From Clostridia bacterium (GTDB lineage: Bacteria; Bacillota; Clostridia; Lutisporales; Lutisporaceae): a DNA stretch of 64,000 bases. The stretch covers positions 124,001 to 188,000 of the forward strand of contig DASPIR010000023.1 of NCBI GenBank assembly GCA_035628995.1, read 5' to 3'. Both the position numbers and the translations under genes were made by a program. Numbering within the stretch: the stretch's first letter is position 1; every line of letters begins with the position of its first letter. Below are positions 1 to 64,000 of the stretch, piece by piece. The notes below the pieces were generated by a model. The model worked only from the letters and a program-made list of their open reading frames with translations. It was not told the origin of the DNA and did no database searches.

Positions 1-1
1 G

Positions 2-316
2 GATTCCTTTCTTGGATTGCTGGTAGGCGGAGGAACTTTGCTTGCAATTGCGGTTTTGACAAGAGGGGGCATGGGGGGAGCAGATATAAAGCTAAATGCG
101 GTATATGGGGCAATATTAGGATTTAAGCTTTCGGTACTTTCCTTGTTTATAGCTTTTATAGCCGGGGCTTTAATTAGCGTACTGCTGATAGTATTCAGAA
201 TAAAAGGCAGGAAGGATATCATCCCATTTTCTCCATTTTTATCAATAGGGGCTTTGACTTCTTTCGCTTTTGGCGGGATAATAATAAATATGTACCTTAG
301 CTTACTTAATGGTTAA
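2..316 (+). CDS. Prepilin peptidase, C-terminal part (5' end outside window)
   Basis: The open frame enters from the left edge without a start codon, so only about the last 104 residues are present. The motif GMGGADIKL holds the second catalytic aspartate of the A24 (type IV prepilin peptidase) family, and three hydrophobic segments follow, as expected for the C-terminal half of this polytopic membrane protease. The enzyme cleaves the short leader of prepilins at the G-F/L junction and usually N-methylates the new N-terminus. Three prepilin-like genes follow within 1.5 kb, which fits this job. The first residue of the complete protein cannot be seen. Confidence 0.9.
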   Translation, partial: DSFLGLLVGGGTLLAIAVLTRGGMGGADIKLNAVYGAILGFKLSVLSLFIAFIAGALISVLLIVFRIKGRKDIIPFSPFLSIGALTSFAFGGIIINMYLSLLNG

Positions 317-338
317 TATCACTTAAGGGGGACTGAAA

Positions 339-614
339 ATGTACAGACTGAAAAATTACATGGAAGAACTGGTTGCTAAAAAAACAGAAGACATATTAAG
401 GCTCATGAGCATATGCAAGTGCGAGAAATGCAAGTTGGATATCATGGCACTGGCATTAAATGATCTTCCATCAAAGTATGTGGTTACTGATATGGGAGAG
501 CTTTTCACAAAGCTCAGGGAACTGGAACAGCAGTCCGAAGTTGATGTTGAGACATCGATAATAAAAGCTGCAATATTTGTCGGCAAGAACCCCAAGCATA
601 ATGTCGCAGAATAA
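339..614 (+). CDS. comFB: ComFB family protein
   Basis: A 91-residue protein that starts at ATG behind an AAGGGGG ribosome-binding site. The N-terminal CKCEKC cluster followed by DIMALALNDLPSKYV is the signature of the late-competence ComFB family, and the length is normal for it. ComFB lies in the comF operon in Bacillus, where it is not essential for transformation. Relatives elsewhere have been linked to nucleotide second messengers and pilus-driven behaviour. Here it sits between prepilin peptidase and prepilin genes, which supports a link to type IV pilus function. The four-cysteine N-terminus could bind a metal (inference). Confidence 0.85.
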   Translation: MYRLKNYMEELVAKKTEDILRLMSICKCEKCKLDIMALALNDLPSKYVVTDMGELFTKLRELEQQSEVDVETSIIKAAIFVGKNPKHNVAE

Positions 615-633
615 AAAATTGGATGTGGTTTGA

Positions 634-1077
634 ATGTTTGATAGATACATCCGAAATAAAAAAGGTCTCAGTCTGGTAGAGGTATTAGTGGCAGCTGCAC
701 TTTTAATCCTTGTTTTCACAGGTTTCGTCAATGCTTTCTATTATAGTGCGAATCTCAAGGTTAACAGTCAGAACAGGCTTCAAGCACTTCTTAAAGCTCA
801 GGCATGCCTTGAGGAGATAAGAGGCTCCCGTGGAGAGGAAAGCTATGAATGGTCTGATATTAGTGAGCTTGAAGCCTGGCTTGAGGACGAAAAGGAATAT
901 ACAGAAAACAGCGCTGGAGCATATAAAAAAGATAATATTGTTATATCCCTCACAAGTCCTGATACGGGGATTCCGGATAAGCTGATACCCATTTACGTTG
1001 AAGTGAGCTACGAGGATCAGATGGACAAAGGAAAACAACGGTCAGTGAAGCTTATGACAAGGCTTAGAGAATTTTAG
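634..1077 (+). CDS. Type IV prepilin-like protein (PilV/minor pilin type)
   Basis: A 147-residue protein with a class III prepilin N-terminus: a basic leader ending KKG, then LSLVEVLVAAALLILVF with glutamate at mature position 5, then a single hydrophobic helix of about 20 residues. The remainder is a short globular domain rich in charged residues. It should be processed by the peptidase encoded just upstream and join the pilus or pseudopilus tip as a minor subunit. The start codon has only a weak GGATGTGG sequence upstream, so it is probably translated as part of the operon. Confidence 0.85.
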   Translation: MFDRYIRNKKGLSLVEVLVAAALLILVFTGFVNAFYYSANLKVNSQNRLQALLKAQACLEEIRGSRGEESYEWSDISELEAWLEDEKEYTENSAGAYKKDNIVISLTSPDTGIPDKLIPIYVEVSYEDQMDKGKQRSVKLMTRLREF

Positions 1078-1099
1078 CAGCATTTATAGAGGTAGTGGT

Positions 1100-1486
1100 A
1101 TGACTTTAAAGCTTATGAATAATAAAAAAGGCTCTGCCTTTTTATACGTGACTATGGTTGTTTTCATTGTATTATTGATGGGTGGGATGATTGTCAGCCT
1201 GCTTACATCTGAAATTCGTGTAAACAAGATTACAGAAAAACGGATAGAGGCAAAGTATTTGGCAGAGGCTGGAGTTGAGCATGCGATGCTTGGATCAGGG
1301 ACTGCCGGTTCAGCAATAATCAAAGATAAAGACGGTAACACTCTTTATGAATATACCTACTCAGTATCTGGGGAATCAATAAATATTACCTCCTATGGAT
1401 ATCTGGATAATAAAATAAAGATGAAAATTGACTGCAGTGTAAAGAATGACTCGATAACTGTGTGGAATGAAACTCCATTGCAATGA
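1100..1486 (+). CDS. PilX-like pilus assembly protein
   Basis: A 128-residue protein. Residues 6-35 (NNKKGSAFLYVTMVVFIVLLMGG and following) form a prepilin-like membrane helix, but lack the usual E5, having S-A-F-L-Y instead. This is the pattern of PilX N-terminal-domain proteins. The segment EAKYLAEAGVEHAM just after the helix is also typical of that family. The ATG lies behind GAGGT. It sits between two other prepilin genes, so it is likely a minor pilin that primes assembly or modifies the pilus tip. Confidence 0.8.
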   Translation: MTLKLMNNKKGSAFLYVTMVVFIVLLMGGMIVSLLTSEIRVNKITEKRIEAKYLAEAGVEHAMLGSGTAGSAIIKDKDGNTLYEYTYSVSGESINITSYGYLDNKIKMKIDCSVKNDSITVWNETPLQ

Positions 1487-1504
1487 TAAGGCTTGGTGAT
1501 ATGC

Positions 1505-3295
1505 GTGAGAGAGAGCAGTATTTACAACAAAAAGGGCTTCACTTTACTGGAGCTCTTAATCGCTGTTTCGATTTTCGGAATCATTTTGGTAATGACCTTC
1601 AGCATTATCAACTATGTGCCAAAGCTTGCAAAAACTGAATCAAGCCAATACAGCGAAAGAACAGATGTAAGAAGGGCATTGACAGAAATCACAGGCACTA
1701 TACAAAATGCAAGCACTATCACCTTTCCGTCTATAGAGTTCACTATGCCAAGCGGAGAAGAGATTTCTTATGAATATAATGGTAAAAATGTCAATAAGAT
1801 AGTCAATGGCACACCATACAAGCTTATGGAATCAGTGGATGAATTCGAAATTACAGCTGAAGAGGATCACTTGTTCAATATACATATAAAGACCTCAAAA
1901 GAGGGAAAAGATTATGATTTCAAAGTGGAGAGGCGAAGAGACGGAAGCACTAAGTCTGATGCTGAAATAAGCACGATTTCACCTGCAACTGCAGTATTTG
2001 ATAAAAAAAATCCTCAAGTTATAAGCATTACTTTGAATTTAAATGGCAATGAATTAAATAACCTTTGGAATGGCTTGAACAAATTGACACTTAATACGGA
2101 TTATTCAATAAGCGAGAGTGTTGTGACCTTAAAAGAGGGTTATCTCAAAGCGCAATCCATCGGAATTATTAATATAAGATTTGATGTAAGCAATGGTGTA
2201 GATCCAGAATTGTCAGTAGAAATAAAGGATACAAGTGCGTATATTAAGATTGAAGGCAACTCCTACGAGGACGACCTGGCAAGGATGAATTATCCAGGTA
2301 ATCTGCAGATAGATCCGTTTGATAATACCTGGGTGTTGACTGTTACAAACGGTACATTAGCTAGTGTTATAGATAAAGATGACCTGAAAATTACGGAGTT
2401 GCCATACGGAATCAAAGTAACAGCTGCAAAGGTAAAAAATGAGAATAAGATTCTAATTACTCTGTCAGATTCGGCTTCGGCACCAGTTACAACTACTAAA
2501 TCAGTAGAAATTATAATATTAGGTTCCGCGGTTGGGACATCAGCATCGAACTCAGATCCGATTAAGGTGTTCTTGCTGCCAGGTGCCTCTTATGCTCCGC
2601 CAGAGCATAACCTTATGTTTACAAACGATTTTATTATTAATAGCAAATCCACAATAGAAGGTGATGTTGTAATTGGCCGTGGGAAGACTTTGACTGCTAT
2701 TAATAGTAAATGTGATATTTACGGATATTTATATGTGGATTCCAGTCTTACCGTAAATTCTAGTTTTACGGTTGGAAAACGCTTAAAGAAGAAGAAGCTT
2801 TTTGTTAAGGGCACTGTAGACATTGAAAGCGATACAACAATAAACGGAGATCTATTCTACAGAGATACACTGATAACTAATAGTAAATTAACTGTCAAAG
2901 GGGTCGCTGAACAAAGGGCTGTGGAAATACCAGAGGTAAGCATTCCTAAGCCTAGACCAGAACAATGGTATAAAGATAATGGGTATACGATTATAAATAA
3001 CTCAGGGACTACGGTTAATCTCGTTGACAATGGAAAGTACTACTTTAAAGACAATTATTGGTTCAATAGTCCTAACACAGGATTTGACAATGTCACTATT
3101 GTAGGAATGAGTAATATTACTATCAACTCAAATTTCTTCGGAAGCGGCATATTATTTACGCCTTACGGAAAAATAGTAATTAATAGCAGCACTGACTTTG
3201 AAGGCATGTGTGTCAGCCAGGTTATTGATATAGAAAGTAACACTGAACTCAAATTCAAGCGATATACTGAGCTGCCATTTGATCAAGATAATTAA
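1505..3295 (+). CDS. Very large prepilin-like protein with X2-like and bactofilin-like domains
   Basis: About 596 residues, several times longer than an ordinary pilin. The N-terminus MRESSIYNKKGFTLLELLIA is a clear class III signal, and the GTG at 1505 gives a usual-length leader; TTG at 1493 or GTG at 1496 are alternatives. After the helix and a pilin-like head, residues about 158-245 (SPATAVFDKKNP, then TLNLNGNEL, then VVTLKEGYLK, then LSVEIKDT) resemble the X2 module of cellulosomal scaffoldins. Residues about 375-470 hold short repeated strands (STIEGDVVIGRG, TVNSSFTVGKR, DTTINGDLFYRD) like bactofilin beta-helices, and the beta-rich C-terminus continues in that style. It is probably a tip or adhesive pilin; domain assignments rest on motif reading only. 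Confidence 0.8.
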   Translation: MRESSIYNKKGFTLLELLIAVSIFGIILVMTFSIINYVPKLAKTESSQYSERTDVRRALTEITGTIQNASTITFPSIEFTMPSGEEISYEYNGKNVNKIVNGTPYKLMESVDEFEITAEEDHLFNIHIKTSKEGKDYDFKVERRRDGSTKSDAEISTISPATAVFDKKNPQVISITLNLNGNELNNLWNGLNKLTLNTDYSISESVVTLKEGYLKAQSIGIINIRFDVSNGVDPELSVEIKDTSAYIKIEGNSYEDDLARMNYPGNLQIDPFDNTWVLTVTNGTLASVIDKDDLKITELPYGIKVTAAKVKNENKILITLSDSASAPVTTTKSVEIIILGSAVGTSASNSDPIKVFLLPGASYAPPEHNLMFTNDFIINSKSTIEGDVVIGRGKTLTAINSKCDIYGYLYVDSSLTVNSSFTVGKRLKKKKLFVKGTVDIESDTTINGDLFYRDTLITNSKLTVKGVAEQRAVEIPEVSIPKPRPEQWYKDNGYTIINNSGTTVNLVDNGKYYFKDNYWFNSPNTGFDNVTIVGMSNITINSNFFGSGILFTPYGKIVINSSTDFEGMCVSQVIDIESNTELKFKRYTELPFDQDN

Positions 3296-3319
3296 AATTC
3301 ATCTAAGAAGGAGCGCAAT

Positions 3320-4198
3320 ATGGTAATTTTTGGACCATCAGGAAATTCGGCTATTTTTTATGAAGAGGGCTATAATAGCTCTCTGGAAATGCCGGAATGG
3401 CTAAGAAATATGGAGCTTGATGCATATGAATACTCCTGTGCCAGAGGAGTAAATATAAAGCACGATATGGCTGAAGAGCTGGGGAAAATTGCAAAGGAAA
3501 ATAACATTTCTTTGAGCGTGCATGCTCCATACTATATCAATCTAGCGTCAGAAGAACCGCATACAATAGAAAAATCCTTTGATTATATTACCAAGACCGC
3601 AAGAGTTGCTGAGATTATGGGAGCAAAGCGGGTTGTTCTGCATCCGGGCTCCCTGGGAAAACTGTCAAGAGAAACAGCCTTTGAAAATATCAAAAGCAAT
3701 CTCAATAAAGTATTGGAAATAATTAATAAGAAGGGTTTTAATGTATCTCTGTGTCCCGAGACTCTGGGCAAGAGGAATCAGATGGGTACGTTGGATGAAG
3801 TATTAGAGCTTTGCCTTCTTGATGAGTCCTTGATACCGACCCTTGATTTTGCACATCTCCATGCACTGAATGCAGGTGCCTTGAAAAAGAAAAGCGACTA
3901 TGAAAAGGTATTTGACAGACTCTTTACTGTTCTTGGAGAAGAAAGAGGAAAGATCATACATATACATTACAGCAGGGTTGAATTTACAGTAAAGGGTGGA
4001 GAGAAGAAGCATTGGACATATGATGATATTGAGTTCGGACCGGAATTCGAGCCTCTGGCAGAATGTCTTATTGAATATGGGGTTTCTGCTACGATAATCA
4101 GCGAATCAAGAGGTACTATGGCGGAGGATGCACTTAAGGCAAAAAAAATATATAACAGAATAGCTGAGGAACACTTGTCCGATTTGGAAAATTTATGA
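3320..4198 (+). CDS. Sugar phosphate isomerase/AP endonuclease-like TIM barrel (endonuclease IV family)
   Basis: 292 residues, ATG behind AAGGAG. Metal-ligand motifs of the endonuclease IV fold occur in order: SVHAPYYINL, VLHPGS, LCPETLG, TLDFAHLHAL, IHIHYS and IISES. The length matches Nfo-type enzymes, which cut the backbone at abasic sites using three metal ions. Family members that act on sugars share the fold, so the substrate is not proven, but the HAPY and HxHYS motifs are closer to the DNA-repair branch. It stands alone between the pilus genes and aroQ. Confidence 0.8.
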   Translation: MVIFGPSGNSAIFYEEGYNSSLEMPEWLRNMELDAYEYSCARGVNIKHDMAEELGKIAKENNISLSVHAPYYINLASEEPHTIEKSFDYITKTARVAEIMGAKRVVLHPGSLGKLSRETAFENIKSNLNKVLEIINKKGFNVSLCPETLGKRNQMGTLDEVLELCLLDESLIPTLDFAHLHALNAGALKKKSDYEKVFDRLFTVLGEERGKIIHIHYSRVEFTVKGGEKKHWTYDDIEFGPEFEPLAECLIEYGVSATIISESRGTMAEDALKAKKIYNRIAEEHLSDLENL

Positions 4199-4260
4199 TA
4201 ATATTATATTGGTCGTATTATAAAGTAATAATGTAATAATTTGTTGCGGGGTTGGTGAAT

Positions 4261-4701
4261 ATGCTTAAATTATTAGTGATAAACGGCCCCAACTTAAATA
4301 TGCTGGGTGTCAGGAAAAAAGAAATATACGGAACGATGTCTCTAGAGCAGATAAATGCGGAAATAAGCAGGGAAGCTGTTAACCTTTCTGTAGAAGTAGA
4401 TTTCTACCAATCAAATATAGAGGGGGAGCTTGTCACAAAAATACAGCAAGCACTGCATGTGTATTCCGGTATAATAATCAATCCGGGTGCATACAGCCAT
4501 TATAGCATTGCTATAAGAGACGCTCTGGAAGCTGTTCAACTTCCATGCATAGAGGTACATATGTCGAACATTTATGCCAGGGAGGGGTTCCGGCATAATT
4601 CTGTTATTGCACCTGTTTGTACAGGACAGATTAGCGGGCTTGGACATATAGGCTATATTTTGGCTCTTAGAGGGGCTGTAGATTATTTGAGAGGGGTTTA
4701 G
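4261..4701 (+). CDS. aroQ: Type II 3-dehydroquinate dehydratase
   Basis: 146 residues. It converts 3-dehydroquinate to 3-dehydroshikimate in the shikimate pathway. All signature blocks are present: NGPNLNMLG, EIYGT with the catalytic tyrosine, YQSNIEGELV, INPGAYSHYS and the catalytic histidine in EVHMSN. The ATG at 4261 is preferred over a TTG three codons earlier because it gives the usual N-terminus MLKLLVINGPN. The neighbouring M24 peptidase and efp match the Bacillus yqhS-yqhT-efp order. Confidence 0.96.
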   Translation: MLKLLVINGPNLNMLGVRKKEIYGTMSLEQINAEISREAVNLSVEVDFYQSNIEGELVTKIQQALHVYSGIIINPGAYSHYSIAIRDALEAVQLPCIEVHMSNIYAREGFRHNSVIAPVCTGQISGLGHIGYILALRGAVDYLRGV

Positions 4702-4704
4702 GTT

Positions 4705-5772
4705 ATGAAGGAAAGAGTTAACAGTTTAAGACAGCTTATGTCAGCAAATAGACTTGATGGAGTATTTGCATACTCAAATGAGAACAGAAGATATTTAAGC
4801 GGATTTACAGGCTCTACCGGCTATGTTGTAATAGGAAAGAACATTACTGAGTTTATAACTGATTTCAGATATATGGAGCAGGCATCCAAACAGTGCGAAG
4901 GATTTCAAGTTGCAATACAGAGCAATAACCTTATGGAAAAGATTGCAGAAGTTTTGAGAAAAGACGGAATCAGAAGACTGGGTATTGAAGAAGATTTTAT
5001 GACAGTTAGTTTTTGCGAGGATTTGAAGAGGGCTTTGCCAGGAGTTGAGCTTATACCGGCAAGAAACATATTTGCTAAGCTCAGAGTGATAAAGGATGCT
5101 TCAGAGATTGAAAACATAAGAAAAGCTGCAAGCATTGCAGATGAAGCTTTTAAACATATGCTAAGCTATATTAAGCCGGGCTTGAGTGAAGCAGAAGTAG
5201 GTTTAGAACTTGAATATTCTATGAAGAAAAAAGGTGCTTCAGCTACTTCCTTCGATTCCATTGTAGCTTCAGGTGTAAGGTCGTCACTTCCTCATGGAGT
5301 TGCTACAGAAAAAATAATCGAAAATGGAGAGTTCTTGACACTTGATTTCGGTTGCGTTTATAATGGATATTGTTCAGATATGACAAGAACAGTATTTATT
5401 GGTAAAGCAACAGAAAAGCACAGAAGGATATATGACATTGTACTTAAAGCTCAGATAGAGGCATTGAAGGGCATAAAACCAGGGGTTTCAGGCAAATCTG
5501 TAGATAAGATTGCAAGAGATATAATTTCCAAAGAAGGCTATGGAGAGAATTTCGGACACGGTTTGGGTCATGGAGTAGGACTTGCGGTGCATGAGGACCC
5601 AAGACTCAGCATATTGGGAGAAAATATTCTTGAGGCAGGTATGATTGTAACTGATGAGCCGGGTATATACATTCCTGACTTTGGTGGTGTAAGGATTGAG
5701 GATCTTGTGCTCGTAACAGAGACAGGAGCAGAATCTCTCAGCAAGTCGCCAAAAGAGCTAATAGAGCTTTAG
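4705..5772 (+). CDS. M24 family Xaa-Pro aminopeptidase
   Basis: 355 residues, starting three bases after aroQ. The N-terminal creatinase-like domain (about 1-130) is followed by a pita-bread catalytic domain with all five metal ligands: LDFGCVYNGYCSDMTRT (two Asp), HGLGHGVG (His), DEPGIYI (Glu) and GGVRIEDL (Glu). It is a short-form, two-metal cytoplasmic aminopeptidase that removes residues ahead of proline, equivalent by position to YqhT of Bacillus subtilis. A repeat element begins immediately after the stop codon. Confidence 0.93.
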   Translation: MKERVNSLRQLMSANRLDGVFAYSNENRRYLSGFTGSTGYVVIGKNITEFITDFRYMEQASKQCEGFQVAIQSNNLMEKIAEVLRKDGIRRLGIEEDFMTVSFCEDLKRALPGVELIPARNIFAKLRVIKDASEIENIRKAASIADEAFKHMLSYIKPGLSEAEVGLELEYSMKKKGASATSFDSIVASGVRSSLPHGVATEKIIENGEFLTLDFGCVYNGYCSDMTRTVFIGKATEKHRRIYDIVLKAQIEALKGIKPGVSGKSVDKIARDIISKEGYGENFGHGLGHGVGLAVHEDPRLSILGENILEAGMIVTDEPGIYIPDFGGVRIEDLVLVTETGAESLSKSPKELIEL

Positions 5773-5775
5773 GTG

Positions 5776-5890
5776 ACTAAGGGACGGGAACCACGGAACA
5801 CACGGATGTTTCACGGATTTACACGGCATGTAATATATTTAGATTCCGTGAATTCAGTGGATTTCAGTGTTTTCAGTGGTACACGTAACT
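5776..5890 (+). repeat. Interspersed palindromic repeat, family R1, copy 1
   Basis: A long imperfect inverted repeat. The left arm has GGGAACCACGGAACACACGG and then TTCACGGATTTACACGG; the right arm has CCGTGAATTCAGTGG, ATTTCAGTG and TTTTCAGTGGTACACG, which is the reverse complement with changes, around an A/T-rich centre. Further copies lie at 9699-9812 and 63705-63890. Beyond the right arm, GGAATACCC and a GC-rich stretch (CACGAGCCACGTGGCACG, about 5918-5935) resemble the flank of copy 2 read in the opposite sense. The 62-codon open frame across it is repeat sequence, not a gene. Confidence 0.85.
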
Positions 5891-6065
5891 TTACAAGTAA
5901 GGAATACCCAAGCATTGCACGAGCCACGTGGCACGAAGCAGGACCTCAGAGGAAAACATAAAAGCGCATTATGCGTATATCATTTCGCAAAATTTATAAC
6001 AATTACTATAGAAGGTTTTTTGCGATTAATATATTAATAATAAAACACATGGAGGGATATGATTA

Positions 6066-6623
6066 ATGTTATCAGCTGGTGAATTTAGAAAAGGATTAAC
6101 ATTTGAAATGGATGGAAATATTTATACAATTATAGATTTTCAGCATGTTAAGCCAGGCAAGGGTGCCGCTTTTGTAAGAACAAAGATAAAAAACATAATT
6201 TCAGGGTCAGTTGTTGAAAGAACCTTCAATCCGTCAGATAAATATCCAAAAGCTCACATTGAAAGGAAAGCCATGCAGTTTTTATATGAAGACGGCGGCT
6301 TGTATTACTTTATGGACAATGAAAGTTATGAGCAAATACCTCTCAATCACGAGCAGGTTGAGGATGCTATTATGTATCTGAAGCCTAATGACATAGCTAA
6401 TATCAAATTCTATAAGGGTGAAGCTTTTTCCGTAGAGCCTGAAAACTTTGTAGAAATGGAAATAACTCATACTGAGCCGGGTTTCAAAGGCGATACCAGC
6501 ACTGGTGCTACCAAACCCGCCACTGTTGAAACCGGCGCAACTGTCAATGTTCCTTTGTTTATCAACATAGGTGATAAAATTAGGATAGATACAAGAACCG
6601 GAGAATACATGGAAAGAGTGTAA
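6066..6623 (+). CDS. efp: Translation elongation factor P
   Basis: 185 residues, the normal length. The N-terminal KOW-like domain carries the loop [12 protein letters not shown] with Lys32 at the tip, the residue modified in many bacteria. The C-terminal OB domain ends with the family signature [20 protein letters not shown] binds between the P and E sites of the ribosome and relieves stalling at polyproline. The ATG at 6066 follows the ribosome-binding site GGAGGG. It is separated from the upstream peptidase gene by a repeat element. Confidence 0.98.
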
Positions 6624-6725
6624 CCTGCTCAGGTAATTTCTGGATGATATGCAGTCCATGTAATGCATATAGAAGTCAATACTGGAGAGAATACTTAGAG
6701 TATAAAAAATAAAGGAGGAGTAAAT

Positions 6726-7148
6726 ATGGAATACTTGTATGAAAGAGTAGCCTACCTGAAGGGACTGGCAGAAGGGATGAAGGTGGATGAATCAACAGAT
6801 CAGGGCAAGTTAATCTCTAAAATTATAGATGTACTAAGTGATTATGCTGATGCTATCAATGAGCTGAATGAATCACAGAATGAGCTTGATGAGTATGTAG
6901 AAGCAATAGATGAGGACCTCTCAACTTTAGAGGATGACTTGGACTATGATGAAGATGACGAAGATGATGAGTTTGAAGATGATGAGGACTATGACTACAT
7001 TGAGGTTGAATGCCCACACTGCAAAGAATTTGTTTACCTTGACGAAGAACTAGTAGAAAGCGGTGAGCAGATTGTCTGCCCTAACTGTCATGAACCAATT
7101 GAATTAGAAATAGAATGCGGCTGTGACTGCGGTCATGACCACGAATAA
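6726..7148 (+). CDS. CD1247 N-terminal-domain protein with acidic linker and zinc ribbon
   Basis: 140 residues of unknown function, found widely in Clostridia at this place. Residues 1-60 are a predicted helical domain (MEYLYERVAYLKGLAEGM), residues about 70-93 are almost all Asp/Glu, and the C-terminus holds a zinc ribbon (CPHCKEF, then CPNCHEP) followed by a CGCDCGHDH tail. The ATG lies behind AAAGGAGG and a strong terminator follows. It could be a small nucleic-acid- or RNA-polymerase-associated protein, judged only from the acidic tract and zinc ribbon. Confidence 0.85.
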   Translation: MEYLYERVAYLKGLAEGMKVDESTDQGKLISKIIDVLSDYADAINELNESQNELDEYVEAIDEDLSTLEDDLDYDEDDEDDEFEDDEDYDYIEVECPHCKEFVYLDEELVESGEQIVCPNCHEPIELEIECGCDCGHDHE

Positions 7149-7166
7149 GCAATAGCTAAATAGTAT

Positions 7167-7213
7167 AAAAAAAGACTCAATTGAATCCTATGATTCGATT
7201 GAGTCTTTTTTTA
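7167..7213 (+). terminator. Rho-independent terminator after efp region
   Basis: Long stem AAAGACTCAATTGAATC / GATTCGATTGAGTCTTT (one mismatch) with a 4-base loop, followed by a T run. The A-rich 5' side allows it to work on both strands. Confidence 0.92.
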
Positions 7214-7222
7214 TAACGAGTA

Positions 7223-7256
7223 GGGGCGTTAATTCCACCTTGATTTGTCACGCCCC
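7223..7256 (+). repeat. GGGGCG hairpin, repeat-like
   Basis: TAGGGGCGT and ACGCCCCGTA form a stem around a 20-base loop, with no T run. A similar TAGGGGCG...CGCCCGTA hairpin occurs at 34597-34620, so both may belong to a dispersed family of short GC-rich palindromes. Confidence 0.45.
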
Positions 7257-7269
7257 GTAAGCGAGTTTC

Positions 7270-7317
7270 ATAAAAAGCTTCATTGATTTAAATATGTTCA
7301 ATAGAAGCTTTTTTTAT
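7270..7317 (+). terminator. Second hairpin terminator upstream of spoIIIAA
   Basis: Stem ATAAAAAGCTTC / GAAGCTTTTTTTAT with a 22-base loop and a built-in T run. With the terminator at 7167 it isolates the spoIIIA operon from upstream readthrough. Confidence 0.75.
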
Positions 7318-7393
7318 GCCATAGTAATTATTTTAGATAAGCTGTCATATCTATAGTACAAATCAAAATTTGTACAAAGGACAGGATGTACGT

Positions 7394-8377
7394 ATGAACA
7401 ATGAAATTAAAATATTTGAGGTATTGGACTACTTGCCAAAGCACATTAGGCAGATGGTAAGAATGCTTCCTGATACTACCCTTTGGGATGTTGAGGAAAT
7501 AAGACTTAGGCTGGGAAAGCCACTGAGCCTAGCTGGCTGTAGTATAGAGATATTTCTCGGTGCGAAGGGAAAGGTTGAATCAGCGGGAAAAGCTTATCTT
7601 GTAACCGAGGATGATTTAAAATGCTCGCTGCAGCTTGTATGTAACTTCTCCATGTACTCTGTTGAGGAGGAATTAAGAAACGGTTTTGTTACAGTTAGCG
7701 GCGGACACAGAGTAGGGGTATGCGGACGGTCAGTGATTGAGAAGGGCGTGGTCAAGACTCTCAAAGACATTAGTTATATGAATTTTAGAGTGGCCAAACA
7801 AATTATTGGCGCTTCAGACAAAACAATAGGATATTTGATTCGTTCTCCTGATAATATATACAACACATTGATAATATCACCGCCTCAATGTGGAAAGACC
7901 ACCTTGCTGAGAGACCTTATAAGAAGGCTCAGCTGCGGGAGTGAGGAACTTCAATTCAAGGGAATGAAGGTCTCTTTAATAGATGAACGCTCGGAAATAG
8001 CTGCTTGCAGCTTAGGAATACCGAGAAATGATGTAGGAATCAGGACTGATGTCCTGGACGGATGCCCAAAGGCAGAAGGAATTATTATGATGATAAGGTC
8101 AATGTCTCCGGAGATCGTAGCTACAGACGAAATCGGAAGGAGAGAAGATGCTGATGCTATAACGGACGCTGTGAATGCAGGGGTGAAGGTTATTACCACA
8201 ATACATGGAAGCAGCATAGCGGACTTCCTTAATAAGCAGGATCTCTGCAAAATTCAAAAAGGCATATTTGAAAGATATATAGTACTGAGCAGGAATAACG
8301 GAGTAGGAACCCTTGAAAATGTGCTGGACGGAAAATATAACATATTGTATGAGAGGAATATTAAAAGAGGGGATTGA
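7394..8377 (+). CDS. spoIIIAA: Stage III sporulation protein AA, ATPase
   Basis: 327 residues. A secretion-type ATPase of the forespore-mother-cell channel, acting on the mother-cell side. The Walker A motif PPQCGKTTLLRDL and Walker B-like EIVATDEIG are intact, and GGHRVGVCGR and NFRVAKQI are typical of the family. The ATG at 7394 is chosen; a TTG eight codons earlier has no ribosome-binding site. The first gene of spoIIIAA-AH; in Bacillus the operon is transcribed by sigma-E, but no convincing sigma-E promoter was recognised here. Confidence 0.96.
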   Translation: MNNEIKIFEVLDYLPKHIRQMVRMLPDTTLWDVEEIRLRLGKPLSLAGCSIEIFLGAKGKVESAGKAYLVTEDDLKCSLQLVCNFSMYSVEEELRNGFVTVSGGHRVGVCGRSVIEKGVVKTLKDISYMNFRVAKQIIGASDKTIGYLIRSPDNIYNTLIISPPQCGKTTLLRDLIRRLSCGSEELQFKGMKVSLIDERSEIAACSLGIPRNDVGIRTDVLDGCPKAEGIIMMIRSMSPEIVATDEIGRREDADAITDAVNAGVKVITTIHGSSIADFLNKQDLCKIQKGIFERYIVLSRNNGVGTLENVLDGKYNILYERNIKRGD

Positions 8378-8378
8378 A

Positions 8379-8900
8379 TTGCTGGTAAAAATCATTGGAG
8401 GTCTGCTTATTATTTCGGCTAGCGGGCTTTTGGGAATAGTTTACTCAAACAGGCTATCCATACGGCATAAAGAGCTGAATAATCTAAGAAGGTACATGCA
8501 GATGCTTGAAACTGAAGTAACTTATGGCGCTACGCCTCTACCCATTGCACTCAGAAATGTTTCAAACAAAGCAGAGGGTATGCTGAGCAGCTTTTTTGGA
8601 TTCATTTCAGACAGCCTGACAGACAGAAGCTTTTATACAGTGAGAGATGCTTGGACTTATGGCACAGAAAAGGTGCTTATGCAGTCATCCTTGCAAAGAG
8701 CTGATATTGAGCTTATAAAGAGCTTTGGAAGTATTCTTGGCTGTTCTGACAGGGAGGATCAAAAAAAGCATTTCGAGCTCTTTTACCTGCAGCTGCGGCA
8801 CCAAGAGGATGCAGCACTGGAGGAAATAAGAAAAAGCGCAAAAATGTACCGAGACTTGGGCTTTTTATTGGGAATTGCAGTTTTTATAGTTCTAGTCTGA
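8379..8900 (+). CDS. spoIIIAB: Stage III sporulation protein AB
   Basis: 174 residues, close to the Bacillus length. An N-terminal membrane helix (IIGGLLIISASGLLGIVYS) is followed by a helical domain with a GspF-like arrangement and a C-terminal membrane helix (FLLGIAVFIVLV). The TTG at 8379 follows AGAGGGG and lies one base after the spoIIIAA stop, so the pair is translationally coupled; a longer frame opening at 8313 inside spoIIIAA is not credible. A member of the SpoIIIA-SpoIIQ channel. Confidence 0.93.
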   Translation: MLVKIIGGLLIISASGLLGIVYSNRLSIRHKELNNLRRYMQMLETEVTYGATPLPIALRNVSNKAEGMLSSFFGFISDSLTDRSFYTVRDAWTYGTEKVLMQSSLQRADIELIKSFGSILGCSDREDQKKHFELFYLQLRHQEDAALEEIRKSAKMYRDLGFLLGIAVFIVLV

Positions 8901-8909
8901 CTAAACATT

Positions 8910-9002
8910 ATGTCCCTTCCAGGCATAGCCTGTCAGCGATGAAGCTATGCTTCATCGAATGGACAAAATTAATGTATGTTTTAATAAATCAAAACTAGGA
9001 GG
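8910..9002 (+). repeat. Structured leader element R2, copy A (before spoIIIAC)
   Basis: A 93-bp element nearly matched by 13577-13668. Both begin ATGTCCCTTCCAGGCATAGC, continue CTGTCAGCGATGA, and end AAAACTAGGAGG, which is the ribosome-binding site of the gene downstream. Two hairpins are visible: AGGC-ATA-GCCT and CGATGAAGC-TAT-GCTTCATCG (9 bp). The outer TGTCC can pair with GGACA. It may be a mobile palindromic repeat or a cis-acting RNA. Confidence 0.8.
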
Positions 9003-9009
9003 CACTAAA

Positions 9010-9204
9010 ATGGATGTTAATCTGATTTTTAAAATAGCAGCGATAGGTATTGTTGTAGCAGTCCTCAACAGAGTTCTAAATCAGTCCGGCAGAGAGGAAA
9101 TGGCCATGATGACTACGTTGGCAGGTGTTGTGGTTGTTCTTATGATGGTAATAAGCCTGATAAGCAATCTTTTCGACAGCGTCAGAACCATGTTTCATTT
9201 ATAG
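9010..9204 (+). CDS. spoIIIAC: Stage III sporulation protein AC
   Basis: 64 residues with two membrane helices and the family core LNQSGREEMAMMTTLAGVVVVL. The ATG at 9010 follows AGGAGG, which belongs to repeat element R2; the frame open upstream (from 8947) is repeat sequence. A small integral membrane part of the SpoIIIA channel, often associated with SpoIIIAD. Confidence 0.95.
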   Translation: MDVNLIFKIAAIGIVVAVLNRVLNQSGREEMAMMTTLAGVVVVLMMVISLISNLFDSVRTMFHL

Positions 9205-9213
9205 GGTGATATT

Positions 9214-9600
9214 ATGGATATCATGAAAATTGTTATGGTAGGCATAATAGCGTCAGTTTTGGCAGTACTCCTGAAAGAGGAAAGACCCGAGATAGCCATG
9301 GTGGTAAGCATAGTCACAGGACTTGTTATTTTTATATTTCTGATTACTAAACTTAACTCTGTCATGTCAGTACTAAAATATTTTGCAGGAAAAGCCAATA
9401 TTGATGTATTGTACTTCTCAACTATCCTAAAGGTTATCGCCATAGCATATATAACTGAGTTTGGGGCTCAGATATGCAGGGATGCAGGCGAGGGCTCCAT
9501 CGCCTCCAAGGTTGAGCTTGCGGGAAAGGTGCTTATAATGATAATAGCTATTCCGATACTTGCAGCATTGATGGATATAATGATAAAAATCATACCTTAA
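9214..9600 (+). CDS. spoIIIAD: Stage III sporulation protein AD
   Basis: 128 residues with several membrane helices. The family stretch LLKEERPEIAMVVSIVTG (resembling the QSGREEMA core of SpoIIIAC) and AIAYITEFGAQICRDAGEGS are present. Only nine bases separate it from spoIIIAC. Downstream, where spoIIIAE normally follows directly, there is a 238-base spacer with repeat R1. Confidence 0.95.
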   Translation: MDIMKIVMVGIIASVLAVLLKEERPEIAMVVSIVTGLVIFIFLITKLNSVMSVLKYFAGKANIDVLYFSTILKVIAIAYITEFGAQICRDAGEGSIASKVELAGKVLIMIIAIPILAALMDIMIKIIP

Positions 9601-9698
9601 CTATGAGTTTAGCACTAAACATATTACATATTAATAGAAGAATATGTCAGATGCAAGATACGAGATTCGAGGAAAGCTCAGGTATTCCTTATGGGTTA

Positions 9699-9812
9699 AG
9701 GTACGATAACCACGGAACACACGGATGTTTCACGGAACCACACGGCTGGTTTTTATTTTTCCTACCGTGAATTCAGTGGATTTCAGTGTCTTCTGTGTTA
9801 CCCGTTTCCTTT
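9699..9812 (+). repeat. Interspersed palindromic repeat, family R1, copy 2 (inside spoIIIA operon)
   Basis: Left arm ATAACCACGGAACACACGG and TTTCACGGAACCACACGG; right arm CCGTGAATTCAGTGGATT, TCAGTGTCTTCTGTGTTACC. The upstream flank (about 9651-9690: GCAAGATACGAGATTCGAGG and GGTATTCCTTA) matches the flank of copy 1 in inverse orientation. The rest of the 9601-9838 spacer shows no gene. The element separates spoIIIAD from spoIIIAE and would form a large hairpin in the operon mRNA. Confidence 0.85.
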
Positions 9813-9838
9813 ATTGCATTTTTAAAAGGAGGATTTGC

Positions 9839-10999
9839 ATGCACAAAAGCATAGTTTTTTTTATGATAATCATTCTGCTTTCCATATTTGTAGTTTATTG
9901 CGATGACACTGAAGATATATTGAAAAGTCAGATAGACAATTTGGACATTGGTGATATAGAGAAATTTGTTGAGGATATTAACAGGGAGTCTGACGGCTTG
10001 GTGCCGGAAGTAAATATTAAAGAGCTTGTGTTAGGCTTATTTAAAGGCAATACCTTCGAAAACCTCAAAGAATTAGGACGGGGTATAGTGAGCTTCTTTT
10101 TTAAAGAAGTAATTAGCAATTTAAGTATCTTGGGCAAACTCCTTATATTGTCCATATTCTGTGCAATACTGCAGAACCTTCATAATGGCTTTGAGGAGGA
10201 TACTATAGGGAAGCTGGCCTACAGCATATGCTACATACTGATAATTATTATGGCTGTGAAAAGCTTCAATGAAGCAATGACGATAGGGGTACATGCAATA
10301 GATACAATGGTAGGCTTCATGCAGGCACTATTACCGACTTTGCTGGCTTTGCTTGCTGCAGTGGGAGGGATAACCTCATCAGCAGTATTCCAACCGTTGC
10401 TATTCAGTTCCATAACACTAATAACAACGATTATAAAGGTATTCGTAATGCCGCTTATACTTTTTTCGGCAGTTCTCAGTATATTGAACAACCTTTCGGA
10501 TTCAATCAACATTTCCAGACTGGCATCTCTATTGAAGCAAGTGGCAGTTGGAGCTCTTGGTTTAGTACTTACAGCCTTCACAGGGGTGATAACAGTACAG
10601 GGAATTGCCTCGGCTTCAGTAGATGGAGCAACAATAAGGACTGCAAAATTCGCAGTGGACAACTTTATACCTATAGTGGGCAGTTTCCTTTCAGATGCTT
10701 TTGATGCAGTAGTCAGCTGTTCAATGATATTGAAAAATGGAATCGGCATTGCCGGTTTTCTGATATTGCTGCTGATTTGCAGCTTTCCGCTTATAAAGAT
10801 GTTTTCAATTGTGTTGATATATAAAGTTACAAGTGCACTTATTCAGCCAATTCTCGACAACCAGATTGTACAATGCCTAAATGATATGAGCAATGCAATG
10901 CTTGTACTGCTTACTTGCGTGATAGCAGTTGCTGTAATGTTTTTCATGGCACTGACAGTTATTATGGGCGTCGGCAATATGGCAGTGATGGTCAGGTAG
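9839..10999 (+). CDS. spoIIIAE: Stage III sporulation protein AE
   Basis: 386 residues. An N-terminal signal or membrane segment (IVFFMIIILLSIFVVY) is followed by a soluble stretch and about seven hydrophobic helices, with the family blocks FMQALLPTLLALLAAVGG, SAVFQPLLF and GGDS-free but typical TIRTAKFAVDNFIPIVGS. The ATG at 9839 follows AAAAGGAGG; the open frame continues upstream only through repeat R1 and is not coding. It is the largest membrane subunit of the SpoIIIA complex. Confidence 0.95.
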   Translation: MHKSIVFFMIIILLSIFVVYCDDTEDILKSQIDNLDIGDIEKFVEDINRESDGLVPEVNIKELVLGLFKGNTFENLKELGRGIVSFFFKEVISNLSILGKLLILSIFCAILQNLHNGFEEDTIGKLAYSICYILIIIMAVKSFNEAMTIGVHAIDTMVGFMQALLPTLLALLAAVGGITSSAVFQPLLFSSITLITTIIKVFVMPLILFSAVLSILNNLSDSINISRLASLLKQVAVGALGLVLTAFTGVITVQGIASASVDGATIRTAKFAVDNFIPIVGSFLSDAFDAVVSCSMILKNGIGIAGFLILLLICSFPLIKMFSIVLIYKVTSALIQPILDNQIVQCLNDMSNAMLVLLTCVIAVAVMFFMALTVIMGVGNMAVMVR

Positions 11000-11007
11000 G
11001 TGATTTG

Positions 11008-11646
11008 ATGGCTGACTTTTTAAGATCATGGATAACAAATATAACTGTGATTATTATTTTCGTTATGTTCCTGGACATGATAATGCCAAATGATTCGATG
11101 AAGCGCTACATCAATGTAATAGTGGGGCTTTTGATAATAATTGTAGTTATAAAGCCTTTTGTTTTGGTAAAGGATTATGCAGAAAGCTTTGACAATCAGT
11201 TTTTAGAAGCCGCCAGCTTTGTGGAGCAGAGCGGCAATCAAGGAGAAAATGCCGAAATCAGCAAATTCCAACAGCAGCAGGCAGTGGAAATCTTTGAGGA
11301 CAATATGAAGGGTCAGATAGTAAAACTTGTTAAGAACAGTACAAAATCTGATTACAAGGATGTAACTGTAGATCTGGAATTGGAGAGGAATATTGAAAGT
11401 GAGGACTTTGGCAATATTAAGCATATAACTGTCGGATTAAGCGGTGACAGAAATAAGGTAATACAAGTAGATAGGATAAATATCGGTGATAATGAGGGCA
11501 TAGAGGAAAATAAAAATGTAATTAATAAAGACAAAGCTGAATATAATTTGAATGATAGCAAGATAAGCAGAGAGATAAAATATGGAATAAGCAAAGCCCT
11601 GGGAATCAGCGAGTCGATTATCAGTGTAGAAGTACAGCAGAAATAA
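11008..11646 (+). CDS. spoIIIAF: Stage III sporulation protein AF
   Basis: 212 residues with two N-terminal membrane helices (WITNITVIIIFVMFLDMIMP and YINVIVGLLIIIVVIKPFVL) and a soluble domain ending GISESIISVEVQ. The ATG at 11008 follows AGGTAGG and lies eight bases after spoIIIAE; the frame inside spoIIIAE is discarded. The soluble domain has the ring-building-motif type fold seen in SpoIIIAF, placed between mother cell and forespore membranes. Confidence 0.93.
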   Translation: MADFLRSWITNITVIIIFVMFLDMIMPNDSMKRYINVIVGLLIIIVVIKPFVLVKDYAESFDNQFLEAASFVEQSGNQGENAEISKFQQQQAVEIFEDNMKGQIVKLVKNSTKSDYKDVTVDLELERNIESEDFGNIKHITVGLSGDRNKVIQVDRINIGDNEGIEENKNVINKDKAEYNLNDSKISREIKYGISKALGISESIISVEVQQK

Positions 11647-11663
11647 TGCAAGGAGGAAAGTAT

Positions 11664-12287
11664 ATGAAATTACTTGAGTGGTTAAGGGATAAACTTAAGA
11701 AAGAGAATTTCCTAATGCTTAACTTATCGAAAAAAACCACGGCAAATCTAATAATAGTATTCTGCCTGGGCTTGGCTCTAATTCTAATTGCCGATTTTTA
11801 CAATGATATGAGGGCGGGTAGGACAGCTGAAGAAGGCATTAATAATCAAGATACGCAAATAGAAGCAGGAATTGCTGACAATACAGCACCCAATTATGTA
11901 AGAAATCTGGAGAATGATCTCTCATCAATACTCAGTAAAATACAGGGTGCTGGAAAAGTGTCGGTTATGATTACTCTAAATAGTGGAACAGAGATAATCC
12001 CTGCAAAGGATGAATCAATCTCCGACAAAGTAACCAACGAAAAGGATACAAGCGGTGGAACACGAGTAATAAATGAAAAAGCAACAGATGACAAAGTCGT
12101 ATTTACAGCTTCTCAGGGAGGCAATTCTAAACCTTTGATAATTAAGGAGATAAATCCGGAAATAAAAGGAGTAATCGTGGTAGCCGAAGGTGCGAAGGAT
12201 TCAAAAATCAAGCTTGAAATTTCTCGGGCAGTACAAACGGTATTGGACATTCCTGCATACAGAGTAACGGTATATGAGAGAAATTAA
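11664..12287 (+). CDS. spoIIIAG: Stage III sporulation protein AG
   Basis: 207 residues. One membrane helix (ANLIIVFCLGLALILIADF) anchors a periplasmic-side domain with the family motif LENDLSSILSKIQGAGKVSVMITL and a C-terminal KLEISRAVQTVLDIPAYRVTVYE block. SpoIIIAG forms a large ring in the intermembrane space in Bacillus. The ATG at 11664 lies behind AGGAGGA; the in-frame ATG at 11646 is too close to that site. Confidence 0.95.
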   Translation: MKLLEWLRDKLKKENFLMLNLSKKTTANLIIVFCLGLALILIADFYNDMRAGRTAEEGINNQDTQIEAGIADNTAPNYVRNLENDLSSILSKIQGAGKVSVMITLNSGTEIIPAKDESISDKVTNEKDTSGGTRVINEKATDDKVVFTASQGGNSKPLIIKEINPEIKGVIVVAEGAKDSKIKLEISRAVQTVLDIPAYRVTVYERN

Positions 12288-12317
12288 TATGAAATATAAA
12301 TTCAGGGAGGTATAGTC

Positions 12318-12923
12318 ATGCAAGTGAGGAGAAAAAACATCGTAATATGTTCAATGATAATACTGCTGTTTGTTGTTGGGTATGCATACAACAGCTTTAC
12401 TTCCGAAAGGCTGGCGGATGCAAATCTTGACTTGGATGCGCAAGTAGCAATCACTAATGAAGCGCAAGCTAAGGACCAGGGTAATAGTGTGTCTGCTGAA
12501 AAGACAGGTACTGAACAGGATGGAGAGGCAGCTGTCGTAGAGGATAATAGCAACGAAGCCATAGAGACAGCTAGTGCGTCCTTCTTCTCTGAATACAGGC
12601 TTGAGAGAGATAAGAACAGAAGTAAGGAAGTAGATATGTGGCAGGATATAATCAACAGTGATAAAGCGGAAGAGAATTTCAAGAATATGGCGCAGCAAGA
12701 GCTAGTAAAGATTGTCGCTCTTACAGAGAAGGAAATGATTATTGAAAATCTCATAGTCGCCAGAGGCTTCAATGATGCGCTTGTATTCCTTACGGATGAT
12801 TCTGCAACAATAATAGTTGATGCTAAAGAGCTTACTCCCGCAAATATTGCCCAGATACAAGACATAGTAGTAAGAAAGACCAAGCTGGATCCAAAGGATA
12901 TCAAGATAATGAAGAAAAACTAA
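12318..12923 (+). CDS. spoIIIAH: Stage III sporulation protein AH
   Basis: 201 residues. One N-terminal helix (NIVICSMIILLFVVGYAY), then an acidic, low-complexity linker (about 30-85), then a ring-building domain (EKEMIIENLIVARGFNDALVFL...KLDPKDIKIM). SpoIIIAH binds forespore SpoIIQ across the intermembrane space in Bacillus. The ATG follows GGGAGG. Last gene of the operon; accB and accC, which follow in Bacillus, are absent here. Confidence 0.94.
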   Translation: MQVRRKNIVICSMIILLFVVGYAYNSFTSERLADANLDLDAQVAITNEAQAKDQGNSVSAEKTGTEQDGEAAVVEDNSNEAIETASASFFSEYRLERDKNRSKEVDMWQDIINSDKAEENFKNMAQQELVKIVALTEKEMIIENLIVARGFNDALVFLTDDSATIIVDAKELTPANIAQIQDIVVRKTKLDPKDIKIMKKN

Positions 12924-12974
12924 TATGAATTAATTCTAAAAATGTTTTTCGCAAAAACGTGTTAGTATGCAAGC

Positions 12975-13002
12975 TTGAATAAATACGGTATTACTGTATA
13001 AT
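12975..13002 (+). promoter_or_regulatory. Probable sigma-A promoter for the asp23-like gene
   Basis: TTGAAT and TATAAT are separated by 16 bases. A second candidate lies at 13037-13065 (TTGTAA, 17 bases, TATAAT). Just upstream at 12938-12960 is the near-palindrome GTTTTTCGCAAAAAC, which recurs before nadK. Confidence 0.65.
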
Positions 13003-13106
13003 ATAATAATGGCAGATAAAACACCATTACATATATTTGTAAATATATTCGGGTTTTGTTATAATTAGTTCATAGAAGATATACTACATACAAGGGGGTG
13101 CAGTAC

Positions 13107-13502
13107 TTGGAAAAAGAGATAAAATTAGATAAGTACGGTAATGTAAAGATTGCTGATGATGTAGTTGCAATCATTGCTGAAATAGCTGCTAAAGAAGTAA
13201 AGGGTGTTTATGCCATGAGCGGCGGAATAGCAGACAGCATAACTGAGATACTTGGTAAAAAGAACCCCTCCAAAGGTGTAAAGGTTGAGGTAGGGGAAAA
13301 AGAAGCAGCTATTGACCTTTATATAGTTGTTGATTACGGAGTGAGAATACCAGACGTGTCATGGCAGATACAGGAGAATGTCAAAAAAGCTGTTGAGACA
13401 ATGACTGGACTCATCGTAGTTGAAGTGAACATCCATATCCAGGGAGTGAATATGGAAAAAGAGATTAAGGAAGAAGAGAGCGAAGAAGTAAAATCCAAAT
13501 AG
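13107..13502 (+). CDS. yqhY: Asp23/Gls24 family envelope stress protein (YqhY-like)
   Basis: 131 residues with the full Asp23 domain: GNVKIADDVVAIIAEIAAKEVKGVYAM at the N-terminus, VDYGVRIPDVSWQIQENVKKAVE in the middle and VNIHIQGV near the end. TTG at 13107 follows AAGGGGG with normal spacing; GTG at 13098 overlaps that site. Position directly before nusB is that of Bacillus yqhY, whose product influences fatty-acid synthesis through acetyl-CoA carboxylase. The acidic tail (KEEESEEVKSK) is unstructured. Confidence 0.93.
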   Translation: MEKEIKLDKYGNVKIADDVVAIIAEIAAKEVKGVYAMSGGIADSITEILGKKNPSKGVKVEVGEKEAAIDLYIVVDYGVRIPDVSWQIQENVKKAVETMTGLIVVEVNIHIQGVNMEKEIKEEESEEVKSK

Positions 13503-13511
13503 ACTTTAATG

Positions 13512-13555
13512 AACTAACCCTCTTTTAATGATAATATGTTGACAGAGGGTTAGTT
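13512..13555 (+). terminator. Hairpin after asp23-like gene
   Basis: Perfect 11-bp stem AACTAACCCTC / GAGGGTTAGTT with a 22-base loop; only a weak T tail (TTAAAT) follows, so it may terminate poorly or stabilise the 3' end. Confidence 0.6.
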
Positions 13556-13576
13556 TAAATATATGCAAAAGAAGAG

Positions 13577-13668
13577 ATGTCCCTTCCAGGCATAGCCTGT
13601 CAGCGATGAGGCTGCTCTTCATCGACTGAACTAAATAAGGGATGTTTTACTTAAGTAAAACTAGGAGG
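13577..13668 (+). repeat. Structured leader element R2, copy B (before nusB)
   Basis: A 92-bp relative of 8910-9002. It shares the first 33 bases almost exactly, then has GGCTGC in the second hairpin loop, and ends with AAAACTAGGAGG, the nusB ribosome-binding site. The outer pairing differs: TCCCTT pairs with AAGGGA here, whereas copy A pairs TGTCC with GGACA. Confidence 0.8.
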
Positions 13669-13672
13669 GTAT

Positions 13673-14119
13673 ATGAGTAGAAGACTTGCCAGAGAATCTG
13701 CAATTCAATTTTTGTTCAGCACGGATTTTAACAGGAATGAAAACCTTGATGAGATGCTGAAGGAGTTTTTCGAGGCTGAAAAAGAAAGCACCGATGATAA
13801 GCCTCAGGAAGCGCTAAACAAAAATGACATTGGATTTACAGAGGAAATTATAAGAGGAACTATAGAGAACTTAGAGCGGATTGACCAGTTGATCCAAAGC
13901 AATACCACAGGTTGGACCAAGGAAAGGATTGCTAAAGTTGATCTGGCAATATTAAGACTGGCTTTGTTTGAGATACTTTTTCGCGGAGACATACCAGGCA
14001 GTGTCGCTATAAATGAAGCCATTGAGTTGGCTAAAAAATATAGCACTGATGAATCCGGCGGTTTTATCAATGGGGTTTTGGGCAAAATCATCAGAGAAAC
14101 CGGCATCAAGGGTATATAA
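13673..14119 (+). CDS. nusB: Transcription antitermination factor NusB
   Basis: 148 residues, all-helical. The family patterns RRLARESAIQFLFSTDF at the N-terminus and LAILRLALFEILF, GSVAINEAIELAKKYSTDESGGFINGVLG near the end are clear. NusB with NusE (S10) binds boxA in rRNA leaders and prevents premature termination. The ribosome-binding site lies in repeat R2. It precedes a gene remnant and xseA. Confidence 0.97.
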   Translation: MSRRLARESAIQFLFSTDFNRNENLDEMLKEFFEAEKESTDDKPQEALNKNDIGFTEEIIRGTIENLERIDQLIQSNTTGWTKERIAKVDLAILRLALFEILFRGDIPGSVAINEAIELAKKYSTDESGGFINGVLGKIIRETGIKGI

Positions 14120-14120
14120 C

Positions 14121-14296
14121 ATGTATTGCCTGGGTATAGACACGAGTTGCTATACCACATCATTGACCGTGCAGGAGTCATTATGGGTATGAAATTTTCT
14201 TGTGTACAAGAGATGGACATGTTATGCAGTGAATTTGAAACAAAGGGAATAGAAATTCCCATAAGGATAGATGGAAGTGCGTTATTAAAATTTTGA
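14121..14296 (+). pseudogene. Remnant of a TsaD/Kae1-like (O-sialoglycoprotein endopeptidase-type) gene
   Basis: Two bases after the nusB stop, ATG begins MYCLGIDTSCYTTSLTVQ, the N-terminus of the TsaD-like paralogue that many Clostridia carry between nusB and xseA. It stops after 23 codons at 14190-14192. A second frame starting at ATG 14189 runs 35 codons to a stop at 14294-14296 (ending PIRIDGSALLKF) and could be the C-terminal end. A full gene of this type is about 310-330 codons, so most of it is gone by internal deletion. The ascription rests on the N-terminal motif and position. Confidence 0.7.
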
Positions 14297-14337
14297 TTGA
14301 AATAGAATAGGATATGTTAAAGCACTTGGAGGATTAA

Positions 14338-15552
14338 ATGGGCAGTGAGAGAGTTTTTACCGTAACTGAGATAAATAATTATATAAAATACCTGATGCAG
14401 AACGATATGTTGCTCTCACATCTTTATGTAAAGGGAGAAATTTCAAATTTCAAGCACCACACCTCTGGGCATGCGTATTTTACATTAAAGGATGCAGACT
14501 CAAGGATAAAATGCGTGATGTTCAAGGGTAATGCCTCAAAGCTGAAGTTTGTACCTGAAGATGGCTGTGCGGTAATACTCAGAGGGTATTTTTCAATATA
14601 TGAAAGAGATGGGCAGTATCAACTTTATGTAGAAGATATGATTCCTGAAGGGACAGGCTCTCTTTATAAGGCATATGAACAGCTTAAGAAAAAGCTTTCA
14701 GAGCTGGGCTATTTCGATGAAGCCAAAAAGAAGAAGCTCCCATTTATGCCGAAGGCAGTTGGTATAGTTACATCACCGACAGGAGCAGCAGTAAGGGATA
14801 TAATTTCTATAATAAAAAGAAGATGTCCATGCATAGATATATATTTATATCCCGTGCAAGTGCAGGGAGCGGGAGCTGAGAATGAGATTGCAGAAGGAAT
14901 AAGGTATTTCAATTCCAAAGGCAATGTAGACGTTATGATAATAGGACGAGGCGGTGGCTCTATTGAAGAGCTGTGGGCCTTTAATGAGGAAATAGTAGCT
15001 AAGGCCATCTATGAGTCCGGTATACCGGTAATATCAGCGGTAGGGCACGAGACAGACTTTACCATATCGGACTTTACAGCAGACCTGAGAGCTGCGACAC
15101 CTTCGGCAGCAGCTGAGCTGGCAGTTCCGGACAAACAAAGTCTTATGAGCAAGGTGGGCCAGTATCAATATGTATTGAACTCATCTATTGCAAACTATAT
15201 AAACAGCAAGAGAGTGAGAGTTGAGAAGATTTCCAAGGACAATGTATTCAGACAGCTGGAGCGGAAAATACTTAACATGAATCAAACCCTTGATTCACTG
15301 GAAAAGTACTTGGATTACAATATGCAGAATATATTAAAAGGCAGTAGGAATGAACTGGAAAAGGCTGTTGGAAAGCTTTCAATACTAAATCCTGAATCAG
15401 CCTTGGGTAGAGGTTATGGACTTATATTGAGGAAGTCAGATGGAAAGCTTCTAACCTCTATAAAGGAAATGCATCTTGCAGAGGAGCTGGAGATAAAGCT
15501 GAAAGATGGAAAGGCCTTAGTGGAAGTTAAAGGGCTGGAGAAGCAGCTCTAA
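14338..15552 (+). CDS. xseA: Exodeoxyribonuclease VII large subunit
   Basis: 404 residues. N-terminal OB fold (VKGEISNFKHHTSGHAYFTLKD) and the catalytic domain with TSPTGAAVRDI, GRGGGSIEELWAFNEE and SAVGHETDFTISDFTADLRAATPSAAAEL, then a coiled coil. With XseB it forms the single-strand-specific exonuclease that also cuts linear ends in both directions. ATG behind TGGAGG. xseB follows 54 bases later. Confidence 0.97.
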   Translation: MGSERVFTVTEINNYIKYLMQNDMLLSHLYVKGEISNFKHHTSGHAYFTLKDADSRIKCVMFKGNASKLKFVPEDGCAVILRGYFSIYERDGQYQLYVEDMIPEGTGSLYKAYEQLKKKLSELGYFDEAKKKKLPFMPKAVGIVTSPTGAAVRDIISIIKRRCPCIDIYLYPVQVQGAGAENEIAEGIRYFNSKGNVDVMIIGRGGGSIEELWAFNEEIVAKAIYESGIPVISAVGHETDFTISDFTADLRAATPSAAAELAVPDKQSLMSKVGQYQYVLNSSIANYINSKRVRVEKISKDNVFRQLERKILNMNQTLDSLEKYLDYNMQNILKGSRNELEKAVGKLSILNPESALGRGYGLILRKSDGKLLTSIKEMHLAEELEIKLKDGKALVEVKGLEKQL

Positions 15553-15606
15553 GAGTATATATATGAGATAATTTCACAATAATATCATGAAATGGAGAAA
15601 AATGAT

Positions 15607-15843
15607 ATGAAAGAGGATTTTTCGTTTGAACAAGCATTGAAGCGGTTGGAAGAAATAGTTGAGGTCTTGGAGTCAGGGAATATTTCCCTGGAGGAATCCA
15701 TTAAAATCTACCAGGAAGGCGTTTCACTTTCGAAGCTTTGCTCTGGTATGCTGGAAGAAGCCGAGGGTAAGGTTATGGCTATAATGAACCGCAATGATGA
15801 ACAGATGGAAGAATTCAGCATCAGTCAAATCAAGGAGGCATAA
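15607..15843 (+). CDS. xseB: Exodeoxyribonuclease VII small subunit
   Basis: 78 residues, helical, with the family pattern FEQALKRLEEIVEVLESGNISLEESIKIYQEGV. The ATG at 15607 is preferred because GGAGA lies eight bases upstream; the in-frame ATG at 15592 overlaps that site and would add five residues. Small subunits bind the XseA coiled coil. The gene lies in an operon with xseA and ispA. Confidence 0.94.
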   Translation: MKEDFSFEQALKRLEEIVEVLESGNISLEESIKIYQEGVSLSKLCSGMLEEAEGKVMAIMNRNDEQMEEFSISQIKEA

Positions 15844-15845
15844 AA

Positions 15846-16727
15846 TTGGACTTTAATCTGTATTTGACGGAAAAGAAGCAGTTAATTGAGCAGAAGCTCG
15901 ATTTATTAGTAGCTAAGGACAGTGAAATACCCGTTATTTCAGATGCTATGAGATACAGCCTTTTTGCGGGCGGTAAAAGACTGCGTCCGATACTGGCGCT
16001 TATGGCCTGTGAGGTTTTTAAGGGCAGTGAAGAGGAAGTACTTCCCTTTGCTTGCTGTATTGAAATGATTCATACATACTCACTTATACATGATGATTTG
16101 CCTGCTATGGACAATGACGATTTGAGAAGGGGAAAACCCACAAACCATAAGGTTTACGGAGAGGGCTATGCAGTCCTTGCCGGTGATGCTCTGTTGAATT
16201 GTGCTTTTGAGACAATGGCAGGCATTATTGTTAAGAATCCGAAGCTTGAGTATATTAAGGCAATGGAGCTTATAAGCAGGTCTTCAGGGGTCTCTGGAAT
16301 GATCGGAGGCCAGTGCATTGACCTGTACTCAGAAAATAAGAGCATTGATCTTGATACCTTGAAAAGGATGCATTCAAAAAAGACAGGTGCACTTATTACG
16401 GCTTCTATTGTTATTGGAGCAATTCTTTCTAAAGCAGAAGAAGTTGACATAAAAAATATTATGGAATTCGGCAATCTTATAGGTCTTGCTTTCCAGGTTA
16501 CAGACGATATACTGGATGTGTCTGGCTCAACAGCGAAGCTGGGTAAAACTATTAATAAGGATGCAAAATTTCACAAATCAAATTTTATTAGCTTTTATGG
16601 TTTGGAAAAATCAGCGCAGATAGCTAACGAACTAATTGAAGAAGCTAAACTGAAGCTTATAAACTATGGAAGCAGAGGGTATTATCTCAGCGAATTGGCA
16701 AATTATATTATTAGCAGAGATAACTAA
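15846..16727 (+). CDS. ispA: Polyprenyl synthetase (farnesyl/geranyl diphosphate synthase)
   Basis: 293 residues. First aspartate-rich motif DDLPAMDNDDLRRG and second DDILD are present, with FAGGKRLRPIL and GGQCIDL. The residues before the first motif (HTYSLIHDD) fit a short-chain enzyme making C15 product for undecaprenyl phosphate and quinone-type lipids. The TTG at 15846 lies behind AAGGAG in the end of xseB. It is linked to dxs, which makes the isoprenoid precursor. Confidence 0.95.
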   Translation: MDFNLYLTEKKQLIEQKLDLLVAKDSEIPVISDAMRYSLFAGGKRLRPILALMACEVFKGSEEEVLPFACCIEMIHTYSLIHDDLPAMDNDDLRRGKPTNHKVYGEGYAVLAGDALLNCAFETMAGIIVKNPKLEYIKAMELISRSSGVSGMIGGQCIDLYSENKSIDLDTLKRMHSKKTGALITASIVIGAILSKAEEVDIKNIMEFGNLIGLAFQVTDDILDVSGSTAKLGKTINKDAKFHKSNFISFYGLEKSAQIANELIEEAKLKLINYGSRGYYLSELANYIISRDN

Positions 16728-16781
16728 CTTTCGGGATATTGCATTATAACTTTTGCATAATGCTTGAGGAGAGGATTACTA

Positions 16782-17225
16782 TTGAACTTTTTTGTAGAAA
16801 TTATGGATAACAAGGTGCTATTAGCCTGCTTTATTGCTTGGTTTATTGCACAGATACTGAAAATTATACTTACATTCTACAGCAGTAAGAAAATAGACTT
16901 TAGAAGGTTTGTTGGCTCAGGTGGAATGCCAAGCTCCCACACCTCCTTTGTAATGGCGTTATCTACGTCAATAGGAAGGATGTATGGCTGGGACTCGGCT
17001 ATTTTTGCTGTCGCCCTATGCTTTGCTTTTGTTGTCATGTACGATGCAGCAGGGGTAAGGAGAGCAGCTGGCAACCAAGCGAGGATATTGAATATAATAA
17101 TAGAAGATCTGGCACACAACAAGCCTATTGCAAATGAAAGACTCAAGGAGCTTATTGGGCATACCCCGAAAGAGGTAATGGCCGGAGCTGTGCTGGGAAT
17201 ATTTATAGGAAACATTATTGTTTGA
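16782..17225 (+). CDS. Divergent PAP2 family membrane protein (DUF212, YuiD-like)
   Basis: 147 residues, four hydrophobic segments. The motifs SGGMPSSHTSFVMALST and MYDAAGVRRAAGNQA are the PAP2-type phosphatase signature of the divergent family, with the catalytic histidine in SSHT. It may dephosphorylate a lipid or polyprenyl diphosphate; its place between ispA and dxs supports a prenyl-lipid substrate (inference). The TTG at 16782 follows GAGGAGAGG; the TTG at 16764 lies in that site. Confidence 0.9.
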   Translation: MNFFVEIMDNKVLLACFIAWFIAQILKIILTFYSSKKIDFRRFVGSGGMPSSHTSFVMALSTSIGRMYGWDSAIFAVALCFAFVVMYDAAGVRRAAGNQARILNIIIEDLAHNKPIANERLKELIGHTPKEVMAGAVLGIFIGNIIV

Positions 17226-17311
17226 TATTAACTTAAAACACGGAAAAGGTTTAGAATGAAACAAAAGTGCGAAATACTATTTCATATTTTGTAAATGAGG
17301 TTGGGTTATAA

Positions 17312-19171
17312 ATGTATAAGATACTTGATGATATAAATTCTCCTTCTGATTTGAAAAAACTGAGTTATGAAGAGTTGGAAATTCTCTCCAAGGAGCTTAG
17401 AGACTATGTGATAAAGGTAGTTTCTGAAAACGGGGGACACTTAGCTTCAAACCTTGGGGTGGTAGAGCTCACTCTTGCGCTTCACAGGGTTTTTGATACA
17501 CCAAAGGATAAGATAGTTTGGGATGTTGGACACCAGTCTTACATTCATAAAATAGTGACGGGCAGAAGGGATAGTTTTGCGACCTTAAGAAAAAAAGATG
17601 GCATCAGCGGCTTTCCCAAAAGGGAAGAAAGTGAACATGATGCTTTTGAAACAGGACACAGCAGTACATCAATATCCGCAGCACTGGGAATGGCAAAAGC
17701 GAGAGATCTGGCAGGGGGCAACTATTCTGTAGTTGCAGTTATTGGCGATGGTGCACTTACTGGCGGTATGTCCTTCGAAGCACTTAACCATGCTGGAGAC
17801 TTCCCTACAAATCTAATTGTAATACTTAATGATAATGAGATGTCCATATCACATAATACTGGCGCATTATCAAATCACCTTAGCAAAATTAGAACCGAGC
17901 CGGCATACTTCAAACTAAAGGGAGAAATAGAGACAATTCTAAATAAAGTTCCGTTAGTAGGAAAATCAATGTTCAAACTTGCAGAAAAACTTAGGGATTG
18001 GTTCAAGTATCTTGTCGTTCCCGGAGTGTTGTTTGAGGAGTTGGGCTTCAAGTATTTTGGCCCAATAGATGGACACGATATCCGGAAGCTGGAGGATGTA
18101 ATAAATAGAGCAAAATCATATAATGGCTATCCCGTCTTGATACATGTTGTCACAGTTAAAGGCAAAGGCTATTCCATAGCTGAGAATAAACCTAACAAGT
18201 ATCACGCATTAAGTCCCTTTTTCATTGAGACTGGCGAGCTTAAGGTAAAAAGCGACAAGAAAACTTATTCCGATGTGTTCGGAGAAACTCTTGTGGAGCT
18301 TGCCGAGCATAATGACAAAATTGTGGCTGTTTCAGCTGCCATGGGTGAGGGAACCGGGTTGGCAGGTTTTTTAACGAAATATAAAAACAGGTTTTTTGAT
18401 GTGGGTATAGCAGAGCAGCATGCTGTGACTTTTTGTGCCGGTTTGGCTGCAGGAGGTTTCAGACCTGTATTTGCAGTATACTCTACGTTTTTGCAGAGAG
18501 CATACGATCAGGTGGTGCATGATGTCTGCATGCAGAACCTAAATGTAGTATTTGCTATTGACAGGGCTGGCATAGTAGGCTCTGATGGTGAAACCCATCA
18601 GGGAGTATTTGACATTACCTACTTAAGACATATTCCCAATATAACAATAATGAGCCCGAAAGACGGTTGGGAACTAAGCGAGATGCTGAGGCTGGCAGTG
18701 TCCAAAGATGGACCTGTTGCCATAAGATATCCAAGGGGCAATGCAAGGGAGTTCAAATATGCTCATACAACCTTGGAGCTTGGAAAAAGTGAAGTATTGA
18801 TTGATGGAACAGATGGGGTTATTATAGCAGAAGGCAATTTGGTTTATAGAGCTTTGGAGGTCTGTGAGCGACTGAAGCAGGAAGGCAAGAGCTTCACTGT
18901 AGTCAATGCAAGGTTTTTAAAGCCTCTGGATGAGAAGCTTCTTTTGGAACTTGCCAAGAAGTACAAAGCAATATACACCCTTGAGGATAATGTTATTAGC
19001 GGCGGTTTTGGGAGCAGCATACTTGAGCTTTACAGCCAGAATAAGGTTGAAGTGAATGTCACTGTATTAGGCTTTGATGACAGCTTCATACCGCACGGAG
19101 AAAAGGAAGAGCTTTATTCCTTGAAGAACATAGACTGTGAAAGCATTTTCAACACAATCATGAAGGGGTAG
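17312..19171 (+). CDS. dxs: 1-deoxy-D-xylulose-5-phosphate synthase
   Basis: 619 residues, full length. The thiamine diphosphate site GDGALTGGMSFEALNHAG and ND in ILNDNEMSIS are intact, as are VWDVGHQSYIHKI, GPIDGHD, the transketolase domain DVGIAEQHAVTFCAGLA and the C-terminal domain. It condenses pyruvate with glyceraldehyde 3-phosphate, the first step of the non-mevalonate pathway; IspH at 60.6 kb catalyses the last step. ATG behind GAGGTTGGG. Confidence 0.98.
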   Translation: MYKILDDINSPSDLKKLSYEELEILSKELRDYVIKVVSENGGHLASNLGVVELTLALHRVFDTPKDKIVWDVGHQSYIHKIVTGRRDSFATLRKKDGISGFPKREESEHDAFETGHSSTSISAALGMAKARDLAGGNYSVVAVIGDGALTGGMSFEALNHAGDFPTNLIVILNDNEMSISHNTGALSNHLSKIRTEPAYFKLKGEIETILNKVPLVGKSMFKLAEKLRDWFKYLVVPGVLFEELGFKYFGPIDGHDIRKLEDVINRAKSYNGYPVLIHVVTVKGKGYSIAENKPNKYHALSPFFIETGELKVKSDKKTYSDVFGETLVELAEHNDKIVAVSAAMGEGTGLAGFLTKYKNRFFDVGIAEQHAVTFCAGLAAGGFRPVFAVYSTFLQRAYDQVVHDVCMQNLNVVFAIDRAGIVGSDGETHQGVFDITYLRHIPNITIMSPKDGWELSEMLRLAVSKDGPVAIRYPRGNAREFKYAHTTLELGKSEVLIDGTDGVIIAEGNLVYRALEVCERLKQEGKSFTVVNARFLKPLDEKLLLELAKKYKAIYTLEDNVISGGFGSSILELYSQNKVEVNVTVLGFDDSFIPHGEKEELYSLKNIDCESIFNTIMKG

Positions 19172-19177
19172 GGAACA

Positions 19178-19987
19178 TTGGAAGAAAAAGAAAGATTAGA
19201 TGTTCTGATTCACAGGCAGGGGTTGTCGGCAAGCCGTGAAAAGGCAAGCAGTCAAATCATGGCCGGGATTGTATATGTAAATGGAATTAAGATTGACAAA
19301 CCAGGCACCAAGCTCCCGATAGATTCAACAATTGAAATAAGAGGGACTGCATTGCCTTACGTTAGCAGAGGCGGACTGAAGCTGGAAAAGGCACTCAGGG
19401 AATTCGAGCTGAAGCTTCTGGGCAAGGTTGCCATGGATATTGGCGCTTCTACCGGAGGCTTTACAGACTGCATGCTGCAAAACGGTGCGATAAAGGTTTA
19501 CGCAATAGATGTCGGCTATGGACAACTGGCATGGTCAATGAGAACTGACAGCAGGGTAGTATGCATGGAAAGAACCAACATCAGGTATGTTACTCATGAG
19601 GCTATCGGCGAATATGCAGATTTTGCATCAATAGATGTTTCCTTTATATCTCTGAAGAAAGTACTGCCTGCCGTGAAGCTGCTCCTAAAGGAAAATGGGG
19701 AGATAGTATGCCTGATAAAGCCTCAGTTTGAAGCAGGCAGGGAAAAGGTTGGGAAAAAAGGTGTAGTAAGAGATAAACAAGTTCATATGGATGTAATCGA
19801 AAGTATAGTTGAATTTTGCAGGAATGAGATGGAGCTGGCAGTACTCGGATTGAGCTACTCTCCGATAAAAGGCCCGGAGGGAAATATTGAATACCTGCTC
19901 TATCTGTCACTGCTTAAGGATGCGGAAGCTGGAGACAATGAGATTGATATCAACAAAATTGTTTCAGGTGCGCATAGTCTCCTATAA
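19178..19987 (+). CDS. TlyA family rRNA (cytidine-2'-O)-methyltransferase/hemolysin-like protein
   Basis: 269 residues. An S4 RNA-binding domain (LDVLIHRQGLSASREKA to about residue 65) precedes an FtsJ-type methyltransferase domain with the S-adenosylmethionine loop DIGASTGGFTDCML and the block SIDVSFISLKKVLPAV. TTG start behind AGGGG, six bases after dxs. The Bacillus counterpart YqxC is in the same place. Family members methylate 16S and 23S rRNA; its action here is by homology. Confidence 0.93.
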   Translation: MEEKERLDVLIHRQGLSASREKASSQIMAGIVYVNGIKIDKPGTKLPIDSTIEIRGTALPYVSRGGLKLEKALREFELKLLGKVAMDIGASTGGFTDCMLQNGAIKVYAIDVGYGQLAWSMRTDSRVVCMERTNIRYVTHEAIGEYADFASIDVSFISLKKVLPAVKLLLKENGEIVCLIKPQFEAGREKVGKKGVVRDKQVHMDVIESIVEFCRNEMELAVLGLSYSPIKGPEGNIEYLLYLSLLKDAEAGDNEIDINKIVSGAHSLL

Positions 19988-20137
19988 AACTTAAGATTAG
20001 GGCATTTTGTAAAAATTAGTAGATAATTTTAGATACATACTATAAAATGATATTGAACGCACAAAAGAAATTTTATAGGGTAGAGTGCGAATTCAATAAC
20101 ATCAAGGTAACGTTTACGCGAAATCTGAATCAACAAT

Positions 20138-20160
20138 GAAAAATGTTTTTCGCGAAACAT
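20138..20160 (+). promoter_or_regulatory. TTTCGCGAAA palindrome upstream of nadK
   Basis: AAATGTTTTTCGCGAAACAT contains a perfect 10-bp palindrome just before a TATAAT (20165-20170 region) and resembles 12938-12960. A related ACGCGAAAT lies at about 20115. Possibly an operator; the regulator is unknown. Confidence 0.35.
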
Positions 20161-20200
20161 ATAGTTATAATAAATTATCATTAGATGGAGTTATAAGTCA

Positions 20201-21049
20201 ATGAAGCTAGGAATTATTCCAAACCTGACTAAGGACAAAGACTTAAATGTAACCAAGAGCATATTGCATTGGTTCACAAATAAGGATATAGAGATACTGT
20301 TGGAGTCTGATATTGCAAAAAGCCTGGATTATAAGAATAATGGCTTCAGCAGGGATGAATTATACTCAAACTGTGATGTAGTTATTGTGCTTGGAGGGGA
20401 CGGGACAATACTTAATATAGCGAGGCAGTCATCAAAATACGGAGTTCCGCTATTTGGCATTAATTTGGGACATCTTGGGTTTTTGGCTGAGGCTGAGATC
20501 AGTGATATGTATCTGTCTCTTGAGAAGATCTTGAACAGAGACTATTTTATTGAAAAAAGGATGATGCTGGAGGCTTCTTTTGAAGACAGCGGGGATGAGC
20601 TGAAAAAATTGCCGGCTCTCAATGATATCAGCATAACAAAAGGCATGCTGTCCAGGATGATTTCCTTTTCTGTATTTATTAATGACAGCTTTTTTGAACT
20701 ATATTCAGCTGATGGTATAGTAATATCAAGTCCCACAGGCTCTACCGCTTATTCACTGTCTGCCGGTGGTCCTATAGTAAGTCCTGACCTGAATGTACTG
20801 GTAATTACCCCAATTTGCCCTCATACACTGCACAACAGGTCAATAGTAGTGTCAGAGAAAGATGAAGTTAGAATCGAGATCTGCGAGGAAAACAAAGAGA
20901 CTATGCTTTCTGTTGATGGACAGGATTCATATAGATTAAACCCCGGAAGGGTTGTCAAGATTAGAAGCTCAAACTGCGTCACCAACCTAGTCAAACTAAA
21001 GCAGAGTAGCTTCTTTGATGTTCTCAGAAGAAAAATTTCTGAGCGTTAG
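20201..21049 (+). CDS. nadK: NAD(+)/NADH kinase
   Basis: 282 residues. It phosphorylates NAD to NADP. The signatures VVIVLGGDGTILNIAR, FGINLGHLGFLAE, SPTGSTAYSLSAGGPIV and PICPHTLHNRS are all present. The ATG follows GATGGAG. The gap of 213 bases after tlyA contains a candidate promoter and a TTTCGCGAAA palindrome, so this gene probably heads a new unit with argR and recN. Confidence 0.97.
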   Translation: MKLGIIPNLTKDKDLNVTKSILHWFTNKDIEILLESDIAKSLDYKNNGFSRDELYSNCDVVIVLGGDGTILNIARQSSKYGVPLFGINLGHLGFLAEAEISDMYLSLEKILNRDYFIEKRMMLEASFEDSGDELKKLPALNDISITKGMLSRMISFSVFINDSFFELYSADGIVISSPTGSTAYSLSAGGPIVSPDLNVLVITPICPHTLHNRSIVVSEKDEVRIEICEENKETMLSVDGQDSYRLNPGRVVKIRSSNCVTNLVKLKQSSFFDVLRRKISER

Positions 21050-21076
21050 TGTGAATTCAGAGCGGGAGGTTAGTTT

Positions 21077-21526
21077 ATGAAAATATCCAGACATGCAAAG
21101 ATTTTAGAAATTATTGAAAAACACCCTACAGAGACACAGGAAGAGCTGGCGGAAGAACTCAAAAAAAGTGGTTATAACATAACTCAGGCAACAGTATCAA
21201 GAGATATTAAGGAATTGAAGCTTGTTAAGGTACTTGATGAGAACAGCATATACAGATATGCTTCTTTGAAGGAACATGACAGCATGCTGAGTGAAAGGCT
21301 TGTTAAGGTATTCGCAGAATCAGTTCTAAGTGTAGATTATGCTGGTAATATAGTGGTTGTGAAAACTTTTTCCGGAGCTGCAAATGCAGCAGCTGAAGCA
21401 ATTGACGTATTGGATTTCAAAGAAATGGTAGGAACCATAGCAGGTGATGATACTATTTTTATTCTTGTAAGGACTGCTGATAACGTTGAAATAGTGATTG
21501 ACAGGCTTAAGAAGATGATGAAGTAG
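21077..21526 (+). CDS. argR: Arginine repressor
   Basis: 149 residues. The N-terminal winged helix has ATVSRDIKELKLVKV as recognition region; the C-terminal oligomerisation and arginine-binding domain has GTIAGDDTIFILVRT. It represses arginine biosynthesis and activates catabolism as a hexamer. ATG behind GGGAGG. The order nadK-argR-recN matches Bacillus (ahrC-recN). Confidence 0.97.
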   Translation: MKISRHAKILEIIEKHPTETQEELAEELKKSGYNITQATVSRDIKELKLVKVLDENSIYRYASLKEHDSMLSERLVKVFAESVLSVDYAGNIVVVKTFSGAANAAAEAIDVLDFKEMVGTIAGDDTIFILVRTADNVEIVIDRLKKMMK

Positions 21527-21537
21527 GGGATGCAATA

Positions 21538-23220
21538 ATGCTTCTGGAATTAAGTATAAAAAACTATGTAATAATTGAGCAGCAAGTTATCACTCTGGAG
21601 CCTGGACTTAATATAATCACAGGGGAAACGGGAACGGGTAAATCTCTTGTGATTGACGCGCTATCTGCCATTACTGGAGGCCGGTTCAGCAAGGAAGATA
21701 TAAGGACCGGTGAAGCAAAGGCATCAATAGAAGCTCTTTTCTCTCTTGAAGGGATAGAGTATCTTGCTGGCATACTGGAAGAGTACGGAATAGATATTGA
21801 AGAAGATAAGAGCCTTGTTATCACGCGTGAAGTGAATTTACAAGGTAAATCAGTATGCAGAATAAATGGACAAATTGTCACACTTTCCATGCTTAAAAAA
21901 ATTGCACAGTTCCTGGTGGACATAGTTGGACAAAATGAACATCAAATACTTTTCAATACTGTAAAACATGGCGAGTTTGTTGATGATTTTGGCAGTAATG
22001 GTGTTTTATTAATAAAAGAAGAAATAAAAAAACTGATAGACAAGTTAGGCAGCTTGAAGCTCAGGCTTGACAGTATTAGTGGAAATGCTGCAGAACGGGA
22101 AAGAAAGCTGGATCTACTGAAGTTCCAGATTGATGAAATAAGTAATGCAGATTTGAAGCCTAATGAAGATGAGGAATTGAAAATCAGAAGGAATCTACTA
22201 ATTAATGCAGAAAAACTTTTGAAGGGCATTGCACATGTCTATCATAGCCTTTTCAAGGGTGAGGGCGGTGCAAGAGGAGCTGCGGATCTTCTGAATGATA
22301 GCATCAGCAGCTTGGAAGAGTTGACAGGCATAGACGAAAAGATAGAGGTCTTTAAGACATCACTAGAAGGAATGATATACCAGCTTGAGGACATCAAAGG
22401 GTCATTGAGATCATACAGAGACAGTATAGAGTTCAGCGATAGTGAGATAGACCTTTTGGAGGAACGCCTCGATCAGATAAACAAGTTGAAAAGAAAATAT
22501 GGAAGCAGTATAGATGAAGTATTGGCGTATAGGGATAGATCCTCTCAAGAGTTCGAGAACCTTGTGAATAGCGAGAAGATCGCATCGGGCATTGAGAAAG
22601 AGATAGCGGCAGTGACTGAGGAATATGTTCAAAAGGCAGGGTTGCTTTCTGATAAAAGAAAGGACTTGGCGCACAAACTTGAGAAGCTTATAGAGAAAGA
22701 ACTTCAAGAGCTTAATATGTTTGGTTCAAGGTTTTATATAAGAATTGCAAAGGATGAAAGCTTAATTAGTATAAACGGCTTTGATAAAATTGAATTTCTT
22801 CTTTCGCCAAATCCCGGAGAGCCGGAAAAGTCTCTCAGCAAAATAGCTTCGGGTGGCGAAATGTCGAGAGTGATGTTGGCAATAAAGAATGCATTTTCTG
22901 AGATAGAGAAAGCACCTTGTGTTGTATTTGATGAAGTAGACACAGGAGTGGGCGGTCAGACAGCAAATATGGTGGGGCAGAAAATAAAAGCGATATCTAA
23001 AAATACGCAAATACTCTGCATTACTCATTTGCCACAGATTGCAAGTCTCTCAGACAATCACATATTAGTGGATAAAATAGTCAGAGATAATAAAACGTAT
23101 ACAAAAATTAAAATTTTGGATTACTCGGAAAAAATTAAAGAAATTGCAAGAATGTTAGGTGGAAATGAGAATATTGAAGCATCCATAGAGCATGCAAAAA
23201 AATTGGTCGGGAAAGTGTGA
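21538..23220 (+). CDS. recN: DNA repair protein RecN
   Basis: 560 residues, an SMC-like ATPase. Walker A GETGTGKSLVIDAL at the N-terminus, a long coiled coil with a central bend, then the signature ASGGEMSRVMLAIK and Walker B VVFDEVDTGVGG at the C-terminus. RecN is recruited to double-strand breaks and promotes end tethering. The ATG follows AGTAGGGG, 11 bases after argR. A terminator overlaps its 3' end. Confidence 0.97.
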   Translation: MLLELSIKNYVIIEQQVITLEPGLNIITGETGTGKSLVIDALSAITGGRFSKEDIRTGEAKASIEALFSLEGIEYLAGILEEYGIDIEEDKSLVITREVNLQGKSVCRINGQIVTLSMLKKIAQFLVDIVGQNEHQILFNTVKHGEFVDDFGSNGVLLIKEEIKKLIDKLGSLKLRLDSISGNAAERERKLDLLKFQIDEISNADLKPNEDEELKIRRNLLINAEKLLKGIAHVYHSLFKGEGGARGAADLLNDSISSLEELTGIDEKIEVFKTSLEGMIYQLEDIKGSLRSYRDSIEFSDSEIDLLEERLDQINKLKRKYGSSIDEVLAYRDRSSQEFENLVNSEKIASGIEKEIAAVTEEYVQKAGLLSDKRKDLAHKLEKLIEKELQELNMFGSRFYIRIAKDESLISINGFDKIEFLLSPNPGEPEKSLSKIASGGEMSRVMLAIKNAFSEIEKAPCVVFDEVDTGVGGQTANMVGQKIKAISKNTQILCITHLPQIASLSDNHILVDKIVRDNKTYTKIKILDYSEKIKEIARMLGGNENIEASIEHAKKLVGKV

Positions 23221-23248
23221 GAAATTACTTTTTCCCGATTTGTTTTTT
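23207..23248 (+). terminator. Terminator overlapping the recN stop
   Basis: Stem TCGGGAAA / TTTCCCGA (8 bp, 16-base loop) followed by TTTGTTTTTT. It separates recN from spoIVB, which should therefore have its own promoter in 23249-23376. Confidence 0.85.
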
Positions 23249-23376
23249 AATCCCTATCAATGAATCACCCTCATTTTCAGTAAAGTATTAAAAGAATAAT
23301 AGGACTTTAAAAAGGATAACTTAAATAAGAGAGATTTTTGATTGAAGGTGGACTCTTCTGGGGAAGCAGGAGAGTG

Positions 23377-24687
23377 ATGCTATTGCATAGAAAAAATCAC
23401 AAAAGAATATTATTATACACCACTCTTATAATAACAGTACTCTGCCTGACAAATGTGTTATTCACTATGTATAGTTTTCCTGATGAAATCAATGTTATAC
23501 AAGGACAAAGCCGGAAGCTTCCTGACAGCAAGATTTTCAGCCTGCAGCTGAATGAAGACTATAAAGACTGTATTAACCTCAATAAAAATAATATAGTGTC
23601 TTCTTTTAAGCTGCTGAATGGAGTTGATCAAGGAAAGGCAAAAGCCAGCCTAATGCTTCTAGGCGTACTGCCAGTAAAAGAAGTTACGGTGAATGTAATT
23701 CCGGACATTAAGGTTGTTCCATCAGGAGAAGCTATAGGTGTCAAAATTGAGTCAAAAGGAGTCTTAATTGTTGGCTTGTCGAGCATTACAGATGCAAAGG
23801 GGAGAAAATGCAGTCCTGCTGCAGATGCGGGTTTCGAGGTAGGAGACAAAATAATGAATATTGATGGAAACCAAGTGGAAAAGGAAAGGGATATTGTTGA
23901 CTATCTTAATAACAGGCAGAACAAAGATGAAAAGATTAAAGTAATTGTTGACAGAAATGGTGATAAACATGATTTCAGCGTCAAACCTGTAAAATGTGAA
24001 GAGGATAATATATTCAGGATAGGTTTATGGGTAAGAGACAATATAGCAGGTGTTGGTACAATGACCTTTTATGACCCTGACAGCAGAGTATTTGGAGCTC
24101 TTGGCCACGGTATAACTGATATTGATTCGGGTGTGCTGGTGGATATAAATAGTGGAAGTATTATGAAATCTAAAATTGCATCAATTCAAAAAGCGAGAAA
24201 AACAGTGCCAGGTGAGCTTGTCGGTATATTTTATGATAATGATGATGCATATGGCATAATTGAAAAGAACACTAGCTTTGGGATTTATGGAAAGCTCAAT
24301 AATAAGTATAAAGCAAATAGAACCAAACCAGTATCGATAGGTTTGAATAGTCAGATTAAGGAAGGCTCAGCAAAAATCATGACTACAATAGAAGGAAATA
24401 AAGTAGAAGGGTTTGATATTGAGATACAGAAGGTTATGAGACAGAGAAGCTCAGAATCCAAGAGCATGATAATAAAAGTAACAGATAAAAGGCTTATTGA
24501 AAAAACCGGGGGTATTGTGCAGGGCATGTCAGGAAGTCCTATAATTCAGGATGGAAAGTTAGTTGGATGTGTGACCCATGTGCTTGTAAATGACCCGACA
24601 AGAGGCTTTGGTATTTCGATAGAATGGATGCTCAAAGAAGCGGATATAGATTTAAAGAACCGTCTTAAAAGAGCTTCCGGAGAGTAA
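23377..24687 (+). CDS. spoIVB: SpoIVB serine peptidase
   Basis: 436 residues. An N-terminal signal anchor (LLYTTLIITVLCLTNVLF) leads to a PDZ domain (about 125-205, AGFEVGDKIMNIDG) and an S55 peptidase domain with the catalytic histidine in GALGHGITD (about 244) and serine in GMSGSP (about 385-387). Secreted from the forespore, it cleaves SpoIVFA and so triggers pro-sigma-K processing. ATG at 23377 was chosen; TTG at 23383 has better spacing from AGGAG, and an upstream TTG frame lacks a site. The order recN-spoIVB-spo0A is conserved. Confidence 0.95.
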   Translation: MLLHRKNHKRILLYTTLIITVLCLTNVLFTMYSFPDEINVIQGQSRKLPDSKIFSLQLNEDYKDCINLNKNNIVSSFKLLNGVDQGKAKASLMLLGVLPVKEVTVNVIPDIKVVPSGEAIGVKIESKGVLIVGLSSITDAKGRKCSPAADAGFEVGDKIMNIDGNQVEKERDIVDYLNNRQNKDEKIKVIVDRNGDKHDFSVKPVKCEEDNIFRIGLWVRDNIAGVGTMTFYDPDSRVFGALGHGITDIDSGVLVDINSGSIMKSKIASIQKARKTVPGELVGIFYDNDDAYGIIEKNTSFGIYGKLNNKYKANRTKPVSIGLNSQIKEGSAKIMTTIEGNKVEGFDIEIQKVMRQRSSESKSMIIKVTDKRLIEKTGGIVQGMSGSPIIQDGKLVGCVTHVLVNDPTRGFGISIEWMLKEADIDLKNRLKRASGE

Positions 24688-24701
24688 TTATACAATAACT
24701 A

Positions 24702-24728
24702 AAGGCTGTGCAAACACAGCCTTTTTTG
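24702..24728 (+). terminator. Terminator after spoIVB
   Basis: Stem AGGCTGTG / CACAGCCT with a 4-base loop, followed by TTTTTTG. Confidence 0.92.
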
Positions 24729-24796
24729 TTGAAATTTGTAGAATGTTGCTGTATTAATTTGTTCGAAAATGTTTAACGATTATATGGTAGATAATA

Positions 24797-24825
24797 GAAG
24801 GAAATGTAACTACTTTGTCGAATTC
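24797..24825 (+). promoter_or_regulatory. Sigma-H-like promoter and Spo0A box of spo0A
   Basis: GAAGGAAAT, 11 bases, GTCGAATTC fits the Bacillus sigma-H consensus RNAGGAWWW-N11-12-RNNGAATWW with one mismatch. The -10 part overlaps TTTGTCGAA (24814-24822), the core of a Spo0A-binding box (TGNCGAA). Such an arrangement gives phosphorylation-dependent autoregulation in Bacillus. Confidence 0.75.
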
Positions 24826-24861
24826 AAATAAAGAGAATAACAATATATGGGAGGAATACCG

Positions 24862-25668
24862 ATGAACTTACAAAAAATTAGAATTCTAATAGCGGATGAC
24901 AACAAAGATTTCTGTATTATCCTAAGTGAATACCTATCTACACAGCCGGACTTTGAAGTGGTTGGAGTAGCAAAGGACGGTCTTGAGGTTGTGGATTTGA
25001 TAGAAAGCAAATTCCCGGATGTTGTAATATTAGATATTATAATGCCTCATCTTGATGGCCTTGGAGTTCTGGAAAGGTTAAATATTATGCAGCTGGAGAA
25101 AATGCCCAAGGTAATTGTACTTTCAGCAGTAGGTCAGGATAAGATAACCCAAAAGGCGCTAACGCTCGGAGCGGAATACTATGTAGTTAAGCCTTTTGAT
25201 ATGGAAGTTTTCGCAAAGAGGATAAGGGAATGCTTCGGTATGATAAGTACTGAAGTTGACAGAAAAACCTATATACAATCTGCAAACATCACCTCCCCGG
25301 CAACAACCTCGCCAAGGGAGCTGGAATCAGCTATAACCAATATAATACATGAGATCGGTGTACCAGCTCATATTAAAGGATATGTATATTTAAGAGAAGC
25401 TATTACCATGGTTGTTAACAATATGGAGCTTCTGAGTGCAATTACAAAGGAATTATACCCTTCAATTTCTAGAAAATTCAATACGACACCGAGCAGGGTA
25501 GAAAGAGCAATAAGACATGCTATTGAGGTTGCTTGGGGCAGAGGAAGAGTTGACGTTATTAACAATCTGTTCGGATATACAATACATAATGTGAAAGGTA
25601 AACCAACAAATAGTGAGTTTATAGCTATGATAGCGGATAAGCTAAGAATTGAGATGAAGATAAGCTAA
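24862..25668 (+). CDS. spo0A: Sporulation master regulator Spo0A
   Basis: 268 residues. The receiver domain has the acidic pair in IADDNKD, the phosphoacceptor Asp58 in VVILDIIMP and Lys110 in VVKPFD. The C-terminal effector domain ends with the recognition helix [21 protein letters not shown] at 24862 follows GGGAGG; the ATG at 24847 overlaps it. It is followed by a membrane histidine kinase, which is a candidate direct phosphodonor since Clostridia mostly lack the Spo0F/Spo0B relay. Confidence 0.98.
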
Positions 25669-25745
25669 TATAGATAATACCAGATTGTAGGTGGGGTTTT
25701 TAAGCTGCAGTTATATATCAATATATTACATTAATATAGCAAATT

Positions 25746-25795
25746 AAAAACCTGCTCGCTTGTTAACGTTAAACTAACAGCGGCAGGTTTTTTTT
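25746..25795 (+). terminator. Terminator after spo0A
   Basis: Stem AAACCTGC...GCAGGTTT with an inner TGTTA/TAACA stem, followed by a run of eight T. It isolates spo0A from the kinase gene. Confidence 0.93.
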
Positions 25796-25859
25796 GTTGA
25801 GATTTGATAGTTTAGTATCGTCTTTTCTTTTACTTTTATATGACGGGAGATATATAACA

Positions 25860-28127
25860 ATGATAGAGATAAAATTAAATACTGATTATTGCGTTAATAC
25901 AAATAGAGCATTTTTCTTAAGATACATGCTTATTATACTTGTCAGCTACATAATAGCTTTTTTCGCTACACCAGTATTATGGGTAAAGAATGTGCATGTA
26001 TTACATACTCTCATGGAACTGATGTGCATATTCAATGCTCTTGCAACTTTTTTAATAATATGGAACACGTATAAGAGGTCCTTCTCCGTAAATCATATAT
26101 TAGGCTTTGGGTTCCTTGCAGTTGCTGTATTTGATTCTTTCCACACTTACTATTGGTTTGCTGCAAGGGAGTTAGCTCAAGGATATCTCGATTTAACCAC
26201 AAGATATTGGATAATTGGAAGGCTTGTTGAAGCACTTGTTCTGGTTGCAGTTTCTTTAAAACATAGAGAATTTCGCATTAATAAATGGATAGGGTTATCC
26301 TTTGTACTGATTTCCTCCTTCGGACTATCATTAGCGGTGCTGTTTTTTCCTAGCCTTATGCCTGCCATGTTGATAGAGAATAGACCTGCTCCTGTAAAAA
26401 TTGCTCTGGAGTACGTAGTTATAGCACTTGCTTTATTTAGCCTTTATAATCTCAAAGATAAGTTGAAGGATGAAAATTCTATATCGTACAAGTATGTGTT
26501 TATTGCACTTCTCTTCATAATCCCAGCTGAGCTCTCGTTTACAATGTACAATGGGATAACCAGCTTCTACAACATGTATGGGCACATATTGAAGATCCTT
26601 TGTTACTATTTTATGTATAAGGCAGTCTATGTCAGCTGCGTCGAGTACCCGAACAAAAAGCTTGAAGAGGCTTATGATAAGCTGGAAAAGACAAACAAAA
26701 AAATTAATGAAATAGATGAGACACTAAATGATACACTGGATGCATTACCAATTGGGATTATTAATTTCAATCCCGACAATACTGTTAAATATGTGAACAA
26801 GAGGCTGGAGGAGATACTGGACTGTGATAAGAATAATCTATATGGGATAATGGCTGAAGATATTTTTCAAGTATTTTCAAAAGCTGAAAAAGAAAAAATG
26901 AACCTATTTCAAATGACCAGTAAAAATGGCAATGAACCTTTAAAAACAATGAGTATCTATAAAACCAGGACTGGTGAATATGTGAAGCTTTCTATTATAT
27001 CTCAGAAAATTAGAAATGGAATGCTATTATATTTAAACGAAGTTAAGAAAGAGCAGGATATGAGGAACTTTCACCTACAGACCCAGACCATTTTGAATGC
27101 TGTAAGCAATTGTGTACTTATGACTGATCAAGATAAGAAAATTATTCTATCAAATGAAGCCTTTAATAAAGTATTCGAGATAAACGATATTGATATCATT
27201 GGAATGTCTCTGGATGAGTTTAATGAAATCATTGACCTAAAAGCATTTGAACTGTCGGAGGTTTTAATAAATGGAGAGGAATTTGACCATCCACGTGAGA
27301 TGACTATTACTTCATTAAAGGGTAACAGAAGGGAACTGCTCGTGTACGCAACTCCAATTAGAGATGTAGAAAGCGAGCTGATAGGCATGATAAGCGTATT
27401 TACAGACATTACTGAGATTAAGAAGCAACAGCATAATATGCAGCAGCAGGAGAAGCTGGCACTTATAGGGCAAATGACCGCAGGTATAGTACATGAGATC
27501 AAGAATCCTTTGGCTACTATCAAGGGCTTAAGCCAGCTCATTAAATTAAAGGCTACTTCAGATAAGGTCAAGGAATATTCGAATGTAATTAATTCTGCAA
27601 TTGATGATGTAACAAAGGTTGTCAATGAATTCCTGAGTTTTGCCAAGCCAAATCCCACTTTTAAGATAAGGACAAGCTTGAATAGGATAGTTGAGTCCAT
27701 GAAACTCATAACTGAGACACAATGTTACACAAAGAATATCAAGAGCCAGTTTCATTTTTCGTCCTGCCCTATTGAAATAACTGCTGATGAAATTAAGATA
27801 AAACAGGTTATTCTGAACATAACGGAAAATGCCATTGCAGCGATGGAGAATGTCGAATTACCTGAGCTCATTGTTTCTACTTATTATATGCCAGAGTCAG
27901 GGGAAGGCGTGATAAAAATAGTCGATAACGGTATAGGCATGAGCCCTGATGTGCTTAATAAGATTGGGACTCCATTTTTTACAACAAAGGAAAAAGGCAC
28001 CGGGCTTGGTTTGGGAATAAGCTATCAGATAATGAACGATCATAATGGAAGGATAGAAGTGGAAAGTGAAGAGGGAAAAGGTACTACCTTTAAGATATTA
28101 TTCTCACAAATAGAAAACCTGATATAA
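25860..28127 (+). CDS. Membrane histidine kinase with MASE3-like sensor and two PAS domains
   Basis: 755 residues. Residues 20-255 hold about seven or eight membrane helices of MASE3-like type (FDSFHTYYWFAARELAQGYLDLTTRYWIIGR). Two PAS-like domains follow (about 290-390 and 410-520), then HisKA with the phosphorylated His545 in GIVHEIKNPLATIKG and an ATPase domain with NITENAIAAM, DNGIGM and GTGLGLGI. No response regulator is adjacent other than spo0A, so it is an orphan kinase. ATG at 25860 was chosen; the upstream TTG lies in the spo0A terminator. Confidence 0.92.
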   Translation: MIEIKLNTDYCVNTNRAFFLRYMLIILVSYIIAFFATPVLWVKNVHVLHTLMELMCIFNALATFLIIWNTYKRSFSVNHILGFGFLAVAVFDSFHTYYWFAARELAQGYLDLTTRYWIIGRLVEALVLVAVSLKHREFRINKWIGLSFVLISSFGLSLAVLFFPSLMPAMLIENRPAPVKIALEYVVIALALFSLYNLKDKLKDENSISYKYVFIALLFIIPAELSFTMYNGITSFYNMYGHILKILCYYFMYKAVYVSCVEYPNKKLEEAYDKLEKTNKKINEIDETLNDTLDALPIGIINFNPDNTVKYVNKRLEEILDCDKNNLYGIMAEDIFQVFSKAEKEKMNLFQMTSKNGNEPLKTMSIYKTRTGEYVKLSIISQKIRNGMLLYLNEVKKEQDMRNFHLQTQTILNAVSNCVLMTDQDKKIILSNEAFNKVFEINDIDIIGMSLDEFNEIIDLKAFELSEVLINGEEFDHPREMTITSLKGNRRELLVYATPIRDVESELIGMISVFTDITEIKKQQHNMQQQEKLALIGQMTAGIVHEIKNPLATIKGLSQLIKLKATSDKVKEYSNVINSAIDDVTKVVNEFLSFAKPNPTFKIRTSLNRIVESMKLITETQCYTKNIKSQFHFSSCPIEITADEIKIKQVILNITENAIAAMENVELPELIVSTYYMPESGEGVIKIVDNGIGMSPDVLNKIGTPFFTTKEKGTGLGLGISYQIMNDHNGRIEVESEEGKGTTFKILFSQIENLI

Positions 28128-28130
28128 AAC

Positions 28131-28165
28131 AAAAATCGCTGAAATGCGATTTTTGTATTTTTTTA
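28131..28165 (+). terminator. Terminator after the histidine kinase
   Basis: Stem AAAAATCGC / GCGATTTTT with a 6-base loop, followed by GTATTTTTTT. Confidence 0.9.
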
Positions 28166-28204
28166 TTCTTTTTTTAGGATAATAAAAACAGTGGAGGTGT
28201 GGGA

Positions 28205-29224
28205 ATGAGGCTGCAAGGCAGAATTAAAGCAGGTGCAAAAACAAAGGAACTTGTGAATTTCTTGCATCCAGGGGATATTGCTGTTATCCGACATGATGAT
28301 ATTGATGAGTTGGCTGCTCTGGCCCTCGCGTATACCGGTGCAAAAGGAGTAATAAATACAGGAGAGAGCATGACTGGCAGATTTCCGTCAATAGGTGCAA
28401 GGATACTATTGCAGAACAATATGAGAGTAATTGATGTAAGGATGCCACTGGAACGGTTCAAGGACAATGACATGATTACAGTCTTGGATGAGGATATAAT
28501 TGTCAGGAACTATATTTTTAAGAACGTCTGCACAGTAGTCAACTGGGATTATATCAGCAAGAGGCAGTTTGCATCAAAGGATAATGAGAGTAATGAAATA
28601 TTGAAGTTCATTGATAATACAATAAACCATGCAGCATCTGAAATGGATAAGCTGGTGCGTTTTACTGAGTATCCTGAGTTAAATACAAGGCTTAAAGATC
28701 GACATGTAGTAGTGGCTGTCAGAAATAGCAGCACTACTGATGAAATAAATGCCTTGAAAAGCTATATAGAAAAGTACAACCCCATTTTTATCGGAGTGGA
28801 TGGCGGAGCAGACTTGATTATAAACTGCGGATATATGCCGGACATATTGATAGGCGATATGGACAGCGTATCTGATATTGGAATTTATAAAAGCAAAGAA
28901 ATCATACTCCATGCATATGAAGATGGGTATTGCCCGTGCCTGAGCAGAATCGCAGCAATGAATCTGCCTTATAAAATACTTGCGATGAGAGGAACCAGTG
29001 AAGATGCAGCCTTAATGCTGGCATATAATAAGAACGCTGAGCTGATAGTAATGACAGGCGGACACAGCTGCATGCATGACTTCGTATGTAAGGGAAGGTC
29101 TGGAATGGCAAGTACATTCATAGTAAGGACTCTTATAGGCAGCAAGCTCGTAGACTGCAAAGGACTTGCAATAATAGCAGACTCAGAAAGTGAAAGGAAG
29201 GATCCCCGGTGGGCGAAAATGTAA
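28205..29224 (+). CDS. steA: SteA-like protein (putative cytokinetic ring/envelope protein)
   Basis: 339 residues. The central part resembles thiamin pyrophosphokinase (FIGVDGGADLIINCGYMPDILIGDMDSVSD) but the C-terminal region departs from it, as in SteA, which in Corynebacterium acts with SteB at the division site. The N-terminal domain has RIKAGAKTKELVNFLHPGDIAVI. ATG at 28205 follows GGAGG; GTG at 28199 is possible. It begins a four-gene unit with overlapping neighbours. The N-terminal hydrophilic domain and no clear membrane helix suggest a cytoplasmic protein here. Confidence 0.85.
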   Translation: MRLQGRIKAGAKTKELVNFLHPGDIAVIRHDDIDELAALALAYTGAKGVINTGESMTGRFPSIGARILLQNNMRVIDVRMPLERFKDNDMITVLDEDIIVRNYIFKNVCTVVNWDYISKRQFASKDNESNEILKFIDNTINHAASEMDKLVRFTEYPELNTRLKDRHVVVAVRNSSTTDEINALKSYIEKYNPIFIGVDGGADLIINCGYMPDILIGDMDSVSDIGIYKSKEIILHAYEDGYCPCLSRIAAMNLPYKILAMRGTSEDAALMLAYNKNAELIVMTGGHSCMHDFVCKGRSGMASTFIVRTLIGSKLVDCKGLAIIADSESERKDPRWAKM

Positions 29225-29880
29225 GTGTGATTATGCCTGCATATAATGAGCAGTCCCGTATATTGAAGACCTTGGCAAGTTTGAATGGAATAGATAGTAT
29301 AAAAGAAATTATTGTGGTTGATGATGGTTCCACTGATTCTACATATCAGCTCTTACAGTCGTTGGAAGGCATCACACTTTTACATATTAAGTACAATAAA
29401 GGTAAGGGAAACGCGGTAAAATATGCTTTGGACTATGCAACCGGCAGCTTTGTGGCACTGTTGGATGCAGACCTGGGCGAGAGCGCGTCAGAGGTTAAGA
29501 AATTAATTGCACGTATAAAGCCGGGAGAAAAGTCAATAATTATTGGAAGGCTGCCATCGAACAAAAGGGCAGGGGGCTTTGGAATAGTCAGAAAAGTATC
29601 TGACAGTGGTTTTTGCGCTTTAACTTCCAGAAGGGTGGATTCGCTTCTAAGCGGACAACGAATACTCCCGCTGGATTTTTTAAGGAGCATTGATCTTCCT
29701 GATGGCTTTGGGCTTGAGTTCAAAATAACTCTTGAAGGAGTGAGAAAAGGTTTTGAACTTATTGAAGTTCCTGTTGATATGAGACATAGGGAGACTGGCA
29801 GGGATATAAAAGGTTTTCTGCATAGGGGAAAACAGTGTCTTGATATACTGAATCTGATAAAAAGTGAGATGAAGAGATAG
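29209..29880 (+). CDS. Family 2 glycosyltransferase
   Basis: 223 residues. GT-A fold with VSVIMPAYNEQSRILKTL, VVDDGSTDST and LLDADLGE (the DxD-type motif). The family resembles dolichyl-phosphate-type or polyprenol glycosyltransferases that lack membrane helices. GTG at 29209 follows AAGGAAGGA and lies inside the end of steA by 16 bases, showing coupling. Its acceptor is unknown; with the MraY-like gene next to it, a lipid-linked sugar is likely (inference). Confidence 0.88.
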   Translation: MGENVSVIMPAYNEQSRILKTLASLNGIDSIKEIIVVDDGSTDSTYQLLQSLEGITLLHIKYNKGKGNAVKYALDYATGSFVALLDADLGESASEVKKLIARIKPGEKSIIIGRLPSNKRAGGFGIVRKVSDSGFCALTSRRVDSLLSGQRILPLDFLRSIDLPDGFGLEFKITLEGVRKGFELIEVPVDMRHRETGRDIKGFLHRGKQCLDILNLIKSEMKR

Positions 29881-29902
29881 TTTTGCTTGTAGGAGAAGAA
29901 TG

Positions 29903-30748
29903 ATGTACATTTACATTTTAGTTGTTGTAGCAGTCGCTGTGATATTATCACAATTTCTACTGCATAATATTATAAAAATGCTTGGCAATACTGACAAGAA
30001 AATATGCAGTTCTGTAAACTACAGGGGAAAGGCAATACCTGCTATAGGGGGTATTGCTTTTGTACCTATTCTTCTGGTGACAATTTTAATTTTGCTGCTG
30101 CAGAGCTCGGAAGCTTCTGAAAGTTACTTGAGTTATTTGGCGCTTGTATTAAGCATGGGTTTCGCCGGCGTTGTTGACGATCTCGTTGGAGATACAAAGA
30201 CAAAAGGTCTCATTAATCATATTAAAATCACGTTGCGTGGAAAAATGACAACCGGATTTCTTAAAGCACTTACCGCCGTTCTTATTTCTTGTATTGTAAG
30301 CCTCGGAATGACTGATTCATATATTGAATTCATTGTAAATGTATTAATCATTTCATTATTTGCAAATACTTTGAATCTTTTTGATTTGAGACCGGGAAGA
30401 GCGGTGAAGGTTTTTCTTGCTGCATCCTTTGTACTTTTGACAGCCTCCATAGGGAGACTGATTGAGGCGATGCCGATAATAGTACTCAACCTATCAGCGT
30501 GGCTCTATATTCGTTATGATTTGAAGGAAGTATGCATGCTTGGAGATACTGGTGCAAATATTCTTGGGATAACCTTAGGCTATTACAGCACATTGATGCT
30601 GGGCCTCAATGCCAAGATAGTGATTCTAACATTGCTTGTGATTTTGAATGTTATGTCGGAGAAGCTTTCAATTACTGAGATTATTAGCAGAAGCAGATTG
30701 CTTTCTTATCTGGACAATATTGGAAGGGGGCAAACTGGGAGCAGATGA
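29903..30748 (+). CDS. MraY/WecA-like phospho-glycosyltransferase (GT4-type membrane transferase)
   Basis: 281 residues with about eight membrane helices. Motifs of the polyprenyl-phosphate N-acetylhexosamine-1-phosphate transferase family are present: RGKAIPAIGGIAF, GVVDDLVGD (Mg-binding Asp pair), NTLNLFDLRPGRA and MLGDTGANILG. It lacks some length compared with MraY (about 320-360). Substrate unknown; this group of Firmicute genes next to SteA is distinct from mraY. ATG at 29903 preferred to ATG at 29900 by spacing from AGGAGA. Confidence 0.88.
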   Translation: MYIYILVVVAVAVILSQFLLHNIIKMLGNTDKKICSSVNYRGKAIPAIGGIAFVPILLVTILILLLQSSEASESYLSYLALVLSMGFAGVVDDLVGDTKTKGLINHIKITLRGKMTTGFLKALTAVLISCIVSLGMTDSYIEFIVNVLIISLFANTLNLFDLRPGRAVKVFLAASFVLLTASIGRLIEAMPIIVLNLSAWLYIRYDLKEVCMLGDTGANILGITLGYYSTLMLGLNAKIVILTLLVILNVMSEKLSITEIISRSRLLSYLDNIGRGQTGSR

Positions 30749-31806
30749 TAAGCATAATAAAAGCGAAGGTAAAGGAAGTTGTATATAGGGACAGCAGTGT
30801 TGCCAAAATTAGGATACAAGCCGAGGGAGGGTTATTTGACTGCATAAATTATAATCAGCTGACAGGTGAAATTGAGATAAATGATGATGTTCTACTGAAC
30901 ACAACTTCAGAAGAGCTTGAACTTGGCTCAGGGGGTTATCATTTTGTCCTGGCAAATCTGAGCAGGGAGAAACTGAAAAATATTGGAGAAGGGCATATTA
31001 TGAAGCTCAGATACACTCCGATGCAAATAAACTGTCTAGCTGCAGAAGCTCAGGAAAGTCCATATCATGAGGTTTTCAACAGCTTTGAATCTCTGGAAGA
31101 CACACCTGTAATAGTAGGCACACTTCACAGTATGGTGGCTCCCATAGCAATAGCGCTGAAAGGCTTTGCGAAGAAGGAAAGGATAGTTTATATAATGACT
31201 GACGGAGGGGCTTTGCCTATCTGGATGAGTGAGACGGTGAAGAGCCTTAGTAAAAATTCAGTATTGAAGGGGACAGTCACATATGGAAATGCCTTTGGTG
31301 GGGATATAGAATGTATAAATGTATATTCAGCTTTGATTGCAGCAAAAGAAATACTTAAGGCTGATGCTGTTATTGTATGTATGGGACCGGGGATTGCCGG
31401 CACAGACACCAGATATGGCTTCAGTGGGATAGAACAAAGTCAAATAATAGATGCAGTAAACAATTTAAAAGGCAAAGCAATAGCAGTGCCAAGGGTTTCC
31501 TTCGCAGACAGCAGAAGCAGGCACTATGGATTAAGTCATCATACTATAATGACTTTAGGCAGGCTGTGCTGCACTCGTGCTTTTATAGCACTGCCTGAGC
31601 TTTCAGAAACAAAGGCTGGCTTGATAAAAGATCAATTAGCGGACAGCGGAATTCTATCCAGGCATGAAATAAGCTATTGGCCGTGGGAAGAGGTGGAAAA
31701 GCTTTTGGAGAAGGATGAATCCTTACTTAATAAGATGGGTAAAGGTTTCAGCGAGGATAAGGAGTATTTTATTACCTGTGGTCTTTCTGCAATGTTAGTA
31801 CTCTAA
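30745..31806 (+). CDS. DUF3866 family protein
   Basis: 353 residues, soluble, function unknown. It overlaps the MraY-like gene by four bases (ATGA). Motifs typical of the family include HSMVAPIAIALKGF, YIMTDGGALPIWMSETV, VTYGNAFGGDIECINVYSAL and CMGPGIAGTDTRYGFSG; the repeated Gly/Asp turns suggest a nucleotide- or sugar-binding Rossmann-type enzyme. Present with steA in many Firmicutes and Actinobacteria, so a shared envelope-related job is likely (inference). Confidence 0.88.
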   Translation: MISIIKAKVKEVVYRDSSVAKIRIQAEGGLFDCINYNQLTGEIEINDDVLLNTTSEELELGSGGYHFVLANLSREKLKNIGEGHIMKLRYTPMQINCLAAEAQESPYHEVFNSFESLEDTPVIVGTLHSMVAPIAIALKGFAKKERIVYIMTDGGALPIWMSETVKSLSKNSVLKGTVTYGNAFGGDIECINVYSALIAAKEILKADAVIVCMGPGIAGTDTRYGFSGIEQSQIIDAVNNLKGKAIAVPRVSFADSRSRHYGLSHHTIMTLGRLCCTRAFIALPELSETKAGLIKDQLADSGILSRHEISYWPWEEVEKLLEKDESLLNKMGKGFSEDKEYFITCGLSAMLVL

Positions 31807-31940
31807 TTTAACTTTTGCCTGTATAATTGGATATATTCCCTCAAAGTAATTTGCTTGTTTTCTATAGCAGACAGCTGCGCAATCAACTCATTGAATTTCC
31901 CTGCAAAGTGAAAGCCATTCCCATATACATATTTAATCAT
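31803..31940 (-). CDS. Small conserved-looking protein, 45 residues, function unknown
   Basis: MIKYVYGNGFHFAGKFNEL and then a helical tail ending IQLYRQKLN. ATG (complement of 31938-31940) is preceded by AAGGAAGG at ideal spacing. It runs toward DUF3866 and overlaps its stop by four bases. The sequence is amphipathic with no membrane helix, cysteines or repeats. Too short for automatic ORF calling at 60 codons; the strong ribosome-binding site and biased composition argue that it is real. Confidence 0.7.
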   Translation of the reverse strand: MIKYVYGNGFHFAGKFNELIAQLSAIENKQITLREYIQLYRQKLN

Positions 31941-32049
31941 TTAAATACCTTCCTTTAATAATTTGAATTACAATGCTAAAATATTATATGTACAAGTCTG
32001 CATTATATTCCAATATTATAGCGAGCGACATTGAAAGGAGACGAGTCAA

Positions 32050-32607
32050 TTGAGCAAAGAAAAGACATTAACAAGAAAGAATATTTTTAATGGCAGAATT
32101 ATAAAGCTTGATGTTCATGAGGTTATGCTAGAGAATCAAAGGACCGCCGAGAGGGAAGTGATTACGCACCAAGGGGGTGTAGGAGTAATACCAATAACCG
32201 ATGCTGATGAAATAGTGTTTGTGAAGCAATTCAGGAAGCCTTTTGAATGCGAAACCTTGGAAATACCTGCCGGAAAGAAGGAGAAGAATGAAGAACCTCA
32301 ATCCTGCGCAGAAAGGGAGCTTAAGGAAGAGACAGGCATAACTGCAAGACATATAACCTTTCTTACTGATATATATCCATCACCGGGTTATACGGATGAA
32401 ATTGTTTATATATATAAAGCTGAAGGCTTGACCTATGGTGATATGTCCACTGATGAAGACGAGTTCATCCAGGTGTTCAAGTATCCAATAGAAGAAGCTG
32501 TGTTAATGGTAAAAAGTGGGCAAATAAAAGACGCAAAGACAATAATTGCTATTATGATGGTTGCAAATGAAATGCTCATCCAGAATCATGGACAAATAAG
32601 GAAATAA
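32050..32607 (+). CDS. nudF: NUDIX hydrolase, ADP-ribose pyrophosphatase type
   Basis: 185 residues. The NUDIX box GKKEKNEEPQSCAERELKEETGI matches GX5EX7REUXEEXGU, and the preceding FETLEIPAG plus later YPSPGYTDEIVYIY are typical of ADP-ribose pyrophosphatase, which hydrolyses ADP-ribose to AMP and ribose 5-phosphate. TTG start behind AAGGAGACGAG. The following spoIIM-xerD-deoB order matches Bacillus (nudF upstream of spoIIM). Confidence 0.92.
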   Translation: MSKEKTLTRKNIFNGRIIKLDVHEVMLENQRTAEREVITHQGGVGVIPITDADEIVFVKQFRKPFECETLEIPAGKKEKNEEPQSCAERELKEETGITARHITFLTDIYPSPGYTDEIVYIYKAEGLTYGDMSTDEDEFIQVFKYPIEEAVLMVKSGQIKDAKTIIAIMMVANEMLIQNHGQIRK

Positions 32608-32704
32608 TATCATAATATACTCCTTTGAAGCATATTATCAAGATAGAGAAATAGTGCGCAAGCTGCGTGCAATCTATTGACAAAAGCTGAGAGGGGGTAT
32701 TTTT

Positions 32705-33337
32705 TTGCTGGATAGCCTAAATGCTTCGATAAAAAGACACCTTGCTGATAATATTTGGATATACTTGATAGTCATATTTGTATTTATACTTGGAATCAGT
32801 CTGGGTGCATTGGCCGTTAATAATATTGACGAGGTATCCAAGAGCGATGCAAAGATATATATTGAGGGCTTCTTAGATTTGACTTCCCAAAATGAACTTC
32901 AATCTGCATATATACTAAAGCAGTCTATAAAGTTCAACCTTTATTTCACTTCAATATTGTTTTTTTCAGGCATGGTATATCTTGGTATACTTTTCATTCC
33001 AATACTTGTTGCATTCAGAGGATTTTGCATTGGGTTTTCCGTAGCTTTTCTCACGGAAAATCTTGGACGAAATGGATTCCTTCTGTCATTAGGCTCGGTG
33101 CTGCCTCAAAACCTCATATATGTGCCTGTGATAATTGTCATGGGGGTTATAGGTATGAATTACTCTCTTTGGGCTTTGCGGAATAAGTATTTCAAAAAGT
33201 TTGGGGCGATGAACAATCTTTTCGCTACTTATGCATTTTCTACACTAGTGCTTTTCATAGTGCTGATAGCAGGCTGTATTGTAGAATCGTACATAACGTC
33301 CCTTATAATTAGAGCAATTACTTCATATATAGTTTAG
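32705..33337 (+). CDS. spoIIM: Stage II sporulation protein M
   Basis: 210 residues with about five membrane helices, and the family blocks IFVFILGISLGALAVNNI, FRGFCIGFSVAFL and GSVLPQNLIYVPVII. SpoIIM with SpoIID and SpoIIP remodels septal peptidoglycan for forespore engulfment. TTG start behind GAGAGGGGG. Followed by a small membrane protein and xerD. Confidence 0.95.
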   Translation: MLDSLNASIKRHLADNIWIYLIVIFVFILGISLGALAVNNIDEVSKSDAKIYIEGFLDLTSQNELQSAYILKQSIKFNLYFTSILFFSGMVYLGILFIPILVAFRGFCIGFSVAFLTENLGRNGFLLSLGSVLPQNLIYVPVIIVMGVIGMNYSLWALRNKYFKKFGAMNNLFATYAFSTLVLFIVLIAGCIVESYITSLIIRAITSYIV

Positions 33338-33363
33338 AATTTTAGTTGTGCGGGGGGCAGGCT

Positions 33364-33594
33364 ATGCATATAAACGATAACAGAAGATTCTTTCTCACTT
33401 TTATAAAGATCTTTATTGTACTATTGACAATACTTGTAATACTACCTTACATTGTGGACCTAGTTATGGATTTGTTTAGTGGTGGTATGGCGCCCGGAAA
33501 TAATTCCATTATAGTGTATAAGGAATTGGTTGAAAATCAAGCCGTAATTGGCAGATTCTTCAGTATATTAAAAAAAATAATAATCTTTATGTAA
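33364..33594 (+). CDS. Small membrane protein in the position of YqzK (DUF4227-like)
   Basis: 76 residues with one strong helix (TFIKIFIVLLTILVILPYIV) and a C-terminal KIIIFM tail. ATG at 33364 follows GGGGGGCAGG, the upstream TTG being inside that site. Bacillus yqzK lies between spoIIM and fur/xerD and has similar size and one helix, so a relationship is likely but is based on position, length and topology only. Confidence 0.7.
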   Translation: MHINDNRRFFLTFIKIFIVLLTILVILPYIVDLVMDLFSGGMAPGNNSIIVYKELVENQAVIGRFFSILKKIIIFM

Positions 33595-33672
33595 AATTTT
33601 CAAAAATTGGAGGATTTTCAATAAGAATGTTGAATATGTTAGTGATTATAGTAATAAAGGGGATATGTTCTT

Positions 33673-34554
33673 ATGAATTATATAGAATTGTTTTTGAGTT
33701 ATCTCATTGAGAATAAGGAATTGACGGCAAATACGCTGGAATCCTATAAAAGAGATATCAGGCAATTCGAAACTTACCTTAGAGGACACTCACTTTCTCT
33801 GGAGAAGGTTACAAAGACAATAATCATTACATATTTAATAGCATTGCAGAAGACAGGAAAGGCGACATCAACTATTTCCAGAAATCTTGCTTCAATAAGA
33901 TGCTTTTATCAGTTTATGGTGAATGCAAGACATATAGAAACAGATCCGTCAGCAAATCTTGAATCTCCGAAGGTAGAAAAAAAGCTTCCCTCAGTGCTTA
34001 CAAAGAAAGAAGTAGAGATTCTACTAGAGCAGCCAATGCCCACAGATGCTAAAGGAGCAAGAGACAAAGCTATGCTTGAGCTGCTTTATGCAACAGGGAT
34101 AAGGGTTACGGAGCTTATATCCTTGGATATAAACGACATAGACCTTGGTGCAGGCTTGATAGTTTGCAAGAGCAGTGAAGTGAAGTCCAGGTCCATACCC
34201 CTTGGTAATATAGCGATGAAGTTTATTAAAATATATCTGAATGACTTCAGAAGGAAGCTTTGTACAAATGAGGAATGCACTTTTCTGTTTGTCAATTTCC
34301 ATGGTCAGAAAATGACACGTCAGGGCTTCTGGAAGATAATTAAATTCTATACAGCTAAGGCTAAGATAAATAAGGTAATAACTCCCCACACACTAAGGCA
34401 CTCATTCGCTGTGCATCTCATTGAAAATGGTGCAGACCTTCAGGCAATACAAGAGATGCTTGGACATTCAGACATATCTACAACTCAAATATATAGCAAG
34501 ATAAATAAAAATAAGATAAAAGAAGTTTATAGCAAGACTCATCCAAGGGCTTAA
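33673..34554 (+). CDS. xerD: Site-specific tyrosine recombinase XerD
   Basis: 293 residues. N-terminal SAM-like core-binding domain (1-90) and catalytic domain with the R in GIRVTELISLD, HTLRHSFAVHLIENGADLQAIQEMLGHSDISTTQIY (R-H-H-Y). With XerC it resolves chromosome dimers at dif. ATG 33673 follows AAGGGG at slightly long spacing. The position before deoB is the same as in Bacillus (xerD/ripX-deoB), which separates it from phage integrases. Confidence 0.95.
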   Translation: MNYIELFLSYLIENKELTANTLESYKRDIRQFETYLRGHSLSLEKVTKTIIITYLIALQKTGKATSTISRNLASIRCFYQFMVNARHIETDPSANLESPKVEKKLPSVLTKKEVEILLEQPMPTDAKGARDKAMLELLYATGIRVTELISLDINDIDLGAGLIVCKSSEVKSRSIPLGNIAMKFIKIYLNDFRRKLCTNEECTFLFVNFHGQKMTRQGFWKIIKFYTAKAKINKVITPHTLRHSFAVHLIENGADLQAIQEMLGHSDISTTQIYSKINKNKIKEVYSKTHPRA

Positions 34555-34566
34555 TAAGCCCTTTTT
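34545..34566 (+). terminator. Terminator at the xerD stop codon
   Basis: AAGGGCTTA / TAAGCCCTT (9 bp, overlapping the stop codon) followed by TTTTT. Confidence 0.85.
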
Positions 34567-34596
34567 AAAATTTATGGGGTTAATTAAAGTATAAAA

Positions 34597-34620
34597 TAGG
34601 GGCGAACACTGTTCGCCCGT
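34597..34620 (+). repeat. GGGGCGAACACTGTTCGCCC hairpin
   Basis: TAGGGGCGAACA / TGTTCGCCCGTA is a compact palindrome without a T run, similar in its ends to 7223-7256. Such GGGCGAAC-type palindromes are dispersed in many Clostridia. No gene lies in this 146-base interval. Confidence 0.6.
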
Positions 34621-34721
34621 ACATTTCTTAAATATGAAAATGGGTATAATACTCAATTAGAGATATATTAATAATATATAGGTTTTAACTGTGAGTAAAA
34701 GTGAAGATTCAGGAGGGTAAG

Positions 34722-35897
34722 ATGATAGACAGAGTCATACTTTTAGTAATGGACAGCGTCGGGGTCGGAGAGCTTCCAGATGCCAATCTCTATGGAGATA
34801 CCGGCAGCAACACCCTGGGTAATATAGCTGGGAAAATAAAAGGCTTTAGACTGAAAAACCTTGAGGCATTGGGTTTAGGAAATATAGATCCTGGCATGGG
34901 CTTGAAAAGCTCAGAGCAGCCAAAGGGTTGCTATGGCAAAGCTGCGGAGATATCACCTGGTAAAGACACTACTACAGGCCATTGGGAAATTGCGGGAGTT
35001 ACCTTGGATATTGCTTTTCCAACCTTTCCAAAGGGCTTTCCTCAAGACCTGGTTGAAGCCTTTGAAAAGGAAATTGGTATAAAGTCTATTGGAAATGAAG
35101 TAGCTTCAGGGACAGAAATCATTGCAAGACTTGGTGATAAGCATGTGGAAACAGGCTGTCCTATAATATACACTTCTGCGGACAGTGTGTTCCAGATTGC
35201 TGCCCACGAGGAGGTAATACCCCTTCCAAAGCTGTATGAAATGTGCGAGAAAGCCAGAATATTGCTTAAGGGTGAGTATTCTGTAGGAAGAGTCATTGCA
35301 AGGCCTTTTCTTGGAATCAGCGGAAGCTATAAGCGAACCTCCAACAGAAGAGACTTTTCCTTAAAGCCAATAAAAAAGACTATGCTTGATGTTATTAAGG
35401 AAAAGGGTCTGAATGTTATGGCTGTTGGCAAAATAGAGGATATATTTGCAGGAGTCGGTGTTACCGAAGCAGAACATACCAGGAACAACATGGAAGGTAT
35501 GGATAAGACTCTGGAGTATATGGCTGCAGATAAAAAGGGCTTGATATTCACTAACCTTGTAGATTTTGATATGCTTTACGGCCATAGAAATGACGTAGAA
35601 GGATATGCAGAGGCTCTGAGGGAGTTTGATGGCAGATTGGCAGAAATCATCGATACTATGAAGGACTCGGACGTGTTGATTATAACGGCAGATCATGGCT
35701 GCGACCCAACAACGGTCAGCACAGACCATTCAAGGGAGCATATCCCGATGCTGGTATATGGGAAACACGTTAAAAGTGGCGTCAATTTAGGCACAAGGAA
35801 GGGTTTTTGTGATATAGGAGCTACAGTTCTTGATTTGTTGGGACTTCCTATAGAAATTGAAGGCAAATCCTTTAAAAAAGAAATCTATTTTGAGTAG
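34722..35897 (+). CDS. deoB: Phosphopentomutase
   Basis: 391 residues, alkaline-phosphatase superfamily. Metal and phosphate-site motifs are intact: [12 protein letters not shown], the catalytic threonine in [24 protein letters not shown], and [17 protein letters not shown]. It interconverts ribose 1- and 5-phosphate and deoxyribose phosphates, linking the following nucleoside phosphorylases to central metabolism. ATG at 34722 follows AGGAGGG; the GTG upstream is discarded. Confidence 0.97.
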
Positions 35898-35912
35898 ATA
35901 GGAGAGCGCAAT

Positions 35913-36737
35913 ATGAAAAAAGATTTGATAGCGAGAATTAATGAAGCAAGGGATTATATAATCCATAAGGTGGGATTTGCACCGGAAATCGCACTTATAC
36001 TCGGCTCGGGACTAGGGGACATGGCTGAAGAGGTCGAGGACAAGATAACAATTGACTACAAGGATATACCAAACTTTCCTGTTTCTACAGTGCAAGGACA
36101 CAAAGGAAGGCTGGTATTCGGCACTATGAGAGGCCGAAAGGTAGCCTTTATGCAAGGGCGCTTTCACTATTATGAAGGCTATAAGATGGAGGATGTGGTT
36201 TTTCCTGTTTGGGTTTTCAAGGCCTTGGGTGTAGAAAAACTTATTGTCACCAATGCAGCAGGAGGCGTGAATACAAGCTTTAAACCAGGTGATCTTATGA
36301 TTATAAGAGACCATATAAATTATACCAATAATAATCCTTTAATAGGGCCGAACATTGAAGCCTTCGGGCCCAGGTTCCCAGACATGTCGGAGGCTTATTC
36401 AAAGGAATTGGCAGACGTGGTAAGAGCAAGTGCTGCAGAAAATAAGATTAAGCTGCAGGAAGGTACTTACGTGTTTCTTACAGGACCAAGCTACGAGACT
36501 CCGGCTGAAATAAGAGCCTGCAGGATACTTGGGGCGGACGCTGTGGGAATGTCAACAGTTCCTGAAGTAGTTGCTGCAAATCACAGTGGAATGAAGGTTG
36601 CCGGAATATCCTGCATTACCAATATGGCGGCAGGAATATTGGATCAACCATTGAATCATAAAGAAGTTATGGAAACAGCAGATAGAGTTAAGGAAAACTT
36701 CTCAAAGTTAATAAAAAGTATAATAGAGAAAATATGA
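35913..36737 (+). CDS. punA: Purine nucleoside phosphorylase, inosine/guanosine type
   Basis: 274 residues, trimeric PNP family. ILGSGLG phosphate site, [23 protein letters not shown] and the base-recognition residues Glu195 in GPSYETPAEI and Asn237 in CITNMAAG correspond to human PNP Glu201 and Asn243, which accept 6-oxopurines. It cleaves inosine and guanosine to base and ribose 1-phosphate, which deoB then converts. ATG follows GGAG. A paralogue follows after 25 bases. Confidence 0.93.
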   Translation: MKKDLIARINEARDYIIHKVGFAPEIALILGSGLGDMAEEVEDKITIDYKDIPNFPVSTVQGHKGRLVFGTMRGRKVAFMQGRFHYYEGYKMEDVVFPVWVFKALGVEKLIVTNAAGGVNTSFKPGDLMIIRDHINYTNNNPLIGPNIEAFGPRFPDMSEAYSKELADVVRASAAENKIKLQEGTYVFLTGPSYETPAEIRACRILGADAVGMSTVPEVVAANHSGMKVAGISCITNMAAGILDQPLNHKEVMETADRVKENFSKLIKSIIEKI

Positions 36738-36762
36738 AATTAAATATTCGGGGGTAACGCAA

Positions 36763-37581
36763 ATGGACTTAAGGGCAAGAATAGAAGCAGCAGCAGAATA
36801 TATAAAAGAAAAGTCTGGCTTCAAGCCGGAAATAGGTATAATACTCGGCACAGGCCTGGGATCCTTGGGAGATTATATAGAAAAGGTATCAGTAATTGAC
36901 TATGCAGAAATACCTGAATTCCCTGTATCTACAGTGTTTGGACATGCGGGAAAGCTGATACTCGGTTACTTGGAAGGAAAGAAAGTAGTGGCAATGCAGG
37001 GAAGGTTCCATTATTACGAGGGCTATACCATGCAAGAAATAACAATACCTGTCAGGGTTATGAAACAGTTGGGAATTAAGCTATTAGTGGCAAGTAATGC
37101 ATGTGGAGGCTTGAATCCAAGCTTCAAAGCCGGAGATATAATGATAATAACAGATCATTTGAATTTTATGGGAACAAATCCTCTGATAGGCCCTAATCTC
37201 GAAGAATTCGGAACACGTTTTCCTGATATGTCTGAGGTATATGACAGGAGCATGGTTGAAGGTCTTGAAAGGGTTGCAGCTTCACAAGGCATCAAAATAC
37301 ACAAAGGGGTTTACGGGGCTGTAAGTGGTCCCAACTACAGCACAAAAGCGGAGTTAGGCATGATGATAAAGCTTGGATCCGACACGGTAGGAATGTCTAC
37401 AGTACCTGAAGCAATCGTCGCAAGACATTGCGGACTCAAAGTAGTAGGAATATCCTGTGTTACTGATATGGCAATTCCAGATACAATGACGGCTCCTACC
37501 CATGAAGAAATTGTGAAGGTAGCAGAATCAGTCAAACCAAGATTTGTATCCCTTGTGAAGCAATTTGTTAAAGAGGTGTAG
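36763..37581 (+). CDS. Purine nucleoside phosphorylase paralogue, altered base-recognition residues
   Basis: 272 residues, clearly homologous to the gene before it along the whole length ([30 protein letters not shown]). At the base site it has [10 protein letters not shown] with Ser193 where the neighbour has Glu195, and CVTDMAIPD with Asp235 where the neighbour has Asn237. The serine and aspartate are those of methylthioadenosine phosphorylases (human Ser178 and Asp220), suggesting a preference for 6-aminopurines such as adenosine or methylthioadenosine. Lies in an operon with deoB and pdp. Confidence 0.88.
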
Positions 37582-37586
37582 CTGCA

Positions 37587-38915
37587 ATGAGAATGTATGA
37601 TATCATAAACAAGAAAAGAAATGGCGAGGAGCTGGAGAAGGAAGAAATACAATTCTTCATTAAAGGGTATACAGACGGATCGATACCTGATTATCAGGCA
37701 TCAGCACTTCTCATGGCCATTTATTTTCGAGGAATGAATAAAAGGGAAACTGCCGATCTTACTATGGCAATGGTAAATTCGGGAGCTACCATGGATCTTT
37801 CAGCAATTTCAGGAATTAAGGTTGATAAACATAGTACCGGAGGAGTAGGTGACAAGACAACACTGGTCCTCGGACCAATGGTTGCTTCGGCTGGAGTTAC
37901 AGTTGCAAAAATGTCGGGAAGAGGCTTGGGGCATACAGGAGGCACGCTGGATAAGCTGGAGTCTATTGAAGGCTTTAAGGTACAGCTGTCTATGGAAGAA
38001 TTCGTAGATACTGTAAACAGAATAAAGCTTGCAGTCTGCGGTCAAACCGGGGATGTAGTGCCGGCTGATAAAAAGCTTTATGCATTGAGGGATGTGACAG
38101 GTACCGTAGACAATATCTCCCTTATTGCAGGGAGCATCATGAGCAAAAAAATTGCTGCGGGAGCAGATTCTATTGTTCTTGACGTAAAAACAGGCAGCGG
38201 CGCTTTTATGAAAAGCATTGAGGATTCTTTTGATTTGGCTAAGGAAATGGTAGATATAGGTGTGAACCTCAATAAAAATGTAATAGCTTTAGTGACGGAA
38301 ATGAATGAACCCTTGGGTTACGCTGTAGGAAATGCCTTAGAAGTTAAGGAAGCAATTGCTACACTTAAGGGAAATGGTCCCGAAGACCTCTTAGAGCTTT
38401 GCATAGAGCTTGGAGCAGTAATGCTGCTGCTTGGAAAGAAAGCAGAAAGCTTGGAAGTAGCGAAAAAAATACTTTTAGAAAATATAAAGTCAGGAGCTGC
38501 TTTGAAAAAGCTTGAAGAAATGGTAGCTGCACAGCATGGCAACCCCGAGCAAATAAGAAAGCCAGAGCTTCTGCCGAAAGCTGTGCATATCATAGAAGTC
38601 AAATCCACTACTGATGGGTATGTGCAGAGTATTGATGCTGAAGGTATTGGAATTGCTGCACTTATATTAGGTGCAGGAAGAGAGACCAAGGAGTCAGAAA
38701 TTGACCATGCAGTAGGTATAGTACTTGGTAAGAAAGTAGGAGAGCATGTTGCTGTGGGCGAAACCATAGCCAATATCCACGTCAATGATCTATCAAAGGT
38801 GAAGGAATGTACTATAAAGCTGCTGGAGGCATACAGCTTCACAGAGAAAAAGCCTGAGCCGCGGCCATTGATTTTCGGAATGGTGGATAAAAACGGAATC
38901 AAAAAGTATGTTTAA
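37587..38915 (+). CDS. pdp: Pyrimidine-nucleoside phosphorylase
   Basis: 442 residues. The thymidine/pyrimidine phosphorylase signature [19 protein letters not shown] is present, preceded by [18 protein letters not shown] (phosphate and base binding) and followed by the C-terminal swivelling domain ending PRPLIFGMV. It splits uridine, thymidine and deoxyuridine. Last gene of the salvage cluster deoB-punA-punA2-pdp; a strong terminator follows. An ATG two codons downstream is an alternative. Confidence 0.96.
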
Positions 38916-38922
38916 TTAATAG

Positions 38923-38957
38923 CCGCATCGGTTAACTATAATAACCGATGCGGTTTT
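38923..38957 (+). terminator. Terminator after pdp
   Basis: Perfect 12-bp stem CCGCATCGGTTA / TAACCGATGCGG with a 7-base loop and a short T run. It closes the nucleoside salvage operon. Confidence 0.92.
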
Positions 38958-38973
38958 GAACTTTTTTGGAATT

Positions 38974-39004
38974 GCATAACACAACCTCCTGCAGGGAAAT
39001 ATAA
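38974..39004 (+). promoter_or_regulatory. Sigma-F-like promoter of the dacF-type gene
   Basis: GCATA, 16 bases, GGAAATATAA fits the Bacillus sigma-F consensus GYWTA-N16-GGNNANAHTR with one mismatch. Its spacer carries CCTCCTGC (38985-38992), the inverse of the GCAGGAGG ribosome-binding site at 39019-39026. dacF of Bacillus is sigma-F controlled, which supports the call. Confidence 0.65.
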
Positions 39005-39032
39005 TATCAATTAAACTAGCAGGAGGATTGTT

Positions 39033-40232
39033 ATGTATAATTTAGCGAAATTAAATAAATTATCCAAGAAGTTGATATGTTTCTTAACTATTTTTACAGT
39101 TGCCTCTTTTGGAATAATAATTCCAGTATACGCTGAGGACGATATGAATCTGAACTGTAAATCAGCGGTACTTATGGACTATGGCACGGGTAAAATAATA
39201 TATGAACAGAACCCCCATGAAAAGCTTGCCCCTGCAAGTGTCACTAAAGTGATGACAATGCTCTTAACTATTGAAGCATTGGACACTGGAAAGATAACCT
39301 ATGAAGACAAAGTAACTATTAGCGACCAGGCCTCAAGCAAAAACAATAAAGGTACAATGCTTCTCTTGGAAACCGGTGAAGTCAGAACAGTAAAAGAGCT
39401 TCTGTACGGAATAGCCGTTGAATCTGCCAATGATGCCTGCATAGCAATGGCTGAGTATATATCAGGCAGCGAAGAGGAATTTGTAAAGCTTATGAATAAA
39501 AGAGCTAAAGAGTTGGGTGGAACCGATACGAACTTTGTAAATCCCAATGGACTGCCGGCAGAGGGCCATGTTACTTCAGCACATGACTTGGCTTTAATAT
39601 CAAAAGAGCTAATCAAGCATGACAATATTTTCGAGTTTATATCCAAGTATATGATTACCGTTTATGTAGGAAAGAACAATGATGTTAAAAGAGAATTGGT
39701 AAATAAGAATAAAATGATTAGATTTTATCAGGATGTAGACGGCATAAAGACAGGCTGGACAGAAGATGCAGGCTATTGCATATCAGTTACGGCGAAAAGG
39801 AACAATCTAAGACTTATCAGTGTAGTAATGGGTGCTCCAAAGGTGGAGATAAGGAACAAGGAAGCCAGAAAGCTTATAGACTATGGCTTTGCAAACTTCA
39901 ATAGCTTCATGGTTGCTAAGAAGGGCGACAAAATGCAGGAAGTTAAAGTATCAAAGGGCAACAGCCTGAGAGTGAATGCAGTAACAGACTGTGATGTATC
40001 TGTATTGTTGAATAAAGGTGAAGAGAAGAACATCAAGAAACTTATAGAGCTGCCCGAAGTGCTGAATGCTCCGATTAGGAAGGGCGATAAGATAGGAGAG
40101 CTTGTTATTAGTATAAATGATGCCGAGGTTGGACGCTATAATCTGGTATGTGATGCAGAAGTAAGAAAATCCTCCTTTATTAACAACCTTAGGAATTCAT
40201 TTATTTATTGGTTCGGAAGCTCGAAGAAATAA
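39033..40232 (+). CDS. dacF: D-alanyl-D-alanine carboxypeptidase, DacF type
   Basis: 399 residues. A signal peptide (LICFLTIFTVASFGIIIPVYA) is followed by a penicillin-binding domain with ASVTKVM (SxxK), SANDA (SxN) and KTGWT (KTG), and a C-terminal domain. It trims D-Ala from peptidoglycan pentapeptides; DacF tunes cortex crosslinking in the forespore. In Bacillus dacF leads into spoIIAA-AB-sigF, but here a terminator and a site-2 protease follow, so spoIIA is elsewhere. ATG behind AGGAGG. Confidence 0.93.
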   Translation: MYNLAKLNKLSKKLICFLTIFTVASFGIIIPVYAEDDMNLNCKSAVLMDYGTGKIIYEQNPHEKLAPASVTKVMTMLLTIEALDTGKITYEDKVTISDQASSKNNKGTMLLLETGEVRTVKELLYGIAVESANDACIAMAEYISGSEEEFVKLMNKRAKELGGTDTNFVNPNGLPAEGHVTSAHDLALISKELIKHDNIFEFISKYMITVYVGKNNDVKRELVNKNKMIRFYQDVDGIKTGWTEDAGYCISVTAKRNNLRLISVVMGAPKVEIRNKEARKLIDYGFANFNSFMVAKKGDKMQEVKVSKGNSLRVNAVTDCDVSVLLNKGEEKNIKKLIELPEVLNAPIRKGDKIGELVISINDAEVGRYNLVCDAEVRKSSFINNLRNSFIYWFGSSKK

Positions 40233-40245
40233 ACCGTATAAAGTC

Positions 40246-40285
40246 AAAAACTCTCTTTGCAATTATGTACTGGAGAGTTTTTAAT
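40246..40285 (+). terminator. Terminator after dacF
   Basis: Stem AAAAACTCTC / GAGAGTTTTT with a 17-base loop and T-rich tail. A second 12-bp hairpin with loop ATAA follows at 40343-40370 (AAGGGGTTTAAG / CTTAAACCCCTT). The remaining spacer to 40510 shows only a possible TATAAT near 40431. Confidence 0.85.
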
Positions 40286-40342
40286 TTATAAGACATAATA
40301 AATTTGAATTTTCAAAGAGTTTGGTATGAATGAAACCAGCTT

Positions 40343-40373
40343 AAGGGGTTTAAGATAACTTAAACCCCTTTGT
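40343..40373 (+). terminator. Second terminator-like hairpin before the site-2 protease gene
   Basis: AAGGGGTTTAAG / CTTAAACCCCTT, a perfect 12-bp stem with 4-base loop, followed by TTTGTCTTG. Symmetrical, so it can act on either strand. Confidence 0.75.
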
Positions 40374-40510
40374 CTTGTGTAATTGCTATAAATATATTAG
40401 AATATAGTAGAAAATATATTTATGCACAAAATATAATACGACTATAAATCTTTATTTAAGAAGCTAGTATACATAGAATATATTATGTCACTTTATAGGG
40501 GAGAAGCTTA

Positions 40511-41164
40511 ATGGATTTACTTAATAAATTTCTATACTATCTAAATTTGAATTTTGGCATATCATTACTACTATATAGTTTACCAGGTATAATACTTGCA
40601 TTTACAATACATGAATATTCCCATGCTCTAGCAGCCTATATGATGGGTGACAAGACAGCCAAGCAATATGGCAGGCTGACGCTTAACCCTATAGCACATA
40701 TAGACCCGCTGGGCTTTTTATGTCTTATTGTAACCAGGCAGTTCGGGTGGGCTAAGCCGGTGCCTGTTAATGACTTGAACTTCAGGGATAGAAAAAAGGG
40801 GATGCTTCTAGTATCCTTGGCAGGTCCGGCATCCAATTTTTTTGCTGCATTATTCATTGCAATAGTATATGCTATGTTTTATGACAGCTTCGGGAAAGCA
40901 ATGGTGAGTATTCTTCAGTTTGCATACATTATAAACCGTAGTATTGGAGTATTCAATTTGATTCCGATACCACCCCTTGATGGTTCAAAAATACTTGATG
41001 TGTTTCTGACGAATAAGCAGAAGTTCTTTATGAGAAGGTATGCAATATACTCCAATATAATTATAATTATGCTTGTTTTTTCAGGCATCATCGGTAAAAT
41101 ACTTGGACCGGTAATTGGAGCTTTGGATTGGTTTATAAATATTATTGTAGGACTATTTATTTAA
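40511..41164 (+). CDS. Site-2 protease family (M50) membrane protein
   Basis: 217 residues with about five membrane helices. The zinc motif is HEYSHALAAYMMGD and the third ligand lies in NLIPIPPLDGSKIL. This short branch (YwhC type) lacks PDZ domains. Substrate unknown; regulated intramembrane proteolysis is the family activity. ATG behind GGGGAG with a spacer of eight. It is 26 bases upstream of trpS, with which it may be cotranscribed. Confidence 0.9.
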   Translation: MDLLNKFLYYLNLNFGISLLLYSLPGIILAFTIHEYSHALAAYMMGDKTAKQYGRLTLNPIAHIDPLGFLCLIVTRQFGWAKPVPVNDLNFRDRKKGMLLVSLAGPASNFFAALFIAIVYAMFYDSFGKAMVSILQFAYIINRSIGVFNLIPIPPLDGSKILDVFLTNKQKFFMRRYAIYSNIIIIMLVFSGIIGKILGPVIGALDWFINIIVGLFI

Positions 41165-41189
41165 AATTCACCTTTAGGAGGTAAAAAAT

Positions 41190-42182
41190 ATGACTAGACA
41201 AAGAATTATGAGTGGTATGAGACCTACGGGCAATCTTCATCTGGGCAATTATTTCGGGGCTCTTGAGAATTGGATAAGGTTGCAGAACGATTACGAATGC
41301 TTTTTTTCCATTGTTGACTGGCACGCCTTAACTACAGGCTATGAGGATACCAGTGAAATCAAAGGTAATGTGATGGAAATGGCTATAGATTGGTTGAGCG
41401 CGGGTTTGGACCCTGAAAAGTGTACGATTTTTCTACAGTCAAATGTAAAGGAAATTGCTGAGCTCCATTTACTTCTTTCAATGACTGTTCCTCTTTCGTG
41501 GCTTGAAAGATGTCCTACCTACAAGGATCAGCTGGTGCAGCTTAAGGAAAAGAATATTACAACCTACGGCTTTTTGGGGTATCCTAATCTCCAAGCTGCG
41601 GACATACTTGTGCATAAAGCCAGTGTTGTACCGGTTGGAGAAGACCAGCTTCCTCATCTGGAGCTGAGCCGTGAAATTGCAAGAAGATTTAATTATATAT
41701 ATGGAGATACCTTCCCAGAGCCTCAGGCAAAAATGAACCAGATTAAACAGCTGCCCGGTCTGGATGGAAGGAAAATGAGCAAAAGCTATAACAATACCAT
41801 AGCATTGTCAGATTCTCCTGATATTATTAGAGAGAAAGTAATGCAGATGATAACCGATCCGGAAAAAATCAAGAAGAACGATCCGGGACATCCTGATATA
41901 TGTTCAGTATATGCTTTTCATAAAGTGTTTTCGGAGAAAACTCATGAGGAAACCTATGGTATATGCAAGACTGGCGGCTTAGGCTGCGTGCAGTGCAAGA
42001 GGGGTTTGGCAGAAAATATAGTGGAATATATGGCTCCAATGTATGAAAGAAGACAGAAACTATTAAATGACAAAGAAAGCATAGTGGAGATATTAAGGGC
42101 AGGAACACGACATGCAAGGGAAGTGGCTAAGGTCACTCTTGCAGAAGTTAGAGAAAAGATGAAATTGATGGAATTGGAGTAA
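41190..42182 (+). CDS. trpS: Tryptophanyl-tRNA synthetase
   Basis: 330 residues, class I. HIGH-like motif GNLHLGNY, KMSKS at residues about 195, and the tryptophan pocket MTVPLSWLERCPTYKDQL and VPVGEDQLPHLELSREIA. No T-box leader was seen, since the gene follows the site-2 protease gene at 26 bases. ATG behind AGGAGG. Confidence 0.98.
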   Translation: MTRQRIMSGMRPTGNLHLGNYFGALENWIRLQNDYECFFSIVDWHALTTGYEDTSEIKGNVMEMAIDWLSAGLDPEKCTIFLQSNVKEIAELHLLLSMTVPLSWLERCPTYKDQLVQLKEKNITTYGFLGYPNLQAADILVHKASVVPVGEDQLPHLELSREIARRFNYIYGDTFPEPQAKMNQIKQLPGLDGRKMSKSYNNTIALSDSPDIIREKVMQMITDPEKIKKNDPGHPDICSVYAFHKVFSEKTHEETYGICKTGGLGCVQCKRGLAENIVEYMAPMYERRQKLLNDKESIVEILRAGTRHAREVAKVTLAEVREKMKLMELE

Positions 42183-42186
42183 TGGC

Positions 42187-42918
42187 ATGGCTATAAGTGT
42201 CAAGCTGCAAGCCTTTGAAGGGCCTCTGGACCTTTTGCTGCATTTAATTGAAAAAGCTGAAGTAGATATTTATGATATACCGATAGCTGAAATTACAGAC
42301 CAATATCTTGAATATATAAGTATGATAGAGATACATGATTTGGAGGTCTCCAGCGAATTTATCGTAATGGCGGCAACACTGCTTGAGATTAAGTCAAAAA
42401 TGCTGCTTCCAAAGCCTAAGAAGGAAGTTGATGGCGAAGAGTCTGTCGATCCAAGAGAAGAGCTTATTCGAAAACTTATTGAATATAAGAAATACAAAGA
42501 AATATCATTGGAACTGAAGGACAAGCTGGGCTTGTATGAAAAAGTTTTTTATAAGGCTCCGGAGCCTATAGAAGACTACATTAATGATGTGACCTCTATT
42601 ACAAATGTTTCGCTGGACATGCTGTATATAAGCTTTAAGAACATATTACTTAAAAATGTTTCGAAAAAGAGCAGCAGCTTCAGGGAAATCTACAGAGAGG
42701 TTGTTACTGTTGATGATAAGATTAGGCTCATAAACAAGCTGCTGGCGAGCAAGCCGTCATTTTATTTTGATGACTTGTTCCTGAGCTGCGGCAACAGATA
42801 TGAAATAATAGTCACTTTTTTGGCTATTCTCGAGCTGATAAAGAGAAGAAGCCTGATTATAGAGCAAGAAAAGAACTTTGCAAGAATACTAATAAAGAGA
42901 AGGGCAAAAGACATATGA
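42187..42918 (+). CDS. scpA: Segregation and condensation protein A
   Basis: 243 residues, kleisin. N-terminal AFEGPLDLLLHLIEKAEVDIYDIPIAEIT binds the SMC neck; the C-terminal winged helix (VTFLAILELIKRRSLIIEQ) binds the SMC head. With ScpB and Smc it forms the bacterial condensin. Starts four bases after trpS; scpB follows directly. Equivalent in order to Bacillus ypuG-ypuH. Confidence 0.96.
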   Translation: MAISVKLQAFEGPLDLLLHLIEKAEVDIYDIPIAEITDQYLEYISMIEIHDLEVSSEFIVMAATLLEIKSKMLLPKPKKEVDGEESVDPREELIRKLIEYKKYKEISLELKDKLGLYEKVFYKAPEPIEDYINDVTSITNVSLDMLYISFKNILLKNVSKKSSSFREIYREVVTVDDKIRLINKLLASKPSFYFDDLFLSCGNRYEIIVTFLAILELIKRRSLIIEQEKNFARILIKRRAKDI

Positions 42919-42934
42919 AGGGATGGATTTTATT

Positions 42935-43465
42935 ATGGATATAAAGGAAATAAAGTCGATTGTAGAAGGTCTTTTGTTTGTAGCCGGAGAAGCTGTACCC
43001 ATAAAGGATATTTGCAGCGTCATCAATATTGATGAGCAAACTCTCCGGAGAATTGTCAATCAGATGATGGACAGCTTTGTTGAAGAAAACAGAGGAATTC
43101 AGATTATCGAGGTCAACAACTGCTATCAGCTTTGCACAAGGCCTGAGCACTACGAATACATTGAAAGACTGGTGAAGCCTCAGACAAGGCAAGGTCTTTC
43201 CCAGGCATCTCTTGAGACTCTCGCTATAATTGCATATAAACAGCCAGTTACAAAAGCACAGGTTGATTATGTCAGAGGTGTAAAATCCGAAGGCTGTATA
43301 TCAAGGCTAGTAGAGAAAGAGCTGATATTTGAAGCAGATAGAATGGATGGCCCCGGAAGACCTATATTGTACAGGACTACTGACAGCTTCCTCAAGCTTT
43401 TTGGATTGAAGTCTTTAAAGGAACTGCCTGTTCTAAAGGAGCTGACAGAGGAAGCAGGAGCATAG
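42935..43465 (+). CDS. scpB: Segregation and condensation protein B
   Basis: 176 residues with two winged-helix domains (LLFVAGEAVPIKDI and TLAIIAYKQPVTKAQVDYVRGVKSEG), then GRPILYRTTDSFLKLFGL, all typical of ScpB. A dimer that stabilises the ScpA-Smc complex. ATG at 42935 chosen because AAGGGATGG is well spaced; the ATG at 42923 lies next to that site. Confidence 0.95.
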   Translation: MDIKEIKSIVEGLLFVAGEAVPIKDICSVINIDEQTLRRIVNQMMDSFVEENRGIQIIEVNNCYQLCTRPEHYEYIERLVKPQTRQGLSQASLETLAIIAYKQPVTKAQVDYVRGVKSEGCISRLVEKELIFEADRMDGPGRPILYRTTDSFLKLFGLKSLKELPVLKELTEEAGA

Positions 43466-43484
43466 AAGTTTAAATAATAGATCT

Positions 43485-43520
43485 AATAATACATCTAAGG
43501 ATGTATTATTTTTTTATTTT
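43485..43520 (+). terminator. Terminator after scpB
   Basis: Stem AATAATACATC / GATGTATTATT with TAAG loop, followed by a T run. Confidence 0.92.
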
Positions 43521-43584
43521 TGAGAAAAAATAGTAAAAGGATTTTGTGTTGGCAGCCCCGATGACTTTAGGGGGAGGGAATATA

Positions 43585-44214
43585 ATGCTGAAAATAATAT
43601 TTGTAATACTTATAATACTGACTCTTCTATATTTAATGCCGATAGTTGTAAGGATAGATGCGAGAAAGGATAATGAAAACGATAAAATAACCATTGGTTT
43701 GAGGACATTTTATGGTTTGCTAAAGCTAAATACAGATATACCCTTCCTCGAGATAATATTTAAAGATGGAAGACCAGGCTTGAAGTACAAAATTGAAGTT
43801 GCTAACAAGAAAAGAAGCAAGCTGCTGGCAAGGTTCACCAAGATCATGAACATGAGGGAAGGAGAGGGCGTATACAAAGCATACAAGAGGAATAAATCCA
43901 CGATTTTTCCTGTATTAAAATACATCACAGGCAAGACGAAAGTAAGCAATTTCAACCTGAAACTAAGTTTCGGCGCCGGCGATGCAGCTGCAACAGGGAT
44001 TTTATACGGAGTTGCCTGGATAGTCCTTGGCAATATTATGACTCTTACCAGATGCTATTTGAACGTTTACGAGCCAAAGATAGCGGTCATTCCAATATTT
44101 AGTCAGGTTCAGCTATCCATCGATTTTAGCTGTATAATTAGTCTAAAATTAGGTCATATTATAAATGCTGGAATTAGGGCATTGCCTGCATTGATATCCA
44201 GTTTGAGAGAATAA
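43585..44214 (+). CDS. DUF2953 family membrane-associated protein
   Basis: 209 residues. N-terminal membrane helix (IIFVILIILTLLYLMPIVV), then GLRTFYGLLKL and a basic middle, then the family core LKLSFGAGDAAATGILYGVAWIV and a C-terminal FSCIISLKLGHIINAG. Function unknown, found in sporulating Firmicutes next to ytfJ, as here, so a spore-related role is likely (inference). ATG 43585 follows GGGGGAGGG; the frame extends upstream without a site. Confidence 0.88.
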   Translation: MLKIIFVILIILTLLYLMPIVVRIDARKDNENDKITIGLRTFYGLLKLNTDIPFLEIIFKDGRPGLKYKIEVANKKRSKLLARFTKIMNMREGEGVYKAYKRNKSTIFPVLKYITGKTKVSNFNLKLSFGAGDAAATGILYGVAWIVLGNIMTLTRCYLNVYEPKIAVIPIFSQVQLSIDFSCIISLKLGHIINAGIRALPALISSLRE

Positions 44215-44250
44215 ATAATAAATTAATATAAATCAAAGGATGTGTTTAGC

Positions 44251-44661
44251 TTGGAACAGCCTGTAGAAAGCTTAATGAGAACAACTATGGAAAACATCAA
44301 AAATATGATAGATGTCAATACCGTAGTAGGTGATGCAGTAGTAACAAAGGACGGCACTGTGATTGTGCCTGTATCCAAGGTGTCCTTCGCCTTTATAGCA
44401 GGTGGTGGACAGTATTCGGGTTCTTCCGACAAGGAAGAAGTGGAAGGAAGCAAATATCCATTTGCAGGAGGCAGCGGTGCTGGAGTTACAGTACAGCCGA
44501 TAGGCTTTTTAGCCACAACAAACGGACAGCTTAAGGTGATACCGGTGAAGTACAGTAGTGCAATGGATAGAGTAGTTGATATGGTGCCAAACCTAATCAG
44601 TAATGTGGAAAATTATATGAGTAAGAGGAAAAATACTGAAGAAGAAAAAATAGAAATGTAG
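44251..44661 (+). CDS. ytfJ: GerW family sporulation protein YtfJ
   Basis: 136 residues. MEQPVESLMRTTMENIKNMIDVNTVVGDAV matches YtfJ, followed by VSFAFIAGGGQYSG and GSGAGVTVQPIGFLA. In Bacillus YtfJ (GerW) is forespore-made and needed for germination responses. TTG at 44251 preferred because AAAGGA is ten bases upstream; GTG at 44242 is too near. Coupled to DUF2953 by gene order. Confidence 0.93.
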   Translation: MEQPVESLMRTTMENIKNMIDVNTVVGDAVVTKDGTVIVPVSKVSFAFIAGGGQYSGSSDKEEVEGSKYPFAGGSGAGVTVQPIGFLATTNGQLKVIPVKYSSAMDRVVDMVPNLISNVENYMSKRKNTEEEKIEM

Positions 44662-44686
44662 GAAGGAGTTAAACTCCTTCCTTTTT
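44660..44686 (+). terminator. Terminator at the ytfJ stop
   Basis: AGGAAGGAGT / ACTCCTTCCT (10 bp, 2- to 4-base loop) followed by TTTT. Confidence 0.9.
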
Positions 44687-44765
44687 AGTATAAAAATTTG
44701 CTATAATATTCTTATAGATAATGTCGAAATACTATATATATACATTGCTTCGGGGGGGTGATTTA

Positions 44766-45164
44766 ATGGAGCTAAAGAATGCAGTTGACTTGATATGGGA
44801 AAACAGAAAATATATTACTGATGACCCTAAGGAGGTTCTAAGCCATCTGAACGAAGAGGTGGCAGAGTCTTTGAAAGCCCTTTTAAAGGGTGAGGGCGAC
44901 AGGGCGAAAAGAGAGTTGGAGGATGCACTTTCATGCTTATTCATAGCATTGAAGGTAATGGATGTTGATATAGAAGAAGCAATAGGACGACAGATCATTC
45001 AGATGAAGAAAAGAAATGACAAGCTGATGATATTTAAGAAGGATAAAGTAGAGATATATGTAGATGGAATACTAAAGGGTGGTTGGACAATCTGGGGAGA
45101 AGACGACCTGAAAGAAGCTCTGAAAATCGCTAAAGAATTCGGTTGCAAAATTGTAAACGAATAA
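44766..45164 (+). CDS. MazG-like nucleotide pyrophosphohydrolase family protein
   Basis: 132 residues, helical. The metal-binding pattern EExxE...ExxD is visible in LNEEVAESLKALLKGE and KRELEDALSCLFIALK. Members hydrolyse nucleoside triphosphates to monophosphates; here the substrate is unknown. The C-terminal IYVDGILKGGWTIWGEDDLKEALKIA is an added beta-helical piece. ATG at 44766 follows GGGGGGTG; the upstream frame has no site. Alone, 114 bases before the second dac gene. Confidence 0.75.
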   Translation: MELKNAVDLIWENRKYITDDPKEVLSHLNEEVAESLKALLKGEGDRAKRELEDALSCLFIALKVMDVDIEEAIGRQIIQMKKRNDKLMIFKKDKVEIYVDGILKGGWTIWGEDDLKEALKIAKEFGCKIVNE

Positions 45165-45187
45165 TTAACAAAATGCGAAAAGAATCC

Positions 45188-45215
45188 TTGTAAAGTCTTT
45201 TACGTGATATATTAT
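45188..45215 (+). promoter_or_regulatory. Possible sigma-A promoter of the second D,D-carboxypeptidase gene
   Basis: TTGTAA, 16 bases, TATTAT, 64 bases before the start codon. Both hexamers have mismatches to consensus. Confidence 0.4.
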
Positions 45216-45278
45216 ATAAAAACCTCATTCTGTCAATAATACATTTAGAAACGCACTAAATATTGACGGAGTGATTGG

Positions 45279-46409
45279 ATGAAAAGAAATGTTGCTTTAA
45301 TTATGGCGTTAGTAATTGCTGTAGCATCAAATATGCTTGTAGTAACAGCAACGCAGGATACTAGTGCCCGTGCCGCAGTAATAATGGATGTGAATTCAGG
45401 CAGGATACTATATTCCAAAAACATGAATGAAAAGCTGGCGATGGCCAGCACTACAAAGATTATGACTTCTCTTGTTGCTATTGAGAGCGGTAAACTTGAA
45501 GAAATGGTAACAGTCAGCAAGAAAGCCTCGCATACTGAAGGTTCTTCCATATACTTGCGTGAAGGCGAAAGACACACTGTTCATGATTTGGTGTATGCAA
45601 TAATGCTGCGATCCGGAAATGATGCAGCAGTGGCTGTAGCAGAGCATATTGGAGGTTCAGTTGAAGGCTTTGCAGATCTGATGAACCGTAAAGCACAGGA
45701 AATAGGAGCGGAAAACACCCAGTTCGCCAATCCTCATGGACTGGATGCAGCAGGTCATTATACCACGGCTCATGATCTTGCATTGATAACAGCTTATGCA
45801 CTTCGAAATCCAGTTTTTGCAAATATCGTAAGCAGCAAGAAAAAGACTATAGAAGGCCCCCCCAACGAAAGCTGGGATAGGGTAATGATAAATAAAAACA
45901 AAATGTTGTGGCAGTTCGAGGGTGGGAACGGAGTAAAAACCGGCTATACCCAAAAAGCAGGCAGATGTTTGGTGTCATCAGCAACTAGGGATGGAATGCA
46001 GCTAGTTTGTGTTGTGTTGAACTGCGGACCAATGTGGAATGAATCTTCTGCTCTTCTGGAATATGGTTTTAAGAACTATTCAATTGAAAAGGTAGTTGAT
46101 AAAAACAATTTTATAAAGGTAGTGGAAGTGAAGGCCGGCAAGGAAAAATTCGTTGCAGTTAAGCCAACTGAGGACTTTTCTATCCCTCTGGGGGCAGGAG
46201 AGAAGGAGAAAGTGAAATTATTAGCCAAGAGTCAGAAAACAGCGCAGGCACCTTTCAATAAAGGCGATGATGCAGGAAGGCTTGATGTTTATTTACATGA
46301 CATACTACTAAAAACAATTAAGCTTGAATATACAGAAAGCGTGGAATCCAGCAGCCCTTTTTTCTACATGAAACGAATCTTAAGGGATTACTTTCTGGAA
46401 GAACACTAG
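45279..46409 (+). CDS. D-alanyl-D-alanine carboxypeptidase family protein, DacB-like
   Basis: 376 residues. A signal peptide (LIMALVIAVASNMLVVTATQ) and penicillin-binding domain with ASTTKIM (SxxK), SGNDA (SxN) and KTGYT (KTG), then a beta domain and a C-terminal amphipathic tail (FYMKRILRDYFLEEH) that could anchor it to the membrane. Similar in design to the 39.0-40.2 kb gene but a different subtype; position before rluB is that of Bacillus dacB, a sigma-E-controlled cortex enzyme. Confidence 0.92.
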   Translation: MKRNVALIMALVIAVASNMLVVTATQDTSARAAVIMDVNSGRILYSKNMNEKLAMASTTKIMTSLVAIESGKLEEMVTVSKKASHTEGSSIYLREGERHTVHDLVYAIMLRSGNDAAVAVAEHIGGSVEGFADLMNRKAQEIGAENTQFANPHGLDAAGHYTTAHDLALITAYALRNPVFANIVSSKKKTIEGPPNESWDRVMINKNKMLWQFEGGNGVKTGYTQKAGRCLVSSATRDGMQLVCVVLNCGPMWNESSALLEYGFKNYSIEKVVDKNNFIKVVEVKAGKEKFVAVKPTEDFSIPLGAGEKEKVKLLAKSQKTAQAPFNKGDDAGRLDVYLHDILLKTIKLEYTESVESSSPFFYMKRILRDYFLEEH

Positions 46410-46532
46410 AAAAAAGAGTCTTTTATGGCAAAATAAGTTCACTTTTAATGAGGAGCATTTATATCATATCGGGATGCATCAAGCTGAATATATCCCAAGG
46501 ATTTTATCAATAGTGTAAGGGGTAAGGGGAAA

Positions 46533-47267
46533 ATGACTGAAAGGCTGCAAAAAGTAATGGCTGAGTTTGGAGTAGCATCCAGACGAAAATGTGAAGACAT
46601 GATTACTGCTGGAAAAGTGAAGGTTAATGGAAGCCTTATTACCGAACTGGGAACTAAGGTAGATAAAGAAAATGATATCATCGAGGTAGAAGGAAAAATA
46701 ATTAAGTGCTCTGAAAGCAGGGTATATATTTTACTGAACAAGCCGGTAGGATACATTACCAGTGCGAAGGATCAATTTGGGAGGCCCACTGTCTTAGACC
46801 TTTTGAAAGGCATAAGCGTTAGGGTCTTTCCTATTGGTCGTCTGGACTACGATACTGAGGGACTTATCCTTCTCACAAATGATGGGGAACTTACATACAG
46901 GATAACCCATCCAAAACATAATATAGACAAGACCTACAGGGCTTTAATCAATGGAGAGGCAGGCATAAATGATATTGAGAGCTTTAAGCATGGAATAGCC
47001 ATAGAAGATTATGTAACTTCACCTGCAACAATGGAAATAATAAGATATGTAAAAGGAAACAGTGTTGTGGATATTACTATTCATGAAGGAAAGAACAGGC
47101 AAGTAAGAAAAATGTGTTCTGCTATCGGACATGAGGTTATATGGTTAAAACGCATTAGAATAGGGAAAATAGAGTTAGGTGAACTAAAAACAGGAGAATG
47201 GCGCTGCCTGAATGATGAAGAAATAAAATACCTGAAAGCACTAGGTGTACAAAATGCTGCAGATTAG
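46533..47267 (+). CDS. rluB: Pseudouridine synthase RluB/RsuA family
   Basis: 244 residues. N-terminal S4 domain (RLQKVMAEFGVASRRKCEDMI) and catalytic domain with the aspartate in GRLDYDTEGLILLTNDGEL, then HEGKNRQVRKMC. It isomerises uridine in 23S rRNA. ATG behind AAGGGG. It overlaps the next gene by about 14 bases. Confidence 0.95.
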   Translation: MTERLQKVMAEFGVASRRKCEDMITAGKVKVNGSLITELGTKVDKENDIIEVEGKIIKCSESRVYILLNKPVGYITSAKDQFGRPTVLDLLKGISVRVFPIGRLDYDTEGLILLTNDGELTYRITHPKHNIDKTYRALINGEAGINDIESFKHGIAIEDYVTSPATMEIIRYVKGNSVVDITIHEGKNRQVRKMCSAIGHEVIWLKRIRIGKIELGELKTGEWRCLNDEEIKYLKALGVQNAAD

Positions 47268-47697
47268 GAAAATAAGGCCAGAGGACATAGACTTCATTTT
47301 GGAGCTAACGAAAGACTTTGAATGCTCAAGAGTTAAGCTCCTGCCCAATATCGAAAACTTTCTGGTATGCGAAAATGATAATATCAAATGCGGCTGTGGC
47401 TGCTTGATTCCATTAGACAGCACAGGCTTAATTAGCTGGGTAACGGTAAAAGAAAGTTATAGACGGGAGAAGCTGGGCAGTGCAATAACTAAGGCTCTCC
47501 TTAATATTGCTGAGCTGAAGGGTATAAAAGAGGTATATGCAGCAGGAATATGCGGAGATTTTCTGACTGCAATGGGTTTTGTAAAGTATGAAAGCAAGGC
47601 GGCAAGTGAGGATATGAGAGAAATACTCGGAGATATAGATGGAGACTGCTATAAGGTGACACTGGAAGGGTATTTTAAGCCTTGTTCACACAAATAG
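47254..47697 (+). CDS. GNAT family N-acetyltransferase
   Basis: 147 residues. The central strand ISWVTVKESYRREKLGSAITKALLNIAELKG is the acetyl-coenzyme A motif (R/QxxGxG/A type) and FLTAMGFVKY the last conserved part. The acceptor cannot be told. ATG at 47254 lies inside the rluB 3' end behind AGGTG, so it is coupled to rluB. Confidence 0.85.
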   Translation: MLQIRKIRPEDIDFILELTKDFECSRVKLLPNIENFLVCENDNIKCGCGCLIPLDSTGLISWVTVKESYRREKLGSAITKALLNIAELKGIKEVYAAGICGDFLTAMGFVKYESKAASEDMREILGDIDGDCYKVTLEGYFKPCSHK

Positions 47698-47820
47698 CTG
47701 CAGTACTATAATTTCTAAATAATGGCTATGTTTTTATATTAAAATATGATATATATAGAATAAATGCATCGAATTAGAATATTAATACTTTGCTGAGTTA
47801 TTATGGGAGGATGAATATGT

Positions 47821-49218
47821 ATGGCTAAGATAAGAATTACTGAAACTGTATTGAGAGATGGTCATCAGTCCCTTATCGCTACAAGAATGAAGACAGATGA
47901 AATGCTTCCTGTTCTTGAGCTTATGGATAAAGTGGGCTATCATTCATTAGAAATGTGGGGGGGAGCTACCTTTGACTCATGTCTTAGGTTCCTTGATGAA
48001 GACCCCTGGGAAAGACTTCGCGTGATAAAGTCAAAGCTTAAAAACACAAAGCTGCAGATGCTCCTCAGAGGGCAGAACATTCTTGGCTACAAAAATTACG
48101 CCGATGATGTTGTAGAAGAATTCGTCAGACTATCTATAAAAAACGGAATAGATATAATCAGGATATTTGACGCCCTGAATGATTTGAGAAATATTGAGAC
48201 AGCGGTAAAGGCCACTAAGAAGTATGGTGGACATGCTCAAGGTACAGTAGTTTATACTATAAGCCCAATACATAATATAGAGCTTTATGTAGAGCAGGCA
48301 AAGAAGGTACAAGAGATGGGCTGCGACTCACTATGCATAAAAGATATGTCAGGGATACTCACTCCATATTACGGATATGAGCTTATAAAAGCGTTAAAGA
48401 AGCATATTAACATACCGATACAGCTTCACACCCACTTTACAAGCGGTATGACCGATATGACATATTTAAAGGCTATAGAAGCAGGCGTTGATATCATTGA
48501 CACAGCCATGTCTCCATTCGGCCTTGGGACTTCACAGCCACCAACAGAGCCTATGGTTGCTACACTAAAGGGTACAGAATATGATACAGGTCTTGATCTG
48601 GAATTGCTTTGTGAAATAGCAGACCATTTCAAAGTCATCAAAGAGAAATATATAGCTAATGGAATTTTGAATCCCAATGTATTTAATGTAGACACTAACG
48701 TACTCTCTTACCAAGTGCCGGGTGGAATGCTGTCCAACCTTATGTCACAGCTGAAACAGGCAAATGCTATGGATAAATATAATGAGGTGCTGAAGGAAGT
48801 ACCTAGAGTCAGAGAAGACTTAGGCTTCCCTCCTCTGGTGACACCCTCCAGCCAGTTTGTAGGGACCCAGGCAGTTTTCAATGTAATATCGGGCAGCAGA
48901 TATAAGATGATACCTAATGAGATAAAGGAATATGTAAAAGGTAAATATGGAAAACCAAGTGTTCCCATTTCCGAGGAAATAAAGAAGACCATCATAGGGG
49001 ACGAAGAGGTTATAACCTGCAGGCCGGCAGACTTGATAGAGCCACAGCTTGAAGCGGTTAAGCAGGAAATGAAGGAGTACTACGAACAGGAAGAGGATGT
49101 ATTGAGCTATGCACTGTTCCCACCGGTAGCACTTAAGTTTTTCAAGGACCGACAGGCAAAGAAATACGCTATAGACAGCAATTTGGTTGACAAAGTCGAT
49201 AAGACATATCCAGTATAG
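47821..49218 (+). CDS. Carboxyltransferase subunit (oxaloacetate decarboxylase alpha / pyruvate carboxylase B type) without biotin domain
   Basis: 465 residues. HMGL-like TIM barrel with ITETVLRDGHQSLIATRM, AFxD-type FDALNDLRN, KDMSGILTPYY and TH in IQLHTHFTSG, and the PYC_OADA domain through VTPSSQFVGTQAVFNVISG. The C-terminal biotinyl domain with a K in MKM is absent, as in transcarboxylase 5S subunits. No biotin carboxylase, biotin carrier or beta/gamma decarboxylase gene is in the window. ATG behind GGGAGG at slightly long spacing; ends in a long bidirectional hairpin. Confidence 0.9.
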   Translation: MAKIRITETVLRDGHQSLIATRMKTDEMLPVLELMDKVGYHSLEMWGGATFDSCLRFLDEDPWERLRVIKSKLKNTKLQMLLRGQNILGYKNYADDVVEEFVRLSIKNGIDIIRIFDALNDLRNIETAVKATKKYGGHAQGTVVYTISPIHNIELYVEQAKKVQEMGCDSLCIKDMSGILTPYYGYELIKALKKHINIPIQLHTHFTSGMTDMTYLKAIEAGVDIIDTAMSPFGLGTSQPPTEPMVATLKGTEYDTGLDLELLCEIADHFKVIKEKYIANGILNPNVFNVDTNVLSYQVPGGMLSNLMSQLKQANAMDKYNEVLKEVPRVREDLGFPPLVTPSSQFVGTQAVFNVISGSRYKMIPNEIKEYVKGKYGKPSVPISEEIKKTIIGDEEVITCRPADLIEPQLEAVKQEMKEYYEQEEDVLSYALFPPVALKFFKDRQAKKYAIDSNLVDKVDKTYPV

Positions 49219-49229
49219 ATAAAACAAAG

Positions 49230-49275
49230 CAGCCATGTTATAGAATACATTCTATAACATGGCTGTTATTATAAT
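49230..49275 (+). terminator. Bidirectional hairpin between convergent genes
   Basis: A perfect 17-bp stem CAGCCATGTTATAGAAT / ATTCTATAACATGGCTG with a 2-base loop. T content after it is moderate. The adjacent genes converge (plus carboxyltransferase, minus membrane protein), consistent with shared termination. Confidence 0.75.
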
Positions 49276-49431
49276 GCATAAAGCGGTGTTTAATACTGAG
49301 ATATGAAATCTCCGAATTTAGTTGAGAAGTACAAAAATCATTCGGTACATATGGTTGGAAGTAAAAAAGAATACTAAAATTTAGTACTCTTTTCTACTTT
49401 TTTATTCATATAACTAAGAATTATTTTGTGA

Positions 49432-49725
49432 TTACCGGAGGTTTCCTTCCATTGTATCACCACGAATATCAATAATTTCCTTATACTTTTTTTCTCCGCT
49501 ATACCACCTTGTTATTAGTGAAATAACAAGAATTGATAAAGTAAAAAAACTTCCCCAAATAATTACACTCATATTCTCTGCACTTAAAGGACGACTTATA
49601 AACAAATATAGGATATATAGAATACAGGGTATAATCGCAGGTAGAGCATAACGAAGAGTATAGGAAAGAAGGCCCCTTTTGTGGTTAGGCTTCCATTTAG
49701 ATAAGAATTCTACATCGCTAGGCAT
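49432..49725 (-). CDS. Hypothetical two-helix membrane protein
   Basis: 97 residues, no recognised family. Two membrane helices (about 24-44, LRYALPAIIPCILYILYLFI, and 53-72, VIIWGSFFTLSILVISLITR) with a charged C-terminus. The minus-strand start codon lies behind AAGGAGG. It is 80 bases downstream of a secreted-protein gene on the same strand, so the two are probably cotranscribed. A role as partner or immunity protein is a guess from context only. Confidence 0.8.
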   Translation of the reverse strand: MPSDVEFLSKWKPNHKRGLLSYTLRYALPAIIPCILYILYLFISRPLSAENMSVIIWGSFFTLSILVISLITRWYSGEKKYKEIIDIRGDTMEGNLR

Positions 49726-49805
49726 AATTAACCTCCTTGAGATTCACAAATTTACCTAATTATATAGTACTCATAACGTAATCCTTTATTCAAGTTAAAC
49801 TTATA

Positions 49806-50330
49806 TTAAAATGGTAGAGTACTGTAGTAGTAATTAATTTTTTGACCTATGTAGTCAGTTCTTTCTAGATTTGAGTAACATTCAAAAACCTGTTTGACAT
49901 AATATGGAAGTTCTGGATCGTCACTTGGCTGCCAATAGTATCGAATTTTGTAATAAACATTATGAGTTTCAGCACAGACTGATGTAGCGTAGATAGTACC
50001 TGCTAAGGCCGCAACTGTAGCAGCCGCCTGCCCAAGTAGTGATGCTATTGCCACACCTATTGCCGTCTTTGTCCACACTTGTACATGAAAACTAGATTGG
50101 TTATACATTTCTGTATTCTCTGTCCATGATGCTGCTAAGGATAAACTCGGTGCCGGGGCTTCTTTGTGAATAACTTTAATACCCCTCTCCTCTGCTTCTT
50201 TTGCTGTCATTACCGGAGGATTAAGTTCCTTTGTTAACCCAGAACTATCAGCTGCATACGCAAATATCGAAGTTAACAATGAGAATACTAGTACCATTGA
50301 TATGAACGCATAGTACTTACCTCGTTTCAT
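49806..50330 (-). CDS. Hypothetical secreted protein with internal hydrophobic segment
   Basis: 174 residues, no recognised family. Cleavable signal peptide (FISMVLVFSLLTSIFAYAA, likely cut after AYA). Residues 89-118 form a second hydrophobic, Ala/Gly-rich stretch (AIGVAIASLLGQAAATVAAL and following), and Cys119 and Cys151 could form a disulfide. The C-terminal part is aromatic-rich (YYKIRYYWQP). Start behind AAAGGAGG. The architecture of signal peptide plus internal hydrophobic core recalls SdpC-type toxin precursors, but no sequence match was recognised. Confidence 0.8.
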   Translation of the reverse strand: MKRGKYYAFISMVLVFSLLTSIFAYAADSSGLTKELNPPVMTAKEAEERGIKVIHKEAPAPSLSLAASWTENTEMYNQSSFHVQVWTKTAIGVAIASLLGQAAATVAALAGTIYATSVCAETHNVYYKIRYYWQPSDDPELPYYVKQVFECYSNLERTDYIGQKINYYYSTLPF

Positions 50331-50409
50331 AAATGAAACCTCCTTTGTTTTTTGGTGTTAATCATTGACATGCCTCTGGTGTAATTTTATTTATGCTGTA
50401 CAGCTACTA

Positions 50410-50439
50410 TAATTATGCAATATTACCAATAAATGTCAA
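50410..50439 (-). promoter_or_regulatory. Probable sigma-A promoter of the secreted-protein gene
   Basis: On the minus strand TTGACA (50434-50439) and TAATTA (50410-50415) are 18 bases apart (17 if ATAATT is used). It lies about 80 bases before the start codon. The rest of the 420-base interval 50331-50750 shows no gene or RNA on either strand. Confidence 0.6.
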
Positions 50440-50750
50440 TTGGCAGATAAAAATCAATTAGAGGAATGCAAAATGTGGATAATTCATATGGTATCATTTT
50501 ACAGACTGTTGAAGAGTGATAAATATTCAATTAGTCATGAGAGACAATGAATATGTATTAGTGCGTTTTTGAAAAATTAGATTATTCTAATAGAACTTGA
50601 TAATTACTTTGCCTTTGTGGCACGGATAGATATAATTACCAGAATGGATAATGGAAAAGGTAGATATACAAAGAGGAAAAGATTAAGATATGGTATTAAT
50701 ATTTCTATACAAATCAAGTCTGACGCATATAAGATGAAACCCAACTCGGG

Positions 50751-51389
50751 TCAACAATGCTTATGTACATATACATAATTAGTCCTGTTAGAGAAGAATT
50801 TTATTACCTTTACACCTGAGTTGTCAGGTATTTTCTTCCCACATCGCAGACAGACGAAATTACTTTTTAAAACCTTATCGTAATATGTCTCCACATCGAT
50901 ATTGCTATATTTATGCCAGCTTTTCCAGCCAGTCTTACAAAGCTTAATGCGATTGTCATAATCGGCATATACCCATTTCAACAATCTGTGAAAATGAAAG
51001 GGGTATTTGGTGTATGTGATGAAATCTCTTGGAAGACCAAGAGATATTGCATAGTTTTCGAAGGTTTTCTCGATTAGCGATTGAAGGGGCTCTTCAATTT
51101 TGGAATTGGAGAAGTTAAAGTCAGCCTGGGTTAGAAACTTTCTTGTATCTTCAAACATATAGCCCTGGCAAATCTGTATTTCTTCACTCTTTTTCACAGA
51201 GAGCTTTTTGAGAGCATTTTTTACAACTTCTGTTGTATAATATATATAAATTTTATTTTTAAAATTGGCTTCGTTGAACAAGTGAATCGGGATTATTTCG
51301 TAGTAGAATTCTCCAGTTTCCTTCCTCAATGCGCCAATGCAGGTGCCGCCAACAAGACTTCCGCTTCCTGCATCATCTATCTGTATCAT
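50751..51389 (-). CDS. Uncharacterised protein with N-terminal DDAGSGS motif and C-terminal zinc-binding pattern
   Basis: 212 residues of unknown function. It starts MIQIDDAGSGSLVGGTCIGALRKE, a glycine-rich acidic N-terminus that looks like an RNase-H-type strand with a metal-binding aspartate, and ends with CLRCGKK and HKHC, a possible zinc site. The start codon (complement of 51387-51389) lies behind AGGTG. Comparable proteins occur scattered in Clostridia, but no domain name can be given. It is on the opposite strand from surE, 195 bases away. Confidence 0.75.
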   Translation of the reverse strand: MIQIDDAGSGSLVGGTCIGALRKETGEFYYEIIPIHLFNEANFKNKIYIYYTTEVVKNALKKLSVKKSEEIQICQGYMFEDTRKFLTQADFNFSNSKIEEPLQSLIEKTFENYAISLGLPRDFITYTKYPFHFHRLLKWVYADYDNRIKLCKTGWKSWHKYSNIDVETYYDKVLKSNFVCLRCGKKIPDNSGVKVIKFFSNRTNYVYVHKHC

Positions 51390-51483
51390 TTTATCACCTG
51401 CACAACATGAACTAGCTCAATTTGAATCGCAGTAATGCGACTTATGTAGTATATGCATAAGAAATATTAATTAAACATTTTAG

Positions 51484-51513
51484 CTCGAGGCACGAGGCAC
51501 GAGGCTCGTGGCA
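51484..51513 (+). repeat. GAGGCAC tandem repeat
   Basis: CGAGGCACGAGGCACGAGG followed by CTCGTGGC: 7-bp units ending in an inverted copy. Related GAGGCAC/GTGCCTC words form a hairpin at 58687-58729 and part of the R1 flanks. Confidence 0.6.
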
Positions 51514-51584
51514 AAAAAAATATTATGGATACGAAGATTGAAGCATAATTAATATGATGTTTCAAAACAGTAAGGAGGGCATAA

Positions 51585-52346
51585 ATGAACATACTTATTT
51601 CTAATGATGATGGCGTTTATTCCAACGGAATATATGAGCTGGCAAAGAGAATGGCCAGGTTAGGCAAAGTTACTGTAGTTGCCCCGGATAGGGAACAAAG
51701 TGCAATAGGTCATGCTATAACCATGCACCAGCCATTAAGGTGCAGGAAAATAAAGCTTCATGAACTTGATATTGATGCATGGTGGGTGAACGGGACACCC
51801 GCAGACTGTATAAAGCTGGGTGTGGAAACACTATTGGAGGCAAGACCTGATCTTATTATATCTGGAATAAATGATGGTGAGAACCTGGGAACGGATGTAA
51901 TATATTCAGGTACCGTGTCAGCAGCTATTGAAGGCTCTATTTTTAATATACCGTCGATAGCTGTATCTTATGAAAAGCATGGAGAAACTGACTTCTCACT
52001 TGCAGCTGAGGCAGCTGTAAATATGATAGAGGAAGTATTGAAGCTTGCATCAGAAGACAAAATATTGTTGAATATAAATATTCCCGAGATTGAGAATATT
52101 AATGAATTGAAGGGTATAAAGATAACAAAGCTGGGAGTGAAAAAGTATAGGAATAATTTCGAGGAACGGAAAGACCCCCGGGGGAACAGTTACTACTGGC
52201 TTGCCGGGGAGCTTATTGAAGATGAGAATGGGGAGGATACGGACATTTATGCTGTAAGGAATGGATTTGCATCAATAACTCCTTTGCATGTTGATCTCAC
52301 AGGGTATGAGGATATAAACAGGCTTAAGGAGTGGAAGTTCAAATAG
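51585..52346 (+). CDS. surE: 5'/3'-nucleotidase SurE
   Basis: 253 residues. MNILISNDDGVYSNGI with the metal aspartates, WWVNGTPADCIKLGV, ISGINDGENLGTDVIYSGTVSAAIEG and IAVSY are the family core. It dephosphorylates nucleotides and short polyphosphates. ATG behind AAGGAGGG. A minus-strand membrane protein gene overlaps its 3' end by eight bases. Confidence 0.96.
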   Translation: MNILISNDDGVYSNGIYELAKRMARLGKVTVVAPDREQSAIGHAITMHQPLRCRKIKLHELDIDAWWVNGTPADCIKLGVETLLEARPDLIISGINDGENLGTDVIYSGTVSAAIEGSIFNIPSIAVSYEKHGETDFSLAAEAAVNMIEEVLKLASEDKILLNINIPEIENINELKGIKITKLGVKKYRNNFEERKDPRGNSYYWLAGELIEDENGEDTDIYAVRNGFASITPLHVDLTGYEDINRLKEWKFK

Positions 52347-52770
52347 GATTATCAGCCCTGATTCGGTTTCCCACATAAGAAGTTATGTACCCAACTATTC
52401 TTATAAGGAATCCAAGGACTACTAACTCATTGCCAGAAATATTATTAATAACTGTCTGATCAGCAGTTTTACCTTTTTCAGCTTTCAACTTGCTTAATCT
52501 TGTTGATGAGGTATATGCGAGGATGATTGTCGCCGCAAGGAAAAGCAGAACAACTACAATTACCAGTTCATTGATTGTAGTTGCCTGAGCAACTGCACTA
52601 TCACCGGAAGCTTGTGTTACTTCGGGACAGAGTATTTTTTGTTCTGCTTTAGAGTTTACATACATAGCTATCAGAGTTCCGATAAGAAAAAGTACATCGC
52701 TTACTTTATCTTTTTGGATTAATTCCAGATTAAATAAATCATCCTGACTGATGGTTTTTATATCAGGCAT
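52339..52770 (-). CDS. Hypothetical membrane protein
   Basis: 143 residues. Hydrophobic segments at about 25-39 (DVLFLIGTLIAMYV), 67-86 (ELVIVVVLLFLAATIILAYT) and 114-135 (NELVVLGFLIRIVGYITSYV). No known family. Start (complement of 52768-52770) behind AGGGGGG. Convergent with surE, overlapping it by eight bases; like other minus-strand genes here it seems accessory. Confidence 0.7.
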   Translation of the reverse strand: MPDIKTISQDDLFNLELIQKDKVSDVLFLIGTLIAMYVNSKAEQKILCPEVTQASGDSAVAQATTINELVIVVVLLFLAATIILAYTSSTRLSKLKAEKGKTADQTVINNISGNELVVLGFLIRIVGYITSYVGNRIRADNPI

Positions 52771-53048
52771 ACTATCCCCCCTTTTTATAATATGAAAATT
52801 TCGAGGCTAGTGATTTATATTTCATATTAAAGATAAACAATAATGAAGGGAGCTAGCAGCAGAATGCAAAAAGAAGACCATTTAATTTAGTAATAATTAC
52901 AAATATATTTGGTTTTCAATATTGCATTAGACTTTATTATAATATATACTAAAAAATGAAGGGAAAATTGCAGATTATTTATTTTAACAGCAAAAATGAA
53001 ATAAAAGTTGCATTAGTCTCAAAAGATTGTTTTTGGAGGTCGGGGAAA

Positions 53049-53288
53049 ATGGAAAAGAAAGATGTCAAGGCAGGGGAAATAGCTAACGACAAAGTAGTAA
53101 TCATACCTTCGTGGTGCAAGGGCTGCGGTATCTGCGTCGCTTTTTGTCCCACAAAAGCTCTGGCACTGGAAAATGACAAGGTGGTTATGAAGGATCCTGA
53201 TAAGTGTATACAATGCGGAATGTGTGAGCTCAGGTGTCCCGATTATGCAATATACTTGGGGAGGAAGAAGAATGAAAAGCAAGTTTAG
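53049..53288 (+). CDS. 2-oxoacid:ferredoxin oxidoreductase delta subunit (two 4Fe-4S ferredoxin)
   Basis: 79 residues with two CxxCxxCxxxCP clusters (CKGCGICVAFCP and CIQCGMCELRCP). It passes electrons from the catalytic core to external ferredoxin. ATG at 53049 follows GGAGG at nine bases; an in-frame ATG at 52956 would add 31 residues of non-conserved sequence. First gene of a four-gene unit in the order delta-alpha-beta-gamma. A weak TATAAT lies at 52938. Confidence 0.92.
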   Translation: MEKKDVKAGEIANDKVVIIPSWCKGCGICVAFCPTKALALENDKVVMKDPDKCIQCGMCELRCPDYAIYLGRKKNEKQV

Positions 53289-54405
53289 GTTAATGCAAGG
53301 AAATGAAGCTTGTGTTGAAGGTGCAATAGCTGCTGGAATGAAATTCTATGCAGGATATCCAATAACACCATCAACAGAAATGGCGGAACTATCTGCAGAA
53401 AAGCTTCCTCGAATAGGCGGAAAATTTCTACAGATGGAAGATGAAATAGCAGGAATGGCAGCAGTTATAGGAGCTTCACTTACAGGTGTAAAGAGCATGA
53501 CTGCAACAAGCGGTCCTGGATTTTCACTCAAGCAGGAGAATATAGGCTATGCTGCAATCGCAGAGGTGCCTTGTGTAATAGTAAACGTACAAAGAGGAGG
53601 CCCAAGCACAGGCATGCCTACGTCACCAGCTCAGGGAGACGTGATGCAGGCGCGTTGGGGTACTCATGGAGACCATCCTGTTATAGCGCTTACGCCGTCG
53701 TCAGTTAGAGAAACCTTTGATCTGACAGTAAAGGCTTTTAATATGGCAGAAAAATATAGAACTCCAGTAATACTTCTTATGGATGAAGTTATTGGTCACA
53801 TGAGAGAGAAAGTACAATTACCTGATCTTTCAGAAATTGAAATTATAGATAGAAAGAGACCGAACTGCAGCAGCGAGGAGTATTTGCCATACAAGGCAGA
53901 AGAAGACTTGGTGCCCCCTATGGCTGACTTCGGTACTGGTTATAGATATCATGTCACAGGACTTGTACATGACGAAACAGGTTTTCCGAGCAATAGCACA
54001 GCAGTTGCTGATAAACTCATAAGAAGGCTTTCTGACAAAGTAGAAATGCATAGAGATGATATAGAGTCATGGGAAGAAGAAAATACGGAAGATGCTGAAA
54101 TACTTATACTATCCTACGGTTGTGTAGCCAGGTCAGCTAAAGCAGCAATGAAGACACTCCGCAGTAAGGGTATTAAGGTGGGTATATTTAGACCAATTAC
54201 AATTTGGCCTTTCCCCGAAAAAAGGCTTAGAGAGTTGGCTGAAAAGGTTAAGACAATCGTAGTACCTGAAATGAATTTGGGACAACTGGTACTTGAAGTT
54301 GAAAGAATATGCAATAATATAGCTAAAATCGAAAGATTAAACAAGGTTAGTTGTGAAATCATATATCCTGAAGAGATAATCAGGAAGATAGAGGAGGTAC
54401 TCTAA
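53272..54405 (+). CDS. 2-oxoacid:ferredoxin oxidoreductase alpha subunit
   Basis: 377 residues. Pyruvate-flavodoxin-type N-terminal domain (RLMQGNEACVEGAIAAGMKFYAGYPITPSTEMAE) and TSGPGFSLKQENIGYAAIAEVPCVIVNVQRGGPSTGMPT. The motif set fits the KorA/VorB branch for 2-oxoglutarate or branched-chain 2-oxoacids, not pyruvate. ATG at 53272 overlaps the delta gene by 17 bases, showing coupling. Confidence 0.92.
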   Translation: MKSKFRLMQGNEACVEGAIAAGMKFYAGYPITPSTEMAELSAEKLPRIGGKFLQMEDEIAGMAAVIGASLTGVKSMTATSGPGFSLKQENIGYAAIAEVPCVIVNVQRGGPSTGMPTSPAQGDVMQARWGTHGDHPVIALTPSSVRETFDLTVKAFNMAEKYRTPVILLMDEVIGHMREKVQLPDLSEIEIIDRKRPNCSSEEYLPYKAEEDLVPPMADFGTGYRYHVTGLVHDETGFPSNSTAVADKLIRRLSDKVEMHRDDIESWEEENTEDAEILILSYGCVARSAKAAMKTLRSKGIKVGIFRPITIWPFPEKRLRELAEKVKTIVVPEMNLGQLVLEVERICNNIAKIERLNKVSCEIIYPEEIIRKIEEVL

Positions 54406-54406
54406 A

Positions 54407-55228
54407 ATGCCCAGCACTTTAATTGAGAATTATTTTAGAACCGATAAGCTTCCACAGATATGGTGCCCAGGCTGCGGTCATGGAACCATTACAAGATCGA
54501 TAGCATTGGCTATAGAAAAAGCTGGTCTTGATAAAGATAAAGTATGCATCGTTTCAGGCATTGGCTGTTCATCAAGAGCACCGGGATATCTTGATTTCAA
54601 TACACTTCATACCACTCATGGACGTGCCTTGGCATTTGCTACAGGAATAAAAATGGCAAAGCCGGACACTAAGGTAATAGTAATAATGGGTGACGGCGAT
54701 GCAACTGCTATAGGCGGAAACCACTTTATACATGCTTGCAGGAGGAATATCGGCATTACAGCGATTATTTACAATAATAATATATATGGAATGACAGGTG
54801 GCCAGTACTCTCCCACAACTCCTAAGTTTGACAAGGGAACCACAGCTCCATACGGAAACATAGACAAGGCTTTTGACATATGCAACCTGGCAGCATCAGC
54901 AGGCGCTACTTATGTAGGAAGAGCTACTGCATACCATGCTAACCTTTTGACATCACTTGTTCAAAACGCTTTAAATAATGAAGGCTTCTCTCTTATAGAA
55001 GCAATGAGCATGTGCCCAACTTATTACGGAAGAAAGAACAAGAAGGGCAGTGCAGTAGATATGATGGAATGGCAGAAGAACAATGCAGTTAATGTCTCTG
55101 CGGCTTCAAAGTTATCTCCTCAGGCACTTGAAGGCAAATTCCTCATTGGTGAGTTTAAGAACAGTCCAGAACCAGAGTATACCAGTGAGTATCAGAAGAT
55201 TGTCGATAAATTGGTGAAGGAGAGATAG
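54407..55228 (+). CDS. 2-oxoacid:ferredoxin oxidoreductase beta subunit (TPP-binding)
   Basis: 273 residues. The iron-sulfur ligand WCPGCGHG and GIGCSSRAPG and the thiamine diphosphate motif GDGDATAIGGNHFIHACRRN...NNNIYGMTGGQYSPTT are all present. It carries out oxidative decarboxylation of a 2-oxoacid to the acyl-CoA. The SPTT and the lack of pyruvate-specific motifs point to the 2-oxoglutarate or isovalerate class; the exact substrate is not resolved. Confidence 0.93.
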   Translation: MPSTLIENYFRTDKLPQIWCPGCGHGTITRSIALAIEKAGLDKDKVCIVSGIGCSSRAPGYLDFNTLHTTHGRALAFATGIKMAKPDTKVIVIMGDGDATAIGGNHFIHACRRNIGITAIIYNNNIYGMTGGQYSPTTPKFDKGTTAPYGNIDKAFDICNLAASAGATYVGRATAYHANLLTSLVQNALNNEGFSLIEAMSMCPTYYGRKNKKGSAVDMMEWQKNNAVNVSAASKLSPQALEGKFLIGEFKNSPEPEYTSEYQKIVDKLVKER

Positions 55229-55230
55229 TA

Positions 55231-55770
55231 ATGGATAGATATGAGGTCAGACTTAGCGGATCCGGCGGACAGGGGTTGCTGCTGGCAGGAATAATACTTG
55301 CAGAAGGTGCTATAAACGACGGAAAGAACTCAATACAGACACAGTCTTATGGTCCTGAAGCAAGAGGCGGCGCAAGTAAATCAGAAGTTATAATATCCAG
55401 TGACTCTATTGACTTTCCGAAGGTAAGAAACTGCGACATACTTTTGGCTTTGACGCAAAAGTCTTACGAACAGTACAGCGAAGGTCTTAGAGATGACGGA
55501 ATACTTATTATAGATAGCTCAGTAACTGTAGAGGCAAAGGGAAACAAAAAAATATACAGTGTGCCTATTTTGGATACAGCTGTAAAGGAACTGGGTAAGC
55601 CTATGGTTACCAACATTGTTGCACTTGGTGCAATAGTTGAGATAACAAAGGTGGTTACAAAAGATTCATTGGAGAAAGCTGTACTCGACAGAGTTCCAAA
55701 GGGTACAGAAGAGCTTAATAGGAAAGCACTTTCCCTGGGATACGACATTGCCAAAAATTCAATGCTGTAA
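55231..55770 (+). CDS. 2-oxoacid:ferredoxin oxidoreductase gamma subunit
   Basis: 179 residues. VRLSGSGGQGLLLAGIILAEGA and SYGPEARGGASKSEVIIS are the gamma-domain signature, involved in coenzyme A binding. ATG two bases after the beta gene. The four adjacent subunits together make a complete KorDABC/VorDABC-type enzyme. Confidence 0.94.
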   Translation: MDRYEVRLSGSGGQGLLLAGIILAEGAINDGKNSIQTQSYGPEARGGASKSEVIISSDSIDFPKVRNCDILLALTQKSYEQYSEGLRDDGILIIDSSVTVEAKGNKKIYSVPILDTAVKELGKPMVTNIVALGAIVEITKVVTKDSLEKAVLDRVPKGTEELNRKALSLGYDIAKNSML

Positions 55771-55785
55771 TTGGAGAGAGATGTT

Positions 55786-56655
55786 ATGAGTGAAGTTTTA
55801 GATTTAATGAGGGTTATTCAAACGAACTTCCATAGGCTGAGCAAAGGGCAAAAGATAATTGCCCAATACATAATGAATAATTATGACAAAGCAGCATTTA
55901 TGACTGCTGCAAAGCTTGGCGAAAAAGTTGGAGTAAGTGAGTCCACTGTGGTGAGGTTTGCAAATGCAATAGGATATATAGGCTATCCCCAACTGCAGAA
56001 GCAGCTGCAGGAAATGGTAAAGACCAAGCTTACTACTGTGCAAAGAATTGAAATGAGTTCTGACTATACAAATAAAGACAGCGTTCTAAAGAATATACTG
56101 AAGTCAGATATGGAAAATATACGGGCTACCATGGAAGAAATCGACAATGTAAGCTTTGAGCGAGCTGTGGAAAGCATATCAGAAGCAAAGAGCATTTATA
56201 TCATTGGCTTGAGAAGTTCTACTGCACTTTCTGAATTCTTAGGCTTTTACCTTAACCTCATTAGAGATAATGTTCATGTTGTAACATATACAATAGGAGA
56301 TATATTTGAGCAGCTATTTAGAATAAATGAAAATGATCTTGTCATTGCAATAGGTTTTCCGAGATACTCCGCCAGAACGGTAAAGGCCTTGGAGTATGTG
56401 AAATTAAGGAAGGCCAAGACTATTGCAGTAACGGACAGCATGCTTTCTCCACTGTGCTCATACGCTGATTATACTCTTATTGCAAAGAGTAACATGGAGT
56501 CCTTTGTAGACTCAATTGTAGCACCTATGAGTGTACTGAACGCACTTATAGTAGCTGTTGGCATAAAGGAGAAGCAGAATATATCAACCTCCTTTGCAAG
56601 CCTTGAGGAGATATGGAATAAATACAATATATTTTCAGTGGACAAGGATGAATAA
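55786..56655 (+). CDS. MurR/RpiR family transcriptional regulator
   Basis: 289 residues. N-terminal helix-turn-helix (SKGQKIIAQYIMNNYDKAAFMTAAKLGEKVGVSESTVVRFANAIGYIGYPQLQ) and a C-terminal SIS sugar-phosphate domain (IYIIGLRSSTALSEFLGFYLN). ATG at 55786 follows GGAGAGAG; TTG at 55771 is in that region. It begins 15 bases after the gamma subunit, so it may respond to carbohydrate state and control the oxidoreductase (inference). Confidence 0.92.
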   Translation: MSEVLDLMRVIQTNFHRLSKGQKIIAQYIMNNYDKAAFMTAAKLGEKVGVSESTVVRFANAIGYIGYPQLQKQLQEMVKTKLTTVQRIEMSSDYTNKDSVLKNILKSDMENIRATMEEIDNVSFERAVESISEAKSIYIIGLRSSTALSEFLGFYLNLIRDNVHVVTYTIGDIFEQLFRINENDLVIAIGFPRYSARTVKALEYVKLRKAKTIAVTDSMLSPLCSYADYTLIAKSNMESFVDSIVAPMSVLNALIVAVGIKEKQNISTSFASLEEIWNKYNIFSVDKDE

Positions 56656-56670
56656 GTAATACATTATCGA

Positions 56671-56701
56671 AATCCTGCTTTGTATAAAGCAGGATTTTTT
56701 T
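56671..56701 (+). terminator. Terminator after the RpiR-family gene
   Basis: Stem AATCCTGCTTT / AAAGCAGGATT with a 4-base loop, followed by TTTTT. Confidence 0.92.
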
Positions 56702-56746
56702 CGTTAATATGTGTTATAATAATATGGAAAATTGAGGGGGGATTCA

Positions 56747-57367
56747 ATGACAAGGCTTTATCTCGTAAGACACGGTGAAACTGAGTGGAATAAAGCAAGC
56801 AAGGTACAGGGCAGAACTGACATAGAGCTCAGTTGTGAAGGTATAAAGCAGGCGCAGCTTCTTGCAGAAAGACTTGCAAGGGAGAATATAGATTACATAT
56901 ACTCCAGCAGCTTAAAAAGGGCCTTAAAAACAGCTGAGATAATAGCTGACTACAAAAGCTGCGGCATTGTTAAATCAGAAGAATATCATGAGATTTGCCT
57001 AGGTCCATGGGAAGGCATGACAATAAACGAAATACGGGAAAAATACAGCGAGCATTTCAGGGTTTACAAAGAAGATCCTGCTAATTTCAAGCTGCCGGGT
57101 GCAGAAACCTTCATGAATCTTACTGAACGCACATATAACGCTATTATTGAAATAGTAAGGAAACACAAGGGGAGCAATATACTTCTGGTATCTCATGGTA
57201 CGGCTATTAAGGCTGCCATAATCAGGATATTGGGAATAGACATTGTAAACTATACAAAATTCAGAATTGATAACGTTTCTATATCTATAATAGACTTTCC
57301 GGAGGATATGCCGGAAAAGCCTGTAGTATTATGTTTGAATGATACCAGCCACTTGAAGGAAGCTTAA
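56747..57367 (+). CDS. Histidine phosphatase family protein (phosphoglycerate mutase-like)
   Basis: 206 residues. The RHG motif LYLVRHGETEWNKASKVQGRTDIELS, the acid residue in EICLGPWEGMT and the second histidine in LLVSHGTAIKA are intact. Substrate unknown; similar proteins are cobalamin or broad phosphatases. ATG at 56747 behind GAGGGGGG; TTG 56732 is in that site. A TATAAT lies at 56715. Confidence 0.9.
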   Translation: MTRLYLVRHGETEWNKASKVQGRTDIELSCEGIKQAQLLAERLARENIDYIYSSSLKRALKTAEIIADYKSCGIVKSEEYHEICLGPWEGMTINEIREKYSEHFRVYKEDPANFKLPGAETFMNLTERTYNAIIEIVRKHKGSNILLVSHGTAIKAAIIRILGIDIVNYTKFRIDNVSISIIDFPEDMPEKPVVLCLNDTSHLKEA

Positions 57368-57394
57368 GTGGAACAGCAGGAAAGGATGATTTGT

Positions 57395-58627
57395 TTGAAA
57401 TACGATGTGGTAGTCATTGGGGGAGGCCCTGCGGGAATGATAGCTGCAGGTACAGCTGCTTCAATGGGCAGAAAGACCATACTCATAGAAAAGAATGAGA
57501 AGCTTGGGAAAAAGCTGTTTATTACCGGAAAAGGAAGATGTAATGTAACTAACTCAGCTGATTTTGATGAATTCATGAAGAACATACCTAAGAATTCTAA
57601 ATTTTTTTACAGCTCATTTAATGGTTTTTCAAATAATGACTTAATTGGATTATTGGAGGCTCTTGGACTTAAGGTCAAGGTGGAGAGAGGCGGCAGGGTC
57701 TTTCCGGAATCGGATAAATCAAGCGATGTAATAAAAGCTTTTGAACGATATATGAGCAAATACAAGGTTGAGGTAAAGCTTAACAGCAAGGTATCGAGCA
57801 TCAGGCAGGAGGACGGCATAATAAGCGGAGTCCAGCTTAGCAATGGAGAGCTCTTAGAATGCAGCTCTGTCATTATATGTACAGGCGGGGTATCTTACCC
57901 TCAAACAGGATCAACTGGTGACGGGTATGAAATAGCCAGAAGGGCAGGGCATAGTATAACCGAGCTTATGCCTTCGCTGGTGCCGCTTGTTGCAGGAGAA
58001 GCATTTATCAAGGATTTGCAGGGGCTTTCCCTAAAGAATGTGGCAATTAAGGCTATTGCTGATGGAAAGATTCTATATGAGGACTTCGGAGAAATGATTT
58101 TCACACATTATGGGTTATCCGGTCCTATCATACTATCTGCAAGCTTTTATGTTTCGGATTATCTTCGCAAGAAAAAGGAAATCAAGATATCAATAGATCT
58201 TAAACCGGCTCTTTCTGAAGAAGAACTTGATAAGAGGATAATCCGGGATTTTGAAAAGAACACCAACAAGCAGTTCAAGAACTCTCTTGATGAGTTGTTT
58301 CCCCAAAAGCTGATACCCGTTATTATTACACTTTCGGGAATTGATGAATCGAAAGAAGTGCATCAGATTACAAAACTGGAGAGAAAAGCCTTTGTTAAGC
58401 TGATAAAGGGCTTTACTGTCACTATATCCGGCACAAGGCCTATTGAAGAGGCCATAGTTACCACCGGTGGCATCAATTTGAAGGAAATTAGTCCAAAGAC
58501 AATGGAATCAAAGCTTGTTAAAGGATTGTATTTTGCAGGCGAGATAATCGACCTTGACGCTTTTACAGGAGGCTTTAACCTGCAAATCGCATTTTCCACA
58601 GGTTATGCCGCAGGTTTAAACGCATAG
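57395..58627 (+). CDS. NAD(P)/FAD-dependent oxidoreductase, HI0933/BaiN-like family
   Basis: 410 residues. FAD-binding GGGPAGMIAAGTAASMG at the N-terminus, KLGKKLFITGKGRCNVTN, ICTGGVSYPQTGSTGDGYEIA and C-terminal GLYFAGEIIDLDAFTGGFNLQIAFSTGYAAG are typical of the HI0933 flavoprotein family; some members reduce bile-acid or other hydrophobic double bonds. The TTG at 57395 follows AGGAAAGG. GTG at 57368 lacks a site. Confidence 0.9.
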   Translation: MKYDVVVIGGGPAGMIAAGTAASMGRKTILIEKNEKLGKKLFITGKGRCNVTNSADFDEFMKNIPKNSKFFYSSFNGFSNNDLIGLLEALGLKVKVERGGRVFPESDKSSDVIKAFERYMSKYKVEVKLNSKVSSIRQEDGIISGVQLSNGELLECSSVIICTGGVSYPQTGSTGDGYEIARRAGHSITELMPSLVPLVAGEAFIKDLQGLSLKNVAIKAIADGKILYEDFGEMIFTHYGLSGPIILSASFYVSDYLRKKKEIKISIDLKPALSEEELDKRIIRDFEKNTNKQFKNSLDELFPQKLIPVIITLSGIDESKEVHQITKLERKAFVKLIKGFTVTISGTRPIEEAIVTTGGINLKEISPKTMESKLVKGLYFAGEIIDLDAFTGGFNLQIAFSTGYAAGLNA

Positions 58628-58823
58628 TGCTTTTTAACACAACCGATCTCATGAATTCAAGTGTTAAAAAGGCACTTCATCTGTCTGGTGCCTCGCCTGC
58701 CCTAGAAGTGATAAACTTTATGAGGCACCATTTGTATAAACACCTCCCTAAATAGGAATTATCTAGATATAGCGCAATAGAATATACGCGTTATATCCAT
58801 AGAGATTTGAAGGAGGAATACAA
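58628..58823. other. Intergenic region with two hairpins
   Basis: GTGCTTTTTAACAC / GTGTTAAAAAGGCAC (58627-58677) and GGTGCCTC / GAGGCACC (58687-58729) are two inverted repeats. The first lacks a strong T run on the plus strand; the second shares GAGGCAC words with 51484-51513. No gene is seen in the interval. Confidence 0.5.
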
Positions 58824-59294
58824 TTGAACGATGGCTTTAATAGCTGGTGGAGCAGGATTAATACAATAATAAGCAAGGGGCTTGTTTTACTTTTTACCGC
58901 GCTTATTTTATCCCAGTTCCTGCTTATGAACCATACAGTAAAAACTTTTATAAGCAGGACGGATAAGCTGGAGGGGAAATCCATAGCCGACAGCCAGTTA
59001 TTCATAAAAAGGGGAGAAATAGAGATTTCAATTGAGAGTGATTTATCTCTAATTCCATATTCAAGGCCTCTGGTATTTTATGTTAATGGAGTCGAAGCTG
59101 CATCTACTGCAGGCAAATCCATTAAGCTTCAGGTAAAGGACAGTGATGTAATAGAGGTTAGTGGTGAGGAATACAACGAAATAGTAATACTAAGAGTTAC
59201 GTCAGTATCGGAAGATATCATAGTGCCAGAGCTCGGGAAACTCATTTATGTGAATAATAATCTTGTGATGATTGACCGTGTAAGGCTGAAGTAA
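58824..59294 (+). CDS. Hypothetical membrane-anchored protein
   Basis: 156 residues. One membrane helix (LVLLFTALILSQFLLMN) and an extracytoplasmic domain with repeated beta strands (GEIEISIESDLSLIPYSRPLVFYVNG, KSIKLQVKDSDVIEVSG). Unknown family; found between HI0933-type flavoprotein and cmk genes in some Clostridia by my recollection, so possibly conserved. TTG start behind AAGGAGG. Confidence 0.75.
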   Translation: MNDGFNSWWSRINTIISKGLVLLFTALILSQFLLMNHTVKTFISRTDKLEGKSIADSQLFIKRGEIEISIESDLSLIPYSRPLVFYVNGVEAASTAGKSIKLQVKDSDVIEVSGEEYNEIVILRVTSVSEDIIVPELGKLIYVNNNLVMIDRVRLK

Positions 59295-59394
59295 CCCGTC
59301 CAAGTCAAAAGCTTTTATTTTGAGGAGTATTCTGGTAAAATATAATATGTCAGCGCACAAATAAACGCAACAAAAGATGTTTAGGGGGATACCC

Positions 59395-60072
59395 ATGATG
59401 GATTTTAAAGTCATAGCTATAGACGGGCCTGCAGGAGCAGGTAAGAGTACCATAGCAAAAAAGCTTGCCGACAGGATTGGATACACCTACATTGACTCAG
59501 GCGCAATGTACAGGGCACTTACATTGAAGGTGCTGAGGGAAGATATTCCGCTGAAGGAACTGGACAGCATTATAAGCTTGGCGGTTAAAACAGATATAGA
59601 CTTTAGGAATAACAGCATCTATCTTGATGGAATACTTGCAGATGCAGAGATAAGGGAAGAGAACGTAAGTAGGAATGTATCCTATATAGCAGCTATACCT
59701 GAGGTTAGAAAGCTGATGGTAAAGCTTCAGAGGAGAATTTCAAAAAATAAGAATGTTGTAATGGATGGTCGTGATGTGGGAACAGTTATATTTCCTTCTG
59801 CCTATATCAAATTATACGTAACTGCTTCTGTAGATGAAAGAGCCGCAAGAAGATATAATGAGTTGAAGCAGAAGGGTTTTACTGCTGAAATCCAAGATAT
59901 AAAAATGCAGATAGAAAAAAGAGACTTTATCGACTCTACCAGAGAGGATTCGCCTCTGGCTGTGGCAGATGATGCAGTAATAATAGATACTACAGGAGAA
60001 AGTGTAGAAGAAATCCTTGGTGATATTATTTCAATTATTGAGTCAAGAGGGGGAGGTATAAATGCTGTATAG
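59395..60072 (+). CDS. cmk: Cytidylate kinase
   Basis: 225 residues. Walker A IDGPAGAGKSTIAKKLA, YIDSGAMYRALTLK, and VMDGRDVGTVIFP with RDFIDSTREDSPL match CMP kinase, which makes CDP and dCDP. ATG at 59395 (or 59398) follows AGGGGG. The gene order cmk-plsC-ispH/S1 is a conserved Clostridia unit; in Bacillus cmk is followed by ypfD (S1-like). Confidence 0.95.
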   Translation: MMDFKVIAIDGPAGAGKSTIAKKLADRIGYTYIDSGAMYRALTLKVLREDIPLKELDSIISLAVKTDIDFRNNSIYLDGILADAEIREENVSRNVSYIAAIPEVRKLMVKLQRRISKNKNVVMDGRDVGTVIFPSAYIKLYVTASVDERAARRYNELKQKGFTAEIQDIKMQIEKRDFIDSTREDSPLAVADDAVIIDTTGESVEEILGDIISIIESRGGGINAV

Positions 60073-60661
60073 CTTTGCCAGGGTATTATTAGTACCGATA
60101 TTCTTATTCTTTTATAATTATAGAGTAATAGGAAGAGATAATGTCCCAAAGGATGGGGGCTATATCGTCTGTGCAAATCATGTAAGTGCTATTGATCCAA
60201 TACTCGTAGGTGTTTCACTTCGAAGAAGAATGTATTTCATGGCCAAGTCTGAATTATTCAAAAATGTATTTTTGGGAACTCTATTGAATTGGATTAGTGT
60301 ATTTCCAGTTAAAAGAGGGGAAGCCGATATCGGAAGCATAAAAACATCACTTAAGCTTTTGAAAAGTGGAAAGATACTTGGACTTTTTCCGGAGGGTACA
60401 AGGAATAAGACTGGTGGGGTAGTGGCTGAGCCAGGTATCGCAATGCTTGCAGTAAAGTCACAGGTTCCCGTTTTACCAGTTGCAATTATAAGCAGTTATA
60501 AATTTTTTAAGAGAACAAAGGTTATAATAGGGAAACCCATAGAGCTTACTGAATACCATGGAAAAAAGCTTTTAAATGAAGATTATCTTAAAATAAGTCT
60601 TGATATAATGAATATTATTAATGATCTTAAGAGGGAAAAGCAAAATGAAATTGATTCTTGA
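60062..60661 (+). CDS. plsC: 1-acyl-glycerol-3-phosphate acyltransferase
   Basis: 199 residues. HX4D motif NHVSAIDPI and FPEGTRNKTG with VPVLPVAI, typical of PlsC. An N-terminal hydrophobic segment (VLLVPIFLFFYNY) tethers it to the membrane. It overlaps cmk by 11 bases and ispH by 17 bases, showing tight coupling. It makes phosphatidic acid from lysophosphatidate. Confidence 0.94.
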   Translation: MLYSFARVLLVPIFLFFYNYRVIGRDNVPKDGGYIVCANHVSAIDPILVGVSLRRRMYFMAKSELFKNVFLGTLLNWISVFPVKRGEADIGSIKTSLKLLKSGKILGLFPEGTRNKTGGVVAEPGIAMLAVKSQVPVLPVAIISSYKFFKRTKVIIGKPIELTEYHGKKLLNEDYLKISLDIMNIINDLKREKQNEIDS

Positions 60662-62612
60662 TGAAAACGCCGGCTTCTGCTTTGGAGTAAAGAATGCCGT
60701 GGATAAAGCCTTCAAGGAAGTAGATAATAAGAGAGATAGAAAGATTTTCACGTACGGACCGCTTATTCATAACAATCAGGTTATAAACAAGCTTAAAGAA
60801 TGTGGAGTCCAATCAATAAATGAGATTGATGAGATAACAAACGAGGAAGCAGAGCTGATAATCCGTTCTCATGGAATAGCTGAAGAAAAATATAGGATGT
60901 TCGAGGAAAAGGGTTTTAAGTATATTGATTGCACTTGTCCCTATGTCTCGGCTATACATAAAAAAGTAAAAGATTATTATCAAAAAGGATATAAAATATT
61001 CATTATTGGAGATAAAGACCATCCTGAAGTCATTGGAACCAACGGATGGTGCGGTTATTCAGCACACATCCTGGATGATGAAAAAGTAGTAGACAAACTC
61101 CCTATATATGATAAAATATGTGTAGTTGCACAAACTACAATTACAAAAAGAATTTGGGACAGCGTAGTGGATGCAATTCAGAAAAAGTATAAAGACGCAA
61201 TAATATTTAATACAATTTGCAGCGCAACTGAGAAAAGGCAGGAATCAGCAGAACAGCTTTCGAAGGAAGTAGATTGCATGCTAGTAATCGGAAGCAAAGA
61301 AAGTTCGAATACGAATAAGCTTTACCATACATGCAAAGAAAACTGTGAAAATGCTTATCATATTGAGAATGCAGAGGATTTGCCGTTAGATGCGTTGAAG
61401 AAATTCATGAAGGTTGGAATAACAGCGGGTGCATCCACACCTGATTGGGTAATTAAGGAGGTTATCGGAAAGATGCAAGAGATTAACGACAACATGATTG
61501 AGAATCAGGAAAGTACCATCGAGAATCACGAAGGTATGATCGAGAATCAGGAAACTATGATGGAAGAGTATGAGAAGACCATGAAGAGTGTTTACGCAGG
61601 TGACACTGTAAAGGGAACCGTAATCATGGTTACGGATAATGAGGTCATGGTCAATATTGGATATAAATCCGACGGTATAATAAAGAAGGAAGACTACACC
61701 TGGGAGCCTGACGTTAACTTGAAAGACCTTGTAAAAGCAGGGGATGAAATAGAAGTAGTCGTTGTTAACATTAATGATGGTGAAGGAAATGTAGTGCTCT
61801 CAAAGAAACTTTTTGATGCAGAGAAGAATTGGCATAAGATTGAAGCTGCATTTAACGAAAAGACACCTATTGAAGGTATAGTTAGGGAAATAGTAAGAGG
61901 CGGCGCGATAGTTGAACTTATGGGAATAAGAGGGTTCATGCCCGCATCTCATTTTGACATAAGATACTCAGAAGATCTTAGCGGCTATGTAAATACCAGG
62001 GTAACTGTAAATGTTATAGAATATGACCCTGAAAAGAGGAAGGTTGTTGTTTCAAGAAAGCTCCTCTTAAAGAAAGAGCAAGAGATAAAGGAAAAGGCAG
62101 TATGGGAGACTATTGAAGCAGGACAGAGATTAACCGGAGAGGTTAAGAGACTCACTGACTTTGGAGCGTTTGTAGATATCGGTGGAGTAGATGGCCTCAT
62201 ACACATATCTGAATTGTCATGGTCCAGGGTTAAGCATCCTTCTGAGGTTGTTAAACCAGGAAACAAGGTAGAGGTGGTTGTATTGTCAGTTGACAAGGAT
62301 AAGAGGAAAATTTCCCTTGGGCTTAAACAGACATTGCCTGAGCCTTGGACTGCTGCCGGAGACAAGTATAAAGTCGGTGACATTGTAGAAGTGAAAGTAT
62401 TAAGGTTCTCGAACTTCGGAGCCTTTGTAGAGCTCGAACCGGGCATAGATGGTCTCGTTCACATTTCACAGATATCTGATAAGAGAATTTCTAAGCCAGC
62501 AGATGTACTGAATATCGGCGAAACTGTTAAAGCAAAGATAATAGACCTAAAACCTGAAGAAAAGAAAATAAGCTTAAGCATCAAAGAGCTTATAGAAACA
62601 ACAGAAGAGTAA
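60645..62612 (+). CDS. ispH: Bifunctional IspH (HMBPP reductase)-ribosomal protein S1 fusion
   Basis: 655 residues. Residues 1-280 are IspH with the iron-sulfur cysteines in AGFCFGVKNA, DCTCPYV and NTICSATEKR, plus HPEVIGTNGW and GASTPDWVI. A linker at 284-311 consists of seven-residue repeats (IENQES, IENHEG, IENQET). Four S1 domains follow: about 316-385, 400-470, 485-560 (GEVKRLTDFGAFVDIGGVDG) and 570-645. The fusion is known in Clostridia. ATG at 60645 chosen over 60621. IspH gives the isoprenoid precursors; the S1 part binds mRNA. Confidence 0.96.
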   Translation: MKLILDENAGFCFGVKNAVDKAFKEVDNKRDRKIFTYGPLIHNNQVINKLKECGVQSINEIDEITNEEAELIIRSHGIAEEKYRMFEEKGFKYIDCTCPYVSAIHKKVKDYYQKGYKIFIIGDKDHPEVIGTNGWCGYSAHILDDEKVVDKLPIYDKICVVAQTTITKRIWDSVVDAIQKKYKDAIIFNTICSATEKRQESAEQLSKEVDCMLVIGSKESSNTNKLYHTCKENCENAYHIENAEDLPLDALKKFMKVGITAGASTPDWVIKEVIGKMQEINDNMIENQESTIENHEGMIENQETMMEEYEKTMKSVYAGDTVKGTVIMVTDNEVMVNIGYKSDGIIKKEDYTWEPDVNLKDLVKAGDEIEVVVVNINDGEGNVVLSKKLFDAEKNWHKIEAAFNEKTPIEGIVREIVRGGAIVELMGIRGFMPASHFDIRYSEDLSGYVNTRVTVNVIEYDPEKRKVVVSRKLLLKKEQEIKEKAVWETIEAGQRLTGEVKRLTDFGAFVDIGGVDGLIHISELSWSRVKHPSEVVKPGNKVEVVVLSVDKDKRKISLGLKQTLPEPWTAAGDKYKVGDIVEVKVLRFSNFGAFVELEPGIDGLVHISQISDKRISKPADVLNIGETVKAKIIDLKPEEKKISLSIKELIETTEE

Positions 62613-62618
62613 AAGCAG

Positions 62619-62646
62619 AATCCTTCTTTATATAAAGGAGGATTTT
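62619..62646 (+). terminator. Terminator after ispH-S1
   Basis: Stem AATCCTTCTTTA / TAAAGGAGGATT with one mismatch, T-rich tail. Its 3' arm contains AAAGGAGG, which also resembles a ribosome-binding site for a short ORF (62650-62727). Confidence 0.75.
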
Positions 62647-62649
62647 TCT

Positions 62650-62727
62650 ATGTTTAAATTTGATGTCAATAAGTTCAGTCCCCAAGGTGTCAGTGAAGTT
62701 ATGTATTTTTTTAATTTCCATGTATAA
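62650..62727 (+). CDS. Possible 25-residue ORF (low confidence)
   Basis: ATG behind AAAGGAGG at eight bases; MFKFDVNKFSPQGVSEVMYF and five more residues before a stop. The ribosome-binding site lies in a terminator stem, so translation is uncertain. The rest of 62613-62921 contains a second terminator and no gene. Confidence 0.25.
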   Translation: MFKFDVNKFSPQGVSEVMYFFNFHV

Positions 62728-62796
62728 TTCTATTAATATTGTCAACAATAATATTGACCTCACAAAATACATTGAGACCCCCTTTACATTATATTT

Positions 62797-62830
62797 TCGT
62801 GATATGTAAAAATATCACGACTTTTTTTTC
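62797..62830 (+). terminator. Second terminator upstream of cheR
   Basis: Stem TCGTGATAT / ATATCACGA with a 6-base loop and an eight-T run. It isolates cheR from upstream readthrough. Confidence 0.9.
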
Positions 62831-62921
62831 TTTTTGCATTATGATAGAATTAAATGTAAATAAGCAGAATTAATTGTCGTAAGAATGCATCACATTAAAA
62901 TATTGCTTAAGGAGAAATGTA

Positions 62922-63704
62922 ATGCTTACAAACTATGAAGGATTCAAAGAAAAAATTCTAAAGCTTACAAAGATTGACCTTTCCAGCTATAAGGAACGTC
63001 AGATGAGAAGAAGGATAGATTCGCTTATCAGGAGGAACAATTATGACGATTATGATGAGTACTACAAAGCGCTGACGCAGAATACAAAGCTTTATAATGA
63101 GTTTATTAATTACCTAACTATAAATGTATCTGAATTTTACAGAAATCCTGCACAGTGGGAGATGCTGGAAAAAGAAATAATGCCCAGCATAATGAAGCTT
63201 AATAAAAAGCCCAAAATCTGGAGCGCTGCATGCTCCACGGGAGAAGAGCCTTATTCCCTCGCCATGATGATGAGCAGGTTCGTGGACTTGAGCAATTTGA
63301 AAATAATAGCCACAGACATTGATGATGGTGCTGTTACCAAGGCAAAGAATGGCATGTATGTGCCCAAAAGCCTTGTGAATCTTCCTAAGGATTTCGTAAG
63401 CAACTACTTCACGAAGGTTGGGGAGAATTATAAGATAAGCGACAAGGTTAAGAACTGTATTGAGTTTAAGCATCATAACCTGCTTCTGGATAGTTATCCG
63501 GATAACTGCGACCTTATAGTATGCAGAAATGTGATGATTTACTTTACAGAAGAAGCAAAAGCACTGATGTACAATAAGTTCAGGGACTCATTGAACAGCA
63601 ATGGAGTACTGTTTGTAGGCAGTACAGAGCAGATAATACTTCCCCAGAGATATAAGCTGGAACCTGTAAAGACATTCTTCTATAAAAGAAGTGTACAAGC
63701 ATAA
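62922..63704 (+). CDS. cheR: CheR-type protein-glutamate O-methyltransferase
   Basis: 260 residues. N-terminal helical domain (KIDLSSYKERQMRRRIDSLIRRNN) that binds receptors, then the S-adenosylmethionine-dependent methyltransferase domain with IWSAACSTGEEPYSLAMM, TDIDDGAV and LIVCRNVMIYFT. It methylates glutamates in chemoreceptors. No chemotaxis gene is near, so it may be a stand-alone copy. ATG behind AAGGAG. Confidence 0.95.
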   Translation: MLTNYEGFKEKILKLTKIDLSSYKERQMRRRIDSLIRRNNYDDYDEYYKALTQNTKLYNEFINYLTINVSEFYRNPAQWEMLEKEIMPSIMKLNKKPKIWSAACSTGEEPYSLAMMMSRFVDLSNLKIIATDIDDGAVTKAKNGMYVPKSLVNLPKDFVSNYFTKVGENYKISDKVKNCIEFKHHNLLLDSYPDNCDLIVCRNVMIYFTEEAKALMYNKFRDSLNSNGVLFVGSTEQIILPQRYKLEPVKTFFYKRSVQA

Positions 63705-63890
63705 AAGGGACGGAAACCACTGAAGACACGGATGTTGCACGGATTTACACGGAAAGTTTATAATTGTTTTAGATAATAACGAGGTTATCGATATACGCGG
63801 TTTTATCGATGGCCTTTTTATTTCTATATTAATAATCCCGCCGTGTATTCAGTGAATTTCAGTGTGTTCCGTGGTTTTCGTACCCTTTTC
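63705..63890 (+). repeat. Interspersed palindromic repeat, family R1, copy 3
   Basis: The best-formed copy. Left arm AAAGGGACGGAAACCACTG, AAGACACGGATG and GATTTACACGG; right arm CCGTGTATTCAGTGAATT, TCAGTGTGTTCCGTGG and TTTTCGTACCCTTTT. The loop is longer than in the other copies (about 90 bases). It begins next to the cheR stop and ends before the tRNA terminator. Confidence 0.85.
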
Positions 63891-63896
63891 AAAAAT

Positions 63897-63921
63897 AAAA
63901 AAACGCAGTTCTCACTACGTT
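63897..63921 (-). terminator. Terminator of the minus-strand tRNA
   Basis: On the minus strand AACGTAG / CTGCGTT (one G-T pair) with a 6-base loop, followed by TTTTTTT. Confidence 0.7.
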
Positions 63922-63933
63922 AAGTTCTCTAAA

Positions 63934-64000
<67 letters not shown>

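Follow-up and report, generated by a model that had tools for sequence, protein, structure and literature searches.

The 64-kb window analysed here (the whole stretch of 64,000 nucleotides, from a Clostridia bacterium) carries the same short sequence before two genes, spoIIIAC and nusB, and the question is whether this is a regulatory leader of those genes or a mobile sequence that has come to lie twice at a ribosome-binding site. A preliminary description of the locus took it for a structured leader that itself supplies the Shine-Dalgarno sequence (SD), with copies at 8910-9002 and 13577-13668, both spans including the SD. Both copies are present there, and the common blocks, the two hairpins and the TAGGAGG end are found in the sequence as described (Table 1).

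Table 1. Positions in the window of the two element copies, their parts and the genes behind them.
Feature	Position	Strand	Remarks
Element copy A	8910..8997	+	between spoIIIAB and spoIIIAC; 88 nt, 3' end ...AAAACTA
Copy A, P1 5' strand TGTCC	8911..8915	+	partner GGACA 8961-8965; covaries across copies
Copy A, conserved CTTCC at P1-P2 joint	8916..8920	+	complementary to SD GGAGG; alignments, RNAalifold
Copy A, P2 hairpin CAGGC-ATA-GCCTG	8920..8932	+	folding, covariation
Copy A, P3 hairpin CGATGAAGC-TAT-GCTTCATCG	8937..8957	+	two-sided changes in 7/9 pairs among copies
Copy A, P1 3' strand GGACA	8961..8965	+	covariation
Copy A, P4 hairpin GTTTTAATAAATCAAAAC	8978..8995	+	adjoins SD; other hairpins replace the P4 module in some copies
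spoIIIAC SD GGAGG	8998..9002	+	host sequence and probable insertion target, outside element; G005, without element, has AAGGAGGCAATCAT-ATG
spoIIIAC CDS, 64 aa	9010..9204	+	PF06686, E 4.3e-21
Element copy B, 87 nt	13577..13663	+	5' of nusB; empty sites in G001, G003, G005
Copy B, P4 hairpin GTTTTACTTAAGTAAAAC	13644..13661	+	sequence, folding
nusB SD GGAGG	13664..13668	+	native; element-free congeners have ACATAGGAGG
nusB CDS, 148 aa	13673..14119	+	PF01029, E 2.7e-39

Copies A and B are identical over their first 33 nt, and a 20-mer common to them is matched exactly at two places in the window (expected, 0.01). Compared with dinucleotide shuffles, both copies fold better (z = -2.8 for copy A and -3.6 for copy B). 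Read from the sequence, the ends of the element, ATGTCC... and ...AAAACTA, are not mutual inverted repeats, so that terminal inverted repeats are absent. The identical start might suggest that copy B arose from copy A, together with its surroundings, by local or segmental duplication; the similarity stops at the element borders, however, and 14 further copies lie on other contigs and at a distance, so this origin can be practically dismissed.

The window's own genome (G000) is a draft assembly of 3.65 Mb in 35 contigs. A DNA search of it with copy A returned 13 matches at E < 1e-6, and two covariance models, R1 for the whole element and R2 for the core only, together yielded 16 copies with a recognisable core, plus four 3' remnants. 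The element is thus repeated, as first described, but ‘twice-occurring’ understated its number. One further R2 match, C23:416 (E 0.015), is the terminator behind a 5S rRNA gene and was rejected as false. In its simple form the element is non-coding and 87-95 nt long. The genome copies are 72-85% identical to copy A, whereas the intergenic flanks of congeners barely align.

Every one of the 16 core copies in the draft assembly lies directly 5' of a start codon, in sense orientation and abutting an SD, which is GGAGG in 11 cases, GGGGG or longer in four and GGAG in one, with 4-9 nt between SD and start codon. GGRGG is the constant 3' flank of the element in this genome, and similarity between copies ends at GGAGG. 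Three of the four 3' remnants are again placed directly at an SD, 5' of a gene for a penicillin-binding protein and two others. The preliminary description had held that the element always sits at a gene start, and that a covariance-model search of the genome and its relatives would argue against this by finding random placement or no further copies. That search revealed further copies, and in the window genome, searched throughout, the core copies lie only 5' of genes.

The genes behind the 16 copies, named from Pfam or, where Pfam gave no match, from a reading of the translation, are functionally unrelated. They comprise spoIIIAC, nusB, the genes for a 237-aa protein without a Pfam match and for a PcsB-type peptidoglycan hydrolase, glycogen phosphorylase (glgP), aspS, the gene for a PspC-domain protein (pspC), flgN, tgt, ypeB and lipA, together with genes for a DUF3006 protein, a helicase, an nrdG-like radical SAM protein, a nitroreductase-like protein and a DnaD/DnaB_2 protein.

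The element folds into a three-way junction of P1, P2 and P3, followed by a AAATTAANGAA linker and the 3' hairpin P4. Covariation was assessed in a 22-copy alignment (A5), in which 90.2% of the P1-P3 cells are paired, against 27-35% with the partner slid by one to three columns, and two-sided changes occur in 12 of the 20 pairs (44 cells against 13.4 in shuffles); these counts overstate independence, because the sequences were hand-trimmed, some copies served to draw the structure and several are related to one another, but the contrast is still large. P1 appears as TGTCC/GGACA, GCCC/GGGC, ATCC/GGAT and other covariants across copies; conservation lies in the joining strands (CTTCC, TCAGC and GAAT), the stems being variable. 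The last C of the CTTCC in copy A doubles as the closing base of P2. The view that the element is structured therefore holds, from both the shuffles and the covariation of P1-P3. The outer stem of the preliminary description also exists, although it is better drawn as the covarying TGTCC (8911-8915) with GGACA (8961-8965), that is, P1.

An alternative outer pairing is possible, of CCTTC with the SD GGAGG; it is the one preferred by RNAalifold, is compatible with nearly all copies and is mutually exclusive with part of P1. When ten leaders were folded with 40 nt of coding sequence, the SD was predicted to pair with the first 15 nt to an extent ranging from 0 to 1.0. Predicted masking was near complete in five of them (pcsB, unk, flgN, lipA and nusB) and absent in three to four, which indicates that SD masking is not a uniform property of the copies.

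To which partner the SD belongs can be read from relatives. Congeners, represented by draft genomes that are 70-97% complete, were searched with the concatenated downstream proteins, and the DNA upstream of the orthologues was then read. Clean empty sites were found at lipA, tgt, nusB, spoIIIAC, the 237-aa gene, nrdG and others, the spoIIIAC site being empty in four congeners (G001, G003, G004 and G005), and deleting the element from the window genome in silico restores the alignment with element-free relatives. At lipA the relatives read ...TTATTC|TTGGGGGTGAAG and the window genome ...TTATAC|element|GGGGGTGAATTC; at tgt, ...TTAT|GGAGGTATATATAG and ...TTAT|element|GGAGGTAAATTCAG; and at the 237-aa gene, ...TCAT|GGCGGGG and ...CCAT|element|GGGGGGG. 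At the last two loci the junction ...AT|GG is identical with or without the element. No target-site duplication is seen at the tgt, lipA and 237-aa junctions; the nrdG junction is not clean, TAGG remaining to the left of that copy.

Because element-free orthologues have GGRGG, and removal of the element restores the alignment, the motif belongs to the host gene. The claim that the element supplies or carries the SD thus fails: orthologues without it already have one, including the unusual GGGGG of lipA and the GGGGGGG of the 237-aa gene. As judged from these alignments, the element inserts before a native SD, and at most the TA preceding GGRGG would be its own.

Occupancy among the congeners is patchy. 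At spoIIIAC, nusB, tgt, lipA, glgP, flgN and the 237-aa gene, no other congener whose orthologue was read has the element, which is confined there to the window genome. It is shared with G004 at nrdG and with G002 at the dnaD-like gene, and at pspC it occurs in G000, G001, G003 and G005, G002 having a remnant. Copies from two species at the dnaD-like and pspC loci both retain their stems despite divergence; P3 and P1 are gone from the pspC copies of G001 and G003. In small protein trees G000 groups with G005 and the other congeners group together (the dnaD tree being weakly supported). Together, this occupancy and these trees require several independent gains or precise losses.

G001 and G003 hold further copies in the promoter region of rRNA operons, in the stretch that separates the operon from the end of gyrA (or of another gene). 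These adjoin a promoter-like TTGACG...TAAGAT, some are 122-bp tandem repeats, and they do not lie at an SD, which makes them the exception to the SD rule. The rRNA-upstream copies of these two congeners lie at L076 1133-1598, L075 24-365, L081 1501-1602 and L089 1501-1600; the tandem arrays (~122 bp) repeat the -35-like TTGACG, with the -10-like TAAGAT only behind the last repeat.

The 3' hairpin is modular. P4 is usually short (GTTTTAATAAATTAAAAC), but the ypeB, nrdG and G004 copies carry instead the hairpin of fam2, another repeat family (GTTTCGCAC...GTGCGAAAC). Ten of 22 genomes of the bacterial family contain the fam2 3' half, combined with differing 5' halves. At aspS (L006) a third type is inserted between element and SD, and at L015/L045 fam2 is inserted between an element remnant and the SD. 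At these nested sites it is the newest arrival that adjoins the SD, which marks the 3' flank as the likely target. Fam2 serves as a control here: of its 11 full copies in the genome only about 3 adjoin an SD, and copies of it occupy various intergenic places; SD adjacency is therefore not general for repeats in the window genome.

Two side observations concern these modules. The fam2 3' hairpin is also joined to a different 5' hairpin module of ~90 nt, TATGTCGTGAAAA...TTTTCACGACATATGAAT, at L202, L219, L225 and L229 (G006), L212 (G019), L213 (G004) and L206 (G012), which suggests that two-hairpin elements form a modular superfamily in this bacterial family. At aspS (G000 C23:37824-38010, L006) the insertion removed the stop codon beside the SD, as a result of which the upstream gene appears extended by a few codons into the element.

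The element was found only in the genus. With the core model, convincing matches among 245 genomes of the class are confined to the genus, and the three weak matches outside it, near E 0.002, are in other families. An exact-pattern search of 84,980 species genomes gave one true match, in the metagenome-assembled genome JAKPKE010000065.1, where the stretch is the same as the G005 copy; L071, whose sequence is unlike the element, and L068, L070 and L072, from unrelated phyla, were set aside as chance-like. Viral contigs held no element. The locus had not been recognised as a known riboswitch, and Rfam likewise gave no match at gathering score for the window, nor at E values up to 1 for five element loci. 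The core-only search matched the short form alone throughout the genome and found no autonomous copy that encloses a transposase, and around lone 3' hairpins in G005 we recognised by eye ordinary genes and no transposase. The two Y1 (HUH-type) transposases of the genome were considered as partners and rejected, since they have their own, different flanking palindromes and ends unlike those of the element. These RAYT-like genes lie at G000 C30:165915-166199 (L199) and C8:73673-74005 (L198), with the palindromes GTAGGGGCGAACA.TGTTCGCCC and GGGACAAGGTACCTGTCCC; one of these palindrome families also has members within two coding sequences, those of its own transposase gene and of a neighbour.

We consider it likely that the sequence is a small non-autonomous mobile element, structured as a single strand, that inserts one-way and exactly 5' of the GGRGG SD core of protein-coding genes. 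It would have spread recently within the genus, mobilised in trans by some enzyme that plausibly acts on the folded single strand. The target may be chosen by pairing of the element's CCTTCC with GGAGG, as their complementarity would allow, and CTTCC at 8916..8920 is a candidate guide or anti-SD. That CCTTCC guides the element to GGRGG, in mRNA or in single-stranded DNA, so that transposition is aimed at the ribosome-binding site itself, is a tentative and rather doubtful proposal, and the same complementarity could equally serve regulation. Where CCUUC pairs with the SD, the predicted masking might lower translation of the downstream gene as a side effect. The SD being host sequence, translation remains possible, and copies are thus tolerated inside operons; the suggestion of a ‘mobile palindrome tolerated there’ came close to this explanation.

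A true cis-regulatory RNA, be it a riboswitch not yet recognised or a leader that binds protein, in which CCUUCC sequesters the SD in competition with the P1 fold and which spread because it was useful, would account for the riboswitch-like conserved junction strands and covarying stems, for a CCTTC/GGAGG pairing open to nearly all copies and near complete in half of the folded leaders, and for the stems kept in two species at the dnaD-like and pspC loci. We regard it as unlikely, however: the downstream genes have no common pathway and form no coherent conserved regulon, their orthologues being empty; occupancy is patchy without any sign of lost control; predicted masking is absent from 3-4 of the 10 leaders; the pspC copies of G001 and G003 do without P3 and P1; copies also stand in an rRNA promoter region; and Rfam is silent even at E 1. 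Alternatively, there might be little target choice at insertion, with selection leaving only sense copies just 5' of the SD. Small mobile elements in bacteria are mostly intergenic, and the scatter of fam2 over intergenic places fits such a process, yet the purging of harmful insertions cannot explain the exact abutment on GGRGG with 16 of 16 copies in sense, and fam2 in the same genome sits away from SDs; we judge this quite improbable.

Compared with known systems, the element shares with the reviewed MITE-like repeats RUP, ERIC, Correia and bcr-type (PMC2229807) a length below 200 bp, the lack of an ORF, multiple copies, hairpin formation, mostly intergenic placement and pairs of empty and filled sites, but differs in lacking clear terminal inverted repeats, in showing no target-site duplication at its clean junctions, in a position fixed at the SD in a single orientation, and in an internal three-way junction whose joining strands are conserved. 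The REP/REPIN elements that RAYT (TnpA-REP) transposases mobilise (PMC3116915, PMC2817692, PMC8266576) are likewise short, geneless and hairpin-forming, and RAYT-like Y1 proteins are encoded in the window genome; the element, however, is no GTAG/CGTC-tagged simple palindrome, and the REPs around the RAYT-like genes here (GTAGGGGCGAAC..., GGGACAAGGTACC...) are their own and unrelated to it.

With IS200/IS605 elements such as IS608 and their non-autonomous derivatives it has in common subterminal hairpins, the lack of target duplication (at clean junctions) and a fixed target on one flank. In IS608, target choice relies on base pairing with a sequence inside the IS (PMC5934647), to which the CCTTCC/GGAGG of the element may be analogous, a resemblance in working that need not mean membership: neither a TnpA gene nor matching ends were found, and the constant flank is on the 3' side as written (5' on the other strand). 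Translational riboswitches and SD-sequestering leaders also lie directly 5' of the SD, with conserved joining strands, covarying stems and a possible anti-SD, but the element differs from them in its unrelated genes, patchy occupancy, a native SD that predates it and the absence of an Rfam match. From these sequence comparisons it would belong among the known small non-autonomous mobile elements, its target being what is unusual; a literature search, not exhaustive, found no described element with a preference for SDs.

If the element does target SDs, the commonest functional gene motif of bacteria becomes a safe landing site, and insertion gives almost any gene a foldable, potentially SD-masking leader. 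Unrelated genes could in this natural way come to share one structured 5' leader, and translational control elements might originate by this route. The congeners supply pairs of filled and empty sites for direct tests of both the effect on translation and the choice of target.

The window holds other repeats as well. One family, 109 nt long and 81-89% identical (AACCACGGAACACACGGATGTTTCACGG...CCGTGAATTCAGTGGATTTCAGTG), occurs at three intergenic places, 5778-5886, 9697-9805 and 63705-63757, and one copy opens a spurious ORF before a spoIIIAE-like gene. In the leader (5970-6060) of an elongation factor P-like gene at 6066, a hairpin ATTTCGCAAAA...TTTTTTGCGAT stands shortly before ATGGAGG and may be related to the fam2 3' hairpin.
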